Virus record (IMG/VR): IMGVR_UViG_3300023184_003063
Span: 1-44,281 of that record
Strand: one strand, 5' to 3'
Source of the DNA: a virus
DNA: 44,281 bases
Positions 1 to 44,281 of this stretch are shown piece by piece. Position numbers and translations under genes: made by a program. How positions within the stretch are numbered: position 1 is the first letter of the stretch; each line of letters opens with the position of its first letter. The notes under the pieces were generated by a model that had not been told where the DNA came from, ran no database searches, and saw only the letters and a program-made list of their open reading frames with translations.

Positions 1-412
1 CATACCTCATACGAATTATCTTGTCATATGCCTGTCGGTCATCAAGTATTATAGCACCACCATGGCCTATTTGTAAAGGCTTTGTGTGTCCAAAACTCAA
101 ACATTGCATGGTATCTGGACGATACATATTCCGTTCTAATCGTCTTGCACTGTCCCAAATTCTTGTTTTCAAAAATGGATACTCACCCACCCAACGCTGC
201 CAAGCATGATTGGAATATTGATATTGTATACCTAACTTGTGCATGAGCATGGGCATACTCAAATAGGTATAAGGAGTAAACTCGCACTCCTGAACTTGAT
301 CATATCGTAGGCATAATTCAATGGCATGTGTACAACAATCAGTCATAACAGCATATGGTGCCCCAGTAAATTCTGCTAGTTCTTGTTCAAATCTTAGAAT
401 CTTATCGAACAT
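1..412 (-). CDS. DegT/DnrJ/EryC1-type sugar aminotransferase, 5' part only (runs off the left edge)
   Basis: The first 137 residues of a minus-strand gene are present; the rest lies outside the window. The start (ATG at 410-412) overlaps the end of galE by 11 nt. Seen: an N-terminal helix followed by TGAPYAVMTDCCTHAIEL, which matches the substrate loop of PLP-dependent sugar aminotransferases, then TPYTYLS, then CLSFGHTKPLQIGHGGAI with the likely PLP-binding Lys at residue 111 (family pattern SFxxTKxxxxGxGG). In the family this Lys lies near residue 180, so about 70 residues of the core are missing; the WDSA at 86-89 may replace the usual EDAA. Such enzymes transaminate nucleotide-linked keto sugars, which fits the GalE, SDR and glycosyltransferase upstream. 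Family call fairly sure; substrate unknown. Confidence 0.7.
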   Translation of the reverse strand, partial: MFDKILRFEQELAEFTGAPYAVMTDCCTHAIELCLRYDQVQECEFTPYTYLSMPMLMHKLGIQYQYSNHAWQRWVGEYPFLKTRIWDSARRLERNMYRPDTMQCLSFGHTKPLQIGHGGAIILDDRQAYDKIIRMRY

Positions 413-1349
413 ACCAAGACCAAGTGTGCATGATTACATCAGTTAAATTATAGGTGCGCCAACGCATTCCAACTGCACGATCAAACTTGTCAGAATTGGC
501 TGTGAGTAGTGCAGGATCACCTGGCCGTGCCGCGCCGAACATGATCTCAGGTCTCTTGCCAGTGATGGTCATTGCCTGTTCTACTACTTGTTTAACACTG
601 GTGCCGGTACCTTCTGCAAGATTATACACGCTAGATTCAATTTTGGGATCCAGTGCTAAAATATGTGCATGGGCAATATCATCCACGTGTACATAGTCAC
701 GTACACATGTGCCATCATCTGTGGGATAGTCAACGCCGTAGATCTTGAAGGTTCCGTCATCTCGTGTGGCTTCTAGCAGTCGGGCAATCAAGTGAGTCGC
801 ACCTGCATCCTGCCCATGGCGACCTTCAGGATCTGCACCACAAGCATTGAAGTAGCGAAATGCCACGTAGTCCAAGCCATATGCACGATGATAACTTGCC
901 AAGATTTGTTCTACCATGCGTTTGCTTTCGCCGTATGGTGAGATTGGTTCACATGGATCCACTTCGTGGCAGGGATTCATAATAGGCTCACCATACACAG
1001 CCGCACTAGAACTGAATATGAATCTAGTCTTGGGCAGAGCCTGTGTTACAATATCCAACAATGCCATGGTCTTGGCCACGTTGTTTCGGTAGTACTCGGC
1101 TGGATTTTTTACACTGGGGCCTACTAGACTTGTGCCAGCACAATGAATAATGGCAGTAGGTTGTGCCTCGATTATCTTGGTCAATGCGGCTTCTTCAGCA
1201 AAGTCGCCTTGTACAAAGTCTGTGAATGCTGGAACCAATCCACTGTGCGGAGGTCTTAGGTCAATACCTAACACTTTTTGATCAGCATCGGCCAACCTCA
1301 GTGCAATTTGTCCACCAATATAGCCTGCGGCTCCTGTTACAACAATCAT
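402..1349 (-). CDS. galE: UDP-glucose 4-epimerase-like NAD-dependent sugar epimerase
   Basis: 315 residues, slightly shorter than bacterial GalE (about 338). Extended SDR fold: dinucleotide-binding TGAAGYIGG at 5-13, D30 closing strand beta-2, SSS at 113-115, and the catalytic YGESK (Tyr139, Lys143). Further GalE-like blocks are FRYFNACGADP and the RDYVHVDDIA motif. The family interconverts UDP-glucose and UDP-galactose in the cytoplasm. It overlaps the SDR gene upstream by an ATGA junction (1346-1349), so the two are probably translated together. With the aminotransferase downstream and the glycosyltransferase upstream it forms a glycan or nucleotide-sugar cassette. Whether the product decorates virion, DNA or host surface cannot be told from sequence. 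Confidence 0.88.
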   Translation of the reverse strand: MIVVTGAAGYIGGQIALRLADADQKVLGIDLRPPHSGLVPAFTDFVQGDFAEEAALTKIIEAQPTAIIHCAGTSLVGPSVKNPAEYYRNNVAKTMALLDIVTQALPKTRFIFSSSAAVYGEPIMNPCHEVDPCEPISPYGESKRMVEQILASYHRAYGLDYVAFRYFNACGADPEGRHGQDAGATHLIARLLEATRDDGTFKIYGVDYPTDDGTCVRDYVHVDDIAHAHILALDPKIESSVYNLAEGTGTSVKQVVEQAMTITGKRPEIMFGAARPGDPALLTANSDKFDRAVGMRWRTYNLTDVIMHTWSWYVR

Positions 1350-1966
1350 TTTATTTCCGTATGAGTTAAATCATTTCTTATGGCTGACAGCAGTTGTTCA
1401 GCAACATAATCACATTCCAACACATGGTCGTCACCGTATGTGTCTTGTACTTGTTGCATGGTTTTGGTACCACAGAAGTTCCTATAGCGTATTTTGCTTC
1501 TTGTAAGACCAATTTTGGCTTCTAGTATTTTGATATGTGGAATTTCTTGAGCGATTAGATCTATGCTGAACTTGCTGGCCACTTTGCTACCAGTATACGT
1601 GTTATGGAAAACTCTGGGGTTTTCCATACTAGTACTGCTGAGCCAAACATATTTACCGTGTTTGCGTTGATATGCAAATTGCTTGAGCAAGAACAGGTTT
1701 GAGATATAGTTGACCTTGATCTGACTGTATTGATGCTCCCAGGCATTTTTCATAAAGCCTTGGTAACTGCCTTGGTTGTGCCCAGCACAGTTGATTAGAA
1801 TATCAATGTCTTTGAAGTCACACTCAAACACACGCTCAGGGTAATCAAGATCAAGGTCTCGACTGCCCCAACCGGCTACTTCAAAGTCCGTACTATCGGC
1901 CATCTGATGAAACAAGTTACTGCCTATACCGCCAGTGGCTCCAATGATTAAAGCACGTTGTGTCAT
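1346..1966 (-). CDS. Short-chain dehydrogenase/reductase
   Basis: 206 residues. Classical SDR features: GATGGIGSN at 9-17 (glycine-rich NAD(P) loop), NCAGHNQG at 59-66 (NAG-type motif), SST at 110-112, and the catalytic YTGSK (Tyr124, Lys128). A short protein with the standard Rossmann core and little C-terminal extension, so the substrate pocket is minimal. The start overlaps the stop of the glycosyltransferase gene by ATGA. Lying between a glycosyltransferase and GalE, it probably reduces or oxidises a sugar intermediate, but this is inferred from the neighbours only. Confidence 0.82.
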   Translation of the reverse strand: MTQRALIIGATGGIGSNLFHQMADSTDFEVAGWGSRDLDLDYPERVFECDFKDIDILINCAGHNQGSYQGFMKNAWEHQYSQIKVNYISNLFLLKQFAYQRKHGKYVWLSSTSMENPRVFHNTYTGSKVASKFSIDLIAQEIPHIKILEAKIGLTRSKIRYRNFCGTKTMQQVQDTYGDDHVLECDYVAEQLLSAIRNDLTHTEIK

Positions 1967-3165
1967 TTTTCAATCTTTACCACTTGATATTTTTCATGCG
2001 GCACATGATCTCGATAGCGGCTGCCCGAACGATCCCACTGATCACCCTGACCGGTAATAATATCAACAATCCGATCAACAGTCCCATTATTCCAATCACT
2101 AATAAGGCCCATGTTGTGATGAGGAGTCTGCAAAAGATTACACATTTTGTGATAGGCATCGTCTATGCTCCAAGGGATATAAAGCCGGTTAGGGTCATTA
2201 GCAAAAGTTTCAGGGAACGAGCGATACGCTGGATACAATACATTACATCCAAGAGTATCGGCCTCTGATACAGTGTTTGAAACCCAATCTTGTAAAGCAC
2301 AATTAAACAGCACACGAGTGTTGTTAAGGTGAGCATAGTATTCATTCTTGCTTATGTTGTCGTAGATTTTGAGTTTGCCTGCTGCCTCCATACGGCGGGC
2401 ACGTTCAACAAACTCTGGGTTGTTGCTTCGCAAAGGTCCGCCACTGTATATTGCAAATTCACACGGCTCGCCGGTGAGATCGCCATACATTTCAATAAGA
2501 TCCATAAAGAAGCCAGGTTGCTTCTCTTGATCAAAACGTGCCGCAAAGCCAACCCGTCGCGGACGATCGCCAAACGGTACAATCTTTTCACTTCCGCCGA
2601 TGCGTTCAAGGACTTCGCTTTTTCCGAATGCCAATCCAGATATGTTGTAGATTGGCGCTGTCCAGCCTGCGATTCGCATGTGAGCGACCATTTCTTCATT
2701 GGTAGCAAGAACCCCTGTAACAAAGTGATTGACCATTTTTTCATATGTACTCATCCATCCTGCCATGCCCCAAACATGCACAAAATCATCGGGATCAATG
2801 GCCTGTGCCAAACAACGTACCCATACTTGTGGACGTTGTTCTTGGGGAATTTGATCCATGATATAAGGCAAAGACTCAATACCAGGTTGGAACATGTCTT
2901 CAAAGTACACAACATCTTCACCTGTAACTTCACCGTTCTTCATGAGTTGAACCAAGTTCATCATTTGACTCATTGAAAAGTAACTGCGACCGTGTGCGTC
3001 CAACACTTGACCAACTGATATGGCTTGTGTGTTATCGATAGTAGTGCCCGGAACATACACAACGTCTAAGCCTCTGTGGTCAAACACACGCCGATTCCAA
3101 TCAGTTAGTTGTAGTGTATATCGGGCTTCGTAACTTTCCAAGCCCATGTAGTACAGTTTCCTCAT
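1963..3165 (-). CDS. GT-B fold glycosyltransferase (GT4/GT1-like)
   Basis: 400 residues. The C-terminal half has the GT-B pattern: VGFAARFDQEKQPGFF (a strand followed by an EKxP donor-side block), a later YDNISKNEYYAHLNNTRV segment and the E in the VSEADTLGCN block that usually binds the donor sugar diphosphate. The N-terminal half is less conserved. Starts by ATGA overlap with the small gene upstream. Candidate roles are glucosylation of modified DNA bases, as in T4, or of a surface glycan; the following SDR, GalE and aminotransferase genes favour a sugar-assembly role. No transmembrane segment is seen. Confidence 0.7.
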   Translation of the reverse strand: MRKLYYMGLESYEARYTLQLTDWNRRVFDHRGLDVVYVPGTTIDNTQAISVGQVLDAHGRSYFSMSQMMNLVQLMKNGEVTGEDVVYFEDMFQPGIESLPYIMDQIPQEQRPQVWVRCLAQAIDPDDFVHVWGMAGWMSTYEKMVNHFVTGVLATNEEMVAHMRIAGWTAPIYNISGLAFGKSEVLERIGGSEKIVPFGDRPRRVGFAARFDQEKQPGFFMDLIEMYGDLTGEPCEFAIYSGGPLRSNNPEFVERARRMEAAGKLKIYDNISKNEYYAHLNNTRVLFNCALQDWVSNTVSEADTLGCNVLYPAYRSFPETFANDPNRLYIPWSIDDAYHKMCNLLQTPHHNMGLISDWNNGTVDRIVDIITGQGDQWDRSGSRYRDHVPHEKYQVVKIEK

Positions 3166-3386
3166 GCGCGAAATCCTGCAAAGCGACGTGAATCTTCATT
3201 CCACATGTTCTTGGCATTCTTGCCTTGGTGCCACTTGTTGAACTGTTGCCATGCATAACTCTTGAAGTTATACAAGTCAGACTCGTTGTAACGATACCCG
3301 TAGTCTTGGCAGAATTCCAAGAACACTTCGAGATCGTTGAAGATCTCTGCCACACGTGGATTGGATTTGAGTGATGGCTTGGCCAT
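3162..3386 (-). CDS. Small phage hypothetical protein, 74 residues
   Basis: Not assigned a function. A compact, probably helical protein rich in aromatic residues (FLEFCQDYGYRYNE, then SYAWQQFNKW). It has a good ribosome binding site, AAGGAA, a few bases before its ATG, and couples by ATGA to the glycosyltransferase downstream. It sits in a 9-nt gap after the QueD-like gene. It resembles small conserved proteins I associate with uncultured marine and freshwater myoviruses, from memory only. Confidence 0.6.
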   Translation of the reverse strand: MAKPSLKSNPRVAEIFNDLEVFLEFCQDYGYRYNESDLYNFKSYAWQQFNKWHQGKNAKNMWNEDSRRFAGFRA

Positions 3387-3395
3387 TTGATTTCC

Positions 3396-3848
3396 TTAAA
3401 ATTTAATTGATAGATTAGGGCGAGAGAGTTCATATTTGATCAAGGCACCGTTCTCACCGTCTTCGGCAACCTCAATCCATACTGCACGGTCTGGATAACG
3501 TGCAGAAATTTCTGCATACAAGTCATCGGCCATCATTTCACAACTCTTGTGATCCAGTTGCAAGATGCCGTCTTTGTACAAGTTTTCTAACCAGCGTTTG
3601 AATTGAATAAACTCAATGTCTCTGTCATTGTGCAACACATCAATCCACACTCTGAAGTGGAATATGTGACGATGTGGAGTTCCCAAGAAACTAACGTCGT
3701 ATTCATCGCCTGTGGCTAGACTAGGATCGGTGGCTGCCGCTGGATAGCAATGTATGCCTTCCTTGCGAAACGTTATCCAGATTTTTCGTTCTGCGTGACT
3801 CATGATTCGCTCACGTTGTTCGGTTAGGGCTTGTGCTCGTTGGTTCAT
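3396..3848 (-). CDS. QueD/6-pyruvoyl-tetrahydropterin synthase-like protein
   Basis: 150 residues, near the usual family length (about 120-140). Family-like blocks: an early His (H33) after FRKEGIH, a His pair in PHRHIFHF (H59, H61), and LDHKSCEMMADDL at 99-111, matching the LDH...EN region of T-fold enzymes. H33, H59 and H61 could form the Zn site. The Cys normally found four residues before the HxH is absent (sequence FLGTPHRH), so activity may differ. QueD makes 6-carboxy-tetrahydropterin, a precursor of 7-deazaguanines. The TGT/DpdA-like gene at 4760-6325 in the same operon supports a role in 7-deazaguanine modification. ATGA overlap with the gene upstream. Confidence 0.55.
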   Translation of the reverse strand: MNQRAQALTEQRERIMSHAERKIWITFRKEGIHCYPAAATDPSLATGDEYDVSFLGTPHRHIFHFRVWIDVLHNDRDIEFIQFKRWLENLYKDGILQLDHKSCEMMADDLYAEISARYPDRAVWIEVAEDGENGALIKYELSRPNLSIKF

Positions 3849-4246
3849 GCTTTTAATGCTTCCATGGTAATAATTTTGCCAATCTCTTCGCCAATATCCT
3901 GATCACTGGAGATCACATGCAGTTCAAAAAGGCTGTCACCAGTGCGTCGGTCATTACGACGAGTTTCGACCACAGTACCACCATTAGCACGATACACTTC
4001 AAATCTAATACCTGTGGCACTGATTCTAACTTCTTCTGCACGGTCTGATGCAATCTTCATTTCTTCTTCATGACGATCATTCATGCTCCAGGTGATCAAG
4101 CCTCGGATCATTCGTTTAAACATATTAAGTCCTTGTGATTGATATTTTCTTACTGGTAGTACTGCGGTAGTAGCACCATAGATTCGGTTCATTCTTTGTT
4201 TTTGAGTACTGGGTTTGGCGCCCATGATTGCGGGATATGTTGCCAT
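3845..4246 (-). CDS. Phage hypothetical protein, 133 residues
   Basis: No function recognised. I chose the ATG at 4244-4246 because it forms a TAATG junction with the upstream stop; an in-frame ATG at 4279 would give 11 more residues and a 34-nt overlap. The C-terminal 95 residues, from MFKRMIRG on, form an alpha/beta segment (EGIRFEVYRANGG-like block, then VVETRRNDRR and HVISSDQDIGEEIGKII) that looks like the conserved core; the N-terminal 40 residues are basic and probably disordered. Linked by ATGA to the QueD-like gene. Confidence 0.6.
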   Translation of the reverse strand: MATYPAIMGAKPSTQKQRMNRIYGATTAVLPVRKYQSQGLNMFKRMIRGLITWSMNDRHEEEMKIASDRAEEVRISATGIRFEVYRANGGTVVETRRNDRRTGDSLFELHVISSDQDIGEEIGKIITMEALKA

Positions 4247-4773
4247 TAGATTGTTGAGTCCTCGCGATAGTCGTCCCATGATGTAAATGCATCACGGCTC
4301 ATTAGACTGTGTAGACTGTGACACCAAACACCAGGATTAGTAGCGGCAAAGTCCTTGTCATCTATTTTTAACATTGTATTATAGTTCCACACTCGTGTAT
4401 AGGGGATACTTACTCGAATTTGCGGAATAAAGTTTCTATAGTCACAAAGTGGGCCGTCATTGAATTCTTCCACGTGCGTAATTGGAATGTCTAGGCTACA
4501 CAAGTGACCATCAAGCAGGAATGGTTCAATCATACTTTCCCAGCGTTGCCAGGCCAGTCTGTTGTCAGGATGAAAACTGTGATTGGCACCAAAGAAGATA
4601 TGGTCAATGTGCTTGGTATTGTCTGTGTACGAATTGTTTTCGGCCAGCAGTCTAACAATTTCAGTTAGGGGTTGTACCCCCACAACAAACAAAGTTCTCT
4701 TGCCAAATGCAGGAGTGTGTTCTACTTCTGTGCCAATAAAAAAGTTGACATTATCGTGTTCAGGTCTGTTCAT
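4246..4773 (-). CDS. Phage hypothetical protein, 175 residues, next to the 7-deazaguanine genes
   Basis: Not assignable to a family I am sure of. Begins FFIGTEVEHTP and contains HIFFGANHSFHP, a CSLDIP strand, GPLCDYRNFIPQIRVSIP, and YNTMLKIDDKDFAATNPGVW near the C-terminus. The regular strand pattern suggests an alpha/beta or TIM-barrel-like enzyme fragment. It lies between the TGT-like gene (14-nt overlap) and the QueD-like gene, so a role in the same modification pathway is a reasonable guess. It lacks the CxxxCxxC of radical SAM QueE, so it is not a standard QueE. Confidence 0.6.
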   Translation of the reverse strand: MNRPEHDNVNFFIGTEVEHTPAFGKRTLFVVGVQPLTEIVRLLAENNSYTDNTKHIDHIFFGANHSFHPDNRLAWQRWESMIEPFLLDGHLCSLDIPITHVEEFNDGPLCDYRNFIPQIRVSIPYTRVWNYNTMLKIDDKDFAATNPGVWCHSLHSLMSRDAFTSWDDYREDSTI

Positions 4774-6325
4774 GCTCTAATTGATCTAATGCTGATATGT
4801 CTAATTGTACACTATCATCATTTGTTTGTACAGTCTCAGGTTCTTCGAATTCAAATAGCGCATTGAATTGTGTTCGGGCATTCTTGGTTTTTTTGCCTTT
4901 GAATCCTCGTGTGCCCACAATCTCCATCCAATATGTGTCGTACATTTCAATAATGGCTTCGGCAGTTTCGCGATCTGGCGCCGCAAAGATTGCTTCCACA
5001 ATGTCTTCAAACCGGGCATAGTCTCCACCTGACCTACGCATCATAGCAGGATGTTCACCCGCATCAAAACGTCGATTGGCTTCTTGTACCGCAGTCAAGT
5101 GCATCCAGACATTATGGCCCATAAGCAAAGCATATGAGAAACTATCCCAACTTGTCTTGCCTTCTTTGCCAATCTTATTTAGGTCGCCGGGTTTGTAGAT
5201 ACAAATATCTTTCATCTTGAGTAGATCACTGATAGGTGAATCTTCCCAACGTGGATAGATTCCGTCTGCTACTACGCCTGTTCCCCACTTGCGTGTGTCT
5301 GTGGAATACTTTTTATCGTCGGCTGAAGGAGCCATGCGATACGACCATTTGGAATCGTGTTCGAACACGTTTTCAAAGTAGACCTGTCCGTTTGCTGTTG
5401 CAAGGAACGGACTGGCGCAGTCAAACGAGATTGTGAAGTTTGGATTGACATATTTTCTTACGGCCCTTTGGATTACAGTTAATAAAACAGCCCACTCCAG
5501 TTTGGAGGTTCCCAAGAAGTGCATCCAATCATGTTTGCCCTCTTGAAGTAAATTGTCATAGCGTAGTGCTACCAGTCTGCGAAGTACCAAGTGTACGTCA
5601 CACATGTTTTGTCCACCCATTGACCAACCGTTGAAGTGTGTGTCTGGGTACTTGACAGGATCGCAGTATTCCTTCATGGTTTCATACCACTGGTCTGCTG
5701 ACGTATGATTGTCACCTTGCAACACGTTCAAGAACTTGGCACCACCATTTGCCACACCTTTGCGGTGTTTCATGAAGTATTCGTTGTTAAACTTGGTAGC
5801 GTCTACTGCTTCTTGCAGTGTAGTAATCTGACAAGCCGCTGACGCCTTCTTGTCGTGAATAACCCATGTGGGTATATCCAAGATCATGCCGTAGTCTGCT
5901 ACATTGTCTAGCCAGTTCAAGATTAGACTTCGTTTCTTTTGAGCCTTAGCACAACCTGAGTTGGCTTTCCAATCACCTTCCCAAAGACCCTTGGCAATCT
6001 GGAACCCTCCAGAGTCTCCCAGTATAAACGTTCCAGGCTCTCGGGACCGCACCATGTCTTCTGACCAGTCTTGTTTAGCAAGGTCAAGATTTGCATGTCC
6101 GCCTGAGTATAGACTCCACTTGTAGGGGAACAAGGCTTTGGTACTATTAAGCCAGTTAAGTTGCTCCATGTCCGTAATGCCCTGAGGAAGTCGAGCCGGA
6201 TCCACATATGGTTCATTCCTTTGTTTGCCGATAAACGTAGCATAAAACCCGCTGATGGCCGGGAGGAATACAGCGTAGTCCGACTGCTTGGCAGTCAAGT
6301 TGTCTTGCACAACAGGGTCAGTCAT
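4760..6325 (-). CDS. TGT-superfamily enzyme, probable DpdA-like DNA 7-deazaguanine transglycosylase
   Basis: 521 residues. TIM-barrel signatures of tRNA-guanine transglycosylases appear in order: GDSGGFQ at 103-109 (general-acid Asp104), LDIPTW at 149-154, NVLQGDNH at 200-207 (cf. VQGG), GWSMGGQN at 233-240 (cf. GG-AVGE), FLGTSKLEW at 270-278 (cf. LMGVGTPED) and SFDCASP at 300-306, matching the FDCVxPTR nucleophile block. The cysteine cluster of the tRNA-enzyme zinc site is not evident. Phage DpdA enzymes of this superfamily exchange guanine for a 7-deazaguanine in DNA to escape host restriction. The QueD-like gene nearby supports this. An RNA substrate cannot be excluded. Joins the clamp gene by a TAATG overlap. 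Confidence 0.72.
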   Translation of the reverse strand: MTDPVVQDNLTAKQSDYAVFLPAISGFYATFIGKQRNEPYVDPARLPQGITDMEQLNWLNSTKALFPYKWSLYSGGHANLDLAKQDWSEDMVRSREPGTFILGDSGGFQIAKGLWEGDWKANSGCAKAQKKRSLILNWLDNVADYGMILDIPTWVIHDKKASAACQITTLQEAVDATKFNNEYFMKHRKGVANGGAKFLNVLQGDNHTSADQWYETMKEYCDPVKYPDTHFNGWSMGGQNMCDVHLVLRRLVALRYDNLLQEGKHDWMHFLGTSKLEWAVLLTVIQRAVRKYVNPNFTISFDCASPFLATANGQVYFENVFEHDSKWSYRMAPSADDKKYSTDTRKWGTGVVADGIYPRWEDSPISDLLKMKDICIYKPGDLNKIGKEGKTSWDSFSYALLMGHNVWMHLTAVQEANRRFDAGEHPAMMRRSGGDYARFEDIVEAIFAAPDRETAEAIIEMYDTYWMEIVGTRGFKGKKTKNARTQFNALFEFEEPETVQTNDDSVQLDISALDQLEHEQT

Positions 6326-7047
6326 TATTTGCTTTGTGCCGGTAATAGATATTGATATACTGCTAATCCAGAATCAACTGTGATTTCTGCGGCACCATCA
6401 TCCGAGATGCGTACTTTCTTGTCACCAGTCAAGTCCATGATGCTCACAAACTGTTTGGCAGGCCATGACCATGCACGTTTCAACTGACCGCTTACTCCTG
6501 GGTGGAACACAAAGTTGCCTGAGTGTGTTGAATGGTCGCCAAAGAAAAACTTGAGATCGTTACCTTCGGTTTTGGCCTGGAAGTTGGCCTCCTCTGCGTT
6601 GGCACTCATTTGCCACTTCATTCTCTGGATAGCCGCATTGGTCGGTTCAAACTCAATGTGCCAGGTCACAGGACGAATCTTGGCAGTCTTTAGTTTTTCG
6701 TTTACAATACCCGATGCCATAAAACGATAGTTGTTTCGAAAGTCACCAATTTTGTTTTCAAATGCGATACCATCTGATTCGCCAGTTGAACTTTTTGTGA
6801 TGGCCAGTTTGGCATCTTCCTTATACTCTTGCAAGTTCAGCAAGGTCTTTAGTTTGCCCAAGTTAGGCATGCCAAATGTTCCCACAAAGTCTGCCACAGG
6901 ATTATGGAAGTTGCCTCGGATGACCACGCTGAGGTCTTCTGCCAGGCCAACAATGTCAGTTTTGCTGGTATCGCCAACGATCTTGACCAGGTCAATACAG
7001 CCCAGATCATAAGTGTGTTCTACCAAATCCAATAAGTAATCTCTCAT
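6325..7047 (-). CDS. DNA polymerase sliding clamp (gp45-like)
   Basis: 240 residues, close to T4 gp45 (228). Length, two-domain PCNA-like strand pattern and position immediately after the polymerase block support a trimeric processivity clamp. Visible features: LKTLLNLQEY in the first domain, a central MKWQMSANAEEANF helix region, then FVFHPGVSGQ and, near the C-terminus, VRISDDGAAEITVDSGLAVYQYLLPA, typical of the last strands of a clamp. The clamp tethers the polymerase and, in T4, activates late transcription. It has a strong AGGAG site 6 nt before ATG and its own promoter-like sequence upstream. Confidence 0.75.
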   Translation of the reverse strand: MRDYLLDLVEHTYDLGCIDLVKIVGDTSKTDIVGLAEDLSVVIRGNFHNPVADFVGTFGMPNLGKLKTLLNLQEYKEDAKLAITKSSTGESDGIAFENKIGDFRNNYRFMASGIVNEKLKTAKIRPVTWHIEFEPTNAAIQRMKWQMSANAEEANFQAKTEGNDLKFFFGDHSTHSGNFVFHPGVSGQLKRAWSWPAKQFVSIMDLTGDKKVRISDDGAAEITVDSGLAVYQYLLPAQSK

Positions 7048-7066
7048 AAGTTTCTCCTAAGTGTTA

Positions 7067-7095
7067 AGTATACTGGTTTCATTCGAGTTTTGCAA
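7067..7095 (-). promoter_or_regulatory. Sigma70-like promoter for the clamp gene
   Basis: On the minus strand TTGCAA (4 of 6 matches to the -35 box) at 7090-7095, a 17-nt spacer, then TATACT at 7067-7072. It lies between the stop of the 314-residue gene and the clamp start, followed by AGGAG. It would let the clamp be expressed apart from the polymerase. Confidence 0.45.
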
Positions 7096-8023
7096 GTACT
7101 TTGGCTAAAGTCTGGCCGCCTCGCAGGCTTGCTATGTCTCCGGGCTTGCGGAACTCTATCCAACTCACATCTCCCTTGCCATCGCAGGCCATGATCAATT
7201 CAAAGCCTAGTTCAGTAGCGTGTTGTTCAATCAGTCGTCGAGGAGTGTACAGCATCCATGTGTGTTCGGCCCGAATCACTCCATGTGCTAGATCACAATT
7301 GTTGTAGGTCATGAGCACACTGCCGCCGGGTCTCAGTTTGTCATAGAATTCTGTCAAGAATTTGCAAATTATCGGCATGGGTTTGTGATTAAAGTAATGA
7401 TAGGCAAATATTGTGCCAAACTGATTGACAGGCAGTTGACCCAATATAGGACCATCTGCCCAGTCGTCAATCACATATTCACGTAGCCTGCGTTGGTATT
7501 CTGGTGTGAACTTGCTGATAGCAGGTCGCATCAGTTCTGAGTCATGGTCTACCACATATAAAGGATCCAACGGTACCATGTCTTCAATATAGGTTTCCAA
7601 TCCCGGCCTCAAAATCATACCGGGCAAGCGCCAATCGGTTAAATTTTTAAGTCGAGTGCGCAACATCAAATCATCATCGTCGTCAATTCTCATGCGTCTA
7701 TTTAGAATAACATCTGGAGAATTATGCACAAATTCTTCTCTATACAAATATAAACTATTGTCAAGATATTCTTGTTCACGCTGGATGATCTCAGATTTAA
7801 GATTTTGTTTCAGCATTTCTATTTCTCCAGCATACTTTGCAATACTATTGGTTATTTCATTGAATACTCTTGTGATATTGTTGCTGGCAGTGGGATCTTG
7901 ATCGGCATGATTGGTCACAACGTGTGTTATATGATTCAATTTGCCTGTGGCAATATTGCATTCACCGGCAACATCAAGTGAATCCAACAAATTCAGATAT
8001 GCAACAATTTGGCTGAGTTTCAT
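7079..8023 (-). CDS. Putative SAM-dependent methyltransferase-like protein, 314 residues
   Basis: Residues 1-130 are helical and partly charged (an IEMLKQNLKSEI coiled-coil-like stretch, then DDDDD near 113-117). The second half looks like the late part of a Rossmann methyltransferase: FGTIFAYHYFNH, FLTEFYDKLRPGGSVLMTYNN (typical LkPGG block), then a strand-rich C-terminus. The classic GxGxG SAM loop is not obvious; VVDHDS at 177-182 could be the acidic strand end. ATGA overlap with the polymerase gene puts it in the replication operon. Function uncertain; DNA or small-molecule methylation are both possible. Confidence 0.5.
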   Translation of the reverse strand: MKLSQIVAYLNLLDSLDVAGECNIATGKLNHITHVVTNHADQDPTASNNITRVFNEITNSIAKYAGEIEMLKQNLKSEIIQREQEYLDNSLYLYREEFVHNSPDVILNRRMRIDDDDDLMLRTRLKNLTDWRLPGMILRPGLETYIEDMVPLDPLYVVDHDSELMRPAISKFTPEYQRRLREYVIDDWADGPILGQLPVNQFGTIFAYHYFNHKPMPIICKFLTEFYDKLRPGGSVLMTYNNCDLAHGVIRAEHTWMLYTPRRLIEQHATELGFELIMACDGKGDVSWIEFRKPGDIASLRGGQTLAKVLAKLE

Positions 8024-10716
8024 TCGAAGTCAAATAAACTGGTAAATGTATTTTCTGTATTGGTTGCTGACGCCAAGTCCCAATCCAACACGCCCAACAA
8101 GTTGTCAACTTTGCCATCCACCACAGTGGCCTCCATCTCTCCGTCATCAAACGGCAATGCAGTGAACCAAGTAGGCAGGCGTTGTTCATCTGTGGGATAA
8201 CCAATTGAAGTCCAACCCAATGCATTTGACTTGAGTTTACACACAATAGTTTTCATGCCATCCACAATCGCCATCGAGTAGTTGTCGCCATTCATCCGGC
8301 GCATGTTGTTCCAGTTGATTGCGGCTCGCACATGACCTGGCATGTTGGCTTTTCCCAATCGAGTTTCCTCTGCTTGGTACTTGGTCAAGTTGTTCACACG
8401 TTTAGGTGAGCCTTTCTCCCAACCCGGGCGCTCTTTGAATTCATACTTGAATTCTCTGATACGTTCCACAATCTCATCTTTACCTGCACCAGCAAGCAGT
8501 TTATTTAGAATTTCCAACAAGAAGTCCTGAATCACTCGGGGAGTGTCACTACGCTTCAAGTCTAAGCCTGTGGCTTTGGTTTTACCAATGGCACCGTTGA
8601 CGTCCAGTCGTTTGCCTTCAATGTCAATAGCATTCACAGCATAACGCTTCTTGGTAATGAACAGGCCACGATCTGCCACAGTTTCACGACCACACCGGAT
8701 CAATGCACCCATGTCTCGGGGGCAGTGAAACGCCTGTTCCATGAAGGCTGGGAAACTGTCGTTGACTTGTTCAGCAAGGCTGTCATACAGTTGAATACAC
8801 GCTTCTTTTGACCATGCCATCCGGCCTTCTTCCACTTCTTTCTTGAGGACTGGCCAAGCACTGAAGTAACACGAGTCTGTGTCACCATATATAACTGCTT
8901 TTCCCACATGGTCGTATTCGCCTGTGATACACTCATTAAGATAAGCGTCCATGTGCCGGGCAATCGAACGACCAGTAAGTGTCGTTGACTGTCCAATACG
9001 TTTGTCAAAGAACCTACAGCCCGGGTTAAGAATAGCCCCGTAGAGACTGTTGAGGTTAATCTTCTTAACCAGTTGTCGCTTGTCCCAGAATGCAATTTCT
9101 TTGGCATCTTTTGCGTCCTTTTTTCGAGCCTGTAGTTCTTGACGTTCGCGGTACCAACGCTCTAACAAGCCAGGAATAATGCCCTTTTTCTCAAATGAGA
9201 GAATAGTACCATTAGCAGTGAGTATCCAAGGTTGGTTTGAATCAAAAATAATGTTCCAGATCTCTGCGGCTGAATGCACACTCTCCTCACCTGACTCCCA
9301 GTCAATGGTAATTTCAGTGCCACGCTCTTGATTCATCACGGCAGTGTATTCTAAACTGGCAAAGATACCTTCCCAGGCCGCCGCAAAACTCTGTCCTTTG
9401 GCCATGTTGGCCTTAATCAAGTGATCAGTCATGGTCTGGCGCAGTTGTCCCACCACAGTCTCTGGACCCATATTCATGGCACGAATTGCTGATGGATATA
9501 GACTGTTAATGTCAACTGATCCAATCCATTCATGCACACCTTTCTTGGGGTAGGCCACATAAGCGCCAGCGGCTTGTGTGTCTTCGTCTGTAAGGCGTTG
9601 CTTGCGGTTAGGCACAACCATGCCACGCTCATGTGCTTCATTGATAATGGCCTGTTCGGTCACTGCTACGGCACCCATAGTAGTTTGCAATAATACAGTA
9701 TTGGCATGTGCCAGTTCGTTGGCTAGATCCAAGAAGCGTAGTTTCTTATCTAACTTGCCAATCAACATGGTGTCTTGGCGGTTGTATTCAATAAATGTGC
9801 GAAAGTGTTGATTGTACAAACTGTCCAAGGTGCCTTCAAACTGCGTTTTGCGCTCACCCAGTTCGTATTCACAAATGGCATCCAAACTATATGAGTGACG
9901 TTCTTCATAAGTGTACTTGCGATACAGTTGCATATAGTCCATATGCACACGACCAATCAAGTCATATGTTTCATTCTCTGCACCAAAGCGTTCAAACACC
10001 CGCTTCTTGGGCAGTTGTCCCCATAAACAAAACTTACGTGTGTCGTCTTTTGACAGAACTCGCACACATCTGTTGACAGTATAAGGAATATCATAGCCTT
10101 CTGAATTCCAACCACTCAACACATCTGCGTCATCAATTAAGTCCAGAAATGTTTTGATCATGTCTGCTTCATCTTCAAACAAGATTGTGTTTTCAAAGTC
10201 CCGTACTAGTTCGTGTGCTGTCTCCCAACTGAGATGTCGAGGAGGCACAGCAAGTGTGACCAATTGATCCAACCAGTCTAGATAGACTGAAATCGCAGTA
10301 ATGGGATTAAAAGGGTCCGATACAGGTGAGAAGCCGCGATCTTTATCAAATGCCACCTCAATGTCAAAAAACGCTGTGTGAAGTTCAGGCGCATCCTGGT
10401 CTTTGTAGTTTTCTTCAAGGCATCGAAAGATGGGATTGATGTCGCTTTCATAAATCGGCTTATGGTTGTGAACACGGACTTCCTTGCGGAACTCTTTGTT
10501 GTTTCTTGTACTAAATCTTGATACGGGTGTGCCATAGATACTTTGAAATTTTCCTCTGGGGTCATCATAATAGAAAATATAGTTTGCTGGATATTCTCGA
10601 TAAACCCGTTCGCCATTGCGGCGTTCTACTGTGTGAATGCGATCGTGTTCACGATCAAATAGTGCGTCAATATAACTCAATTTTTCTCCACTTGTGGCTG
10701 GTCGGCCATGATACAT
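8020..10716 (-). CDS. Replicative DNA polymerase, family B (T4 gp43-like)
   Basis: 898 residues, the same size as T4 gp43. Exonuclease motif I is FFDIE (D118, E120), and motif III includes YNRQD (D315). Polymerase motif A is DINSLYPSAI at 402-411, motif B KKINLNSLYGA at 551-561, and motif C YGDTDS at 610-615; all catalytic carboxylates are present. The extreme C-terminus, TSLFDFE, resembles the clamp-binding tail of T4-type polymerases (SLFD motif), which fits the clamp gene nearby. Replicates the phage genome with proofreading. The start is the ATG at 10714-10716; no strong Shine-Dalgarno is seen. Intact, with no intein or intron. Confidence 0.95.
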   Translation of the reverse strand: MYHGRPATSGEKLSYIDALFDREHDRIHTVERRNGERVYREYPANYIFYYDDPRGKFQSIYGTPVSRFSTRNNKEFRKEVRVHNHKPIYESDINPIFRCLEENYKDQDAPELHTAFFDIEVAFDKDRGFSPVSDPFNPITAISVYLDWLDQLVTLAVPPRHLSWETAHELVRDFENTILFEDEADMIKTFLDLIDDADVLSGWNSEGYDIPYTVNRCVRVLSKDDTRKFCLWGQLPKKRVFERFGAENETYDLIGRVHMDYMQLYRKYTYEERHSYSLDAICEYELGERKTQFEGTLDSLYNQHFRTFIEYNRQDTMLIGKLDKKLRFLDLANELAHANTVLLQTTMGAVAVTEQAIINEAHERGMVVPNRKQRLTDEDTQAAGAYVAYPKKGVHEWIGSVDINSLYPSAIRAMNMGPETVVGQLRQTMTDHLIKANMAKGQSFAAAWEGIFASLEYTAVMNQERGTEITIDWESGEESVHSAAEIWNIIFDSNQPWILTANGTILSFEKKGIIPGLLERWYRERQELQARKKDAKDAKEIAFWDKRQLVKKINLNSLYGAILNPGCRFFDKRIGQSTTLTGRSIARHMDAYLNECITGEYDHVGKAVIYGDTDSCYFSAWPVLKKEVEEGRMAWSKEACIQLYDSLAEQVNDSFPAFMEQAFHCPRDMGALIRCGRETVADRGLFITKKRYAVNAIDIEGKRLDVNGAIGKTKATGLDLKRSDTPRVIQDFLLEILNKLLAGAGKDEIVERIREFKYEFKERPGWEKGSPKRVNNLTKYQAEETRLGKANMPGHVRAAINWNNMRRMNGDNYSMAIVDGMKTIVCKLKSNALGWTSIGYPTDEQRLPTWFTALPFDDGEMEATVVDGKVDNLLGVLDWDLASATNTENTFTSLFDFE

Positions 10717-10741
10717 GCTCTTAAAGTGAGCGACTCAAGAA

Positions 10742-10749
10742 TATTTATG
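10742..10749 (-). promoter_or_regulatory. CATAAATA, T4 late-promoter-like box upstream of DNA polymerase
   Basis: Reads CATAAATA on the minus strand, 7 of 8 matches to the T4 late consensus TATAAATA, 25 nt before the polymerase ATG in the 51-nt gap after the radical SAM gene. A polymerase gene would normally be early or middle, so this may be a chance match or an extra late promoter. Confidence 0.3.
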
Positions 10750-10767
10750 CTGGTAAACGCATTGGAT

Positions 10768-11799
10768 TTATAAACCAGCAAACCAAACCCCTGGCAAGTT
10801 TTTAACTGAATCAATAGCGGCTCTTGCTTGACTAAATTCTAAATGATCTTGTTGAAATACATCGTGTGTTTTAAAATCAAATTTTGACCAGGTACCCCAG
10901 TTTGTAACTCTTGAATATTCAACTACATCTACATCAAATGTTTGACATAGATCATAAAATTCTTTTATTTCTTTATAATTTTGTTGTTGGACAATCATCC
11001 TTGTATGTAATTTTATACCAAGCAAATGTTTTTTGTGTTGTAAAAATTTCATAGCAGTTAGAATATCGCCCCAGCGACCGCCTCGTCTAATACGTTCATA
11101 TGTTTGGGGTTGAGAAGCGTCAATGGATACTGTGACTTTCTCTACACACGATTCAATATTTGAAATTCTATTCCAACGGTCCGGGCATAACAATCCGTTG
11201 GTCCCGATGTGTAATTTAAAATTAGGAAATTTTGCCTTGTCAATTGAATTAACAAACGACATTAATAAATCGCTGGCAAATAACTCTCCAGTGCCACTAA
11301 CTTCTAGTATTATTCTTTGATCATTAGGTGCCGAAAACAAGTTTGCAGAAATTAATTTTCCTATTTGGGTTTGATGCTCTATTTCTTCGTCTGATGTTTT
11401 TATAATACCAGTGCGACAACTAGGGCAACTTAGATTACATGTACGATCGCCTTGAAAACTAATATGATGCGGCATTTCAAATTGTCTAGCATCGTTCATC
11501 AGCTTTTTTACATTAGGCGGTACAGTATCCAATTCATTTAATAGGTTGCTAGTAATTACTCCGCATAATTTTTCATTACAATATTGAAATGTCCCATCAA
11601 TAATACTTTGTCTAATCTCTTGTGCTTCAGTAGATGCCAGAATAGAGATTAGCGTGTTTTCTTTAAGATTGCCTACTACCGTAGGAAGCCATCCCGAGCA
11701 ACCGCACATACGAACACTACCATCCAGCGCGACCTCAATCATCACAAATGGAGACAAGCACACTTTGCCTTGAAACGGTTTAATAGGAAATTTTATCAT
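10768..11799 (-). CDS. Radical SAM enzyme with an N-terminal SPASM-like cysteine region
   Basis: 343 residues. The radical SAM cluster motif is CNLSCPSC (C121, C125, C128), followed by strand and helix blocks such as EVSGTGELF (GxGE-type SAM contact), HIGTNGLL and VSIDASQPQTYERIRRGGRW. Before the core, residues 14-79 hold extra cysteines (C14, C32, C34, C74, C79) around LSPFVMIEVALDGSVRMCGC, a SPASM-like auxiliary Fe-S region that usually follows the core. The reaction is unknown; relatives modify peptides or cofactors. The gene stands alone, with gaps of 50 and 87 nt on either side, and its DNA is visibly more AT-rich than its neighbours, suggesting recent gain. Confidence 0.75.
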   Translation of the reverse strand: MIKFPIKPFQGKVCLSPFVMIEVALDGSVRMCGCSGWLPTVVGNLKENTLISILASTEAQEIRQSIIDGTFQYCNEKLCGVITSNLLNELDTVPPNVKKLMNDARQFEMPHHISFQGDRTCNLSCPSCRTGIIKTSDEEIEHQTQIGKLISANLFSAPNDQRIILEVSGTGELFASDLLMSFVNSIDKAKFPNFKLHIGTNGLLCPDRWNRISNIESCVEKVTVSIDASQPQTYERIRRGGRWGDILTAMKFLQHKKHLLGIKLHTRMIVQQQNYKEIKEFYDLCQTFDVDVVEYSRVTNWGTWSKFDFKTHDVFQQDHLEFSQARAAIDSVKNLPGVWFAGL

Positions 11800-11886
11800 G
11801 TTAGATCCATCTATAAAATTCCGGCGGGTAACTCGTACCTATAACGCATACCTTTAACGGATCCCAGTGTTGAAATACAGAATACA

Positions 11887-12147
11887 TTACAGAGTTTTGC
11901 CCACAGTCTCCAAAATAGTTTCCAGCGTTTCGTGATCTTGTTTTTCTTTACCAAACTCTGCTTTGTGTGCCAGTTTGATGGCCTTTTTCAAAATAGCAGG
12001 TTTGACTTCTAGTTCTTCTGCAATGGCTTTGATGGTGTCATTGAGACCACCCTGCAAGGTATCAATTTCGTGCATGACCTGCATGCCTTCGTTGATGATT
12101 TGGGTGAGTTTGATCTTTTGATCGCCGTTGAATGTTTTTGCTGACAT
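11887..12147 (-). CDS. dsbA: DsbA-like double-stranded DNA-binding late transcription protein
   Basis: 86 residues, matching the size of T4 DsbA (89). Helical and charged, with a KIKLTQIINEGMQVMHEI segment and a C-terminal part containing AIKLAHKAEFGKEK and an acidic end. T4 DsbA binds double-stranded DNA and promotes late transcription. The family call rests on size, helix pattern and a T4-type context, so it is moderate. I start it at the ATG 12145-12147, which has AGGAG eight bases upstream; an upstream start at 12198 would run through the promoter. It has its own strong promoter and a hairpin over its ribosome binding site. Confidence 0.55.
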   Translation of the reverse strand: MSAKTFNGDQKIKLTQIINEGMQVMHEIDTLQGGLNDTIKAIAEELEVKPAILKKAIKLAHKAEFGKEKQDHETLETILETVGKTL

Positions 12148-12153
12148 AGAGAA

Positions 12154-12193
12154 ATCTCCTAAAACACTATTATAACACAGATGTTTAGGAGAT
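12154..12193 (-). promoter_or_regulatory. Inverted repeat enclosing the -10 box and the ribosome binding site of dsbA
   Basis: The arms 12182-12193 and 12154-12166 are complementary over 12 bp with one bulged A; the 15-nt loop contains TATAAT. On mRNA coming from upstream the arms would pair and hide UAGGAG. RNA started at the local promoter lacks the 5' arm and stays open. The layout could alternatively be a repressor operator. Confidence 0.7.
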
Positions 12194-12198
12194 GTCAA
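12169..12198 (-). promoter_or_regulatory. Consensus sigma70 promoter for the dsbA-like gene
   Basis: A perfect -35 box TTGACA (12193-12198) and a perfect -10 box TATAAT (12169-12174) with an 18-nt spacer, on the minus strand. It is the best host-type promoter in the window. Transcription should start near 12162, inside the 3' arm of an inverted repeat and just before the AGGAG site. Confidence 0.85.
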
Positions 12199-12279
12199 CG
12201 TGTATATGCTCGTTTTGGGCCGCCGGGTAGCGAATCCTTTGGCCCAGGCAGAAGCCGCCCACTCGGTCCTAAGGCTGAG
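12199..12279. other. GC-rich non-coding segment with inverted repeats
   Basis: Between the stop of the 848-residue gene and the dsbA promoter. GCCCACT pairs with AGTGGGC across the stop codon, CCTTAGG is a palindrome, and GGGCC pairs with GGCCC 19 nt apart. It could be a processing site, a weak terminator without a U-run, or a small structured RNA. It does not fold as a convincing tRNA. Confidence 0.35.
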
Positions 12280-14826
12280 TTAGTGGGCCACTTGCTGGCT
12301 GTGTTCTCTACGACGTTGAGCACCGACTTGTGTCACATGCTCAAGTATCTGATTGCGCAAATCAAATGCTGATTCATTCACAGCACCATATCGGGCAAAT
12401 GTTTGATCAACAAACTGTTTGATACGTTGCACATCTTCTTTGGTCTCAACCATTTGTAACAGTTCTGCTACAGGCTGAGTCAATGCTTCTTTTATCCCGC
12501 TGAGTTGTTTCTGGATATTTGGAGGTAAATCTTTGGCAGCGATCATTGGTTTGCCGCCTAATGTTGCCGCTCCAGTTTTTTTATTATAGGTTCCAACAGT
12601 GTCTGCTGGTGCTGTTGTTGCCGCCGGTGCAGTTGGCTTAGGCAAACTAACACCAGTTTTGATATTAGGAGCATAGTTCACACTCTTGTATCCGCCGCCT
12701 TGTTGAGCAAAATTTGGCGTGGCTGGTTTGCCTGCTGTTGCGGCCCGTGCGGCTTGACGACGAGCCGCTTCTCTACGGCCAACATAGCCAGGTCCTTTCG
12801 GATCTTCTCCGGGAAACTTGCCACCGGTCGCGGCTGTTGCACCAGGCGCTGATACAGCAGAGGGTGCTGTTGCACCAGGTACTGTGTCTGTGGCAGCAGT
12901 TGGCGTCGGTGCAGGATCTGTGAAACCAAATTTAGCACGTATTTCATCACCTGTAAATGCTTTACCAGTGGCAGGGTTGATGCTGCCACTGTTGGATGTT
13001 CTTTGCGCACCACCCACCGCCGGCGCAGTAGGTTGTGCTGTGGGTTGTGCTGTTGCCTGTGAGGCCGGTGCTGTGTAAGGAATACCCATCTTGCCAAACA
13101 CACTGGTCACTACAGTCTGTGGCACACCTTGGCCAACCAACCATGCGGCCAATTGATCTGAATCACTGGGCTTGCCGGCCTGATGCCAGTTCATCTTGAG
13201 TTTTTCTTTGGTGACGTTGGTGGTAAATTGATGTCCAAAGTTGCTTAATGCGCCGCCAACTTTTTTAACACCTCGGTCCAACCAGTTGAGACCACGACCG
13301 ATCAAGCCGGGCTTGGACGGTACCCCTGCGCCACCTGACATGGCTGGAGCATATTGATCTGGCAAGTCTGGACGACCCGGTTGTGTTGCTTCAAGCAGAG
13401 CCAGGCGATATCGATCAATGTTTTCAAACACTGTGTAAGTTCCAATAGTGGTTAAATTAACACTCTTGCTCTTACGACCAACGCTTTCACTCAAGGCCCA
13501 ATTCAGCACTGTGGCTTTCTGATCAATCAATCGGTCAGCAGGCAAAATTCTTGCACGATACTTGATGGATTCTTTCACTGCATTTCTGGCAGCCATACCC
13601 TGTGTGATTGCGCTGTTGGGAACCTGTCCTTGAGCAATGTCAGCCATGGTGTTGGCATTGGTACCAACTCCACCTGCATACACATCTGCACCGGGTGTGC
13701 CAGGCGGCAATGTGATCTGTTGTCCAGGGAAGATAACGTCAGGATTTAGACCTTGCCCACCTGTGGCACCACTTGCGGCGGCCAATTGTGGATTCAATCC
13801 TTTTAGTTCAGCCACCGAGGTATTGAAACGATCGGCAATTACACTGAGTTTATCACCTGGTTGTACTGTGTATGTTGCAAGGTCTGGAGTCGGTGCAACC
13901 AATGGGCTTACGGTATCGGATCCATCAGGCATGCTCACATACTCACCAGTGTGATCGCCCATGTTGTTAACATTGGTGAATGCGTTAGTATCAGCAGGTC
14001 CTGTTTGTGTGGCACCACCGTATATGGCTTGTCCAGCCCAGGCTGTTGCGGCTGCACCGCCGGCTTTGAGTGCAATATCTGAAAACTTCTCGCCCTTGAT
14101 TGCACTATCTAAACCATAGACCAAAGCAGCCACCGCTGGCAGGCCTGCGCCGCCTGTGGCCAAGCCAGTAATACCAACCAAGGCTGCTTTGGCCAGGCCA
14201 GCGGTCTTGGGATACTGTTTTGCAAGGTTGCGATACTTGTTGATCGCAGTCATTACTGCACCTTTTTGGCCACCTGTTAGATTGGCCAGGGCGTCAGTGG
14301 CTTGGTCATATGCTACATCAACTGCGGCCACAGGTACAGAACTTTGTATACCGCTCCAGACACCTTTTAATGCACCAGCAACATCTTTGGCAAAGTCTAC
14401 TGTGACATCTTTGCCACGGCCTACAAAGGTACGGTTGGCACCTGTGGCCTTGTCGGTCATGCCTGCTTCGGCATCAGAAAAGATTTGTAAGATTTCTGGT
14501 TCAGTTAGTTTTTGTTCACTAATGTATTGACCCACACGTTTGAATCTGCGATAGATGGGATCTTCCATGAGCCGGGCTTCGTTTACCGGTTTCTTCTTGG
14601 CGTGGTATTCATCTTGCGCTTTTTTAACACGTGCCTGGTCGGCACGGATTCTACGTTGGTCTGGATCCATGAAGTCAGGATCATCAGGATGACGTCTTGG
14701 AGTATTGCTACCCTGTGGTCTTGGCCGGCGTGGTGCGTCACCTGGGCGGTCATAGTCAATACCCGGCAAGTCATATGGACCGTTTTCTTTGAGAGGCTTG
14801 GGATTAAATAATTGGTCTACTATCAT
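12280..14826 (-). CDS. Large LysM-domain phage protein, 848 residues, possible virion or internal protein
   Basis: Residues 1-80 are basic and proline-rich. Residues 88-110 (MEDPIYRRFKRVGQYI) share the DPIYR motif with the start of the neighbouring 270-residue protein. Residues about 205-275 are Ala/Gly-rich and hydrophobic, possibly membrane-active. A LysM domain (YTVQPGDKLSVIADRF to FPGQQITLP) lies at 318-374 and should bind peptidoglycan. The next 350 residues are low-complexity Pro/Ala/Thr. The C-terminus (ETKEDVQRIKQFVDQTF, ending in a basic HSQQVAH) looks like a conserved module. The TAATATG junction couples it to the gene upstream. LysM plus a membrane-active segment suggests a role at infection or in the virion wall passage; that is inference. 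Confidence 0.65.
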   Translation of the reverse strand: MIVDQLFNPKPLKENGPYDLPGIDYDRPGDAPRRPRPQGSNTPRRHPDDPDFMDPDQRRIRADQARVKKAQDEYHAKKKPVNEARLMEDPIYRRFKRVGQYISEQKLTEPEILQIFSDAEAGMTDKATGANRTFVGRGKDVTVDFAKDVAGALKGVWSGIQSSVPVAAVDVAYDQATDALANLTGGQKGAVMTAINKYRNLAKQYPKTAGLAKAALVGITGLATGGAGLPAVAALVYGLDSAIKGEKFSDIALKAGGAAATAWAGQAIYGGATQTGPADTNAFTNVNNMGDHTGEYVSMPDGSDTVSPLVAPTPDLATYTVQPGDKLSVIADRFNTSVAELKGLNPQLAAASGATGGQGLNPDVIFPGQQITLPPGTPGADVYAGGVGTNANTMADIAQGQVPNSAITQGMAARNAVKESIKYRARILPADRLIDQKATVLNWALSESVGRKSKSVNLTTIGTYTVFENIDRYRLALLEATQPGRPDLPDQYAPAMSGGAGVPSKPGLIGRGLNWLDRGVKKVGGALSNFGHQFTTNVTKEKLKMNWHQAGKPSDSDQLAAWLVGQGVPQTVVTSVFGKMGIPYTAPASQATAQPTAQPTAPAVGGAQRTSNSGSINPATGKAFTGDEIRAKFGFTDPAPTPTAATDTVPGATAPSAVSAPGATAATGGKFPGEDPKGPGYVGRREAARRQAARAATAGKPATPNFAQQGGGYKSVNYAPNIKTGVSLPKPTAPAATTAPADTVGTYNKKTGAATLGGKPMIAAKDLPPNIQKQLSGIKEALTQPVAELLQMVETKEDVQRIKQFVDQTFARYGAVNESAFDLRNQILEHVTQVGAQRRREHSQQVAH

Positions 14827-14827
14827 A

Positions 14828-15640
14828 TTATCGTTCTTCTATGTAATCTTGAGACAAGTCCTGTTTCTGTCTGCGCTTTTGAAACAGTCGCACTGCCATG
14901 TCAGCATGGTCAATGCGGGGAAAACGTGTGGGTAAACTGCGCTCGCCATGACGAACTTCGTAACCTGACTCATCGTCGCCCCAGCACTCTAAACTGGTAC
15001 CGTCTTCTAGGGTGTATGTTCTTACAGGTGCTTCACTCATGGGTGCCGCAGGTTCGGCAACATCGGCTGCTATGTGATCTTCAACACCGTGTGCTACTTC
15101 TGTATCAGCAGGATCACCAATGGGTTGTACATCTTGATCCCATGTGGCATTTTCATCAACTTCGTCGCTGTCATCATCACTATCCAAGTCGTCACTAGCA
15201 TCACTGCCAAATTCTTCTTCACTGTCGGCAGCATCTTCTTCATCTTGCTCATCAACTTCGCCATCATCGCCAATTTCAAGATCGTGCTTGGCTTTTTTAA
15301 CTAAATGACTGTCAAGATGATTTTGTTTTTCTAACTTCTCAAGATAGTCAGCAAACTGATGCTTGACTCGGCTGATCATGTCTTCTTCAACTTCTTGCAT
15401 GGCTTCTTCAAGACTTGGCTTGCGAGGTTCTACTGAGTCTCCTACCATGTATCCATCTGCAGGATGTTTCTGATAGGGCTTCTTGGTCAATGTGGTACTG
15501 ATATCTGTTGGCTTGAACAAGGCCGGCAACTGTGGCACACCTTTTTGTTGTTGATTCAAGCCGTGCCGGACTGAGACTGGGGTAGTCTTACCCTCAATCA
15601 AGGCCAGGCGCTCGATTATACGATAGATTGGATCCGTCAT
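14828..15640 (-). CDS. Acidic phage protein of unknown function, 270 residues
   Basis: No enzymatic family recognised. Begins MTDPIYRIIERLALIEGK, a conserved-looking start shared in part with residue 88 onward of the next gene's product, then HGLNQQQKGVPQLPALFKP. Residues about 125-215 are extremely Asp/Glu-rich, like scaffolding or nucleic-acid mimics. The C-terminus returns to a folded look: YTLEDGTSLECWGDDESGYEVRHG and DMAVRLFQKRRQKQDLSQDYIEE. Between Dps and the LysM protein, coupled to both by overlaps, so it is probably part of the same virion-protein operon. Confidence 0.6.
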   Translation of the reverse strand: MTDPIYRIIERLALIEGKTTPVSVRHGLNQQQKGVPQLPALFKPTDISTTLTKKPYQKHPADGYMVGDSVEPRKPSLEEAMQEVEEDMISRVKHQFADYLEKLEKQNHLDSHLVKKAKHDLEIGDDGEVDEQDEEDAADSEEEFGSDASDDLDSDDDSDEVDENATWDQDVQPIGDPADTEVAHGVEDHIAADVAEPAAPMSEAPVRTYTLEDGTSLECWGDDESGYEVRHGERSLPTRFPRIDHADMAVRLFQKRRQKQDLSQDYIEER

Positions 15641-16080
15641 GCTCGCTCATCTTTCAAGAAACTTCTCAGCATCCACGCATGCTTCTGCTGAGCATCAATG
15701 CGTTCTGCTATAAAATTTGCAATGCCTTGCTGGTTTTCTTGTTCAGCCGTGGCAAATGTTTTGTTGAGTAGATCAAGCAGTTGGTTGTTGTTGGCCAACA
15801 GTTCTTCAATCATGAGACGGGCACGTGGGATCTTGGTTTGTCCTTTAATAATGCTTAGTTCACTAAAACGTTCAAAACTACCAGGGGCATAGTCGCCCAG
15901 CGCACGTATGTATTCTGCTGTTTTGTCTATACTGTTGTTGTAGACTTCTTCGTATAAGTTGCCAAAAAACTCGTGCAGTTGTGCAAAGTCAGGACCTTCC
16001 ACATTCCAATGGAACAGTTGTGCCTTGATACTGAAAGCGTATTCAGTTGCTAATAGAATTTTTAAACTGTCCGCGAGCAT
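15637..16080 (-). CDS. dps: Dps-family ferritin-like protein
   Basis: 147 residues, a little shorter than bacterial Dps (about 160) mainly at the N-terminus. The four-helix pattern and the Dps signature KAQLFHWNVEG (H24) are clear, followed by H36 twelve residues later and D52/E56 on the next helix, the pattern of the inter-subunit ferroxidase site. D and E are one residue further along than in E. coli Dps. Dps oxidises and stores iron and protects DNA in a 12-subunit shell. The N-terminal DNA-binding tail is absent. The gene overlaps the end of the 72-residue gene by 38 nt. Whether it is made in the cell or packed in the virion is open. Confidence 0.82.
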   Translation of the reverse strand: MLADSLKILLATEYAFSIKAQLFHWNVEGPDFAQLHEFFGNLYEEVYNNSIDKTAEYIRALGDYAPGSFERFSELSIIKGQTKIPRARLMIEELLANNNQLLDLLNKTFATAEQENQQGIANFIAERIDAQQKHAWMLRSFLKDERA

Positions 16081-16261
16081 GTTTGTTCCTTTTGTATTCC
16101 TTGGGCGTGTTGGGTGTGGGATCCGAACTCGTTACATATTTACCTGTGAGCATGCTTCCGCCATTTCTTGAGATCATGCCCAAGGGCATGGCAACAGGTG
16201 CTACACCACCTGCACAACTAGTACCTGCAGACGCGGTTTCCATGATTTCATGCATTTTCAT
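16043..16261 (-). CDS. Small protein with capsid-targeting-like N-terminus, 72 residues
   Basis: Begins MKMHEIMETASAG, where the Glu before TASAG fits the T4-type head-protease site. It is followed by a Gly/Ser/Ala-rich stretch and TPNTPKEYKRNKHARGQF, a basic C-terminus that could bind packaged DNA. No enzymatic motif. It overlaps the 101-residue gene by 14 nt and Dps by 38 nt; a second ATG two codons in is possible. I recall similar proteins in environmental myoviruses, but their role is unknown to me. Confidence 0.65.
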   Translation of the reverse strand: MKMHEIMETASAGTSCAGGVAPVAMPLGMISRNGGSMLTGKYVTSSDPTPNTPKEYKRNKHARGQFKNSISN

Positions 16262-16553
16262 AATCTGACTCCTGAATAGTTACGCAGCCGGTTTGGTCCA
16301 CTGTGGCTGAACCCAGTGTGATTCTAAAGTTGTTGGCGGTTAGTTTTGCATGGCCGGTGTCAACCAATTCGTAGCGTATTTGATATTCACCAGGCTTGGC
16401 CAGTATTTGTAATTGTTCTTCTAGATAGTTTTCAGTCCAGATCCAAGTGCGCTCGGTAAACAATTCGTCGTTGACATAACATCTGTAGCGTGGGGGGTCG
16501 CCTGACCAGTCACAGTTGATATCAGTTAGGGCCATGACAAATTCGGTACGCAT
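16248..16553 (-). CDS. Small beta-rich phage protein, 101 residues
   Basis: Function not recognised. The sequence alternates short strands (YRCYVNDELFTERTWIWTENYLEEQ, then GEYQIRYELVDTG and LTANNFRITLG) and looks like a beta-sandwich, perhaps a virion decoration or binding domain. The ATG at 16551-16553 has no Shine-Dalgarno but lies 5 nt after a CTAAATA box; a second in-frame ATG six codons later is an alternative. Confidence 0.6.
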   Translation of the reverse strand: MRTEFVMALTDINCDWSGDPPRYRCYVNDELFTERTWIWTENYLEEQLQILAKPGEYQIRYELVDTGHAKLTANNFRITLGSATVDQTGCVTIQESDYENA

Positions 16554-16557
16554 GAGA

Positions 16558-16564
16558 TATTTAG
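16558..16564 (-). promoter_or_regulatory. CTAAATA box 5 nt before the start of the 101-residue gene
   Basis: Minus-strand CTAAATA, ending 5 nt before ATG, in a gap of 32 nt. Resembles the T4 late promoter core. Transcription from it would start at about the ATG, making a leaderless mRNA. It also lies in the 3' arm of a short hairpin (ATATTT and AAATAT around TGCT). Confidence 0.4.
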
Positions 16565-16585
16565 CAAAATATATGCCTATAACTT

Positions 16586-16810
16586 TTATGCAATTTGTAC
16601 CACGGCGGTGATCACTGAATCCTTGCCATACTGTGCCATCAGCAGTTGACGTGCCATGGCAGGGTTCTTGGCAAAGATAGCCACGTCCATGGAGTTGGTG
16701 TACAACTCATTTTTGACTTTGACTCGTGCCTGGTACACATGGAATCCGGGTGCAACTGATTCCTGCAAATTGTACTGTGAGCCTCGGTGGCTATTTTGGT
16801 ATGGTATCAT
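16586..16810 (-). CDS. Small phage hypothetical protein, 74 residues
   Basis: No function assigned. A short alpha/beta protein: FHVYQARVKVKNELYTNSMDVAIFAKNPAMARQLLMAQYG, ending SVITAVVQIA. The strand-turn-helix-strand pattern suggests one compact domain. Starts by ATGA overlap with the 155-residue gene. Confidence 0.6.
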   Translation of the reverse strand: MIPYQNSHRGSQYNLQESVAPGFHVYQARVKVKNELYTNSMDVAIFAKNPAMARQLLMAQYGKDSVITAVVQIA

Positions 16811-17274
16811 CTTATTCGGTATAGTAAATAAACTGTTGTATTGGCCATGTCACTGCGATCCAATCTATAACCCCAGGCCTGAGCATAGCGTTGTACCAGG
16901 CGATCATACAGATTGCTTCGGCTCATGGCTTTCTGTCCGGGCTCAACATCTTTGTCGGCTGTGAAACGCAGAGTTTCAGGCTGTTCCATTTCTATGAATT
17001 GACCAATTGCGGTCAACACTGTGGCAAACACACGCTGAGCATCACCGGCTCCGGAAATGTCCAAACGATTCCCACGCCAAAATTCCACAATCCAATCTTC
17101 GTTGTCGGCCACATCAGAGTCAGTGTAGAAATTGATTGTGAGATTGGTGCCATCCGGCAGTCTTGCTAACGCATCATATCGAGGATCAAGATCAGGATCG
17201 AGGTCGTCATTGTTTTCCCATCTAAACGCATAGGGTTGGTCAAATGCTTCTAAGATAATATCTGTAACTCTCAT
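16807..17274 (-). CDS. Protein with capsid-targeting-like N-terminus, 155 residues
   Basis: I start it at the ATG 17272-17274, which makes an ATGA overlap with the deaminase fusion gene; the open frame extends a further 27 nt upstream. The N-terminus MRVTDIILE|AFDQ matches the shared peptide with a head-protease-type site after Glu9. The rest is a single alpha/beta domain with strands such as NLTINFYTD and WIVEFWRG and a C-terminal helix NLYDRLVQRYAQAWGY. Enzymatic function not recognised; predicted to be packed in the head with its neighbours. Confidence 0.65.
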   Translation of the reverse strand: MRVTDIILEAFDQPYAFRWENNDDLDPDLDPRYDALARLPDGTNLTINFYTDSDVADNEDWIVEFWRGNRLDISGAGDAQRVFATVLTAIGQFIEMEQPETLRFTADKDVEPGQKAMSRSNLYDRLVQRYAQAWGYRLDRSDMANTTVYLLYRIR

Positions 17275-18611
17275 TTTTTGCCACCCTTCATGTTGGCACA
17301 CCAGTGATACATTTTGCCACGCTCGCCGCCGTACTTACGGGCCTTGGCACGTAGGCTTGTTACACTTCCGTCACAACTGGCACCTGCACGTTTCACACGC
17401 CCAGGGCGACTCTTGCCTTTGACTCGGCCATCAGCAAAATTCTCTGCCATGTCTTGCTTGTTGGACCAAAGCAATTGCCCTTCTTCTTGTGCTATACGGT
17501 GTATGTTAGTTCCTGACTTAGTGGGCTGTATGTCATAATTGTCAAAAATAGAGGAAAGTTTTTGAAGTGTTCTTACCACTGCAAGATACTGATTGCCCAC
17601 AAGGTCATCGGGCACAACTACCAAGATATCAGTATCGCTGTTTCTGCGATGCTTTCCTGTAGCACGACTGCCATGGAACCATATTTCTTGTGCTATAGGC
17701 AATACTTTTTGTATGGCATCAGTCACTGACTTTCCTGGTTGTTTGCCTTCTGCCACATCCGGCTTGACAGGCACCAGAGCAGGCACATTGGTCAGTCCTG
17801 CTTCCACAGCGGCCATGGCACGATGGTTGCCATCAATGATCCAACCTGAAGGATCAACCACAATGGGCATACGTTTTAATACTGCTTCAATTTGTGGTAT
17901 CAATTCTTGAACTTTGTCATTGTCCACCCAGTTCACACGATTGTAAGGATCCGGTTCTTCGCCATCAGGGTCCAAGTTCAGTTGTGATAGCGGAATAGTT
18001 TTTAATTCCCACTTGGGATGATCAGTTATGCTGTATTCAATGTCAAACGCTTCTGGAGCATGAGCACGTTTGACATAGTCAAGCACTTGGTCAGCATCCA
18101 GGTGTTGATGCTCACTCTCGGTCAAGTCATCATGTACAAAACTATCACTAAATTCTTTGCATCTTCTCCACAGGTCATCATTTTGGGTGGTTTCTTCGGT
18201 GAACGGGTGTTCACTGTGTTGTGAGGGATCCATGTAGCCTGAATAGACTTTTTCAATGCCGGCCTGCAACAACAGGTCTTGACAACTGGGACCATCACGT
18301 TCCTCCATATCCCTATTGCAAGGACTCAGGGTTGTGACAATGATAGCACCAGGCAGGATCTTGCCATAGCGTTTGTGATAGGCGTCTATGGCCACACGCT
18401 CTGCGTGGCGACGTGTACCGTTGGGCCCGGGTAAGTTGATGCCGAACACCTTGCGGTTTTTCATGTCAATGATACAGGCAGCCACCCGGCCGTATTTTTT
18501 GGGATTGGCGTGATTTTTTTCATGTATTAATTCAATACAACGTGCCAGCACCTGATCCAGTCGATCTTGGTTGTGTATTTCCTGGGATTCAAATAGGTCT
18601 GTTAGGATCAT
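17271..18611 (-). CDS. Deaminase / ParB-like / nucleotidyltransferase fusion with capsid-targeting-like N-terminus
   Basis: 446 residues from the ATG at 18609-18611 (a GTG three codons earlier is possible). Order of parts: MILTDLFE|SQE, a capsid-targeting-like peptide; a zinc deaminase of the cytidine/dCMP type, with HAE at 69-71, PC at 97-98 and C110; a ParB-like nuclease-fold domain with DGNHR at 260-264; a Pol-beta-type nucleotidyltransferase with GS at 314-315 and the Asp pair D326/D328 (SDTDILVVV); and a basic C-terminus with KGKSRPGRVKRAG and YHWCANMK. Each catalytic signature is complete by eye. The combination recalls toxin-like effectors. Head packaging and delivery into the cell are inferred. 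Confidence 0.75.
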   Translation of the reverse strand: MILTDLFESQEIHNQDRLDQVLARCIELIHEKNHANPKKYGRVAACIIDMKNRKVFGINLPGPNGTRRHAERVAIDAYHKRYGKILPGAIIVTTLSPCNRDMEERDGPSCQDLLLQAGIEKVYSGYMDPSQHSEHPFTEETTQNDDLWRRCKEFSDSFVHDDLTESEHQHLDADQVLDYVKRAHAPEAFDIEYSITDHPKWELKTIPLSQLNLDPDGEEPDPYNRVNWVDNDKVQELIPQIEAVLKRMPIVVDPSGWIIDGNHRAMAAVEAGLTNVPALVPVKPDVAEGKQPGKSVTDAIQKVLPIAQEIWFHGSRATGKHRRNSDTDILVVVPDDLVGNQYLAVVRTLQKLSSIFDNYDIQPTKSGTNIHRIAQEEGQLLWSNKQDMAENFADGRVKGKSRPGRVKRAGASCDGSVTSLRAKARKYGGERGKMYHWCANMKGGKK

Positions 18612-18612
18612 A

Positions 18613-21600
18613 TCATGCACCGGTCCACTTGGCCATTAGTAGGGCGTCAGAATCATAGCCATACAGTTTGCTTAATGCATTGCGAACCGCCGGTTGCAGA
18701 CTACCCTTGCCAGGCACAACATCAAACAGCCAATACGTGCTGTTGTTGTCTTTATGATAAAACTGCCCGCCCAGTTCCATGATCTGGTCCATGGTTCGAT
18801 CAGCGTATTTTCGCCATTGCGGCGAGACTGTGGCAGTTCGTTCCAGGTCAAAGATTTGGTTGGGGATTCGCACCAGGCCCTCGACTTCAACTCCGGGTAT
18901 GGAGGCCAGGCTCATCCAGTTTCGTCGACCTCCGGGTGTTTGTGATGACCCGCTCACAAGATTCTTTTGCATGATGGTCAACACAATGCCGTACAGGGCT
19001 CGGGCCAGGCCACGGCCACGATAGTCTTCGTCCACTGTGATCGATCCCACCTGCACCGTGTTGGGCAAACTGCTTGAGTCTAGGTTCAGCACAGCCACAA
19101 CTTGGGGGCGGGTAATGCCTGGCATGCCTGGATCCACAATCTGCACAATAGTACCATAGAAATGTGTCCCTTTTACAATTGCATACTGTAGATCAGTGCC
19201 GCCGGGCAAAGGCTTTAGATTTTTTTTTGCCGGCTTTTGATACATACCCAGCATGTCCTTACCGCCTGCGAACTGATGGGCCGGCATGGCTGCAATTTCG
19301 CTTAAAGCGTCTTCCGCCACGCCTTGAGTTAAGGATTCCGTCATGACCGGTACCACTTCTATTTCTCTAAAGTCGGAATCTGGAGCATTCTGTTGCAACC
19401 ATGTGTAGGCTATTCTGTTGGCATCTGCTTGACTGTTACCTACACCACGGAATCTCCACAATTCAGTGCCAGTATCGCCATCCAAGATGCGCCACTGTCC
19501 CGAGAACTGACCGCCAAAGTTCTGTGCTACATCGGGTGCTATATCAACTATGCCACCCTGCTGTTGATCTGCTGTGGTGTTGGTGCCGAACAGGTCTCTA
19601 AATGAGTAATCCGTGTTGCGGCCATCAGTTCTGTCTTGTGGGAAGTTCTGTGCCGAGGCTGGCGCAGGCTGCAGGCTCAACATGTCAGCACGAACACCGT
19701 TTCTACGGGCTGTGTCCTGTAGTACGGCCACGGCCTGATCGCGGCTGGCGCCACTCACAGTGTTGAGCGTTTCTCCAGTGGCACTGTAGACTATGCGCCA
19801 GTTGCTATTGGATCGATTGGATCGAATCTCTTGGAATCCATAGTCTTCGGTGGTTTGGGGCAGGCCTGCGGCTGCCAGCCAAAGACCATATATTCTGTTG
19901 GCCTGGTCTCTATCCACTGCACGGAATCTAAACACAGGATCAAGAGTTTGGCGATCCACAACTGCATAGTTGGCGTCCTCTGATTGACTGGGCATACCCA
20001 AGCGGTTTTCCATGTCGGTTTGTGTGCCTATGTTGGCCCCACTAAGTGTGCCTCTGGTTCTCACGCCATAATTGTCGTGCTGTCCAGCGGCAATACTTCC
20101 CATGGCCATGCGTTGTGCTTGAGCACGATCAGTTATGGGTTGGCCGTCTACACTGAGGTTAGCAGCCGAGTTACCAGTCGCTCTGTTGTAGATTTCCCAA
20201 GGTCCAGGACCGGTGGGTCGCAGACTGTTAGACAGGGTACCTTGATCAGCACCGGAGTCTGCCACAGGCCTAACACCAAACGCAAAACTAGCGTCTATAG
20301 GGCTCATGCCATGCTGACCATGATCAATGTAGTCTTGTAATCTGGTAGCCAAATCTGAATTGTTGCGACTAGAGAATTCAGTGTCGGGCACAGCGTCGCC
20401 AGTTTGTTTGTTATATAATTCGTAGGTTCCGCTGCCAGGTTTGTCTTCGTAGGGCCGTAACACTTCAGCATCCATTCGAGCCAGAGTGTTGACCAAGAGT
20501 GGTTCGCCCCACTCCTTAGCAGCCTTTTCAATTGCTTCCTTTTCGCTTGTGGCAACCACTTCCACTGTAGAACCGTATCGGCCAGCATTCTTGCCGTCTT
20601 TATAGACCTTCCACCACATCTTTTGATCACCAGTCTTGCCACGCTTGATATTGCGTTGTAGTTGTGCTTGTTTGATAAAACTACGCAGTGCGGCTTTGGG
20701 AATCTTGCCGGCCACATAGTCACTGAAGTATTTGATGGTGTCAACATCTTTGTTGTTTTCACTCAACAACTTGTACAACTTGGTCAAGTACTCTTGACGA
20801 TACATTTCGGGGTTCAAGGCCGCACTCATGGCCACGGTAAATCTCAACAGGGTATTTTCAATCTGATCAAAGTTTTGATCCAGCCAGTCACCGCCCGGTG
20901 AGCGGAATTCAATATGTCCGTCCTTGGTGTTGATACTTGTGTACTTGCTGGTGATACCTGAGTGTATGGCTTTGGTAGCCAACTGATCCAAGTTGCCCTT
21001 CATCTTGTCCAGCAAGGCTGCGGCACCTTCAGGATTGTCACGCACATGACGTTTCACAATGTCCAAGGCTGACTTGGCATAGGTATTACCGCTTCGACCA
21101 AAGGCGTCTAACACGTACTTGTCGCCCATTAATAATGCCAACTTAACAAAGTCCAGATTTTCTCTGCTGTAGTTGGGCACTGAGATGTTGATGTGCAGGC
21201 CTGTGGAATCATTGGTGTAGCAACCATATTCCTTGGCCCAGGCCTTGACCTTGTTCAGGTCCGAAAGTATTTCATCAATGGGCAAGGGTGGGCTCACAAA
21301 CTCCAGGCCTTGATCGTTGGGATCATCTGGCTCCAGGCTGCCGTCAGGTTCCACAACATAGCGTATTTGAGTTGGACTGGGACGGAGCACACTACCTGAG
21401 TGATAGTTGCCACTGGCTCTGACATCGCGACCTATGGCATTTTCAAATTCCTGTGCTACATCTTCAATGCTGGCTTCGCCACCACTCTGGGGGTCGCTCC
21501 AGTGTGGCCAACTCATGCTGTAGGCATTTTCAATTTCGCTCATGTTACTTAGGTCTGCATCATCCAACCAGTCGCTTTCGTCATAACTTTCTTGATTTTC

Positions 21601-23703
21601 TTCGCGGAACTCTTCGTAGGCTGATTGATATTGATCACTAACAGGATCTGCATGAACATTGGCAGCATATTCTTCCAGGGCTTCTGTACGTTCCAAATCA
21701 GATTTGTCCTCTGGATTCCACTCTGACTCGTCTACGTTTTCTTTAACCCATTGATATACGTATTCTTCGCCCCCACTGTCCCAGTCGCTGGCAATCTTTT
21801 CGTCCAACCATTCCGTATAGTCGTCTCGCATGCTGTCACGCATCTCGTCGCAACTGCGTCGGCTATTCCAGTCACCATCATAGAAAAAGTCATATGCGTC
21901 CTGTATGCTACGGCAACGTTGGTCGTAGTCATAGTCAGGCTCCTGGTCGGCGTCACCGCTGCCGCCTTCCACATTGGGCACAATCATTTCAAATTCCATG
22001 CCGGCAATGGCACCTGTCTTGGCAGCCTCTCGACGTAGGTTCTTGCTTCCCATGTTGATTTCAAATAGGTCTTGAGACTCAAACAAGGCAAACTCTGCGG
22101 CCAGGCTTTCTTGCAGGTTGGCCGACTTCATTAACAGTGCCGGCTCGCCGTTCTTGCCTGTGTGCAAGGCCAGTTTGTTGGCTTCCTTGCCCACTTGCCC
22201 TGGCTTGATATCCACAGTCAATGCCATGCTATATCTTGGATCACGAGCCTGTGCTTTTGTGGGAATATATCCGGACGCTGATTCTTTGATAGAATTTTGT
22301 TGGAAATATTCTGGATGACTGTTAGCAAAGTCACGCATGATGATACCGGCCACAGCATTTGCTTCGTTCTCCCATGAACTGCCAGTGTCGCCTGCATTGT
22401 CAGGCAAGGGTGCTGATTCGTGTTGGGCACAATGACACAGTTCATGTGCTGTGGTACGCAATACGTCCAACAGGTGTCTATCACCTAGACTTACGTGTAG
22501 TTTGTGCTGGTCGGGCACATACATGCCAAACGAATGATTCGACTCTGACCAGTCCGGGTCATGATGTATGATGATTTCAGGTATGTGTCGGATACCTAGA
22601 CGCTCGGCGGTGTGTTGGATAAACTCTTGTACCACTGACTCTGTGTCAACTTCGGTCAAGAACATGGCGGTGGTAGGATTCACACCATCAGGAGATTCGT
22701 CTGTAGGCTGTTCCAGGAACATCTTGGTGGTGGGATCCACACCATCAGGGCTTTCACTGACACCTGCAGGCCATGGTCTAGGCTTGGTGTGTACCAGTTC
22801 CTTGGCAATTTCTTGTTGGCGGGCCTTAAGTTTTTCAGCCTGTATATACTCGTCACGACTGCGATAGACTTTTTCTTTGTCAGGTTCTACTAGTGGTTTG
22901 AGTTCGTTTTGGAATGCAGCTCGCATGTCAGCCAGGCTGGCTTCATCAACTTCACCGTTGCCAAAGCCATAATGCACACGTTGCTTTGGACGAGCCAGTT
23001 CAGCCAGACTGAGTTCACGATCTCTTGCTTGATTCAAGGCGGTTTTTAGTTTTTGTATACAGCCATTGTTACGCAACAATTTGAACGTGATGTTTTCACA
23101 ACCAAACTCGCCATGCTGTTCCAGACCTGACTGGCGCATGCTCCGGATCTTTTGCCACAAACTACTGATGGCCTCTGCGTTGCCCGATTTGATGGCTCGG
23201 TGAATTCTGGCATCTAGATCACTGGTTTTGTCACGCACACAGGCATCGTCAATTCTAGCACGTTTGCGTTGCGGTACTTGAATCCAGTCATTGTTTTTGA
23301 TGGAGTAGATACCTTGACTGTGATGCGCTTGATCTGCAGGTTGCACATACAGTTCCACATCAGCGCCACCGATCTTTATGTTGTGAGTGTCATTGAATTC
23401 GTATTTTTTGGCATTGAACAGTTCTTGATAAACTGGATCCGGTGGCATGTTGACCACCAGGTGCAGATCAATGTCACTGTGCCGGGTATAGGAGTAGGCA
23501 GCATTTGACCCGGATATGGTGATGTCTTGCACATCTAGATCGGGCACCCCCAAAAACTCCTGAAAGTATTCGGCTATTTCAAGTAGTCGGCTTTGCACCT
23601 CGGGTCGCAGATGCTCTTCAGAACCCCAAATTCGAGGGTTCAAACGATTGTGAAACTTTACAGCATCAGCAAGATTATAAGAGTCCAGTTCTAGTATATT
23701 CAT
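18613..23703 (-). CDS. 1696-residue multidomain protein: nucleotidyltransferase, metallopeptidase, amidoligase-like, tandem repeats, GNAT
   Basis: Domains in order: a Pol-beta-type nucleotidyltransferase (GS at 65-66, D77 and D79); two copies of an ESPDGV-x-PTT motif at 317-349; a zinc peptidase with HELCH at 420-424 and a likely third ligand E447 in ENEANAVAG; an acidic insert at 580-750; an amidoligase-like domain with GMEFEM near 568, GLEFVSPPL at 799, STGLHINI at 833 and HIEFRSPGG at 930; six related repeats of 40-50 residues between 1029 and 1451; and a GNAT acetyltransferase with YRGRGLARALYG at 1561-1572. LxE triplets, the core of head-protease sites, occur near 541-548 and 1467 between domains. 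The N-terminus MNILE|LDS is a weak capsid-targeting match. Likely a virion or injected protein; substrate unknown. Confidence 0.78.
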   Translation of the reverse strand: MNILELDSYNLADAVKFHNRLNPRIWGSEEHLRPEVQSRLLEIAEYFQEFLGVPDLDVQDITISGSNAAYSYTRHSDIDLHLVVNMPPDPVYQELFNAKKYEFNDTHNIKIGGADVELYVQPADQAHHSQGIYSIKNNDWIQVPQRKRARIDDACVRDKTSDLDARIHRAIKSGNAEAISSLWQKIRSMRQSGLEQHGEFGCENITFKLLRNNGCIQKLKTALNQARDRELSLAELARPKQRVHYGFGNGEVDEASLADMRAAFQNELKPLVEPDKEKVYRSRDEYIQAEKLKARQQEIAKELVHTKPRPWPAGVSESPDGVDPTTKMFLEQPTDESPDGVNPTTAMFLTEVDTESVVQEFIQHTAERLGIRHIPEIIIHHDPDWSESNHSFGMYVPDQHKLHVSLGDRHLLDVLRTTAHELCHCAQHESAPLPDNAGDTGSSWENEANAVAGIIMRDFANSHPEYFQQNSIKESASGYIPTKAQARDPRYSMALTVDIKPGQVGKEANKLALHTGKNGEPALLMKSANLQESLAAEFALFESQDLFEINMGSKNLRREAAKTGAIAGMEFEMIVPNVEGGSGDADQEPDYDYDQRCRSIQDAYDFFYDGDWNSRRSCDEMRDSMRDDYTEWLDEKIASDWDSGGEEYVYQWVKENVDESEWNPEDKSDLERTEALEEYAANVHADPVSDQYQSAYEEFREENQESYDESDWLDDADLSNMSEIENAYSMSWPHWSDPQSGGEASIEDVAQEFENAIGRDVRASGNYHSGSVLRPSPTQIRYVVEPDGSLEPDDPNDQGLEFVSPPLPIDEILSDLNKVKAWAKEYGCYTNDSTGLHINISVPNYSRENLDFVKLALLMGDKYVLDAFGRSGNTYAKSALDIVKRHVRDNPEGAAALLDKMKGNLDQLATKAIHSGITSKYTSINTKDGHIEFRSPGGDWLDQNFDQIENTLLRFTVAMSAALNPEMYRQEYLTKLYKLLSENNKDVDTIKYFSDYVAGKIPKAALRSFIKQAQLQRNIKRGKTGDQKMWWKVYKDGKNAGRYGSTVEVVATSEKEAIEKAAKEWGEPLLVNTLARMDAEVLRPYEDKPGSGTYELYNKQTGDAVPDTEFSSRNNSDLATRLQDYIDHGQHGMSPIDASFAFGVRPVADSGADQGTLSNSLRPTGPGPWEIYNRATGNSAANLSVDGQPITDRAQAQRMAMGSIAAGQHDNYGVRTRGTLSGANIGTQTDMENRLGMPSQSEDANYAVVDRQTLDPVFRFRAVDRDQANRIYGLWLAAAGLPQTTEDYGFQEIRSNRSNSNWRIVYSATGETLNTVSGASRDQAVAVLQDTARRNGVRADMLSLQPAPASAQNFPQDRTDGRNTDYSFRDLFGTNTTADQQQGGIVDIAPDVAQNFGGQFSGQWRILDGDTGTELWRFRGVGNSQADANRIAYTWLQQNAPDSDFREIEVVPVMTESLTQGVAEDALSEIAAMPAHQFAGGKDMLGMYQKPAKKNLKPLPGGTDLQYAIVKGTHFYGTIVQIVDPGMPGITRPQVVAVLNLDSSSLPNTVQVGSITVDEDYRGRGLARALYGIVLTIMQKNLVSGSSQTPGGRRNWMSLASIPGVEVEGLVRIPNQIFDLERTATVSPQWRKYADRTMDQIMELGGQFYHKDNNSTYWLFDVVPGKGSLQPAVRNALSKLYGYDSDALLMAKWTGA

Positions 23704-23720
23704 TGAACTCTTATTTACCG

Positions 23721-24659
23721 TTACTTGCTGTTGGCTACTTTCTTGGGTTTTTTCTTGCTAGAGGCCACAACTTCCGCTACAGGCTCGGCTTTTAGCACCT
23801 GTTCGGGAATGGCATGGCCACCTTGTGAGATCAATGCAACTTGGCCCTGGTCTGCGGCAACAATACTAGCGGTCTGTGGTTCAAAGATGGCTTTGAGGTC
23901 CCGGTACACTTGTTCTTGTGCGTTGCCATCGAACACATAAGTTCCGGTGTGACGCAACAACACACGTTTGTCAACCCAGACTTGACCACCAAGATCGCGC
24001 CAGTTTTCACAGAATGTCCAGTCTTCTGAGTAGTAGCGACCTTCGCGGACTGCGGTGTCAAAGTAGGTTTTCATGTACTGATTTAGTTCTGCAGGCAGGC
24101 CAATATCATTGGCAAATGCACGTACAGCAGGATGTGAGTCTAGTTTTTCAAACACATCACGCTTCATTAACAAAAAGCCTGTGCCTGTTTTACTTACTTC
24201 TACTAGAGAACTGTTAGGGTCTTCTGCAACACCTGGCAAGCCGTTTACACACCATTTCACTGGCAAACTTTTCATTGGATATAATCCGCCAATGACGTCT
24301 TTTTGTGCGTCCAGCATGACCAACAGATGCCATGGCTCCCAGCCAATGTCAGCGTCGATAAACATCAAGTGTGTGCTTTCTTTGTTGTGCAAAAACTTGG
24401 CAGTGAGTGTGTTTCTGGCCCGGCTGATCAGGCTTTCGTTGGTCATGGTTTCCACAGTCCAATCCAGGCCCAATTGACGAGCAGTATTTGACCATTTGAT
24501 ATAACTCATGAATGTGCTTTCAGTAAGTTGACCACCATAGCAAGGCATACAGATATGCACTCGTGTGGTTCTCAAATAGTCAATGTTGACTTGAATATTT
24601 TGTTGATTGGTTGCCGCAGGGTCAGTGGGCGGTTTTGTTGTTGGTTGGGCGTCTGCCAT
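23721..24659 (-). CDS. GT-A type glycosyltransferase, 312 residues
   Basis: After a disordered Pro/Thr-rich start come VHICMPCYGGQ (strand 1), FIDADIGWEPW with a DxD-type metal site at D102/D104, DVIGGLYP, TGTGFLLMKRDVF and YYSEDWTFCENW (D/E acceptor-side block). The order matches GT-A glycosyltransferases that use a nucleotide sugar and a divalent metal. The Lys-rich C-terminus KKKPKKV is basic. It could decorate virion proteins, DNA or a host glycan. A GGAG ribosome site precedes the ATG, with an extended -10 promoter further upstream. Confidence 0.72.
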   Translation of the reverse strand: MADAQPTTKPPTDPAATNQQNIQVNIDYLRTTRVHICMPCYGGQLTESTFMSYIKWSNTARQLGLDWTVETMTNESLISRARNTLTAKFLHNKESTHLMFIDADIGWEPWHLLVMLDAQKDVIGGLYPMKSLPVKWCVNGLPGVAEDPNSSLVEVSKTGTGFLLMKRDVFEKLDSHPAVRAFANDIGLPAELNQYMKTYFDTAVREGRYYSEDWTFCENWRDLGGQVWVDKRVLLRHTGTYVFDGNAQEQVYRDLKAIFEPQTASIVAADQGQVALISQGGHAIPEQVLKAEPVAEVVASSKKKPKKVANSK

Positions 24660-24692
24660 GTTTACTCCATAAAAGTTGTGTATTATTTACAG

Positions 24693-24701
24693 AGTATAGC
24701 A
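24693..24701 (-). promoter_or_regulatory. Extended -10 promoter (TGC-TATACT) for the GT-A gene
   Basis: Minus-strand TGCTATACT in the 63-nt gap before the glycosyltransferase; TGn before a good -10 box compensates for the absence of a clear -35 box. A GGAG site follows before the ATG. Confidence 0.4.
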
Positions 24702-24722
24702 CACCCGGAGATTTTTTCCTAG

Positions 24723-25301
24723 TTATTTTCGGCCAATCGTCATGAAACGTGTGTACGCAGTTTCAGGGTCTTGCAATGCCATGCCGCCCGAATACAGCAC
24801 TTGACTCAGGGGGAATTTGCGTTCAATATCCTTGGCACCGCGGAACTGCTGATCTGGATTGTGATCACGGGCTTGAAGTACTACCAGTGTGCCAGCGGGA
24901 ATGTGTTCAAACCAGGCAGTACTGGGCATTTCAGTCAGGCTGGTATTGACCACTGCACCTGCACTGTCCAACAGTTGATAGTTCAGTTCGTTGGCGTCTT
25001 TCAGCATGTGTTCAACATTGCCAGCACCCATTTGATCCAGTATGCGTTTGCCGGTGTTGAGTCGTTCGGGATCGGTTTCCACGTTGATGATGCGATCTAC
25101 CTGCACCCGGGGATAACGACGCAAGTACATGGCAAGATTTCCATACCAGGAACCCAGTATGTACATTGTGCTGATGTGTGGCTGTATTTGTGCCAGTTCG
25201 TGCATGAGCCAGAATTTGCTGAACACAAGATCTCTAGTGAAACTGCCGTCGAGGCCGGAGCCTGAACTTTCTTCAAGACTGGCAACTTCACAGATCAGCA
25301 T
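24723..25301 (-). CDS. Methyltransferase-like protein, 192 residues
   Basis: The start is the ATG 25299-25301, coupled by TAATG to the gene upstream; the open frame runs further upstream but only through the neighbour. Residues 46-55 (YILGSWYGNL) look like a glycine-rich SAM loop of form GxWxGN, followed by NVETDPERL, an acidic strand end, and VVNTSLTEM. The fold is a Rossmann methyltransferase by pattern. The substrate is unknown; in this spot it may act on a glycan or on the product of the nucleotidyltransferase before it. Confidence 0.6.
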   Translation of the reverse strand: MLICEVASLEESSGSGLDGSFTRDLVFSKFWLMHELAQIQPHISTMYILGSWYGNLAMYLRRYPRVQVDRIINVETDPERLNTGKRILDQMGAGNVEHMLKDANELNYQLLDSAGAVVNTSLTEMPSTAWFEHIPAGTLVVLQARDHNPDQQFRGAKDIERKFPLSQVLYSGGMALQDPETAYTRFMTIGRK

Positions 25302-26221
25302 TATGATCGCTTTTCTGCCATGTAGTCTTCGGCCACAGGTTGATTTTCTCGTTGTTGATATCCTGCCCACATGCCACCTATGGCAGGAGTTCCGGCAGTT
25401 TGTCCATTGTTTTCCAGTGTGGCCGCAAAGCCTTGATTTTCGTCCATTGGATCTGCTTCTTGCCATTCAAAACTTTCAACAGGCACTTGATATTTGTCAC
25501 TGAGTTTTTCAAGCAAACGATCCAATGCACTAGCAGGAATATTGCGGGCGACCACTCTGCGACCACGACTGTTCTGTACCGGGCGATAAAACATATCAAT
25601 CATTTGAGGATTAATGTCTTTGCCTTCATCAAGTTCTGTGCCAATGGCGGTGTCCAACATCTTGACCACGTTGGCAACCAACTTGGGATTCTTTTGTGTT
25701 TTAGGGTACAGACTCATTACTAGAGCAGTCTTACGCTTGGGATTCAGTGTAGGCCAGGCTGTGCGAATTTCTGTGGCACTTGTCATGCCAGGGCCAAACT
25801 CCACAGTAGGCAAGTAGGCCATGTAAGCACGTTTTGAAAATGGTTCTAGTTTTGTAGCACCCAAGAGTGGTTGTAGGTATGCAGGATTGCCATCTTTCTT
25901 TACACCGCCCGCTTGTGGTGGTTTGTCAGCGTCTTTTTCTGACCGCACAAAAATCAAATGATCCTTTTCGGGATCAAATCTACTGGTGATTTCTTTTGCT
26001 TGAAAAGGTGATTTGACTTGTACAAAGTGGCCGGCATCTACCCCGGCCAGTTTGGCCAGTTTTTCTTTCACAGCAAAAGGAAAAGGTCTTGAACTTGTGT
26101 CGTTTGTGGCCGCAACAAACACATCAGCGTCGGGAAATGCTCGTTTTGCGCTGTTGTACAGGGCCGCATGGCCTGCGTGGAAAGGGTGGAATCCACCCGG
26201 CATGATAACGATCGTACTCAT
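25301..26221 (-). CDS. HIGH-motif nucleotidyltransferase with C-terminal extension
   Basis: 306 residues. Residues 1-160 form a nucleotidyltransferase of the NMNAT/PPAT/cytidylyltransferase superfamily: GGFHPFHAGHAALY, with HxGH at 15-18, and TSATEIR at 147-153. It would activate a phosphorylated small molecule (possibly NMN, pantetheine-phosphate or glycerol-phosphate) with ATP or CTP. The rest is helical, contains IPASALDRLLEKLSDKYQVPV, and ends in the Glu-rich PVAEDYMAEKRS with head-protease-like triplets. The start lies 7 nt after a CTAAATA box, inside a small palindrome, with no Shine-Dalgarno. Confidence 0.7.
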   Translation of the reverse strand: MSTIVIMPGGFHPFHAGHAALYNSAKRAFPDADVFVAATNDTSSRPFPFAVKEKLAKLAGVDAGHFVQVKSPFQAKEITSRFDPEKDHLIFVRSEKDADKPPQAGGVKKDGNPAYLQPLLGATKLEPFSKRAYMAYLPTVEFGPGMTSATEIRTAWPTLNPKRKTALVMSLYPKTQKNPKLVANVVKMLDTAIGTELDEGKDINPQMIDMFYRPVQNSRGRRVVARNIPASALDRLLEKLSDKYQVPVESFEWQEADPMDENQGFAATLENNGQTAGTPAIGGMWAGYQQRENQPVAEDYMAEKRS

Positions 26222-26227
26222 AATGAG

Positions 26228-26234
26228 TATTTAG
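26228..26234 (-). promoter_or_regulatory. CTAAATA box 7 nt before the HIGH-type nucleotidyltransferase
   Basis: Minus-strand CTAAATA, T4 late-like, ending 7 nt before ATG. The sequence that follows, TACTCAT-T-ATGAGTA, is a palindrome that includes the start codon and could hide it on longer transcripts. Confidence 0.4.
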
Positions 26235-26236
26235 CG

Positions 26237-26686
26237 TCACATTATTTCTAACAGCCAGAGATAAATGGGAGTGGTAAATTTCATTCGAGCCTGTCCATTA
26301 CAGCCCATTGCACCAAAGAATTCAACAACTGATGGGCTCTGTGTACCATTAAAATCGTGATGATACTGGGTGACATCTAAAAATGCCTGTTCAACCAAGA
26401 CCTGGTCAAATTGCACATTGCTCACTGTGATCATGGCGTCTTTGACAATTTCCCCAGCATCATTGATCACTGTATGTCCGGGCAATTTGCCAAACAATTC
26501 AATAATCAACTCATGTTCTTGGTCTTCATCATCGTTGATGCCATTGTATGAAAAATGACAGGTCTCTGTCACGTGTGAATTTTCATACACCACTTGATGG
26601 TCAACAAGCACACGCACCCCAAGTTTTGCGGAAGCATCTGTAGTGTCGATATCAAAGTCAACAGAAACTGTGTTTGCTGAGTTCAT
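26237..26686 (-). CDS. Beta-sandwich-like structural protein, 149 residues
   Basis: Function not recognised. Even alternation of short strands and turns (SVDFDIDTTDASAKLGVRVLV, then HELIIELFGKLPGH and MITVSNVQFDQV) indicates an all-beta domain such as a carbohydrate-binding or tail-accessory module. No catalytic motif or signal peptide. It follows a similar all-beta gene with only 2 nt between them, so they may be parts of one structure. Confidence 0.6.
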   Translation of the reverse strand: MNSANTVSVDFDIDTTDASAKLGVRVLVDHQVVYENSHVTETCHFSYNGINDDEDQEHELIIELFGKLPGHTVINDAGEIVKDAMITVSNVQFDQVLVEQAFLDVTQYHHDFNGTQSPSVVEFFGAMGCNGQARMKFTTPIYLWLLEIM

Positions 26687-26688
26687 GT

Positions 26689-27051
26689 TTAGTAAGTTAT
26701 AGTCACTGTGTTAATAACACCGCCCGAAAAACCTTCCACACGCACACGCATCCAGGTGAAATTACCTGCAACAGTTTGGGGGTGGTAGTCTGTGAGTGGG
26801 GTTGTTGAGCCATCACCGTACACAAAAGTTTCAAACCAAGCGGCACTGACTGCATCAGAATCCAACGTGGCTTCAAGAATCATGGTGCCTTCAAAGTCAG
26901 TAACATCAAAAAGCACAGTTTGTACCCCGCCTTGGCCACGATAATAATTGCTGGCCAGCCGTGCATCACTTATCCAATCTTGACTTGACCCGTCATAGTT
27001 GCCGGAAGGTGTACCGTAAACAGTAGTGTCAAGAATGGTGTATGTTGTCAT
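26689..27051 (-). CDS. Beta-rich small structural protein, 120 residues
   Basis: No named family. Begins MTTYTILDTTVYGTP, then an aromatic loop DWISDARLASNYYRGQGG and VQTVLFDVTDFEGTMILEATLDS, a jelly-roll-like strand series ending WMRVRVEGFSGGVINTVTITY. Looks like a tail or fibre accessory protein. Coupled to the 54-residue gene by TAATG. Confidence 0.6.
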   Translation of the reverse strand: MTTYTILDTTVYGTPSGNYDGSSQDWISDARLASNYYRGQGGVQTVLFDVTDFEGTMILEATLDSDAVSAAWFETFVYGDGSTTPLTDYHPQTVAGNFTWMRVRVEGFSGGVINTVTITY

Positions 27052-27215
27052 TATGCTCTTTCTGCTTCTACAACAACGCCTGCACCAGCCAATTCTTCTG
27101 CTACACTTTGCAGGGCCGCCACAATGTCGTCACTGGCAATTTCTGAACCAGCATCCGTATCTTTGACCAATTTAGATAGTTTGATCACAACTATTTCTTC
27201 GATGATTTTTGCCAT
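27051..27215 (-). CDS. Small protein, 54 residues
   Basis: A short gene supported by its junctions: it begins 6 nt after the previous stop and ends in TAATG with the next gene. The product starts MAKIIEEIVVIKLSKLVKD, then a short helix with IVAALQSVAEEL and GVVVEAE. A strand-helix-strand microdomain; I recall homologues in T4-like cyanophages and environmental phages, function unknown. Confidence 0.6.
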   Translation of the reverse strand: MAKIIEEIVVIKLSKLVKDTDAGSEIASDDIVAALQSVAEELAGAGVVVEAERA

Positions 27216-27221
27216 AGTGTA

Positions 27222-27872
27222 TTATTTAGCACGGCCTATAATGGGCAGGGTCTTTCTAACTACGCCAGGAACGGCCATGTTGATCAGGAAGTCAGCATTG
27301 GGCTCGTTGTGGTCCACAAAATGGTTGCTGGCCACCCACATTCTTCGTCCAGACACCAGTTTAGCAAATCCCGGGCCCAGTCTAAATATCTCACGACGAG
27401 TATCAAAGTAACGACGCAAGGTTGCTAATTCATCATTTGTGAGCCAGCGTTCTCGAAAGTATGTTCTAAACGCATGTCGAGGATGTTTTAGTGTAACTGC
27501 GTCTGGGGTTAGTGTTACCTGTGCTTGATTTATGTACAGTACCCGGCCTGTGGGTATGATCGCAATATCTTCAAAGTCTTCGGGGTTGTTGGTGTACAAC
27601 CATATGCCATTGCCACACACAACTTTCTTGAACGGATGTGTGCGAGTCAACAAATAGTCACAGGCATCGTGTAAGATCTGTTGCTCAGTTGAAGTAATTG
27701 TTTTTGCGCCACCACGACGACCGATCCATTCATTTCTGTATCTTATTGTTTGATCGATCTTTTCATGCTTGAGTTCACGTAAGAAACTGGCCTCAGGCAA
27801 GTGGAACAGTATCACATACTGCCAAGCATGAAAGTACAAGGTACTACGAGGTACTACAACGGGGTCAGACAT
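27222..27872 (-). CDS. Phage hypothetical protein, 216 residues
   Basis: Function not recognised. N-terminus YFHAWQYVILFHLPEASFLRELKHEKIDQ, then RNEWIGRRGG, and later strand-rich blocks (KKVVCGNGIWLYTNN, RVLYINQAQVTLTP). Basic overall, with many aromatic residues. Starts inside the end of the ClpA gene (8-nt overlap, ATGTCTGA), so it is likely co-made with the chaperone. No metal or nucleotide site is visible. Confidence 0.6.
   Translation of the reverse strand: MSDPVVVPRSTLYFHAWQYVILFHLPEASFLRELKHEKIDQTIRYRNEWIGRRGGAKTITSTEQQILHDACDYLLTRTHPFKKVVCGNGIWLYTNNPEDFEDIAIIPTGRVLYINQAQVTLTPDAVTLKHPRHAFRTYFRERWLTNDELATLRRYFDTRREIFRLGPGFAKLVSGRRMWVASNHFVDHNEPNADFLINMAVPGVVRKTLPIIGRAK
27223..27229 (-). 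promoter_or_regulatory. CTAAATA box 8 nt before the 54-residue gene
   Basis: Minus-strand CTAAATA overlapping the stop codon of the 216-residue gene; its last base is 8 nt before the ATG of the 54-residue gene. T4 late-like. No Shine-Dalgarno is seen. Confidence 0.4.
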
Positions 27873-30132
27873 CAGGGAACCTAATAATTCCGTCGTCGGC
27901 TACTACTGGAACTGCGTTAAGCACCACATCAAACACAACCTTGTCATCCACAAAGTCTGCGGCAATATCACAGTCTGTGAGTCGATCAAACAAGATCCGC
28001 TTGCTCAATGGTACACGAATAAGTTCGTCGATCTTGCGGGCAAGTGGTCGCGCACCCATCTTCGAATCATAGCCTTTGTCAGCAAGCATGTCAACGACTG
28101 ATTCGGATAAATTGAGACGTATACCTTTTGCAAGCAGACTTGTCTTGAGTTCGTCCACAAACTTGACCACAACTTTCTTGACCGCCAAAGTATCCAATTT
28201 GACAAATTTACAGATTTGATCAATCCTGTTGCGCAGTTCAGGTTTGAAGAACTCTTTGAGGGCTTTATCGTCCTCGCCTGTTTTCTCAAAGTCTCCAAAG
28301 CCAATGTTATTTGCTTCACTGTCTCTTGCTCCTAGGTTTGATGTCATGATAATGATAGTATTCTTGCAGTTTACTTTCTTACCATTTGAACTGGTTAGCA
28401 CACCTTCGTCTAGCATTTGTAGCAAGATGTTGGTGACATCAGGGTGTGCTTTTTCAATCTCATCAAACAACAAGATTGAGAATGGGTGTTTGCTTATGTC
28501 TGAAATCAGTTTACCACCGCCCACATTGCCATCCTCAAAGCCCACATAGCCTGGAGGTGCACCAATCAAGCCACTTACACTATGACGTTCTTGGAACTCA
28601 CTCATGTCATACTTCAACAGTTTCATGTCCAAGTTGTCTGCTAACAGTCTAGCAAGTTCTGTTTTACCTGTGCCTGTTGGTCCTAGAAACAAGAAACTGG
28701 CCATGGGCTTCTTTTCATTAGCGATGCCAGCAAAGTTGATGTACACACGTTCTAGTACACTATCGACAGCACTATCCTGTCCGTACAATTTTTGTTTTAT
28801 GTTGCTTTCCAGTTCCATGATCTTGGCCGAGCGTTCGTTTTGTAGTTTATCTGCAGGCACGCCTGTTACTCGGGCCAGTTGTTCTTCGATCATGCCTCGA
28901 GTAATGGTCACATTGCCCAGGTCCTTCACACGCTCTCTAGCACAGGCCGCGTCAATCAAGTCAATTGATTTGTCGGGGTTTTTCTTGTCATGAATGTAAC
29001 GATTGGCCAGTTCCACTGCGGCTGTCATGGCCTCAGTGTCGATCAACACATTATGAAACGCTTCTAGTCGTGGTGAGAGTCCGATTAGAATCTGTTCAGT
29101 GGTCGTCGCATCCGGTTCGTCTATGGACAACCTGTAGAAACGGCGCATTAACGCACGATCCTTTTCGAAACTCTCGTAATACTCTTCCCAGGTGGTTGAC
29201 GCAATCACTTTCAAATTGCCTTTGGTAATAGCAGGCTTTAACATGTTGGCAAAGTCCAGACTGGATCCTGCACCTGCGCCGGCACCCTTCATGGTGTGTG
29301 CCTCGTCAATGAACAAGATACAGTTCTTTTTGGCATCCAAGGCTGAAATAACTGCCTTGAACTTTTCTTCAAACTCGCCGCGATATTTGGATCCTGCCAA
29401 GAGTGAGCCAATTTCCAGGCTCCATACTTCATGTCCCTTTAAGAATTCAGGCACACGTCCGGCTTGTAGTTCTTGTGCCAAGCCCTCAATGATGGCAGTC
29501 TTGCCCACACCAGGATCGCCTACCATCAGCACATTGGCCTTGAAGCGTCGTGCTAGTACTGTGATCATTTCCTGTAGTTCTGTAGCACGACCAATTAAGG
29601 GTTCTAACTGATTCTTTTCAGCACGTCGACTTAGATTCTCACAGTACTCTGTCAAGATTTCGTCTGCTTGCGAATGACTCATGCCTGACTCTGTGGCACC
29701 TGTTTTATAACTCCGGGTCCAGAAGTCCACAAATTCAGTTTTCTTCACCCCGTACTTGAGCAAGAAATAGTGTGCGTGACTATTGGTCTCGCTCATGATC
29801 GAAAGATACATGTCAATGGTGGCAATGGCTCGCCTGCCAGTAAACATCACCTGCACATTGGCACGATTGAAAATGCGTTCCAGGGCCACTGTTCTGCGTG
29901 GCTGTGTGTCGGGAGTGTCTGAAATTAGATGCATTTGGCTGACCAACCAGTGCTCAATTTCCCCATCCATTTGATCCACTTCCACACCAAATGTGTCTAG
30001 ACATTTGCGAAATGGTGCATGCCGCACAAGACTCAACAACAGGTGTTCAGTTGTGACATATTCATGCCCGTAGTCCTGAGCAATTTTAACTGAGCCTTCA
30101 ATGATTTTTTTGATTTCGGGATTTTCTTGCAT
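27865..30132 (-). CDS. clpA: ClpA-type AAA+ unfoldase
   Basis: 755 residues, as in bacterial ClpA (758). It has an N-domain with two helical repeats (residues 1-140), a first AAA+ module with Walker A GDPGVGKT at 205-212, Walker B LFIDEAH and pore loop KYRG at 249-252, and a second module with Walker A GPTGTGKT at 484-491, Walker B LLFDEIE and pore loop GYVG at 528-531. The ClpB middle coiled coil is missing. Residues 610-612 read IGF, in the position of the ClpP-binding loop of ClpA/ClpX. No ClpP is in the window, so it probably works with host ClpP or as a disaggregase. It follows dnaJ and has its own promoter. Confidence 0.88.
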   Translation of the reverse strand: MQENPEIKKIIEGSVKIAQDYGHEYVTTEHLLLSLVRHAPFRKCLDTFGVEVDQMDGEIEHWLVSQMHLISDTPDTQPRRTVALERIFNRANVQVMFTGRRAIATIDMYLSIMSETNSHAHYFLLKYGVKKTEFVDFWTRSYKTGATESGMSHSQADEILTEYCENLSRRAEKNQLEPLIGRATELQEMITVLARRFKANVLMVGDPGVGKTAIIEGLAQELQAGRVPEFLKGHEVWSLEIGSLLAGSKYRGEFEEKFKAVISALDAKKNCILFIDEAHTMKGAGAGAGSSLDFANMLKPAITKGNLKVIASTTWEEYYESFEKDRALMRRFYRLSIDEPDATTTEQILIGLSPRLEAFHNVLIDTEAMTAAVELANRYIHDKKNPDKSIDLIDAACARERVKDLGNVTITRGMIEEQLARVTGVPADKLQNERSAKIMELESNIKQKLYGQDSAVDSVLERVYINFAGIANEKKPMASFLFLGPTGTGKTELARLLADNLDMKLLKYDMSEFQERHSVSGLIGAPPGYVGFEDGNVGGGKLISDISKHPFSILLFDEIEKAHPDVTNILLQMLDEGVLTSSNGKKVNCKNTIIIMTSNLGARDSEANNIGFGDFEKTGEDDKALKEFFKPELRNRIDQICKFVKLDTLAVKKVVVKFVDELKTSLLAKGIRLNLSESVVDMLADKGYDSKMGARPLARKIDELIRVPLSKRILFDRLTDCDIAADFVDDKVVFDVVLNAVPVVADDGIIRFPDV

Positions 30133-30159
30133 AGTGATTGAGTTGAGTTCCTATGTGTT

Positions 30160-30188
30160 ATTATACTACTTACTGTATTATGTAGCAA
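30160..30188 (-). promoter_or_regulatory. Sigma70-like promoter for clpA
   Basis: Perfect -10 TATAAT (30160-30165) with a 17-nt spacer to TTGCTA (30183-30188, 4 of 6 matches to -35), in the 70-nt gap after dnaJ. The only AGGA is about 18 nt before the ATG, farther than usual. Confidence 0.6.
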
Positions 30189-30202
30189 TCATTCTGACAA
30201 TA

Positions 30203-30982
30203 TTATCTGTGCTGTTGAATGGCCTGAGCCAATTCTGGAGAGATTGAACTGGGCAATTGGGCATGCAATCGGATAAAAAGATCTCCGGTGTTGCCTTTTC
30301 TATCCCGCAGGCCGCGCCCACGCAGGCGTAGCACGGTGTTGTTGTCTGTGAGTGGGGGAATTGCAACAACCAATTGAGTGCCGTCCAGGTTGACCACAGT
30401 GGTGTCTCCGCCCAGGATCAAGTCCCAGACCGAAGCCTTGTAGTCCACGGTCAGGTTCAGGCCATCACGTCGAAACTGTGGATGCGGATGCACTCTGAAT
30501 TCAATCACCAGGTCTTGCCCCCCAGGAGCAAGGCCCTGATACTGTACCATGTCTCCGTCATTGATGCCCTGGGGCACATCTATTTCTATTGTGGCCTGCC
30601 CTTGTGGTGATCCCACTGCCACCTGCCGGTTGCCCCCGGTCGACACATCTTTCAATGTAATCCACAGGCTCATACGCATGTGATTGCGACGCGGATGTTG
30701 TCCTCCAAATCCTGGGTGACCACCAAACATCTGGCTAAAGATATCGCCCATGTTGAACTGGGTGCCACCAGGCATGCCTGCAAACTGTGGTTGTGGATTG
30801 TCGTACTGAGCACGTTTGGCCGCATCACCCAAGGTATCGTAGGCGGCTTGTATTTCTTGGAATTTTTTAGTATCGCCACCCTTGTCCGGATGATGCTGGC
30901 TGGCCAACTTGCGAAAAGCACGTTTGATTTCATCTGGGCTAGCGGTTCGGGCAACACCTAGTGCGGCATAGTGGTCGGTCAT
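30203..30982 (-). CDS. DnaJ/CbpA-like co-chaperone
   Basis: 259 residues. An N-terminal J domain (residues 4-60) with HPDK at 31-34 that would stimulate host DnaK, a Gly/Phe-rich linker at 70-95, and a C-terminal substrate-binding part (VPQGINDGDMVQYQGL, LTVDYKASVWDLILGG, RLRGRGL), as in CbpA. The zinc finger of DnaJ is absent. Phages of this type may need it for capsid folding or to steer host chaperones. The gene is preceded by its own promoter and a perfect inverted repeat covering the ribosome site. Confidence 0.85.
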   Translation of the reverse strand: MTDHYAALGVARTASPDEIKRAFRKLASQHHPDKGGDTKKFQEIQAAYDTLGDAAKRAQYDNPQPQFAGMPGGTQFNMGDIFSQMFGGHPGFGGQHPRRNHMRMSLWITLKDVSTGGNRQVAVGSPQGQATIEIDVPQGINDGDMVQYQGLAPGGQDLVIEFRVHPHPQFRRDGLNLTVDYKASVWDLILGGDTTVVNLDGTQLVVAIPPLTDNNTVLRLRGRGLRDRKGNTGDLFIRLHAQLPSSISPELAQAIQQHR

Positions 30983-30985
30983 GAA

Positions 30986-31018
30986 AAAGTCCTGTATGTT
31001 TTAATTATACAGGACTTT
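30986..31018 (-). promoter_or_regulatory. Perfect 12-bp inverted repeat around the dnaJ ribosome binding site
   Basis: Arms 30986-30997 and 31007-31018 are perfectly complementary around a 9-nt loop. On RNA from upstream the 3' arm hides AGGA (seven bases before ATG) and is followed by UUUUU, so it could also end transcription. RNA from the local promoter starts near 30997 and lacks the 5' arm. Confidence 0.8.
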
Positions 31019-31032
31019 CAGGGCAGTGTCTA
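31004..31032 (-). promoter_or_regulatory. Sigma70-like promoter for dnaJ, -10 inside the hairpin
   Basis: TATAAT (31004-31009), 17-nt spacer, TAGACA (31027-31032, 5 of 6 matches to -35) on the minus strand, between the 77-residue gene and dnaJ. The -10 box lies partly in the loop and partly in the 5' arm of the inverted repeat. Confidence 0.7.
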
Positions 31033-31266
31033 TTATTTCTTTTCGACTTCGAGTTTTTTATGTTGCTTGACTTCTTTACAGGTTTGTTTCGTGACACCTT
31101 TGGCATCTTTGACAGGCTTGCCGTCTTTCATTTGATCTACGCAGACTTTTTTAGTTTCTTTTTGTGCTTTGGCTGCCTCTGCTCGGGCCACATCTGCTGA
31201 GTGTGAGTCAGAAGCTTGTGCTATGGCCGCAAATGTGATAAACAATGCAATTACGAATGATTTCAT
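31033..31266 (-). CDS. Small secreted Lys-rich protein, 77 residues
   Basis: The ATG at 31264-31266 overlaps the preceding stop as ATGA. A clean signal peptide (MKSFVIALFITFAAIAQA, cleavage expected after AQA) is followed by about 59 mature residues rich in Lys, with two Cys (VCVDQ, QTCKE). A small periplasmic or cell-surface protein. It sits in the lysis region behind a second secreted protein, which suggests a late role in the envelope, such as lysis timing. Function not recognised. Confidence 0.55.
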   Translation of the reverse strand: MKSFVIALFITFAAIAQASDSHSADVARAEAAKAQKETKKVCVDQMKDGKPVKDAKGVTKQTCKEVKQHKKLEVEKK

Positions 31267-31829
31267 TTTGATTTTCCTTTTTCTGGATTCTGTATAGGTA
31301 AACTCACAGGGTACTGAGCGCAAGCATCAGGATTGCCTTGACCTGCTTCAGTCAAGAACGTTGTGGCCGCCGCCACTTGTCCTGTGGGACATGAACATAT
31401 GGCAATGCCATCTGCACCTCGAACACAATTCCAACTGAAACAATTGCTACTCTTGGCACCGAGATTCAAACTGGCATCACATTTTTGTATTTGGGCTCGT
31501 TGATTCCATATCCATGGACTAAAGTTGGATGCTTCTTGTGGATAAAACAATTTAGGAGCAAACAAACTCCAAACATGTTTGCCATCGGTTGGCTTGCATG
31601 AGCCTTGCATGTTGCCTGCTGAAGTGTCAGCAATGGCATGACCTTTTAGTATGGGACAACGACACACGACTTCAGGATATGGGATACCATTGTTGCCTGT
31701 TATTGTGTTGCCAGTAGGCTTACAAGTGCTTGCCGCACACAGTGCGTATTCACCATCACAGATATCAATGCCGCCTGCTGATGCAGAGCCTGACATTAAC
31801 AATGCTAGTACAAGTAATAGTTGTTTCAT
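31263..31829 (-). CDS. Secreted Cys-rich protein, 188 residues
   Basis: Signal peptide MKQLLLVLALLMSGSASA, then a mature part with many Cys in CDGEYALCAASTCKP, VCRCPIL and CSCPTGQ blocks that look like disulphide-linked loops. No domain recognised. Exported to the periplasm or outside, next to the holin. Coupled by TAATATG with the holin gene and by ATGA with the small secreted protein. Could be an envelope-modifying or exclusion factor; no catalytic motif is visible. Confidence 0.6.
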   Translation of the reverse strand: MKQLLLVLALLMSGSASAGGIDICDGEYALCAASTCKPTGNTITGNNGIPYPEVVCRCPILKGHAIADTSAGNMQGSCKPTDGKHVWSLFAPKLFYPQEASNFSPWIWNQRAQIQKCDASLNLGAKSSNCFSWNCVRGADGIAICSCPTGQVAAATTFLTEAGQGNPDACAQYPVSLPIQNPEKGKSK

Positions 31830-31830
31830 A

Positions 31831-32340
31831 TTATTTCTCTGGGAAAGGTGGAATCACAGGGGCGGGTTTTCCACCAAATCCTGTAGTAACTTCAGCCGCT
31901 GGCGCTCCAAATCCTGCTGAAGGTACGCTTCCAAAGCCGCTTGAACCACCCAGGGGTTGTGATCCCCATGAGTTGGTGACTGGCGCTGGGTTTGCTGAAG
32001 GTAAGCCAAATGCTGAACTCCCGCTTGATGGTGTGGTTGTGCCTGCTCCGCCATTGTTTGCTCCTGCTAGTTTTTCTTGTGTACGACCCATGGCCGCGAT
32101 ACCTAGAACTGCACCCATTGCAATGTGGAATAATCCAGCGCCTTGAAGTGTGAGTGGTTGCCATTGTGTGATTGGTTGTTTCGTGACAGTTTGTAACAAA
32201 CTCCACAAGATAGGAAATACAATAAAGTCAGTCATACATGTCAGCATGTACATCCAACCCATGGCCGGGCGCCATTTTGAATTCATCCAGTCTTCTTTTT
32301 TCTTTTCTGATTCAGACATGGGTTTTTGTTCTTCTGCCAT
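31831..32340 (-). CDS. Holin, 3TM superfamily
   Basis: 169 residues. Residues 18-90 match the 3TM holin pattern: SKWRPAMGWMYMLTC, a membrane helix about 27-50, and a second helix in AGLFHIAMGAVLGIAAMGR (66-84). The rest is a low-complexity Pro/Gly/Ser tail ending in PVIPPFPEK, probably cytoplasmic. Holins open the inner membrane to let the endolysin reach the wall. A strong AAAGGAG site precedes the ATG, and AATAAATA lies 18 nt upstream. Endolysin and spanin-like genes are close by. Confidence 0.75.
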   Translation of the reverse strand: MAEEQKPMSESEKKKEDWMNSKWRPAMGWMYMLTCMTDFIVFPILWSLLQTVTKQPITQWQPLTLQGAGLFHIAMGAVLGIAAMGRTQEKLAGANNGGAGTTTPSSGSSAFGLPSANPAPVTNSWGSQPLGGSSGFGSVPSAGFGAPAAEVTTGFGGKPAPVIPPFPEK

Positions 32341-32357
32341 TGCGGGCTCCTTTCGAA

Positions 32358-32365
32358 TATTTATT
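32358..32365 (-). promoter_or_regulatory. AATAAATA, T4 late-promoter-like box before the holin
   Basis: Minus-strand AATAAATA (7 of 8 to TATAAATA), 18 nt before the holin ATG, followed by a strong AAAGGAG site. Late expression suits a holin. Confidence 0.45.
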
Positions 32366-32366
32366 G

Positions 32367-33131
32367 TTAGAACGGTTTTGTAGACGTTTGCCCAACTGTG
32401 CCATTATTGGTCACAGTTTGTGTGGCTGATGTGTCTGTGGTAACAGCCGCACCCAGCATCAGATACTTGGTGTTTGCACCTGATGTGAGCGGTGCTGACG
32501 GTGCTGTGATTGTGGCGCTGTTACTGTCATACACAGCCGCACCTGTGGTGATTCTAAGATTAGTGATGTAACCAGGCCAATAGCCAGCATAGTATCTGGC
32601 CACCCAGTTGCTGGCGCCCCAACTCTGACTGTCTGTTTGTGTGCCACCTGACGGACTGGTACCGCCTCCGGCACTGGTTGCTCGTGTGCAGGTCACATAG
32701 TTAGCAGTGTTGCTAAAGGTACCAACCCACATGGTTTCCAAATTGGTTGTGGCATTGCGATTCAGCACTATGTACTGCCACTGACCAGTTTTAAATGTGC
32801 CCGCTGACCAGGTATAGGCCGGCTGATATCCACCGCCGTATCTGTCCAGGGTGATATTGCTGTCGCTGGTGATAAACATGCTCATGCCCACACTTTGATC
32901 AGTTCCTATCAGTGCCCGGTTGGTAAAGTCACCGGTGTTGTAGAACCAACCTTCTATGGTAAATGCGCCCCCTGCTGGTGTCCAGCCAGGCGTCATGCTG
33001 AGATATTGGCTGGTGCCGTTGAATTGTAGACTGCCTGCCAGTGTGGTGTAGAGATTGGGAGGATCCCCGCCTAGATAAATGCCGCCACCTATTGAGATGC
33101 CTGCTCCAATTGCTATTCCTGGTAATGCCAT
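32367..33131 (-). CDS. LamG/concanavalin A-like lectin domain protein, 254 residues
   Basis: The glycine-rich N-terminus MALPGIAIGAGISIGGGIYLGG is followed by a LamG fold: GSLQFNGTSQYLSM, FTIEGWFYNTGD, WQYIVLNRN and GYITNLRITTGAAVY, the typical strand blocks of concanavalin A-like domains. Likely a fibre or decoration protein binding glycans. It lies between endolysin and holin, so it is produced late. No signal peptide for export. Confidence 0.72.
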   Translation of the reverse strand: MALPGIAIGAGISIGGGIYLGGDPPNLYTTLAGSLQFNGTSQYLSMTPGWTPAGGAFTIEGWFYNTGDFTNRALIGTDQSVGMSMFITSDSNITLDRYGGGYQPAYTWSAGTFKTGQWQYIVLNRNATTNLETMWVGTFSNTANYVTCTRATSAGGGTSPSGGTQTDSQSWGASNWVARYYAGYWPGYITNLRITTGAAVYDSNSATITAPSAPLTSGANTKYLMLGAAVTTDTSATQTVTNNGTVGQTSTKPF

Positions 33132-33132
33132 G

Positions 33133-33750
33133 TCATGCTCCTAGTATGTGTAATGCATGTTCCGTATGGCTTTGTCTATCTTCCAGGCCAATATAGCCAC
33201 CATTAATTGCCTTTGTCAAACCTTTGACATCATTTGCATCAGCAAATCTATTTAAATTGTTTTGTTCCCAGAACCAGCAGGCTGATTGTGCGGCGCCTTC
33301 AAATGTGGCCAAGTATTCCGAGGCTTCTTCCACTGTGATGCCTAGACTGCCTGCAAAGAATGTGTAGTTGTCTTTACCTGTTAACTGTATGAGTCCACGA
33401 CCGCAGTATCTATATCCGTCACCTGACGCTTCAGGACCATTGCCCATTCTTGATGCATAGATTCTGTTGGCAATCTGTTCAGGCCGGTTGGCATACTGTT
33501 GTGCCAATTCAGATGTGGGGAAATACTTGCCGAAAATCTTTTGTAGGCTTGCGGCCTTGTAATTGAGATTTTCTTTGATAAAAACAAAATTTCCCGACTC
33601 ATGTGCGCATTGTGCTATGAAATGTGCAACTCGTAGCGGTGTGTTGATATCATAATCATCCAGCAATTGCTCTAGTACTGCATACCAGTGATCAATATGG
33701 GGATTCTTGACCATTTGTTTTAATTGGTCTAGTGTCAAGATTGTGCTCAT
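33133..33750 (-). CDS. GH19 chitinase-like endolysin
   Basis: 205 residues. The GH19 fold is shown by FIAQCAHESGNF with catalytic Glu51, KENLNY with the second acid E60, and YCGRGLIQLTGKDNY at 115-129. No signal peptide, so it depends on the holin to pass the inner membrane. It cleaves peptidoglycan glycan strands at lysis. A purine-rich AAGGAA precedes the ATG. Confidence 0.88.
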   Translation of the reverse strand: MSTILTLDQLKQMVKNPHIDHWYAVLEQLLDDYDINTPLRVAHFIAQCAHESGNFVFIKENLNYKAASLQKIFGKYFPTSELAQQYANRPEQIANRIYASRMGNGPEASGDGYRYCGRGLIQLTGKDNYTFFAGSLGITVEEASEYLATFEGAAQSACWFWEQNNLNRFADANDVKGLTKAINGGYIGLEDRQSHTEHALHILGA

Positions 33751-33764
33751 TTCTTTTTTCCTTT

Positions 33765-34370
33765 TTATTTTTTATCAAACAGCAAACTGCTGGCCACAGT
33801 AAGCACAGTCTGTGCTGATTCTGCATTGGCGGGTGTTTCTTTCCACCCAATACTTATTTGCCCAATGAATAAACCGGGCTCTGCTGGCACACTTATGCGG
33901 CACATGTACTGCACTCCAGCATCCTTATAGATAAATCCAATATAACTTTGTGGTGTAAGATATACTCCACACGGAATTTGTCCTGACATCAAGGCAATAA
34001 CATCTTGGTTGTTGCTGTGATTTTTTGTCAGCAAGCCCACGTTGGTTCCATTGTATGCACGGTCATGCCCTGCACTACGAGTGGTTAGATAAACTAGTTT
34101 TCTTGTATTCAACAAAGTGTTAACTTCAAAAATAGCAACCAACTCTGCATCTGTGTTCTTTAATATAAATGCTACTGCTGGTTCATAGTTGCCGTTCATT
34201 TTTGGTAGTGCTTGTTGAGCACGATAACTTGCCATGAAGTTATCTTTTTCAGAATACACTATCCAACCGCCAAATCCCAGCACACACAAAAGAATAACCG
34301 CAAACAAACGAAATGGGCTTTCACCTATGTACGTGAGCAAACCAAACAATAAATCTTTAAGTTTGTCCAT
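33765..34370 (-). CDS. Membrane-anchored phage protein, 201 residues
   Basis: One clear transmembrane helix at about 19-40 (RLFAVILLCVLGFGGWIVY) after a short N-terminus, then a soluble part of 160 residues with strands (KLVYLTTRSAGHDR, GVYLTPQSYIGFIY, RISVPAEPGLF). N-in topology puts the soluble part in the periplasm. The layout resembles lysis-timing proteins such as antiholins with a periplasmic domain, but no homology is clear. Next to the endolysin and the lipoprotein. Confidence 0.55.
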   Translation of the reverse strand: MDKLKDLLFGLLTYIGESPFRLFAVILLCVLGFGGWIVYSEKDNFMASYRAQQALPKMNGNYEPAVAFILKNTDAELVAIFEVNTLLNTRKLVYLTTRSAGHDRAYNGTNVGLLTKNHSNNQDVIALMSGQIPCGVYLTPQSYIGFIYKDAGVQYMCRISVPAEPGLFIGQISIGWKETPANAESAQTVLTVASSLLFDKK

Positions 34371-34382
34371 GCGTGGTCCGTG

Positions 34383-34688
34383 TTACTTAACGCCTTCAAA
34401 TATAATTTTTTGTATGTTGTACCACTCTTGCCAGGCGTCTGTTTTGACAGCACATTCATAATAGGTGCCATAATTGATTGTAATTGTCGTGGCTACATCA
34501 CTTAACTTGGCATCGTCCCGTAACTTTTGCAAGTCGGGACACTTGATCATTGCGCCTCGACCGGGTGGCTCGGGAAACTTTGTAGTAACCGGCACCACTG
34601 TGCTACAGCCAGTGATGGCCAGCACCAACAGTATTACAATTGCAAACATTATCAGGCTCGATGCCACACCTTGGTCTCTGTTGTTCAT
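34383..34688 (-). CDS. Outer-membrane lipoprotein, probable o-spanin-like
   Basis: 101 residues. A signal sequence with lipobox LAITGC (Cys at about 28), followed by STVVPVTTKFPEPPG and a helical part with a CPDLQKLRDDA block and YYECAVKTDAWQEWYN. Lipoprotein plus short helical, Pro-containing mature part fits an outer-membrane spanin, which would join an inner-membrane partner to disrupt the outer membrane at lysis. The inner partner may be the product of 36902-37345. Confidence 0.55.
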   Translation of the reverse strand: MNNRDQGVASSLIMFAIVILLVLAITGCSTVVPVTTKFPEPPGRGAMIKCPDLQKLRDDAKLSDVATTITINYGTYYECAVKTDAWQEWYNIQKIIFEGVK

Positions 34689-34689
34689 A

Positions 34690-35415
34690 TCAGCAGTTCC
34701 AACGTCTACGTGCTTTGCAAATGGCCTTGTCTGGAGTCTTGCTACAACTAATACTGTGCATTTTCATTTGTCCACGGCTGCGTGAGCAATAGCTCTTGCG
34801 ACGCTTGGAGGCCTTGCTTCCTTTTTTAAGTTTGCCGGGCTTGGTAGTCACAGCAGTCTTCAGTTTAGATCCTGGATGCTCTCTGCGATACGCATTCACA
34901 GCCTTTTGACTCATGCCGTCTGTTCGATCTTTCTTGTTGGCTTTCTGCCAGTCTTCGTTCAGTTGTGAAGTCACAGCAAACGCATACAGTTCATCTTCAC
35001 TCAATGATTCTAGGTCCGTCCATACCGCTTCGGCATCTACACCATTTTGTGCGGCAATACCTTCGATGATGTTTTCTATTAGATCAAACTCTTCGTTTAA
35101 TTCAGCACTTTCATTGGGCACACAGTTGCGTACCTGTCCGCCATTCTTGCCCTTCTTAGTACCTTCAGCATGTTTGCCAGGCCAGCAACGGGTATAACCG
35201 TTTGAATCTTTTTGACCTTTCCGAATCTCCATGACATTGCCGTGTGTTTCGCACATGCCACAGTCTTCGCAGACCATTTCCATTTCAACTGATTCGTTGT
35301 GTTTTTTCTTGCCGGCACAATGTGCTCGTTGACTAAACCCTTTGGGGTGAGAGCAGTTGATACTGCTCTTGTACTTTTGACTCCACTTTTCAGTGACAAA
35401 TTCACGTGCTTTCAT
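34690..35415 (-). CDS. Basic Cys-rich protein with capsid-targeting-like N-terminus, 241 residues
   Basis: N-terminus MKAREFVTE|KWSQ, almost the T4 internal-protein signal. Then KSSINCSHPKGFSQRAHCAGKKKH and a Cys cluster VCEDCGMC (possible zinc site), an acidic helical middle at 105-155 flanked by LNE at 106-108 and 152-154 (head-protease-type), and a very basic C-terminus (GSKASKRRKSYCSRSRG, ICKARRRWNC). The basic tail suggests binding to packaged DNA. Preceded by an in-frame TAA joined to its ATG. Confidence 0.65.
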   Translation of the reverse strand: MKAREFVTEKWSQKYKSSINCSHPKGFSQRAHCAGKKKHNESVEMEMVCEDCGMCETHGNVMEIRKGQKDSNGYTRCWPGKHAEGTKKGKNGGQVRNCVPNESAELNEEFDLIENIIEGIAAQNGVDAEAVWTDLESLSEDELYAFAVTSQLNEDWQKANKKDRTDGMSQKAVNAYRREHPGSKLKTAVTTKPGKLKKGSKASKRRKSYCSRSRGQMKMHSISCSKTPDKAICKARRRWNC

Positions 35416-35844
35416 TTAGTTTGCCTTTCGTCCTCGATCTTTTTCAGTAATGGGTCCGCCTACCACCCAGGCCGCACAGGTTCTTGTGCCGGCACATTTA
35501 AAATGTAAAAAATTGCAGTAACCAAGATCACTCAGGTTAATTGTGGCGGCAGCGTCCGCATGTGATTCGTCGCCTTGTATGCCCGACTCAATGCACTTGC
35601 GCATGGTGTCACTGGCATCAAACGCCGCACAGTTGCCACATCGCATGGTCTTCACAGTTTTTTCAGTCACAGACCAACGTCCAGCCGCTTGTTTCCAGTA
35701 ATCACCAGGCTCTAAGGGATTGGCTGGTCCATAGTGATAATCATCAATTGCAGTTTGACGATTTTTAAGATTCAAGGTGATGTCATGAGTGGCCACAGGA
35801 CAACCTTTTTCGACTGCTTCAATCAAATTGATATAGTTTCTCAT
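35416..35844 (-). CDS. Cys-containing protein with capsid-targeting-like N-terminus, 142 residues
   Basis: The start is the ATG 35842-35844, which makes ATGA with the stop of the coiled-coil gene; the N-terminus is then MRNYINLIE|AVEKG, again ending in a head-protease-like site. Cys residues occur in MRCGNCAAFDAS, MRKCIESG and YCNFLHFKCAGTRTCAAW, possibly binding Fe-S or Zn. Function not recognised; it may be an internal head protein. Confidence 0.6.
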   Translation of the reverse strand: MRNYINLIEAVEKGCPVATHDITLNLKNRQTAIDDYHYGPANPLEPGDYWKQAAGRWSVTEKTVKTMRCGNCAAFDASDTMRKCIESGIQGDESHADAAATINLSDLGYCNFLHFKCAGTRTCAAWVVGGPITEKDRGRKAN

Positions 35845-36905
35845 TTGGTTCGGCCTGTTGCCCATGCTATTGAGCGTGTAAATGCAGACTCTGCTGCCAC
35901 TTGGAAGTTTGGCTCTTCTCCTTGAAGGTGACCACTTTTAATAAGTGCAGCTGTGGCTGCCCGCTTTCTGGCGGCTGTGGACCAAATTGGTTCATTTGCT
36001 GGGTCTTGTGTGGAGCCTGCCGCGGCAGGCTCAGGTGTTGGCTCAGGTGCCGGAGCCTGTTGTGGGGGCGGGGGTGTTTCCACTTGTTGTCCTGCTGGTG
36101 CAGGTGTTGGTATGTTTTTAACTGGCACATAAGTTTTGAGTTTGTCAATATCCTGCGTTATACCAGGAATGGTCTGTGATTCTATATCCCACAGCGTGGC
36201 ATCAGTCTCTTGATAACTGTCTTTAAGATCATTGAGTTCTTGTTCAAGATCTGTTTCAACTTGTTTCAGTCGTTCAATATCCTGACGCATCTGCGTGACC
36301 ATGTCCACACGGGCATCAGTGGCCGCCTGCGCATTTTTTACCTGTTGAACAAGGTCTTTTATTGTGCTGTCATCTGCAATGCTTGAGGTTTGTATTTGAG
36401 CAATAGTAGATTCTAGTTCTGCTATTCTATTTGCAGGCACACTTTTTTCGCCCAGTTCTTTTATTTGCTTTTCTAATTCTTCAGCGGCCTTTTTATTCAC
36501 ACCAGGCATGTTCTGGACTTGTTCTAGTTGTCCGGTCAATTGTTTGATTTGTTCTGTGCTGGCTTTTTCACGTTCGCTGTACTGTTGCGACAATTGTCCC
36601 ACGGCAGCCTGTTGCCGTTCGCCTGCCGCACGTTCACGATCCAGTTCTGTACGATGCATGCCCAGTTCTTTTCGGCTGAGTTCACCAGCGCCTAATGCTT
36701 GATTAATGCGCTTTTCAGCGTCACTTAGTTCACTACTGAGTGCTTGGTTCTGTTGCTGTTGCTTCTTTAGTTCTTTAAACAAGGCCAATGGAATCTGTTG
36801 TGAATCAGGAACACCGCCCACTCTGTTGGCCCGTGTAAATGCCAGCATCTGTTGGTAATCACCTGAGTCGTCACCGGCTTCATTTAGTATATCTGTTATT
36901 TTCAT
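35841..36905 (-). CDS. Coiled-coil protein with capsid-targeting-like N-terminus, 354 residues
   Basis: N-terminus MKITDILNE|AGDD, a strong match to the shared targeting peptide. Residues 40-270 form a long heptad-rich coiled coil, rich in Gln, Glu and Lys (LKKQQQQNQALSSEL, DIERLKQVETDLEQEL). Then a Pro/Ala-rich linker and a basic C-terminus AARKRAATAALIKSG. It could be a scaffolding/core or internal head rod. Overlaps the spanin-like gene downstream by ATGA. Confidence 0.65.
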   Translation of the reverse strand: MKITDILNEAGDDSGDYQQMLAFTRANRVGGVPDSQQIPLALFKELKKQQQQNQALSSELSDAEKRINQALGAGELSRKELGMHRTELDRERAAGERQQAAVGQLSQQYSEREKASTEQIKQLTGQLEQVQNMPGVNKKAAEELEKQIKELGEKSVPANRIAELESTIAQIQTSSIADDSTIKDLVQQVKNAQAATDARVDMVTQMRQDIERLKQVETDLEQELNDLKDSYQETDATLWDIESQTIPGITQDIDKLKTYVPVKNIPTPAPAGQQVETPPPPQQAPAPEPTPEPAAAGSTQDPANEPIWSTAARKRAATAALIKSGHLQGEEPNFQVAAESAFTRSIAWATGRTK

Positions 36906-37345
36906 TTCTTGGGTGCCTCTGCGGCGTCATTGTGCGCACGAACGAATGGTGGGGGAATAACGCAAGTTTCGTTATATTTAACAACTTCACGATCCACATA
37001 TTGACGGATATATTGTGTGCGCTGGCGTATCTCTGTTGTTTTCTTTTGTGTCTTTGATTCTATTTGGGCATTGGCTTCAGCAGAGACCTTTTCGACTTCG
37101 GCTAACTTTGCTTCCACAGTAGCCACACGCTCACGCCAGTCCATTTCCACAGCAAGACCACCGCGAAAGTAAACGCCCAGCACCAGCAGTGCGATACCGG
37201 CCAGTTTAAAGCCCAGTTGATATGACCACAACACAGGAATACGATGCGCAACAAAGCCTGCCGCAGTTGCTACTATGCCTGTGAGCAGTAGAATGTTACA
37301 GAATGCAAGAATAATGCTGTCAGGAAGAAAGTGTAGAATCCACAT
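36902..37345 (-). CDS. Inner-membrane spanin-like protein, 147 residues
   Basis: I start at the ATG 37343-37345; the open frame reaches 37444 but the extra part overlaps the upstream gene in a different frame. Two membrane helices (about 9-31 and 42-60), then a charged coiled coil (68-120) with QTKKKTTEIRQ-type spacing, and a C-terminus YNETCVIPPPFVRAHNDAAE that resembles the end of Rz-like proteins. Such proteins span the periplasm and join an outer-membrane lipoprotein to complete lysis. CTAAATA is 6 nt before the ATG. Confidence 0.55.
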   Translation of the reverse strand: MWILHFLPDSIILAFCNILLLTGIVATAAGFVAHRIPVLWSYQLGFKLAGIALLVLGVYFRGGLAVEMDWRERVATVEAKLAEVEKVSAEANAQIESKTQKKTTEIRQRTQYIRQYVDREVVKYNETCVIPPPFVRAHNDAAEAPKK

Positions 37346-37350
37346 GCAAC

Positions 37351-37357
37351 TATTTAG
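37351..37357 (-). promoter_or_regulatory. CTAAATA box in a hairpin loop, 6 nt before the spanin-like gene
   Basis: Minus-strand CTAAATA between the arms GCAAC and GTTGC, which end at the ATG. Late-promoter-like; the predicted start is at the initiator ATG. No Shine-Dalgarno. Confidence 0.4.
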
Positions 37358-37371
37358 TTGCAATACCTGTG

Positions 37372-37596
37372 TTAGTCTTTGTCTGTGACAATAACAGCCA
37401 CGCGGTCCACCCAGACCATACGCCCGCGGCAGGCAATATTCCATTTGGTTTCACCGTGTTCGTGTGTGCATTCTGTGTAGGTTTCGCCCACAATTCTCAC
37501 ATCAGTTGCTAGATGTTCCGTGCCATTTTCAAATATGCGCCACACCAGATCTGACCCGTTGTGTCGGGTGTTGAATCTCACGTGATATTTGTTCAT
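37372..37596 (-). CDS. Small phage hypothetical protein, 74 residues
   Basis: No function recognised. A compact beta-rich protein: YHVRFNTRHNGSDLVWRIFENG, then DVRIVGETYTECTHEHGETKWNIACRGRMVW, ending VAVIVTDKD. Overlaps the kinase fusion gene by ATGA. Might be a small partner of the sulfation operon or unrelated. Confidence 0.6.
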   Translation of the reverse strand: MNKYHVRFNTRHNGSDLVWRIFENGTEHLATDVRIVGETYTECTHEHGETKWNIACRGRMVWVDRVAVIVTDKD

Positions 37597-38435
37597 TCAA
37601 GTCCCATTGACTTTCTTATTTTAGTAGCACTTATATCAGTTACAGATTCATCAAAGGACTCTTGCTCAATTCTATAGCCCACGTCGCGACCATAAGTGAT
37701 GTTAACAATATTAGGCACAACTTGAATTTCATATTGGCCTTGATAAATGGGGTCTAGATCTCTGCGTATATAACTCTTCACTTGATCTATGGCAAAAGGA
37801 TTAGAACCCTGCCAGCCCTGACAATCACGTATTTGTATAACAACTTGCCCTGTTTTTGCAACAGCACGTTCAAACAGCGCACGATGCCCTGCATGCCAAG
37901 GTTGCCAGCGACCCAGCATTTGTACTGTTTCTGCTTGCCAATCAAACACAGGTCTGCGTCGATTGTCAATGATGTGCTGACCAATGAACTCCGCCCATTT
38001 CTCGCCATTTTGTTCTGTGACGCGGAAATCATAAACATCTGGTGGCACGAATATTTTATTAGTGTCTTCAAATCGACCTCGATCAATTGTGTCTACCCAA
38101 ATGGTCCAGTCTGCTTTGAAGTTGTTACGCATTTCAACCAAGGGTGCCACAAAGTCCACAATACAGTAGTCTGTATTGGCTTCGTCTGCTAGATCTCTCA
38201 TGCGCTGACTTTGTCTAATACGGCCCTCTTGACTGAAGTCCCAGTCATTGTAGTGTCTACGCACTTCGTCAGCATTGAGCCAGGCCACTGTGACTCGTGC
38301 ATCAGCAATGGGTCTTAGACTGTGCTCATTGATGGGCCGGATATGGTCTTCTAAATACTGTTTCAATCTTTCAGCAAGATAAGTTTTGCCCGAGCCCGGT
38401 AGGCCCATTATCAATATACGTTGTGGTTGTTTCAT
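37593..38435 (-). CDS. APS-kinase-like / nucleotidyltransferase fusion
   Basis: 280 residues. The N-terminal half is APS-kinase-like: P-loop GLPGSGKT at 11-18, LNADEVRRHYNDWDFS at 53-68 (cf. LDGDNVR...DLGFS), GRIRQSQRM and FVAPLVEMRN at 95-104. It would make PAPS from APS. The C-terminal half is a HIGH-type nucleotidyltransferase: GRWQPWHAGH at 175-184 and ISATKIRK at 268-275, nearer to NMNAT than to ATP sulfurylase. Kinase followed by nucleotidyltransferase matches the order in bifunctional PAPS synthase, but the second half is not the usual sulfurylase. The sulfotransferase nearby makes a PAPS role plausible. Confidence 0.68.
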   Translation of the reverse strand: MKQPQRILIMGLPGSGKTYLAERLKQYLEDHIRPINEHSLRPIADARVTVAWLNADEVRRHYNDWDFSQEGRIRQSQRMRDLADEANTDYCIVDFVAPLVEMRNNFKADWTIWVDTIDRGRFEDTNKIFVPPDVYDFRVTEQNGEKWAEFIGQHIIDNRRRPVFDWQAETVQMLGRWQPWHAGHRALFERAVAKTGQVVIQIRDCQGWQGSNPFAIDQVKSYIRRDLDPIYQGQYEIQVVPNIVNITYGRDVGYRIEQESFDESVTDISATKIRKSMGLE

Positions 38436-39091
38436 GTGTGATCCTTTAGACTATTTAAGAATTTGTCTGTGGCTGGCGTACGAATTCCGGTAATTTGCAG
38501 GGTCACCCGTGGTGTGTGGCCTGCATTGGCAGTGGCGTGTGGCACATTTACCCAATCAAAAGTGCTGACATCGCCTGCATGCCAACCTGACCACATGTAG
38601 TTGCCGTAGTTCCAGAAATGGCCCTGTTGCCAGTCTGTGAGTTGCACAAAATAGCGCACGACTTGTGAGGGGTCTTGGGGCTGCCATTTTTCCAGTTTGT
38701 CTAGATGCAGATTCCACACCTGCCCTGGGCGTTGTACATGTATGCGCACCATGGTGTCCCCAAGCGCAAACTGATCAGCCATGGCCTGAAACACCGGCGC
38801 CACATTGTAGTTGATATCAGTCACAACATAGTCTTTGTTCATGCCATAACTGTCTAGATCGTACTCTTCACGGTCATGTTCTTGGGCTGAACGCACTTTT
38901 ACATCGCCAGGCCGACCACGTGTGCGCCAGGTCACTGGATATGCGGCTTCAATGGCTTTGTCCAATTCGTCTGCCCAGTGCGGTTGAATCCAGCCCAGAT
39001 GTTCAACTCTGTCCCATTTTGGATTCCATTTTTCAGTGTCAAAATGATATTCACTGCGACTTTTTGTCAATTCCCAATTGGATTCGATCAT
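38432..39091 (-). CDS. Aspartyl/asparaginyl beta-hydroxylase-like 2OG-Fe(II) oxygenase
   Basis: 219 residues. The double-stranded beta-helix pattern is shown by IHVQRPGQVWNLHLDKLEKW, with the metal motif HxD in HLD, the strand VVRYFVQLTDW, HFWNYGNYMWSGWHAGDVSTFDW, and the distal His in PHATANAG followed by PRVTLQITG with the Arg that binds 2-oxoglutarate. It should hydroxylate a side chain or a small molecule using O2. ATGA overlaps with genes on both sides place it inside the sulfotransferase operon. Confidence 0.7.
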   Translation of the reverse strand: MIESNWELTKSRSEYHFDTEKWNPKWDRVEHLGWIQPHWADELDKAIEAAYPVTWRTRGRPGDVKVRSAQEHDREEYDLDSYGMNKDYVVTDINYNVAPVFQAMADQFALGDTMVRIHVQRPGQVWNLHLDKLEKWQPQDPSQVVRYFVQLTDWQQGHFWNYGNYMWSGWHAGDVSTFDWVNVPHATANAGHTPRVTLQITGIRTPATDKFLNSLKDHT

Positions 39092-39708
39092 ATTACTGTT
39101 ACCCTTACATCACTTTGTCCGTAATTTTGACGGTATGGCTCAGGTGGAGGTTCAATACCCAGTATACTGGCCAGGCCAAGATTGTCAATGGCAGTGGAAC
39201 CTGAATACTTGAGCCGAGCCGCGATAATGCCCTGATTCTGTTGCTTGATAATACCAGCCATGGTCTTTAAATCTTTGTAGTATTCTGCATAGTCAGGATA
39301 TGTGATGTCAAAGTGTCCACACTTGACCCACCATCCTAAACAAGCATCATCATCACGATGTACCAGCACAATGGGTGAATCGGGCCAGGTTTGCTTGATA
39401 TAATCTATATGGTCAGCAAACACATGCGATTTAATGATACGCACACCTGAGCCCGAAAATGGCGCATCAAATTCGGCTTCACACTGATAATAATCAAATT
39501 CATTTAGTCTATGAAAAAATCTGCCAAATTCCATTCCGGGATCAAAGTACGCACCCAGGTGCATGAGTTCGCTTTGGCCCGACGCATCATGATAGTAGGT
39601 GCGTGAGTCTGAATAGTCACTGCGATCTACTGACGGTGAATAATAGATATTTTTAACCACACTTGACCATTTAGAACCCGGTGCACCGGCTACAAATATG
39701 TATTTCAT
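39088..39708 (-). CDS. Sulfotransferase-like protein
   Basis: 206 residues, with the start chosen at the ATG 39706-39708 (ATGA with the upstream gene). The 5'-phosphosulfate loop is FVAGAPGSKWSS (residues 5-16), the IIKSH block is at 91-95, and IVLVHRDDDACLGWW at 113-127 takes the place of the PAPS 3'-phosphate motif (Arg118; the usual Ser is replaced by Cys). The fold is that of PAPS-dependent sulfotransferases, shorter than most. The target could be a glycan, protein or small molecule. A source of PAPS may be provided by the kinase fusion two genes on. Confidence 0.65.
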   Translation of the reverse strand: MKYIFVAGAPGSKWSSVVKNIYYSPSVDRSDYSDSRTYYHDASGQSELMHLGAYFDPGMEFGRFFHRLNEFDYYQCEAEFDAPFSGSGVRIIKSHVFADHIDYIKQTWPDSPIVLVHRDDDACLGWWVKCGHFDITYPDYAEYYKDLKTMAGIIKQQNQGIIAARLKYSGSTAIDNLGLASILGIEPPPEPYRQNYGQSDVRVTVI

Positions 39709-40664
39709 TCTGGCCTGATCTTTCTGGCAATGGGCTGCCAAGTCTGTTGCAATCGTGCCATGGCAGCACGTACTCCTGCTGGGGAGTGTTCTTCGGGCGT
39801 GATGTACATCATGTTTTCACGAAACTTTTGACCAGCCTCGGCTGAGCGCAGGGCAGGTACAAATTGATTGTGATACCATGTTTGTATGTCTTGTGAGGTG
39901 CCGGGTGGCAACACCATGTTCCAACAGCCGTGTATACTGAGTCCCGGAGCGGCTCGGCTCATCAACGGCGCAGATTCTAGGCCTGACAAAGGTCTAATAT
40001 CAGCAATGCCAATTAGTTTTAGTTTGCCTGTCAGCACATGCGGATAGCCCACGGCCACAGGAGTTACTCCAAACTCCACATGGCCTCCCATCACATCCAA
40101 GAGTGCCTGTGCTGGACCTTTGTACATGACAGTTTCCACTCGATCGCCACCAGGCACATTTAGTTTGTCCACCAGATATTCCACTGCCAATCGATGCCCG
40201 CCGCCGCCAATGGCCACAGAGATAGGTCTTTCTTTCTTTTTGATGGCCGCAACCAATTCTTCAGGTGTGTTGATTTTGCTGCCAGGATGAGCCCAGAATG
40301 CCAGGGGACTGCGGGCAATATTGGCAATGGGTTCCAGATCCATGGGATTGTACTTGACCATCTTGGCGTACCAAATTTCAGGGGTGACCCAGTTGGACTG
40401 GCAAGCAGGTACACTTATGGTGTGGCCATCTGCAGGCACTGTGACAAAATGATTGAGAGCAATGTTGCCATCTGCACCGGGGCGATATTCGGGCACAAAC
40501 TTTGTGCCAGTCTGACGTTCCACAATCTCTGCCACAATGCGGAATGATATTTCATTTCCGGCTCCGGGACCATTGGGAAATATAACAGTGACAGGTCGAG
40601 TGGGTTGCCAGGCCACGGCTGTGCTAGCCAACAACATCAAGACTAGAAATTTTAGTGTACGCAT
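39705..40664 (-). CDS. Tripartite tricarboxylate transporter-type periplasmic binding protein (Bug/TctC family)
   Basis: 319 residues. Signal peptide of 18 residues (cut after AVA), then the Bug-family body: RPVTVIFPNGPGAGNEISFRI, a GADGNIALNHF block (the loop that binds carboxylates), LDVMGGHVEFGVTPVA, LTGKLKLIGIA. In bacteria it catches carboxylates in the periplasm for a TctAB membrane unit, which is absent here. The AAAGGAG site 5 nt before ATG is strong, and TATAAT lies upstream. The first gene of the sulfation operon; unusual cargo for a phage. Confidence 0.8.
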   Translation of the reverse strand: MRTLKFLVLMLLASTAVAWQPTRPVTVIFPNGPGAGNEISFRIVAEIVERQTGTKFVPEYRPGADGNIALNHFVTVPADGHTISVPACQSNWVTPEIWYAKMVKYNPMDLEPIANIARSPLAFWAHPGSKINTPEELVAAIKKKERPISVAIGGGGHRLAVEYLVDKLNVPGGDRVETVMYKGPAQALLDVMGGHVEFGVTPVAVGYPHVLTGKLKLIGIADIRPLSGLESAPLMSRAAPGLSIHGCWNMVLPPGTSQDIQTWYHNQFVPALRSAEAGQKFRENMMYITPEEHSPAGVRAAMARLQQTWQPIARKIRPE

Positions 40665-40681
40665 GAGACTCCTTTAAATAC

Positions 40682-40687
40682 ATTATA
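40682..40687 (-). promoter_or_regulatory. -10 element in the divergent gap before the TctC-like gene
   Basis: TATAAT on the minus strand in the 51-nt AT-rich gap between the two divergent genes, followed by AAAGGAG. No good -35 box. The plus strand has AT-rich boxes (TTATAT) that might serve the methyltransferase gene. Confidence 0.35.
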
Positions 40688-40715
40688 AAATCTCTCTTAT
40701 ATATCAAAATTTCCT

Positions 40716-41450
40716 ATGAACACCAAAATTTTTACTCTCTTACAAAAAAATTTGCAGACTGCATTTAATTTGCCCAAGTACGCTGATATTTCTATTACAG
40801 CAGATACTCAGGTACAGGACCTGCCCTGGACTCCTGCCAGGTATTCAAAGTTCAAAGATGCTGTGGAAGCAGAACTGGGACTGCCCTGCGAATACCGTGG
40901 CACACTAAAAGACATTGTGGCCGATCTGTCAGAACGTTACACACATAGATTCTTTGCTGAAATGTGGAAACCCAGAACAGGGGATTATGATCATTCAGGC
41001 TGGGCCTTGGTAGAAGAAGTCAATCGACTCAATCCTGAGCGTGTGCTGGACGTGGGCTGTGGGTATCATCCTTTTAAGGGACGTATTCACAACCTAATAG
41101 GCATTGACCCTTATAACGACTGCGCAGATTATGAAGTAGACATACTTGATTACAAAGTCAAACCCGAAAGCCACGATGTTATTATTGCGCTGGGATCAAT
41201 TAACTTTAATTCACGTGATGAAATTGAAGAACGATTTGCACATTGTGTGTCGTTATTGCGCAAAGGCGGAAAATTCTTTTTACGTGCCAATCCTGGAATT
41301 CCACACAAAACGGGACCTTATGTGGATATATTTCCTTGGACATTTGAAATAGTAAATGAATTTGCTGAAAAGTACAATTTGAATCTAGATCAGTTCAAAA
41401 AAGAACCTGCCGAATTGGGCAGGCTGTATTTTGTTTACACCCGGCTTTAA
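40716..41450 (+). CDS. SAM-dependent methyltransferase with an N-terminal helical domain
   Basis: 244 residues and the only plus-strand gene. Motif I is VLDVGCGYHPF at 110-120, followed by GIDPYND and later a VIIALGSINF block: a class I methyltransferase. Residues 1-74 form a separate helical domain with ITADTQVQDLPWTPARYSKFKDAVEAELGLP and TLKDIVADL, whose helix order recalls an acyl carrier protein lacking the Ser for phosphopantetheine. Its codon use looks somewhat AT-rich at the start. It faces the 67-residue gene tail to tail with a 4-nt overlap. Likely a separately acquired moron; substrate unknown. Confidence 0.7.
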   Translation: MNTKIFTLLQKNLQTAFNLPKYADISITADTQVQDLPWTPARYSKFKDAVEAELGLPCEYRGTLKDIVADLSERYTHRFFAEMWKPRTGDYDHSGWALVEEVNRLNPERVLDVGCGYHPFKGRIHNLIGIDPYNDCADYEVDILDYKVKPESHDVIIALGSINFNSRDEIEERFAHCVSLLRKGGKFFLRANPGIPHKTGPYVDIFPWTFEIVNEFAEKYNLNLDQFKKEPAELGRLYFVYTRL

Positions 41451-41457
41451 TAGCCGG
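41441..41457. repeat. Short GC-rich hairpin at the convergent gene ends
   Basis: CCGGCT, TTAAT, AGCCGG form a perfect 6-bp stem across both stop codons of the convergent genes. There is no U-run on either side, so it is at best a weak terminator or mRNA 3'-end stabiliser. Confidence 0.35.
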
Positions 41458-41650
41458 CCTTGGCTATTTCAGCACCCTTGTTGAAACTGTTTGACCATGA
41501 CGCTGTGCTGACTCCGCCACGTGCTTTAGACCATTTGTAGCCAGCACGATGTCCTGAACAGTCCTTGGTGCAAGGACTCATGCCCATAAAAGTAAGTTCT
41601 TTCAACTTCTTCATGCGCTTTTTTTCAGTGACAAATTCGTTGGCTCTCAT
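41447..41650 (-). CDS. Small basic protein with capsid-targeting-like N-terminus, 67 residues
   Basis: N-terminus MRANEFVTE|KKRM, nearly identical to the T4 signal end EFIAE. After a basic stretch comes CTKDCSGHRAGYKWSKARGG, with two Cys and a Gly-rich basic part, then SNSFNKGAEIAKAGY. Probably an internal head protein binding DNA. The ATGA overlap with the small Pro-rich gene supports this start. Confidence 0.62.
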   Translation of the reverse strand: MRANEFVTEKKRMKKLKELTFMGMSPCTKDCSGHRAGYKWSKARGGVSTASWSNSFNKGAEIAKAGY

Positions 41651-41817
41651 GGGTTTAGTTTCAGGCCCAGGCCCATTGATACCACTGGCTGTGGCAGGCG
41701 TGTCATGGCCTGTTGTGGGGGCATGGGTTGTTGTGGGATTTTGGGGTTGGGTGCTACCGGTCCTGCTGAGCCCTTAAGCACAGGAATTGGGCGACCGTTT
41801 GCTGTTCGTCTTGTCAT
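41647..41817 (-). CDS. Small Pro-rich protein, 56 residues
   Basis: A short gene with ATGA overlaps at both ends (41814-41817 and 41647-41650), which makes it convincing. The product starts MTRRTANGRPIPVLKG and continues with Pro/Gln repeats (PKIPQQPMPPQQAM). Probably disordered. No function recognised. Confidence 0.55.
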   Translation of the reverse strand: MTRRTANGRPIPVLKGSAGPVAPNPKIPQQPMPPQQAMTRLPQPVVSMGLGLKLNP

Positions 41818-42956
41818 TTCTTTGGTTGCACCGCTGTGGGCATGTTCCGATACACACGCTTTTGTGGATCGTATTGTGTTTTTAATGGGCCCAGGCCCGC
41901 TAGTCGCTTCACACGCTGGACCATGGCTTGATAATCGTCACCGTAGTCGGCTTCCTTTTCTGCAGTGGCTTTTTTGCTTTCGTCGGCCTTCGTGGGCAAT
42001 GATTTATAATCCTGGCCCTTGTCAGCACCGTGGAATTCTTTTGCTACTGATTGCTTGATGCCTACTTTTTTAGCGAACGCAGGATTGTGTGCAGCCGCTG
42101 CCATTGTGCGGAACTGTGCTTGGCTTGTGCTCTTTTCATTCAAGTCGCCTTCGTCAACTCCTGACGGATCAGCACTAATTTCTTTTCTTTTGTTTATTGG
42201 ATCCCAACGAACACCCAATGCTTTATCCAGTCGGCCAGTTTGGCTTTTGTTTAATCTGTCGTAGTCTGTTTGAAATTGTTGTCCTTTGCTACTAGGATAA
42301 TCTGGAAAATCACCGTGGTGTTTTAATCCAGTTGCAGTTTTCTCTATTGAGCCTTCTGTTAAATCTTCTGCGGCCCAGGATTGATAACTGTTGCCGTTCT
42401 CATCACCTGCACGTACCACAAACACACCGCCGTTGTCGTAGCCGCCTTCATCCTCGCCAATTTCCCAGCCCATTCGAGCAAGAGCACGTTCAATTTGCAT
42501 TTGTGTTGCTTCGTCTCCGGCCCACCACATTCTAGCGTAGTTGCGTAGTGCATCGTCTTCGCCACCACCGTCACCATCATCGGCTGCGAATTCATTTAGG
42601 CCTTCGCTCAAGTCCTCATCTGAGAAAGCCATAAAGTCATATGGTCCCCATTTTTGGCCTGTGCGACTGTCTATGGTGTCATCGTGATCGCCATATTCGT
42701 AATAGTCATCACTGTAGATTTCCACACCGTCAAAGTCTGAATTGTAATCGATATGTAACTTACGTGTTTTACCATCGGGACAAACAATGCCACGATTCAG
42801 CAGGCGTTCTACATCTTGTTGACTCTTGATGCCTTTTTGCAGGCTGCCTGTGTCAAAGGTACCATTGTACCAGGCCGAGGCCAGTGCTTGGAAGTAGTTG
42901 CCTGAATCCCCGCCACCTGAGGGTGCAAATTCAAAAAGTACGTCGTTTATTTTCAT
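41814..42956 (-). CDS. Modular protein with capsid-targeting-like N-terminus, 380 residues
   Basis: N-terminus MKINDVLFE|FAPSG. Two folded modules follow: residues 20-115, ending MAFSDEDL, and residues 137-200 (LRNYARMWWAGDEATQMQIE, then GWEIGEDEGGYDNGGVF). LSE at 116-118, LNE at 120-122, LTE at 199-201 and LNE at 272-274 mark the linkers and resemble head-protease sites. The C-terminus is a charged region with a MAAAAHNPAFAKKVG helix. No catalytic motif. Looks like a virion polyprotein. TAATG coupling with the upstream gene. Confidence 0.65.
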   Translation of the reverse strand: MKINDVLFEFAPSGGGDSGNYFQALASAWYNGTFDTGSLQKGIKSQQDVERLLNRGIVCPDGKTRKLHIDYNSDFDGVEIYSDDYYEYGDHDDTIDSRTGQKWGPYDFMAFSDEDLSEGLNEFAADDGDGGGEDDALRNYARMWWAGDEATQMQIERALARMGWEIGEDEGGYDNGGVFVVRAGDENGNSYQSWAAEDLTEGSIEKTATGLKHHGDFPDYPSSKGQQFQTDYDRLNKSQTGRLDKALGVRWDPINKRKEISADPSGVDEGDLNEKSTSQAQFRTMAAAAHNPAFAKKVGIKQSVAKEFHGADKGQDYKSLPTKADESKKATAEKEADYGDDYQAMVQRVKRLAGLGPLKTQYDPQKRVYRNMPTAVQPKK

Positions 42957-43546
42957 TATCGTATCCCTGCCATGCTCTGCAATGATTTCGCATCATCAGA
43001 TAATTTATCGTGAATCTTTTTGGGTGCAATACCAGCGGCTGTGCGCACAGTATTCAAGTCTTGTTCATGTGTGGCTCTGTATGCATCTGGAGTCAATGGC
43101 ACCAATTCTCGAAACGTTTCTTCAGACCATTCATGCTCTTTGCCGTCATAATGCATGCGCCATTCTTCGGGGTCAAATTCTGTAAGTGTGCTTAGATCGT
43201 CCAGTAGGGTTTGCACATGCTGTGCGGCTGATCTACGACGACGCAGTTCTAGGTACACTAGATAACGTGAAGGCTTGATTTCACCTGGTGAACGATCAGC
43301 ATCCAGCACAAAATCATAGCCCTTTTCAAACCAGCCCACTAGATCTTTAGCAGCCTGCAGGTCACGCACAAAGAATGATAACACAATGATATCATCGTCA
43401 TCACCCATTTTGGCGGCGAATTCGTCCACGTGAAGCGTGGGCTTCATCATGCCCTCTAGGTCTTTATATTGCAGACCCTCAGACAGCAGGGCCGGTAGCG
43501 GCTGATTGCTGTTGAAGGGATTGTTGAGCATCGTTGGCTTGTTCAT
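42956..43546 (-). CDS. Phage hypothetical protein, 196 residues
   Basis: Function not recognised. It starts inside the 204-residue gene (68-nt overlap); a downstream ATG pair at about residue 33 would remove the overlap. After LLSEGLQYKDLEGMM comes a conserved-looking alpha/beta part with DIIVLSFFVRDLQAAKDLVGWF and YLVYLELRRRRSAAQ, followed by a helical end. I recall related proteins next to virion genes in environmental T4-like phages, with no role assigned. Confidence 0.6.
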   Translation of the reverse strand: MNKPTMLNNPFNSNQPLPALLSEGLQYKDLEGMMKPTLHVDEFAAKMGDDDDIIVLSFFVRDLQAAKDLVGWFEKGYDFVLDADRSPGEIKPSRYLVYLELRRRRSAAQHVQTLLDDLSTLTEFDPEEWRMHYDGKEHEWSEETFRELVPLTPDAYRATHEQDLNTVRTAAGIAPKKIHDKLSDDAKSLQSMAGIR

Positions 43547-44093
43547 CGCTTTGATTTTCCTCTTTGTCCAAATCTTGTTCGTAGGCTTGATCCAATTCGT
43601 CTAGATCAATTTCCTGGTCTTCCATTTCAATTGACCCTGTGCGGATATCGTTCATGAGTGCTTTGGGCATGGTGATTGTAACCAACCATACATCACGTGT
43701 CATTAGTTTGGCCTTGTGTGTGCCCGGACGATAATCTGAGGGGTCTGTGATTTTAATGGGTATCTTTATTTCTTTGCGCTGATATTCAACTTCGCAGTCA
43801 AATGCCAGCAATCTGCGTCCGCCTCTGGGATCGGGCATGAGTCGTTCGGGCCACATAAAAGTACAAGTCACACGATATTTGCCAATTTCGGGACCATCAA
43901 CCAATTCGCCAATGTCCCAGTTTCGAAATGCATAGATATCTACTTCGTCCAGCACACGTTCAAAATCCAGGAGCGTGGTCAAACTGCCTTCACTCATGTA
44001 AATGTCGCGAATATTATCGGCTACTTGCCAGTAGTCGGTGTGATCTTTAAATAGATCTCGATCGCGGACGCCATGTCGGTTGTGTGTTTGCAT
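43479..44093 (-). CDS. Phage hypothetical protein, 204 residues
   Basis: No function recognised. Contains TTLLDFERVLDEVDIYAFRNW, then YRVTCTFMWPERLMPDPRGGRRLLAFDCEVEY, a mixed alpha/beta domain, and an acidic Gln-rich C-terminus. The start ATG 44091-44093 lies 8 nt after a CTAAATA box; no clear Shine-Dalgarno. Followed by overlapping genes, so it leads the late operon on this side. Confidence 0.6.
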   Translation of the reverse strand: MQTHNRHGVRDRDLFKDHTDYWQVADNIRDIYMSEGSLTTLLDFERVLDEVDIYAFRNWDIGELVDGPEIGKYRVTCTFMWPERLMPDPRGGRRLLAFDCEVEYQRKEIKIPIKITDPSDYRPGTHKAKLMTRDVWLVTITMPKALMNDIRTGSIEMEDQEIDLDELDQAYEQDLDKEENQSDEQANDAQQSLQQQSAATGPAV

Positions 44094-44100
44094 GATAGTT

Positions 44101-44107
44101 TATTTAG
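44101..44107 (-). promoter_or_regulatory. CTAAATA box 8 nt before the 204-residue gene
   Basis: Minus-strand CTAAATA, late-promoter-like, just after the 67-nt gap that follows the partial tail-fibre-like gene. A TATAAATC stretch lies about 60 nt further upstream. Transcription from CTAAATA would start within 2 nt of the ATG. Confidence 0.4.
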
Positions 44108-44174
44108 TACATTTTAGTTCAAGCGTTATTTCACGATCTGCAGGGCGGCTGGTGGGTTGACCATGATTTATACA

Positions 44175-44281
44175 TTAACTGATTGTGACCCAACCGTAAC
44201 GCACAGTTTGACTGTTGCCACTGGTGTTATTGATACCAAAGTCAAATCTATTGGTAGTTGCACTAGGAGCCGTACTGCTAC
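44175..44281 (-). CDS. 3' end of a tail-fibre-like structural gene (runs off the right edge)
   Basis: The last 34 residues of a minus-strand gene, ending in TAA at 44175-44177. The product is rich in Ser, Thr, Asn and Gly (TAPSATTNRFDFGINN, then QTVRYGWVTIS), typical of phage fibre or virion proteins. The upstream part lies outside the window, so no family is assigned. Confidence 0.45.
   Translation of the reverse strand, partial: SSTAPSATTNRFDFGINNTSGNSQTVRYGWVTIS

Follow-up and report, generated by a model that had tools for sequence, protein, structure and literature searches.

A host-type promoter within a ribosome-site hairpin and an adjoining conserved structured RNA upstream of the dsbA-like gene of an uncultured giant phage

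Introduction

Can a phage gene be expressed from its own promoter while staying silent on messages that run into it from upstream? In T4, long RNAs of genes e, soc, 49, and I-TevI are silenced by leader hairpins, and for gene e, late promoters located inside the leader structure yield active RNA (PMC3014915). The locus described here raises the same question with a promoter of the host type: upstream of a dsbA-like gene, a consensus promoter overlies an inverted repeat, a layout that a sequence-only reading had taken to separate read-through from local expression and to be a general device of this phage. Here, we analyzed the whole 44,281-nucleotide stretch of the IMG/VR virus record IMGVR_UViG_3300023184_003063 (hereafter the window), along with related viral sequences. 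With a probability of roughly 60%, we consider that the locus is best explained by two elements, namely a promoter–hairpin switch at dsbA and an adjoining conserved structured RNA (table 1).

Table 1. Positions, in the window, of the structured RNA, the dsbA promoter and hairpin, and the similar starts.
Feature	Positions	Strand	Basis or remark
TAA stop codon ending the 848-aa LysM-domain gene upstream (12280-14826)	12282-12280	-	P1 pairing begins at its last base
Structured RNA, 77 nt here: P1/L1, P2/L2, P3/L3, conserved tail	12283-12207	-	covariance model R1
P1 (ACUC 12280-12277 / GAGU 12264-12261), L1 AGCCUUAGGACC	12280-12261	-	
P2 hairpin, loop GGCUUCU; loop pairs with the 3′ tail (pseudoknot)	12260-12246	-	stem flips, loop fixed, loop–tail co-changes
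P3 hairpin, loop AUUCGCUAC (12235-12227)	12245-12217	-	
3′ tail AAAACGAGCA, partner of L2	12216-12207	-	
-35 TTGACA of the dsbA promoter	12198-12193	-	promoter scan
TGT and -10 TATAAT (extended -10), in the hairpin loop	12177-12169; TATAAT 12174-12169	-	
Hairpin 5′ arm ATCTCCTAAACA, pairs with the ribosome-site arm	12193-12182	-	
Hairpin 3′ arm TGTTTTAGGAGAT, including Shine–Dalgarno AGGAG (12160-12156)	12166-12154	-	
dsbA-like gene, 86 aa	11887-12147; ATG 12147-12145	-	PHROG 639 / 12534, weak Pfam PF11126
dnaJ promoter TAGACA-17-TATAAT, with an inverted repeat overlapping it and the ribosome site fully paired	30974-31032	-	in silico
Hairpin before gene 24659: TATACT and TAAATAAT in the loop, GGAG paired	24660-24719	-	in silico

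Promoter and Hairpin Upstream of the dsbA-Like Gene

The promoter is an exact TTGACA-18-TATAAT with the TG of an extended -10, upstream of the dsbA-like gene on the minus strand, which also carries all the genes near the site. It is the sole 12/12 match in a promoter scan of the contig, and TTGACA-N15-19-TATAAT occurs nowhere else in its 44 kb (0.04 expected; present in 4 of 100 shuffles). The two arms of the repeat form 12 pairs with one bulged base, and the output of the inverted-repeat tool places them at 12151-12163 and 12184-12196, with 92% complementarity. These two scans bear out the proposed superposition of promoter and 12-bp repeat, bulge included, and the coordinates agree with a -10 box within the loop and AGGAG within the 3′ arm; the segment between the -10 box and the ATG reads AGTGTTTTAGGAGATTTCTCT.

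When folded as the transcribed strand, the dsbA leader reaches -22.1 kcal/mol (z -2.18), and 4 of 200 shuffles are equally stable. In the read-through RNA, the mean probability that AGGAG is unpaired is 0.00 in silico, as against a mean of 0.40 when the 5′ arm only is shuffled, with none of 200 shuffles as low, and in the same prediction the -35 sequence GUUGACAU is base-paired to AUGUCAGC, the region of the start codon. As the -35 lies at the 5′ edge of the hairpin and the -10 in its loop, a local RNA is predicted to lack the 5′ arm, and the probability that AGGAG is unpaired is computed at 0.25 or 0.59 for RNAs started at 12162 or 12168, respectively. The idea that this layout separates read-through from local expression is thereby supported in silico.

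In the mechanism that we propose, a host sigma70-type promoter would operate from inside the DNA encoding the hairpin. RNA started locally, at about 12162, would come without the 5′ arm and leave the ribosome site open, whereas read-through RNA from upstream would hold both arms and hide AGGAG and AUG, so that dsbA would be translated from its own promoter only. The transcription start, the read-through, and the translational effect are what we infer at this locus, and, from modeled folds, we regard the switch in this form as reasonably probable. Its two main ingredients would be shared with the devices of T4 e, soc, 49, and I-TevI, in which the ribosome site is held in a helix on long transcripts and the upstream strand of that helix is encoded by DNA that also contains the promoter, such that local transcripts escape. 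However, the T4 devices use a TATAAATA late promoter, whereas the dsbA promoter is of the consensus sigma70 type with an extended -10; a scan of the dsbA site found no TAAATA late promoter, the internal promoter being TTGACA-18-TATAAT. The gene concerned also differs, being dsbA-like here, and the hairpin is found in one sublineage only, while recurrence in relatives had been predicted for gene e.

The dsbA-like product matches PHROG 12534 (E 7e-20) and PHROG 639, annotated as "transcriptional regulator" (E 3.3e-9), and scores 20 bits against the Pfam family Phage_DsbA (PF11126), below the cut-off of 25. By PHROG 639 and this weak PF11126 match, it appears as a small, 86-aa relative of T4 DsbA, a phage DNA-binding protein linked to late transcription, with the difference that the gene is not beside gene 33 here. 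Between dsbA and a family-B DNA polymerase sits a radical-SAM/SPASM gene (10768-11799, minus strand); the minus strand also encodes a ferritin-like protein at 15637-16080.

Conservation among dsbA Orthologues and Similar Starts in the Contig

From IMG/VR, we gathered at least 136 non-redundant leaders of dsbA orthologues, 121 of which were scored for sequestration of the ribosome site and 123 for complementarity between spacer and leader. Among the matches listed, a sigma70-type promoter of at least 10/12 is found in 68% of the 136 leaders (3.8% when shuffled), and the distance from -10 to ATG is mostly 17–25 nt. In the same listed matches, spacer–leader complementarity is strong in 25 of 123 leaders for 6 expected, many of these forming one group characterized by TCTCCTA, and sequestration is extreme in 17 of 121; outside the TCTCCTA group, the listed leaders show no excess of sequestration (7 of 111, for 7.2 expected). 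The layout sought in related contigs is thus present in one dsbA sublineage, with no excess elsewhere. Since the promoter is conserved but sequestration is confined to essentially one sublineage, the dsbA feature is the known T4-type device with another promoter class, in one branch: judging from these leaders, what is conserved across orthologues is the promoter, and the hairpin is a sublineage feature.

This restriction to one sequence group speaks for an incidental hairpin, that is, for a strong constitutive promoter whose spacer complements the ribosome site by chance in one lineage. We find this account unlikely, because within the TCTCCTA group the pairing survives both changed spacer length and changed -10 sequence, because sequestration in the window is complete and equaled by none of the 200 arm shuffles, and because the contig holds two further such starts. 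The ribosome site is fully sequestered at only 3 of the 17 starts with a recognizable Shine–Dalgarno, namely dsbA, dnaJ (30982), and gene 24659 (0/40, 0/40, and 1/40 shuffles as low, respectively), and at all three a -10-like element lies in or overlaps the hairpin. At gene 24659, the arms are GTGT/ACAC and CTCC/GGAG, with TATACT and TAAATAAT between them; at dnaJ, a run of five T comes after the hairpin, which could therefore also act as a terminator. Of the general device once proposed for this phage, the recurrence at dnaJ and gene 24659 stands, but the layout is neither general among dsbA orthologues nor new, being that of T4.

A distinct alternative is that the inverted repeat is a DNA operator, in which case a repressor from the phage or the host, DsbA itself perhaps, would bind the dyad over the -10 and the start, RNA pairing being a by-product. 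The dyad is indeed centered on the core promoter, other dyads flank the -10 in a few unrelated orthologues (L314, L315, L362), and T4 DsbA binds DNA near late promoters, albeit with low affinity (PMC2988020). In the TCTCCTA group, moreover, the arms are conserved more than they covary, as an operator would have it. An operator would nevertheless leave aside that the 5′ arm complements exactly the Shine–Dalgarno stretch, would be disfavored as a symmetric site by the one bulged base, and sits poorly with dnaJ and gene 24659, which share the layout with different sequences; we therefore judge it improbable. The switch, if correct, adds host-type promoters of giant phages to the range of the classic T4 device, and it predicts which messages are silent.

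Elsewhere in the contig, a T4-late-like TAAATA box lies a few nt before the ATG, with no Shine–Dalgarno, at starts 16553, 26221, 44093, and 23703 (-), an arrangement suggestive of late messages with no leader or almost none; the contig has more CTAAATA than expected (10 vs. 3.5). The dnaJ gene, for its part, adjoins a ClpB/ClpA-like AAA ATPase gene, the two forming a phage chaperone pair (27865-30982, minus strand).

A Structured RNA Upstream of the Promoter

Comparing the dsbA leaders exposed a far more conserved stretch upstream of the promoter, which corresponds to a structured RNA made of three hairpins and a conserved tail. Pattern scans of viral contigs brought together at least 221 distinct sequences of this family, 123 without near-duplicates, in which the invariance of L1 and L2 is partly by construction, since the retrieval patterns fixed parts of both. 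The covariance model R1 (77 positions), whose seed includes the window copy, recovers that copy with an E of 1.7e-23 and detects 98 copies across 100 loci. In the 96 distinct rows, paired cells make up 87% (60.5% when shuffled), two-sided changes number 369 (136 when shuffled), and the covariation score is 0.655, against 0.19 when shuffled (0 of 500) and at most 0.09 when slid, all these values being inflated by an alignment fitted to the proposed structure. Compensatory changes in P2 and P3 are also seen in A1, an unfitted alignment.

Across the family, L1 reads CCUUAGGACC and often carries an inserted hairpin, P1a; the P2 stem occurs as GGC/GCC, GCC/GGC, CCC/GGG, or CGC/GCG, with an L2 of the form GGCUNCU; the P3 loop is AUUCGCUAC or one of several alternatives; and the tail is AAGUGAGC in most relatives. 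The pseudoknot is visible in the joint changes of its two strands: tails ending in UAGC or UGGC accompany an A in the middle of L2, and where L2 changes from C to G, the tail changes from G to C. The L2/tail combinations found include GCUACU with AGUAGC or AGUGGC, GCUGCU with AGCAGC or a bulged AGUGAGC, and GGUGCU with a bulged AGUGACC. On the gene strand, G-U pairs outnumber A-C pairs (96 vs. 42), so that the RNA is probably gene-sense. That the upstream element is a real structured RNA is, in our view, close to certain.

Distribution and Genomic Context of the RNA

Among the matches listed, the RNA is present in more than 200 distinct uncultured giant-phage sequences. Rfam returned no match in the window at the gathering threshold, and four loci carrying or possibly carrying relatives gave none even with E allowed up to 0.5; ARAGORN found 0 tRNA or tmRNA genes in the window. 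In cultured phages, blastn gave no match for four RNA members, and the covariance model gave none in five cultured giant phages encoding relatives of DsbA; blastn did not find the RNA in plasmids either. In 84,980 bacterial and archaeal genomes searched by pattern, nothing was found beyond chance matches. Bacterial homes of the RNA were rejected on a first pattern with 0 matches and a second with 42, mostly antisense to cold-shock protein genes or otherwise due to chance, with low model scores, and in one case the complementary strand of a 23S gene itself. The 15-mer TTGACATCTCCTAAA, found in at least 119 stretches, was not used as evidence because a 15-mer is expected often by chance in that collection. 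Overall, the RNA is a new family, supported by covariation, that Rfam lacks and that many uncultured giant phages have in common.

Of the 11 large uncultured-phage contigs to which the model was applied, 10 have a single copy of the RNA; two matches occur in the remaining one, G013, the contig of locus L326 (76944-77016 and 266275-266364), which is the only such case among the large contigs searched. The flanking genes vary between phages. That the RNA immediately precedes the dsbA promoter, in the window as in many relatives, might evoke a riboswitch-like leader of dsbA; we hold this to be very improbable, given that a different gene follows the RNA in most loci and that, the RNA being upstream of the promoter, the local dsbA transcript would not contain it.

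Complementarity to 23S rRNA and Possible Roles of the RNA

Helices 69–71 of 23S rRNA belong to the intersubunit and recycling center of the ribosome, and the 1920-1937 region is nearly universal. With the E. coli 16S and 23S rRNAs and their numbering as targets, from which the phage host may differ, CCUUAGGACCG in L1 is an exact 11-nt antisense to 23S 1920-1930 and UUCGCUACC in the P3 loop is a 9-nt antisense to 1929-1937, the L1 and L3 matches thus abutting on the H69–H71 region. Other members have the P3 loop ACGCCAUUC, antisense to about 1968-1976 of 23S, and in several members P1a extends the antisense through H69 (14 nt in L237), its mean similarity to the H69 antisense being 12.3, against 8.7 when shuffled (0 of 200) and 7.1 for the reversed target. 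In the RNA matches listed, antisense 8-mers number 1866, where 44 control windows from E. coli give 705 ± 142 (at most 1039), and sense 8-mers 592; a scan of the helix track against rRNA is best at 23S 1920 (z 7.6).

The exposed loops are hence complementary to rRNA beyond chance, by 11 + 9 nt and by 8-mer excess, in a comparison made post hoc: 0.5% of random segments qualify under a broad null (any 77–100-nt phage segment with matches of 10 + 9 nt within 50 nt on the target), and by our own rough estimate the chance restricted to the conserved loop letters would be far below this value. The 23S idea does not account for the GUCGUGC type of P3 loop, for which no convincing rRNA target was found, nor for one member that lacks the loop. 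Two other relations to rRNA were considered. A 10-nt antisense of L2 to the 16S 530 loop was rejected as the main cause because L2 pairs and co-varies with the RNA's own tail, and sense-strand mimicry of rRNA is disfavored by the G-U versus A-C counts and by sense 8-mers at background.

On these complementarities, the RNA could plausibly bind the ribosome: formed as the 3′ terminus of messages coming from upstream, it would act by pairing with the large ribosomal subunit. Pairing with 23S rRNA as its mode of action is a proposal that we make tentatively, somewhat short of even odds. With similar reserve, the RNA may found a new giant-phage class, in which a pseudoknotted scaffold would present two loops to 23S H69–71 (1907-1937; in some lineages about 1968-1976) so as to block, remodel, or commandeer large subunits.

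The main rival to action on rRNA is a cis-acting element of the 3′ end or gene junction (end protection, processing, or termination/reinitiation), with no trans-acting ribosome binding. In most loci, the RNA begins no further than about 13 nt from the upstream stop codon, which in 15 of 85 cases is the UAG of CCUUAGG; in 87 of 93 loci, no more than 80 nt lead from the RNA to the next start codon, often past a promoter-like box, all of which is in line with a junction element. Unlike a generic terminator, however, the RNA has varying flanking genes and is essentially single-copy, and a cis role alone leaves unexplained why two loops are antisense to neighboring 23S segments; we see the cis reading as possible, though on the doubtful side.

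With regard to pairing with 23S rRNA, the P1/P7 c4 RNA is likewise a structured phage RNA that shows complementary sequences in loops, but it targets the phage ant mRNA (PMC12197685), whereas the match here is to host 23S rRNA, in a fold that is unrelated as far as known. The same rRNA region is targeted by antisense PNA against helix 69, a synthetic oligomer and not a natural RNA, which can inhibit E. coli growth (Kulik 2017, as cited in PMC7038079). If the action on rRNA is true, the RNA would be of a new kind, a natural RNA aimed at H69–H71 of the ribosome, and, if the 23S complementarity is functional, it would offer a direct, RNA-level handle on giant-phage takeover of host translation, which has so far been argued from phage-encoded translation proteins (PMC7162821).

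As a last observation, the inserted P1a of L205, L243, L287, L383, and their relatives contains CCUAAGGCGUC or AAUGGCGUC, which are able to pair with the RNA's own L1 or P3 loop, making alternative folds or self-inhibition possible in these members.
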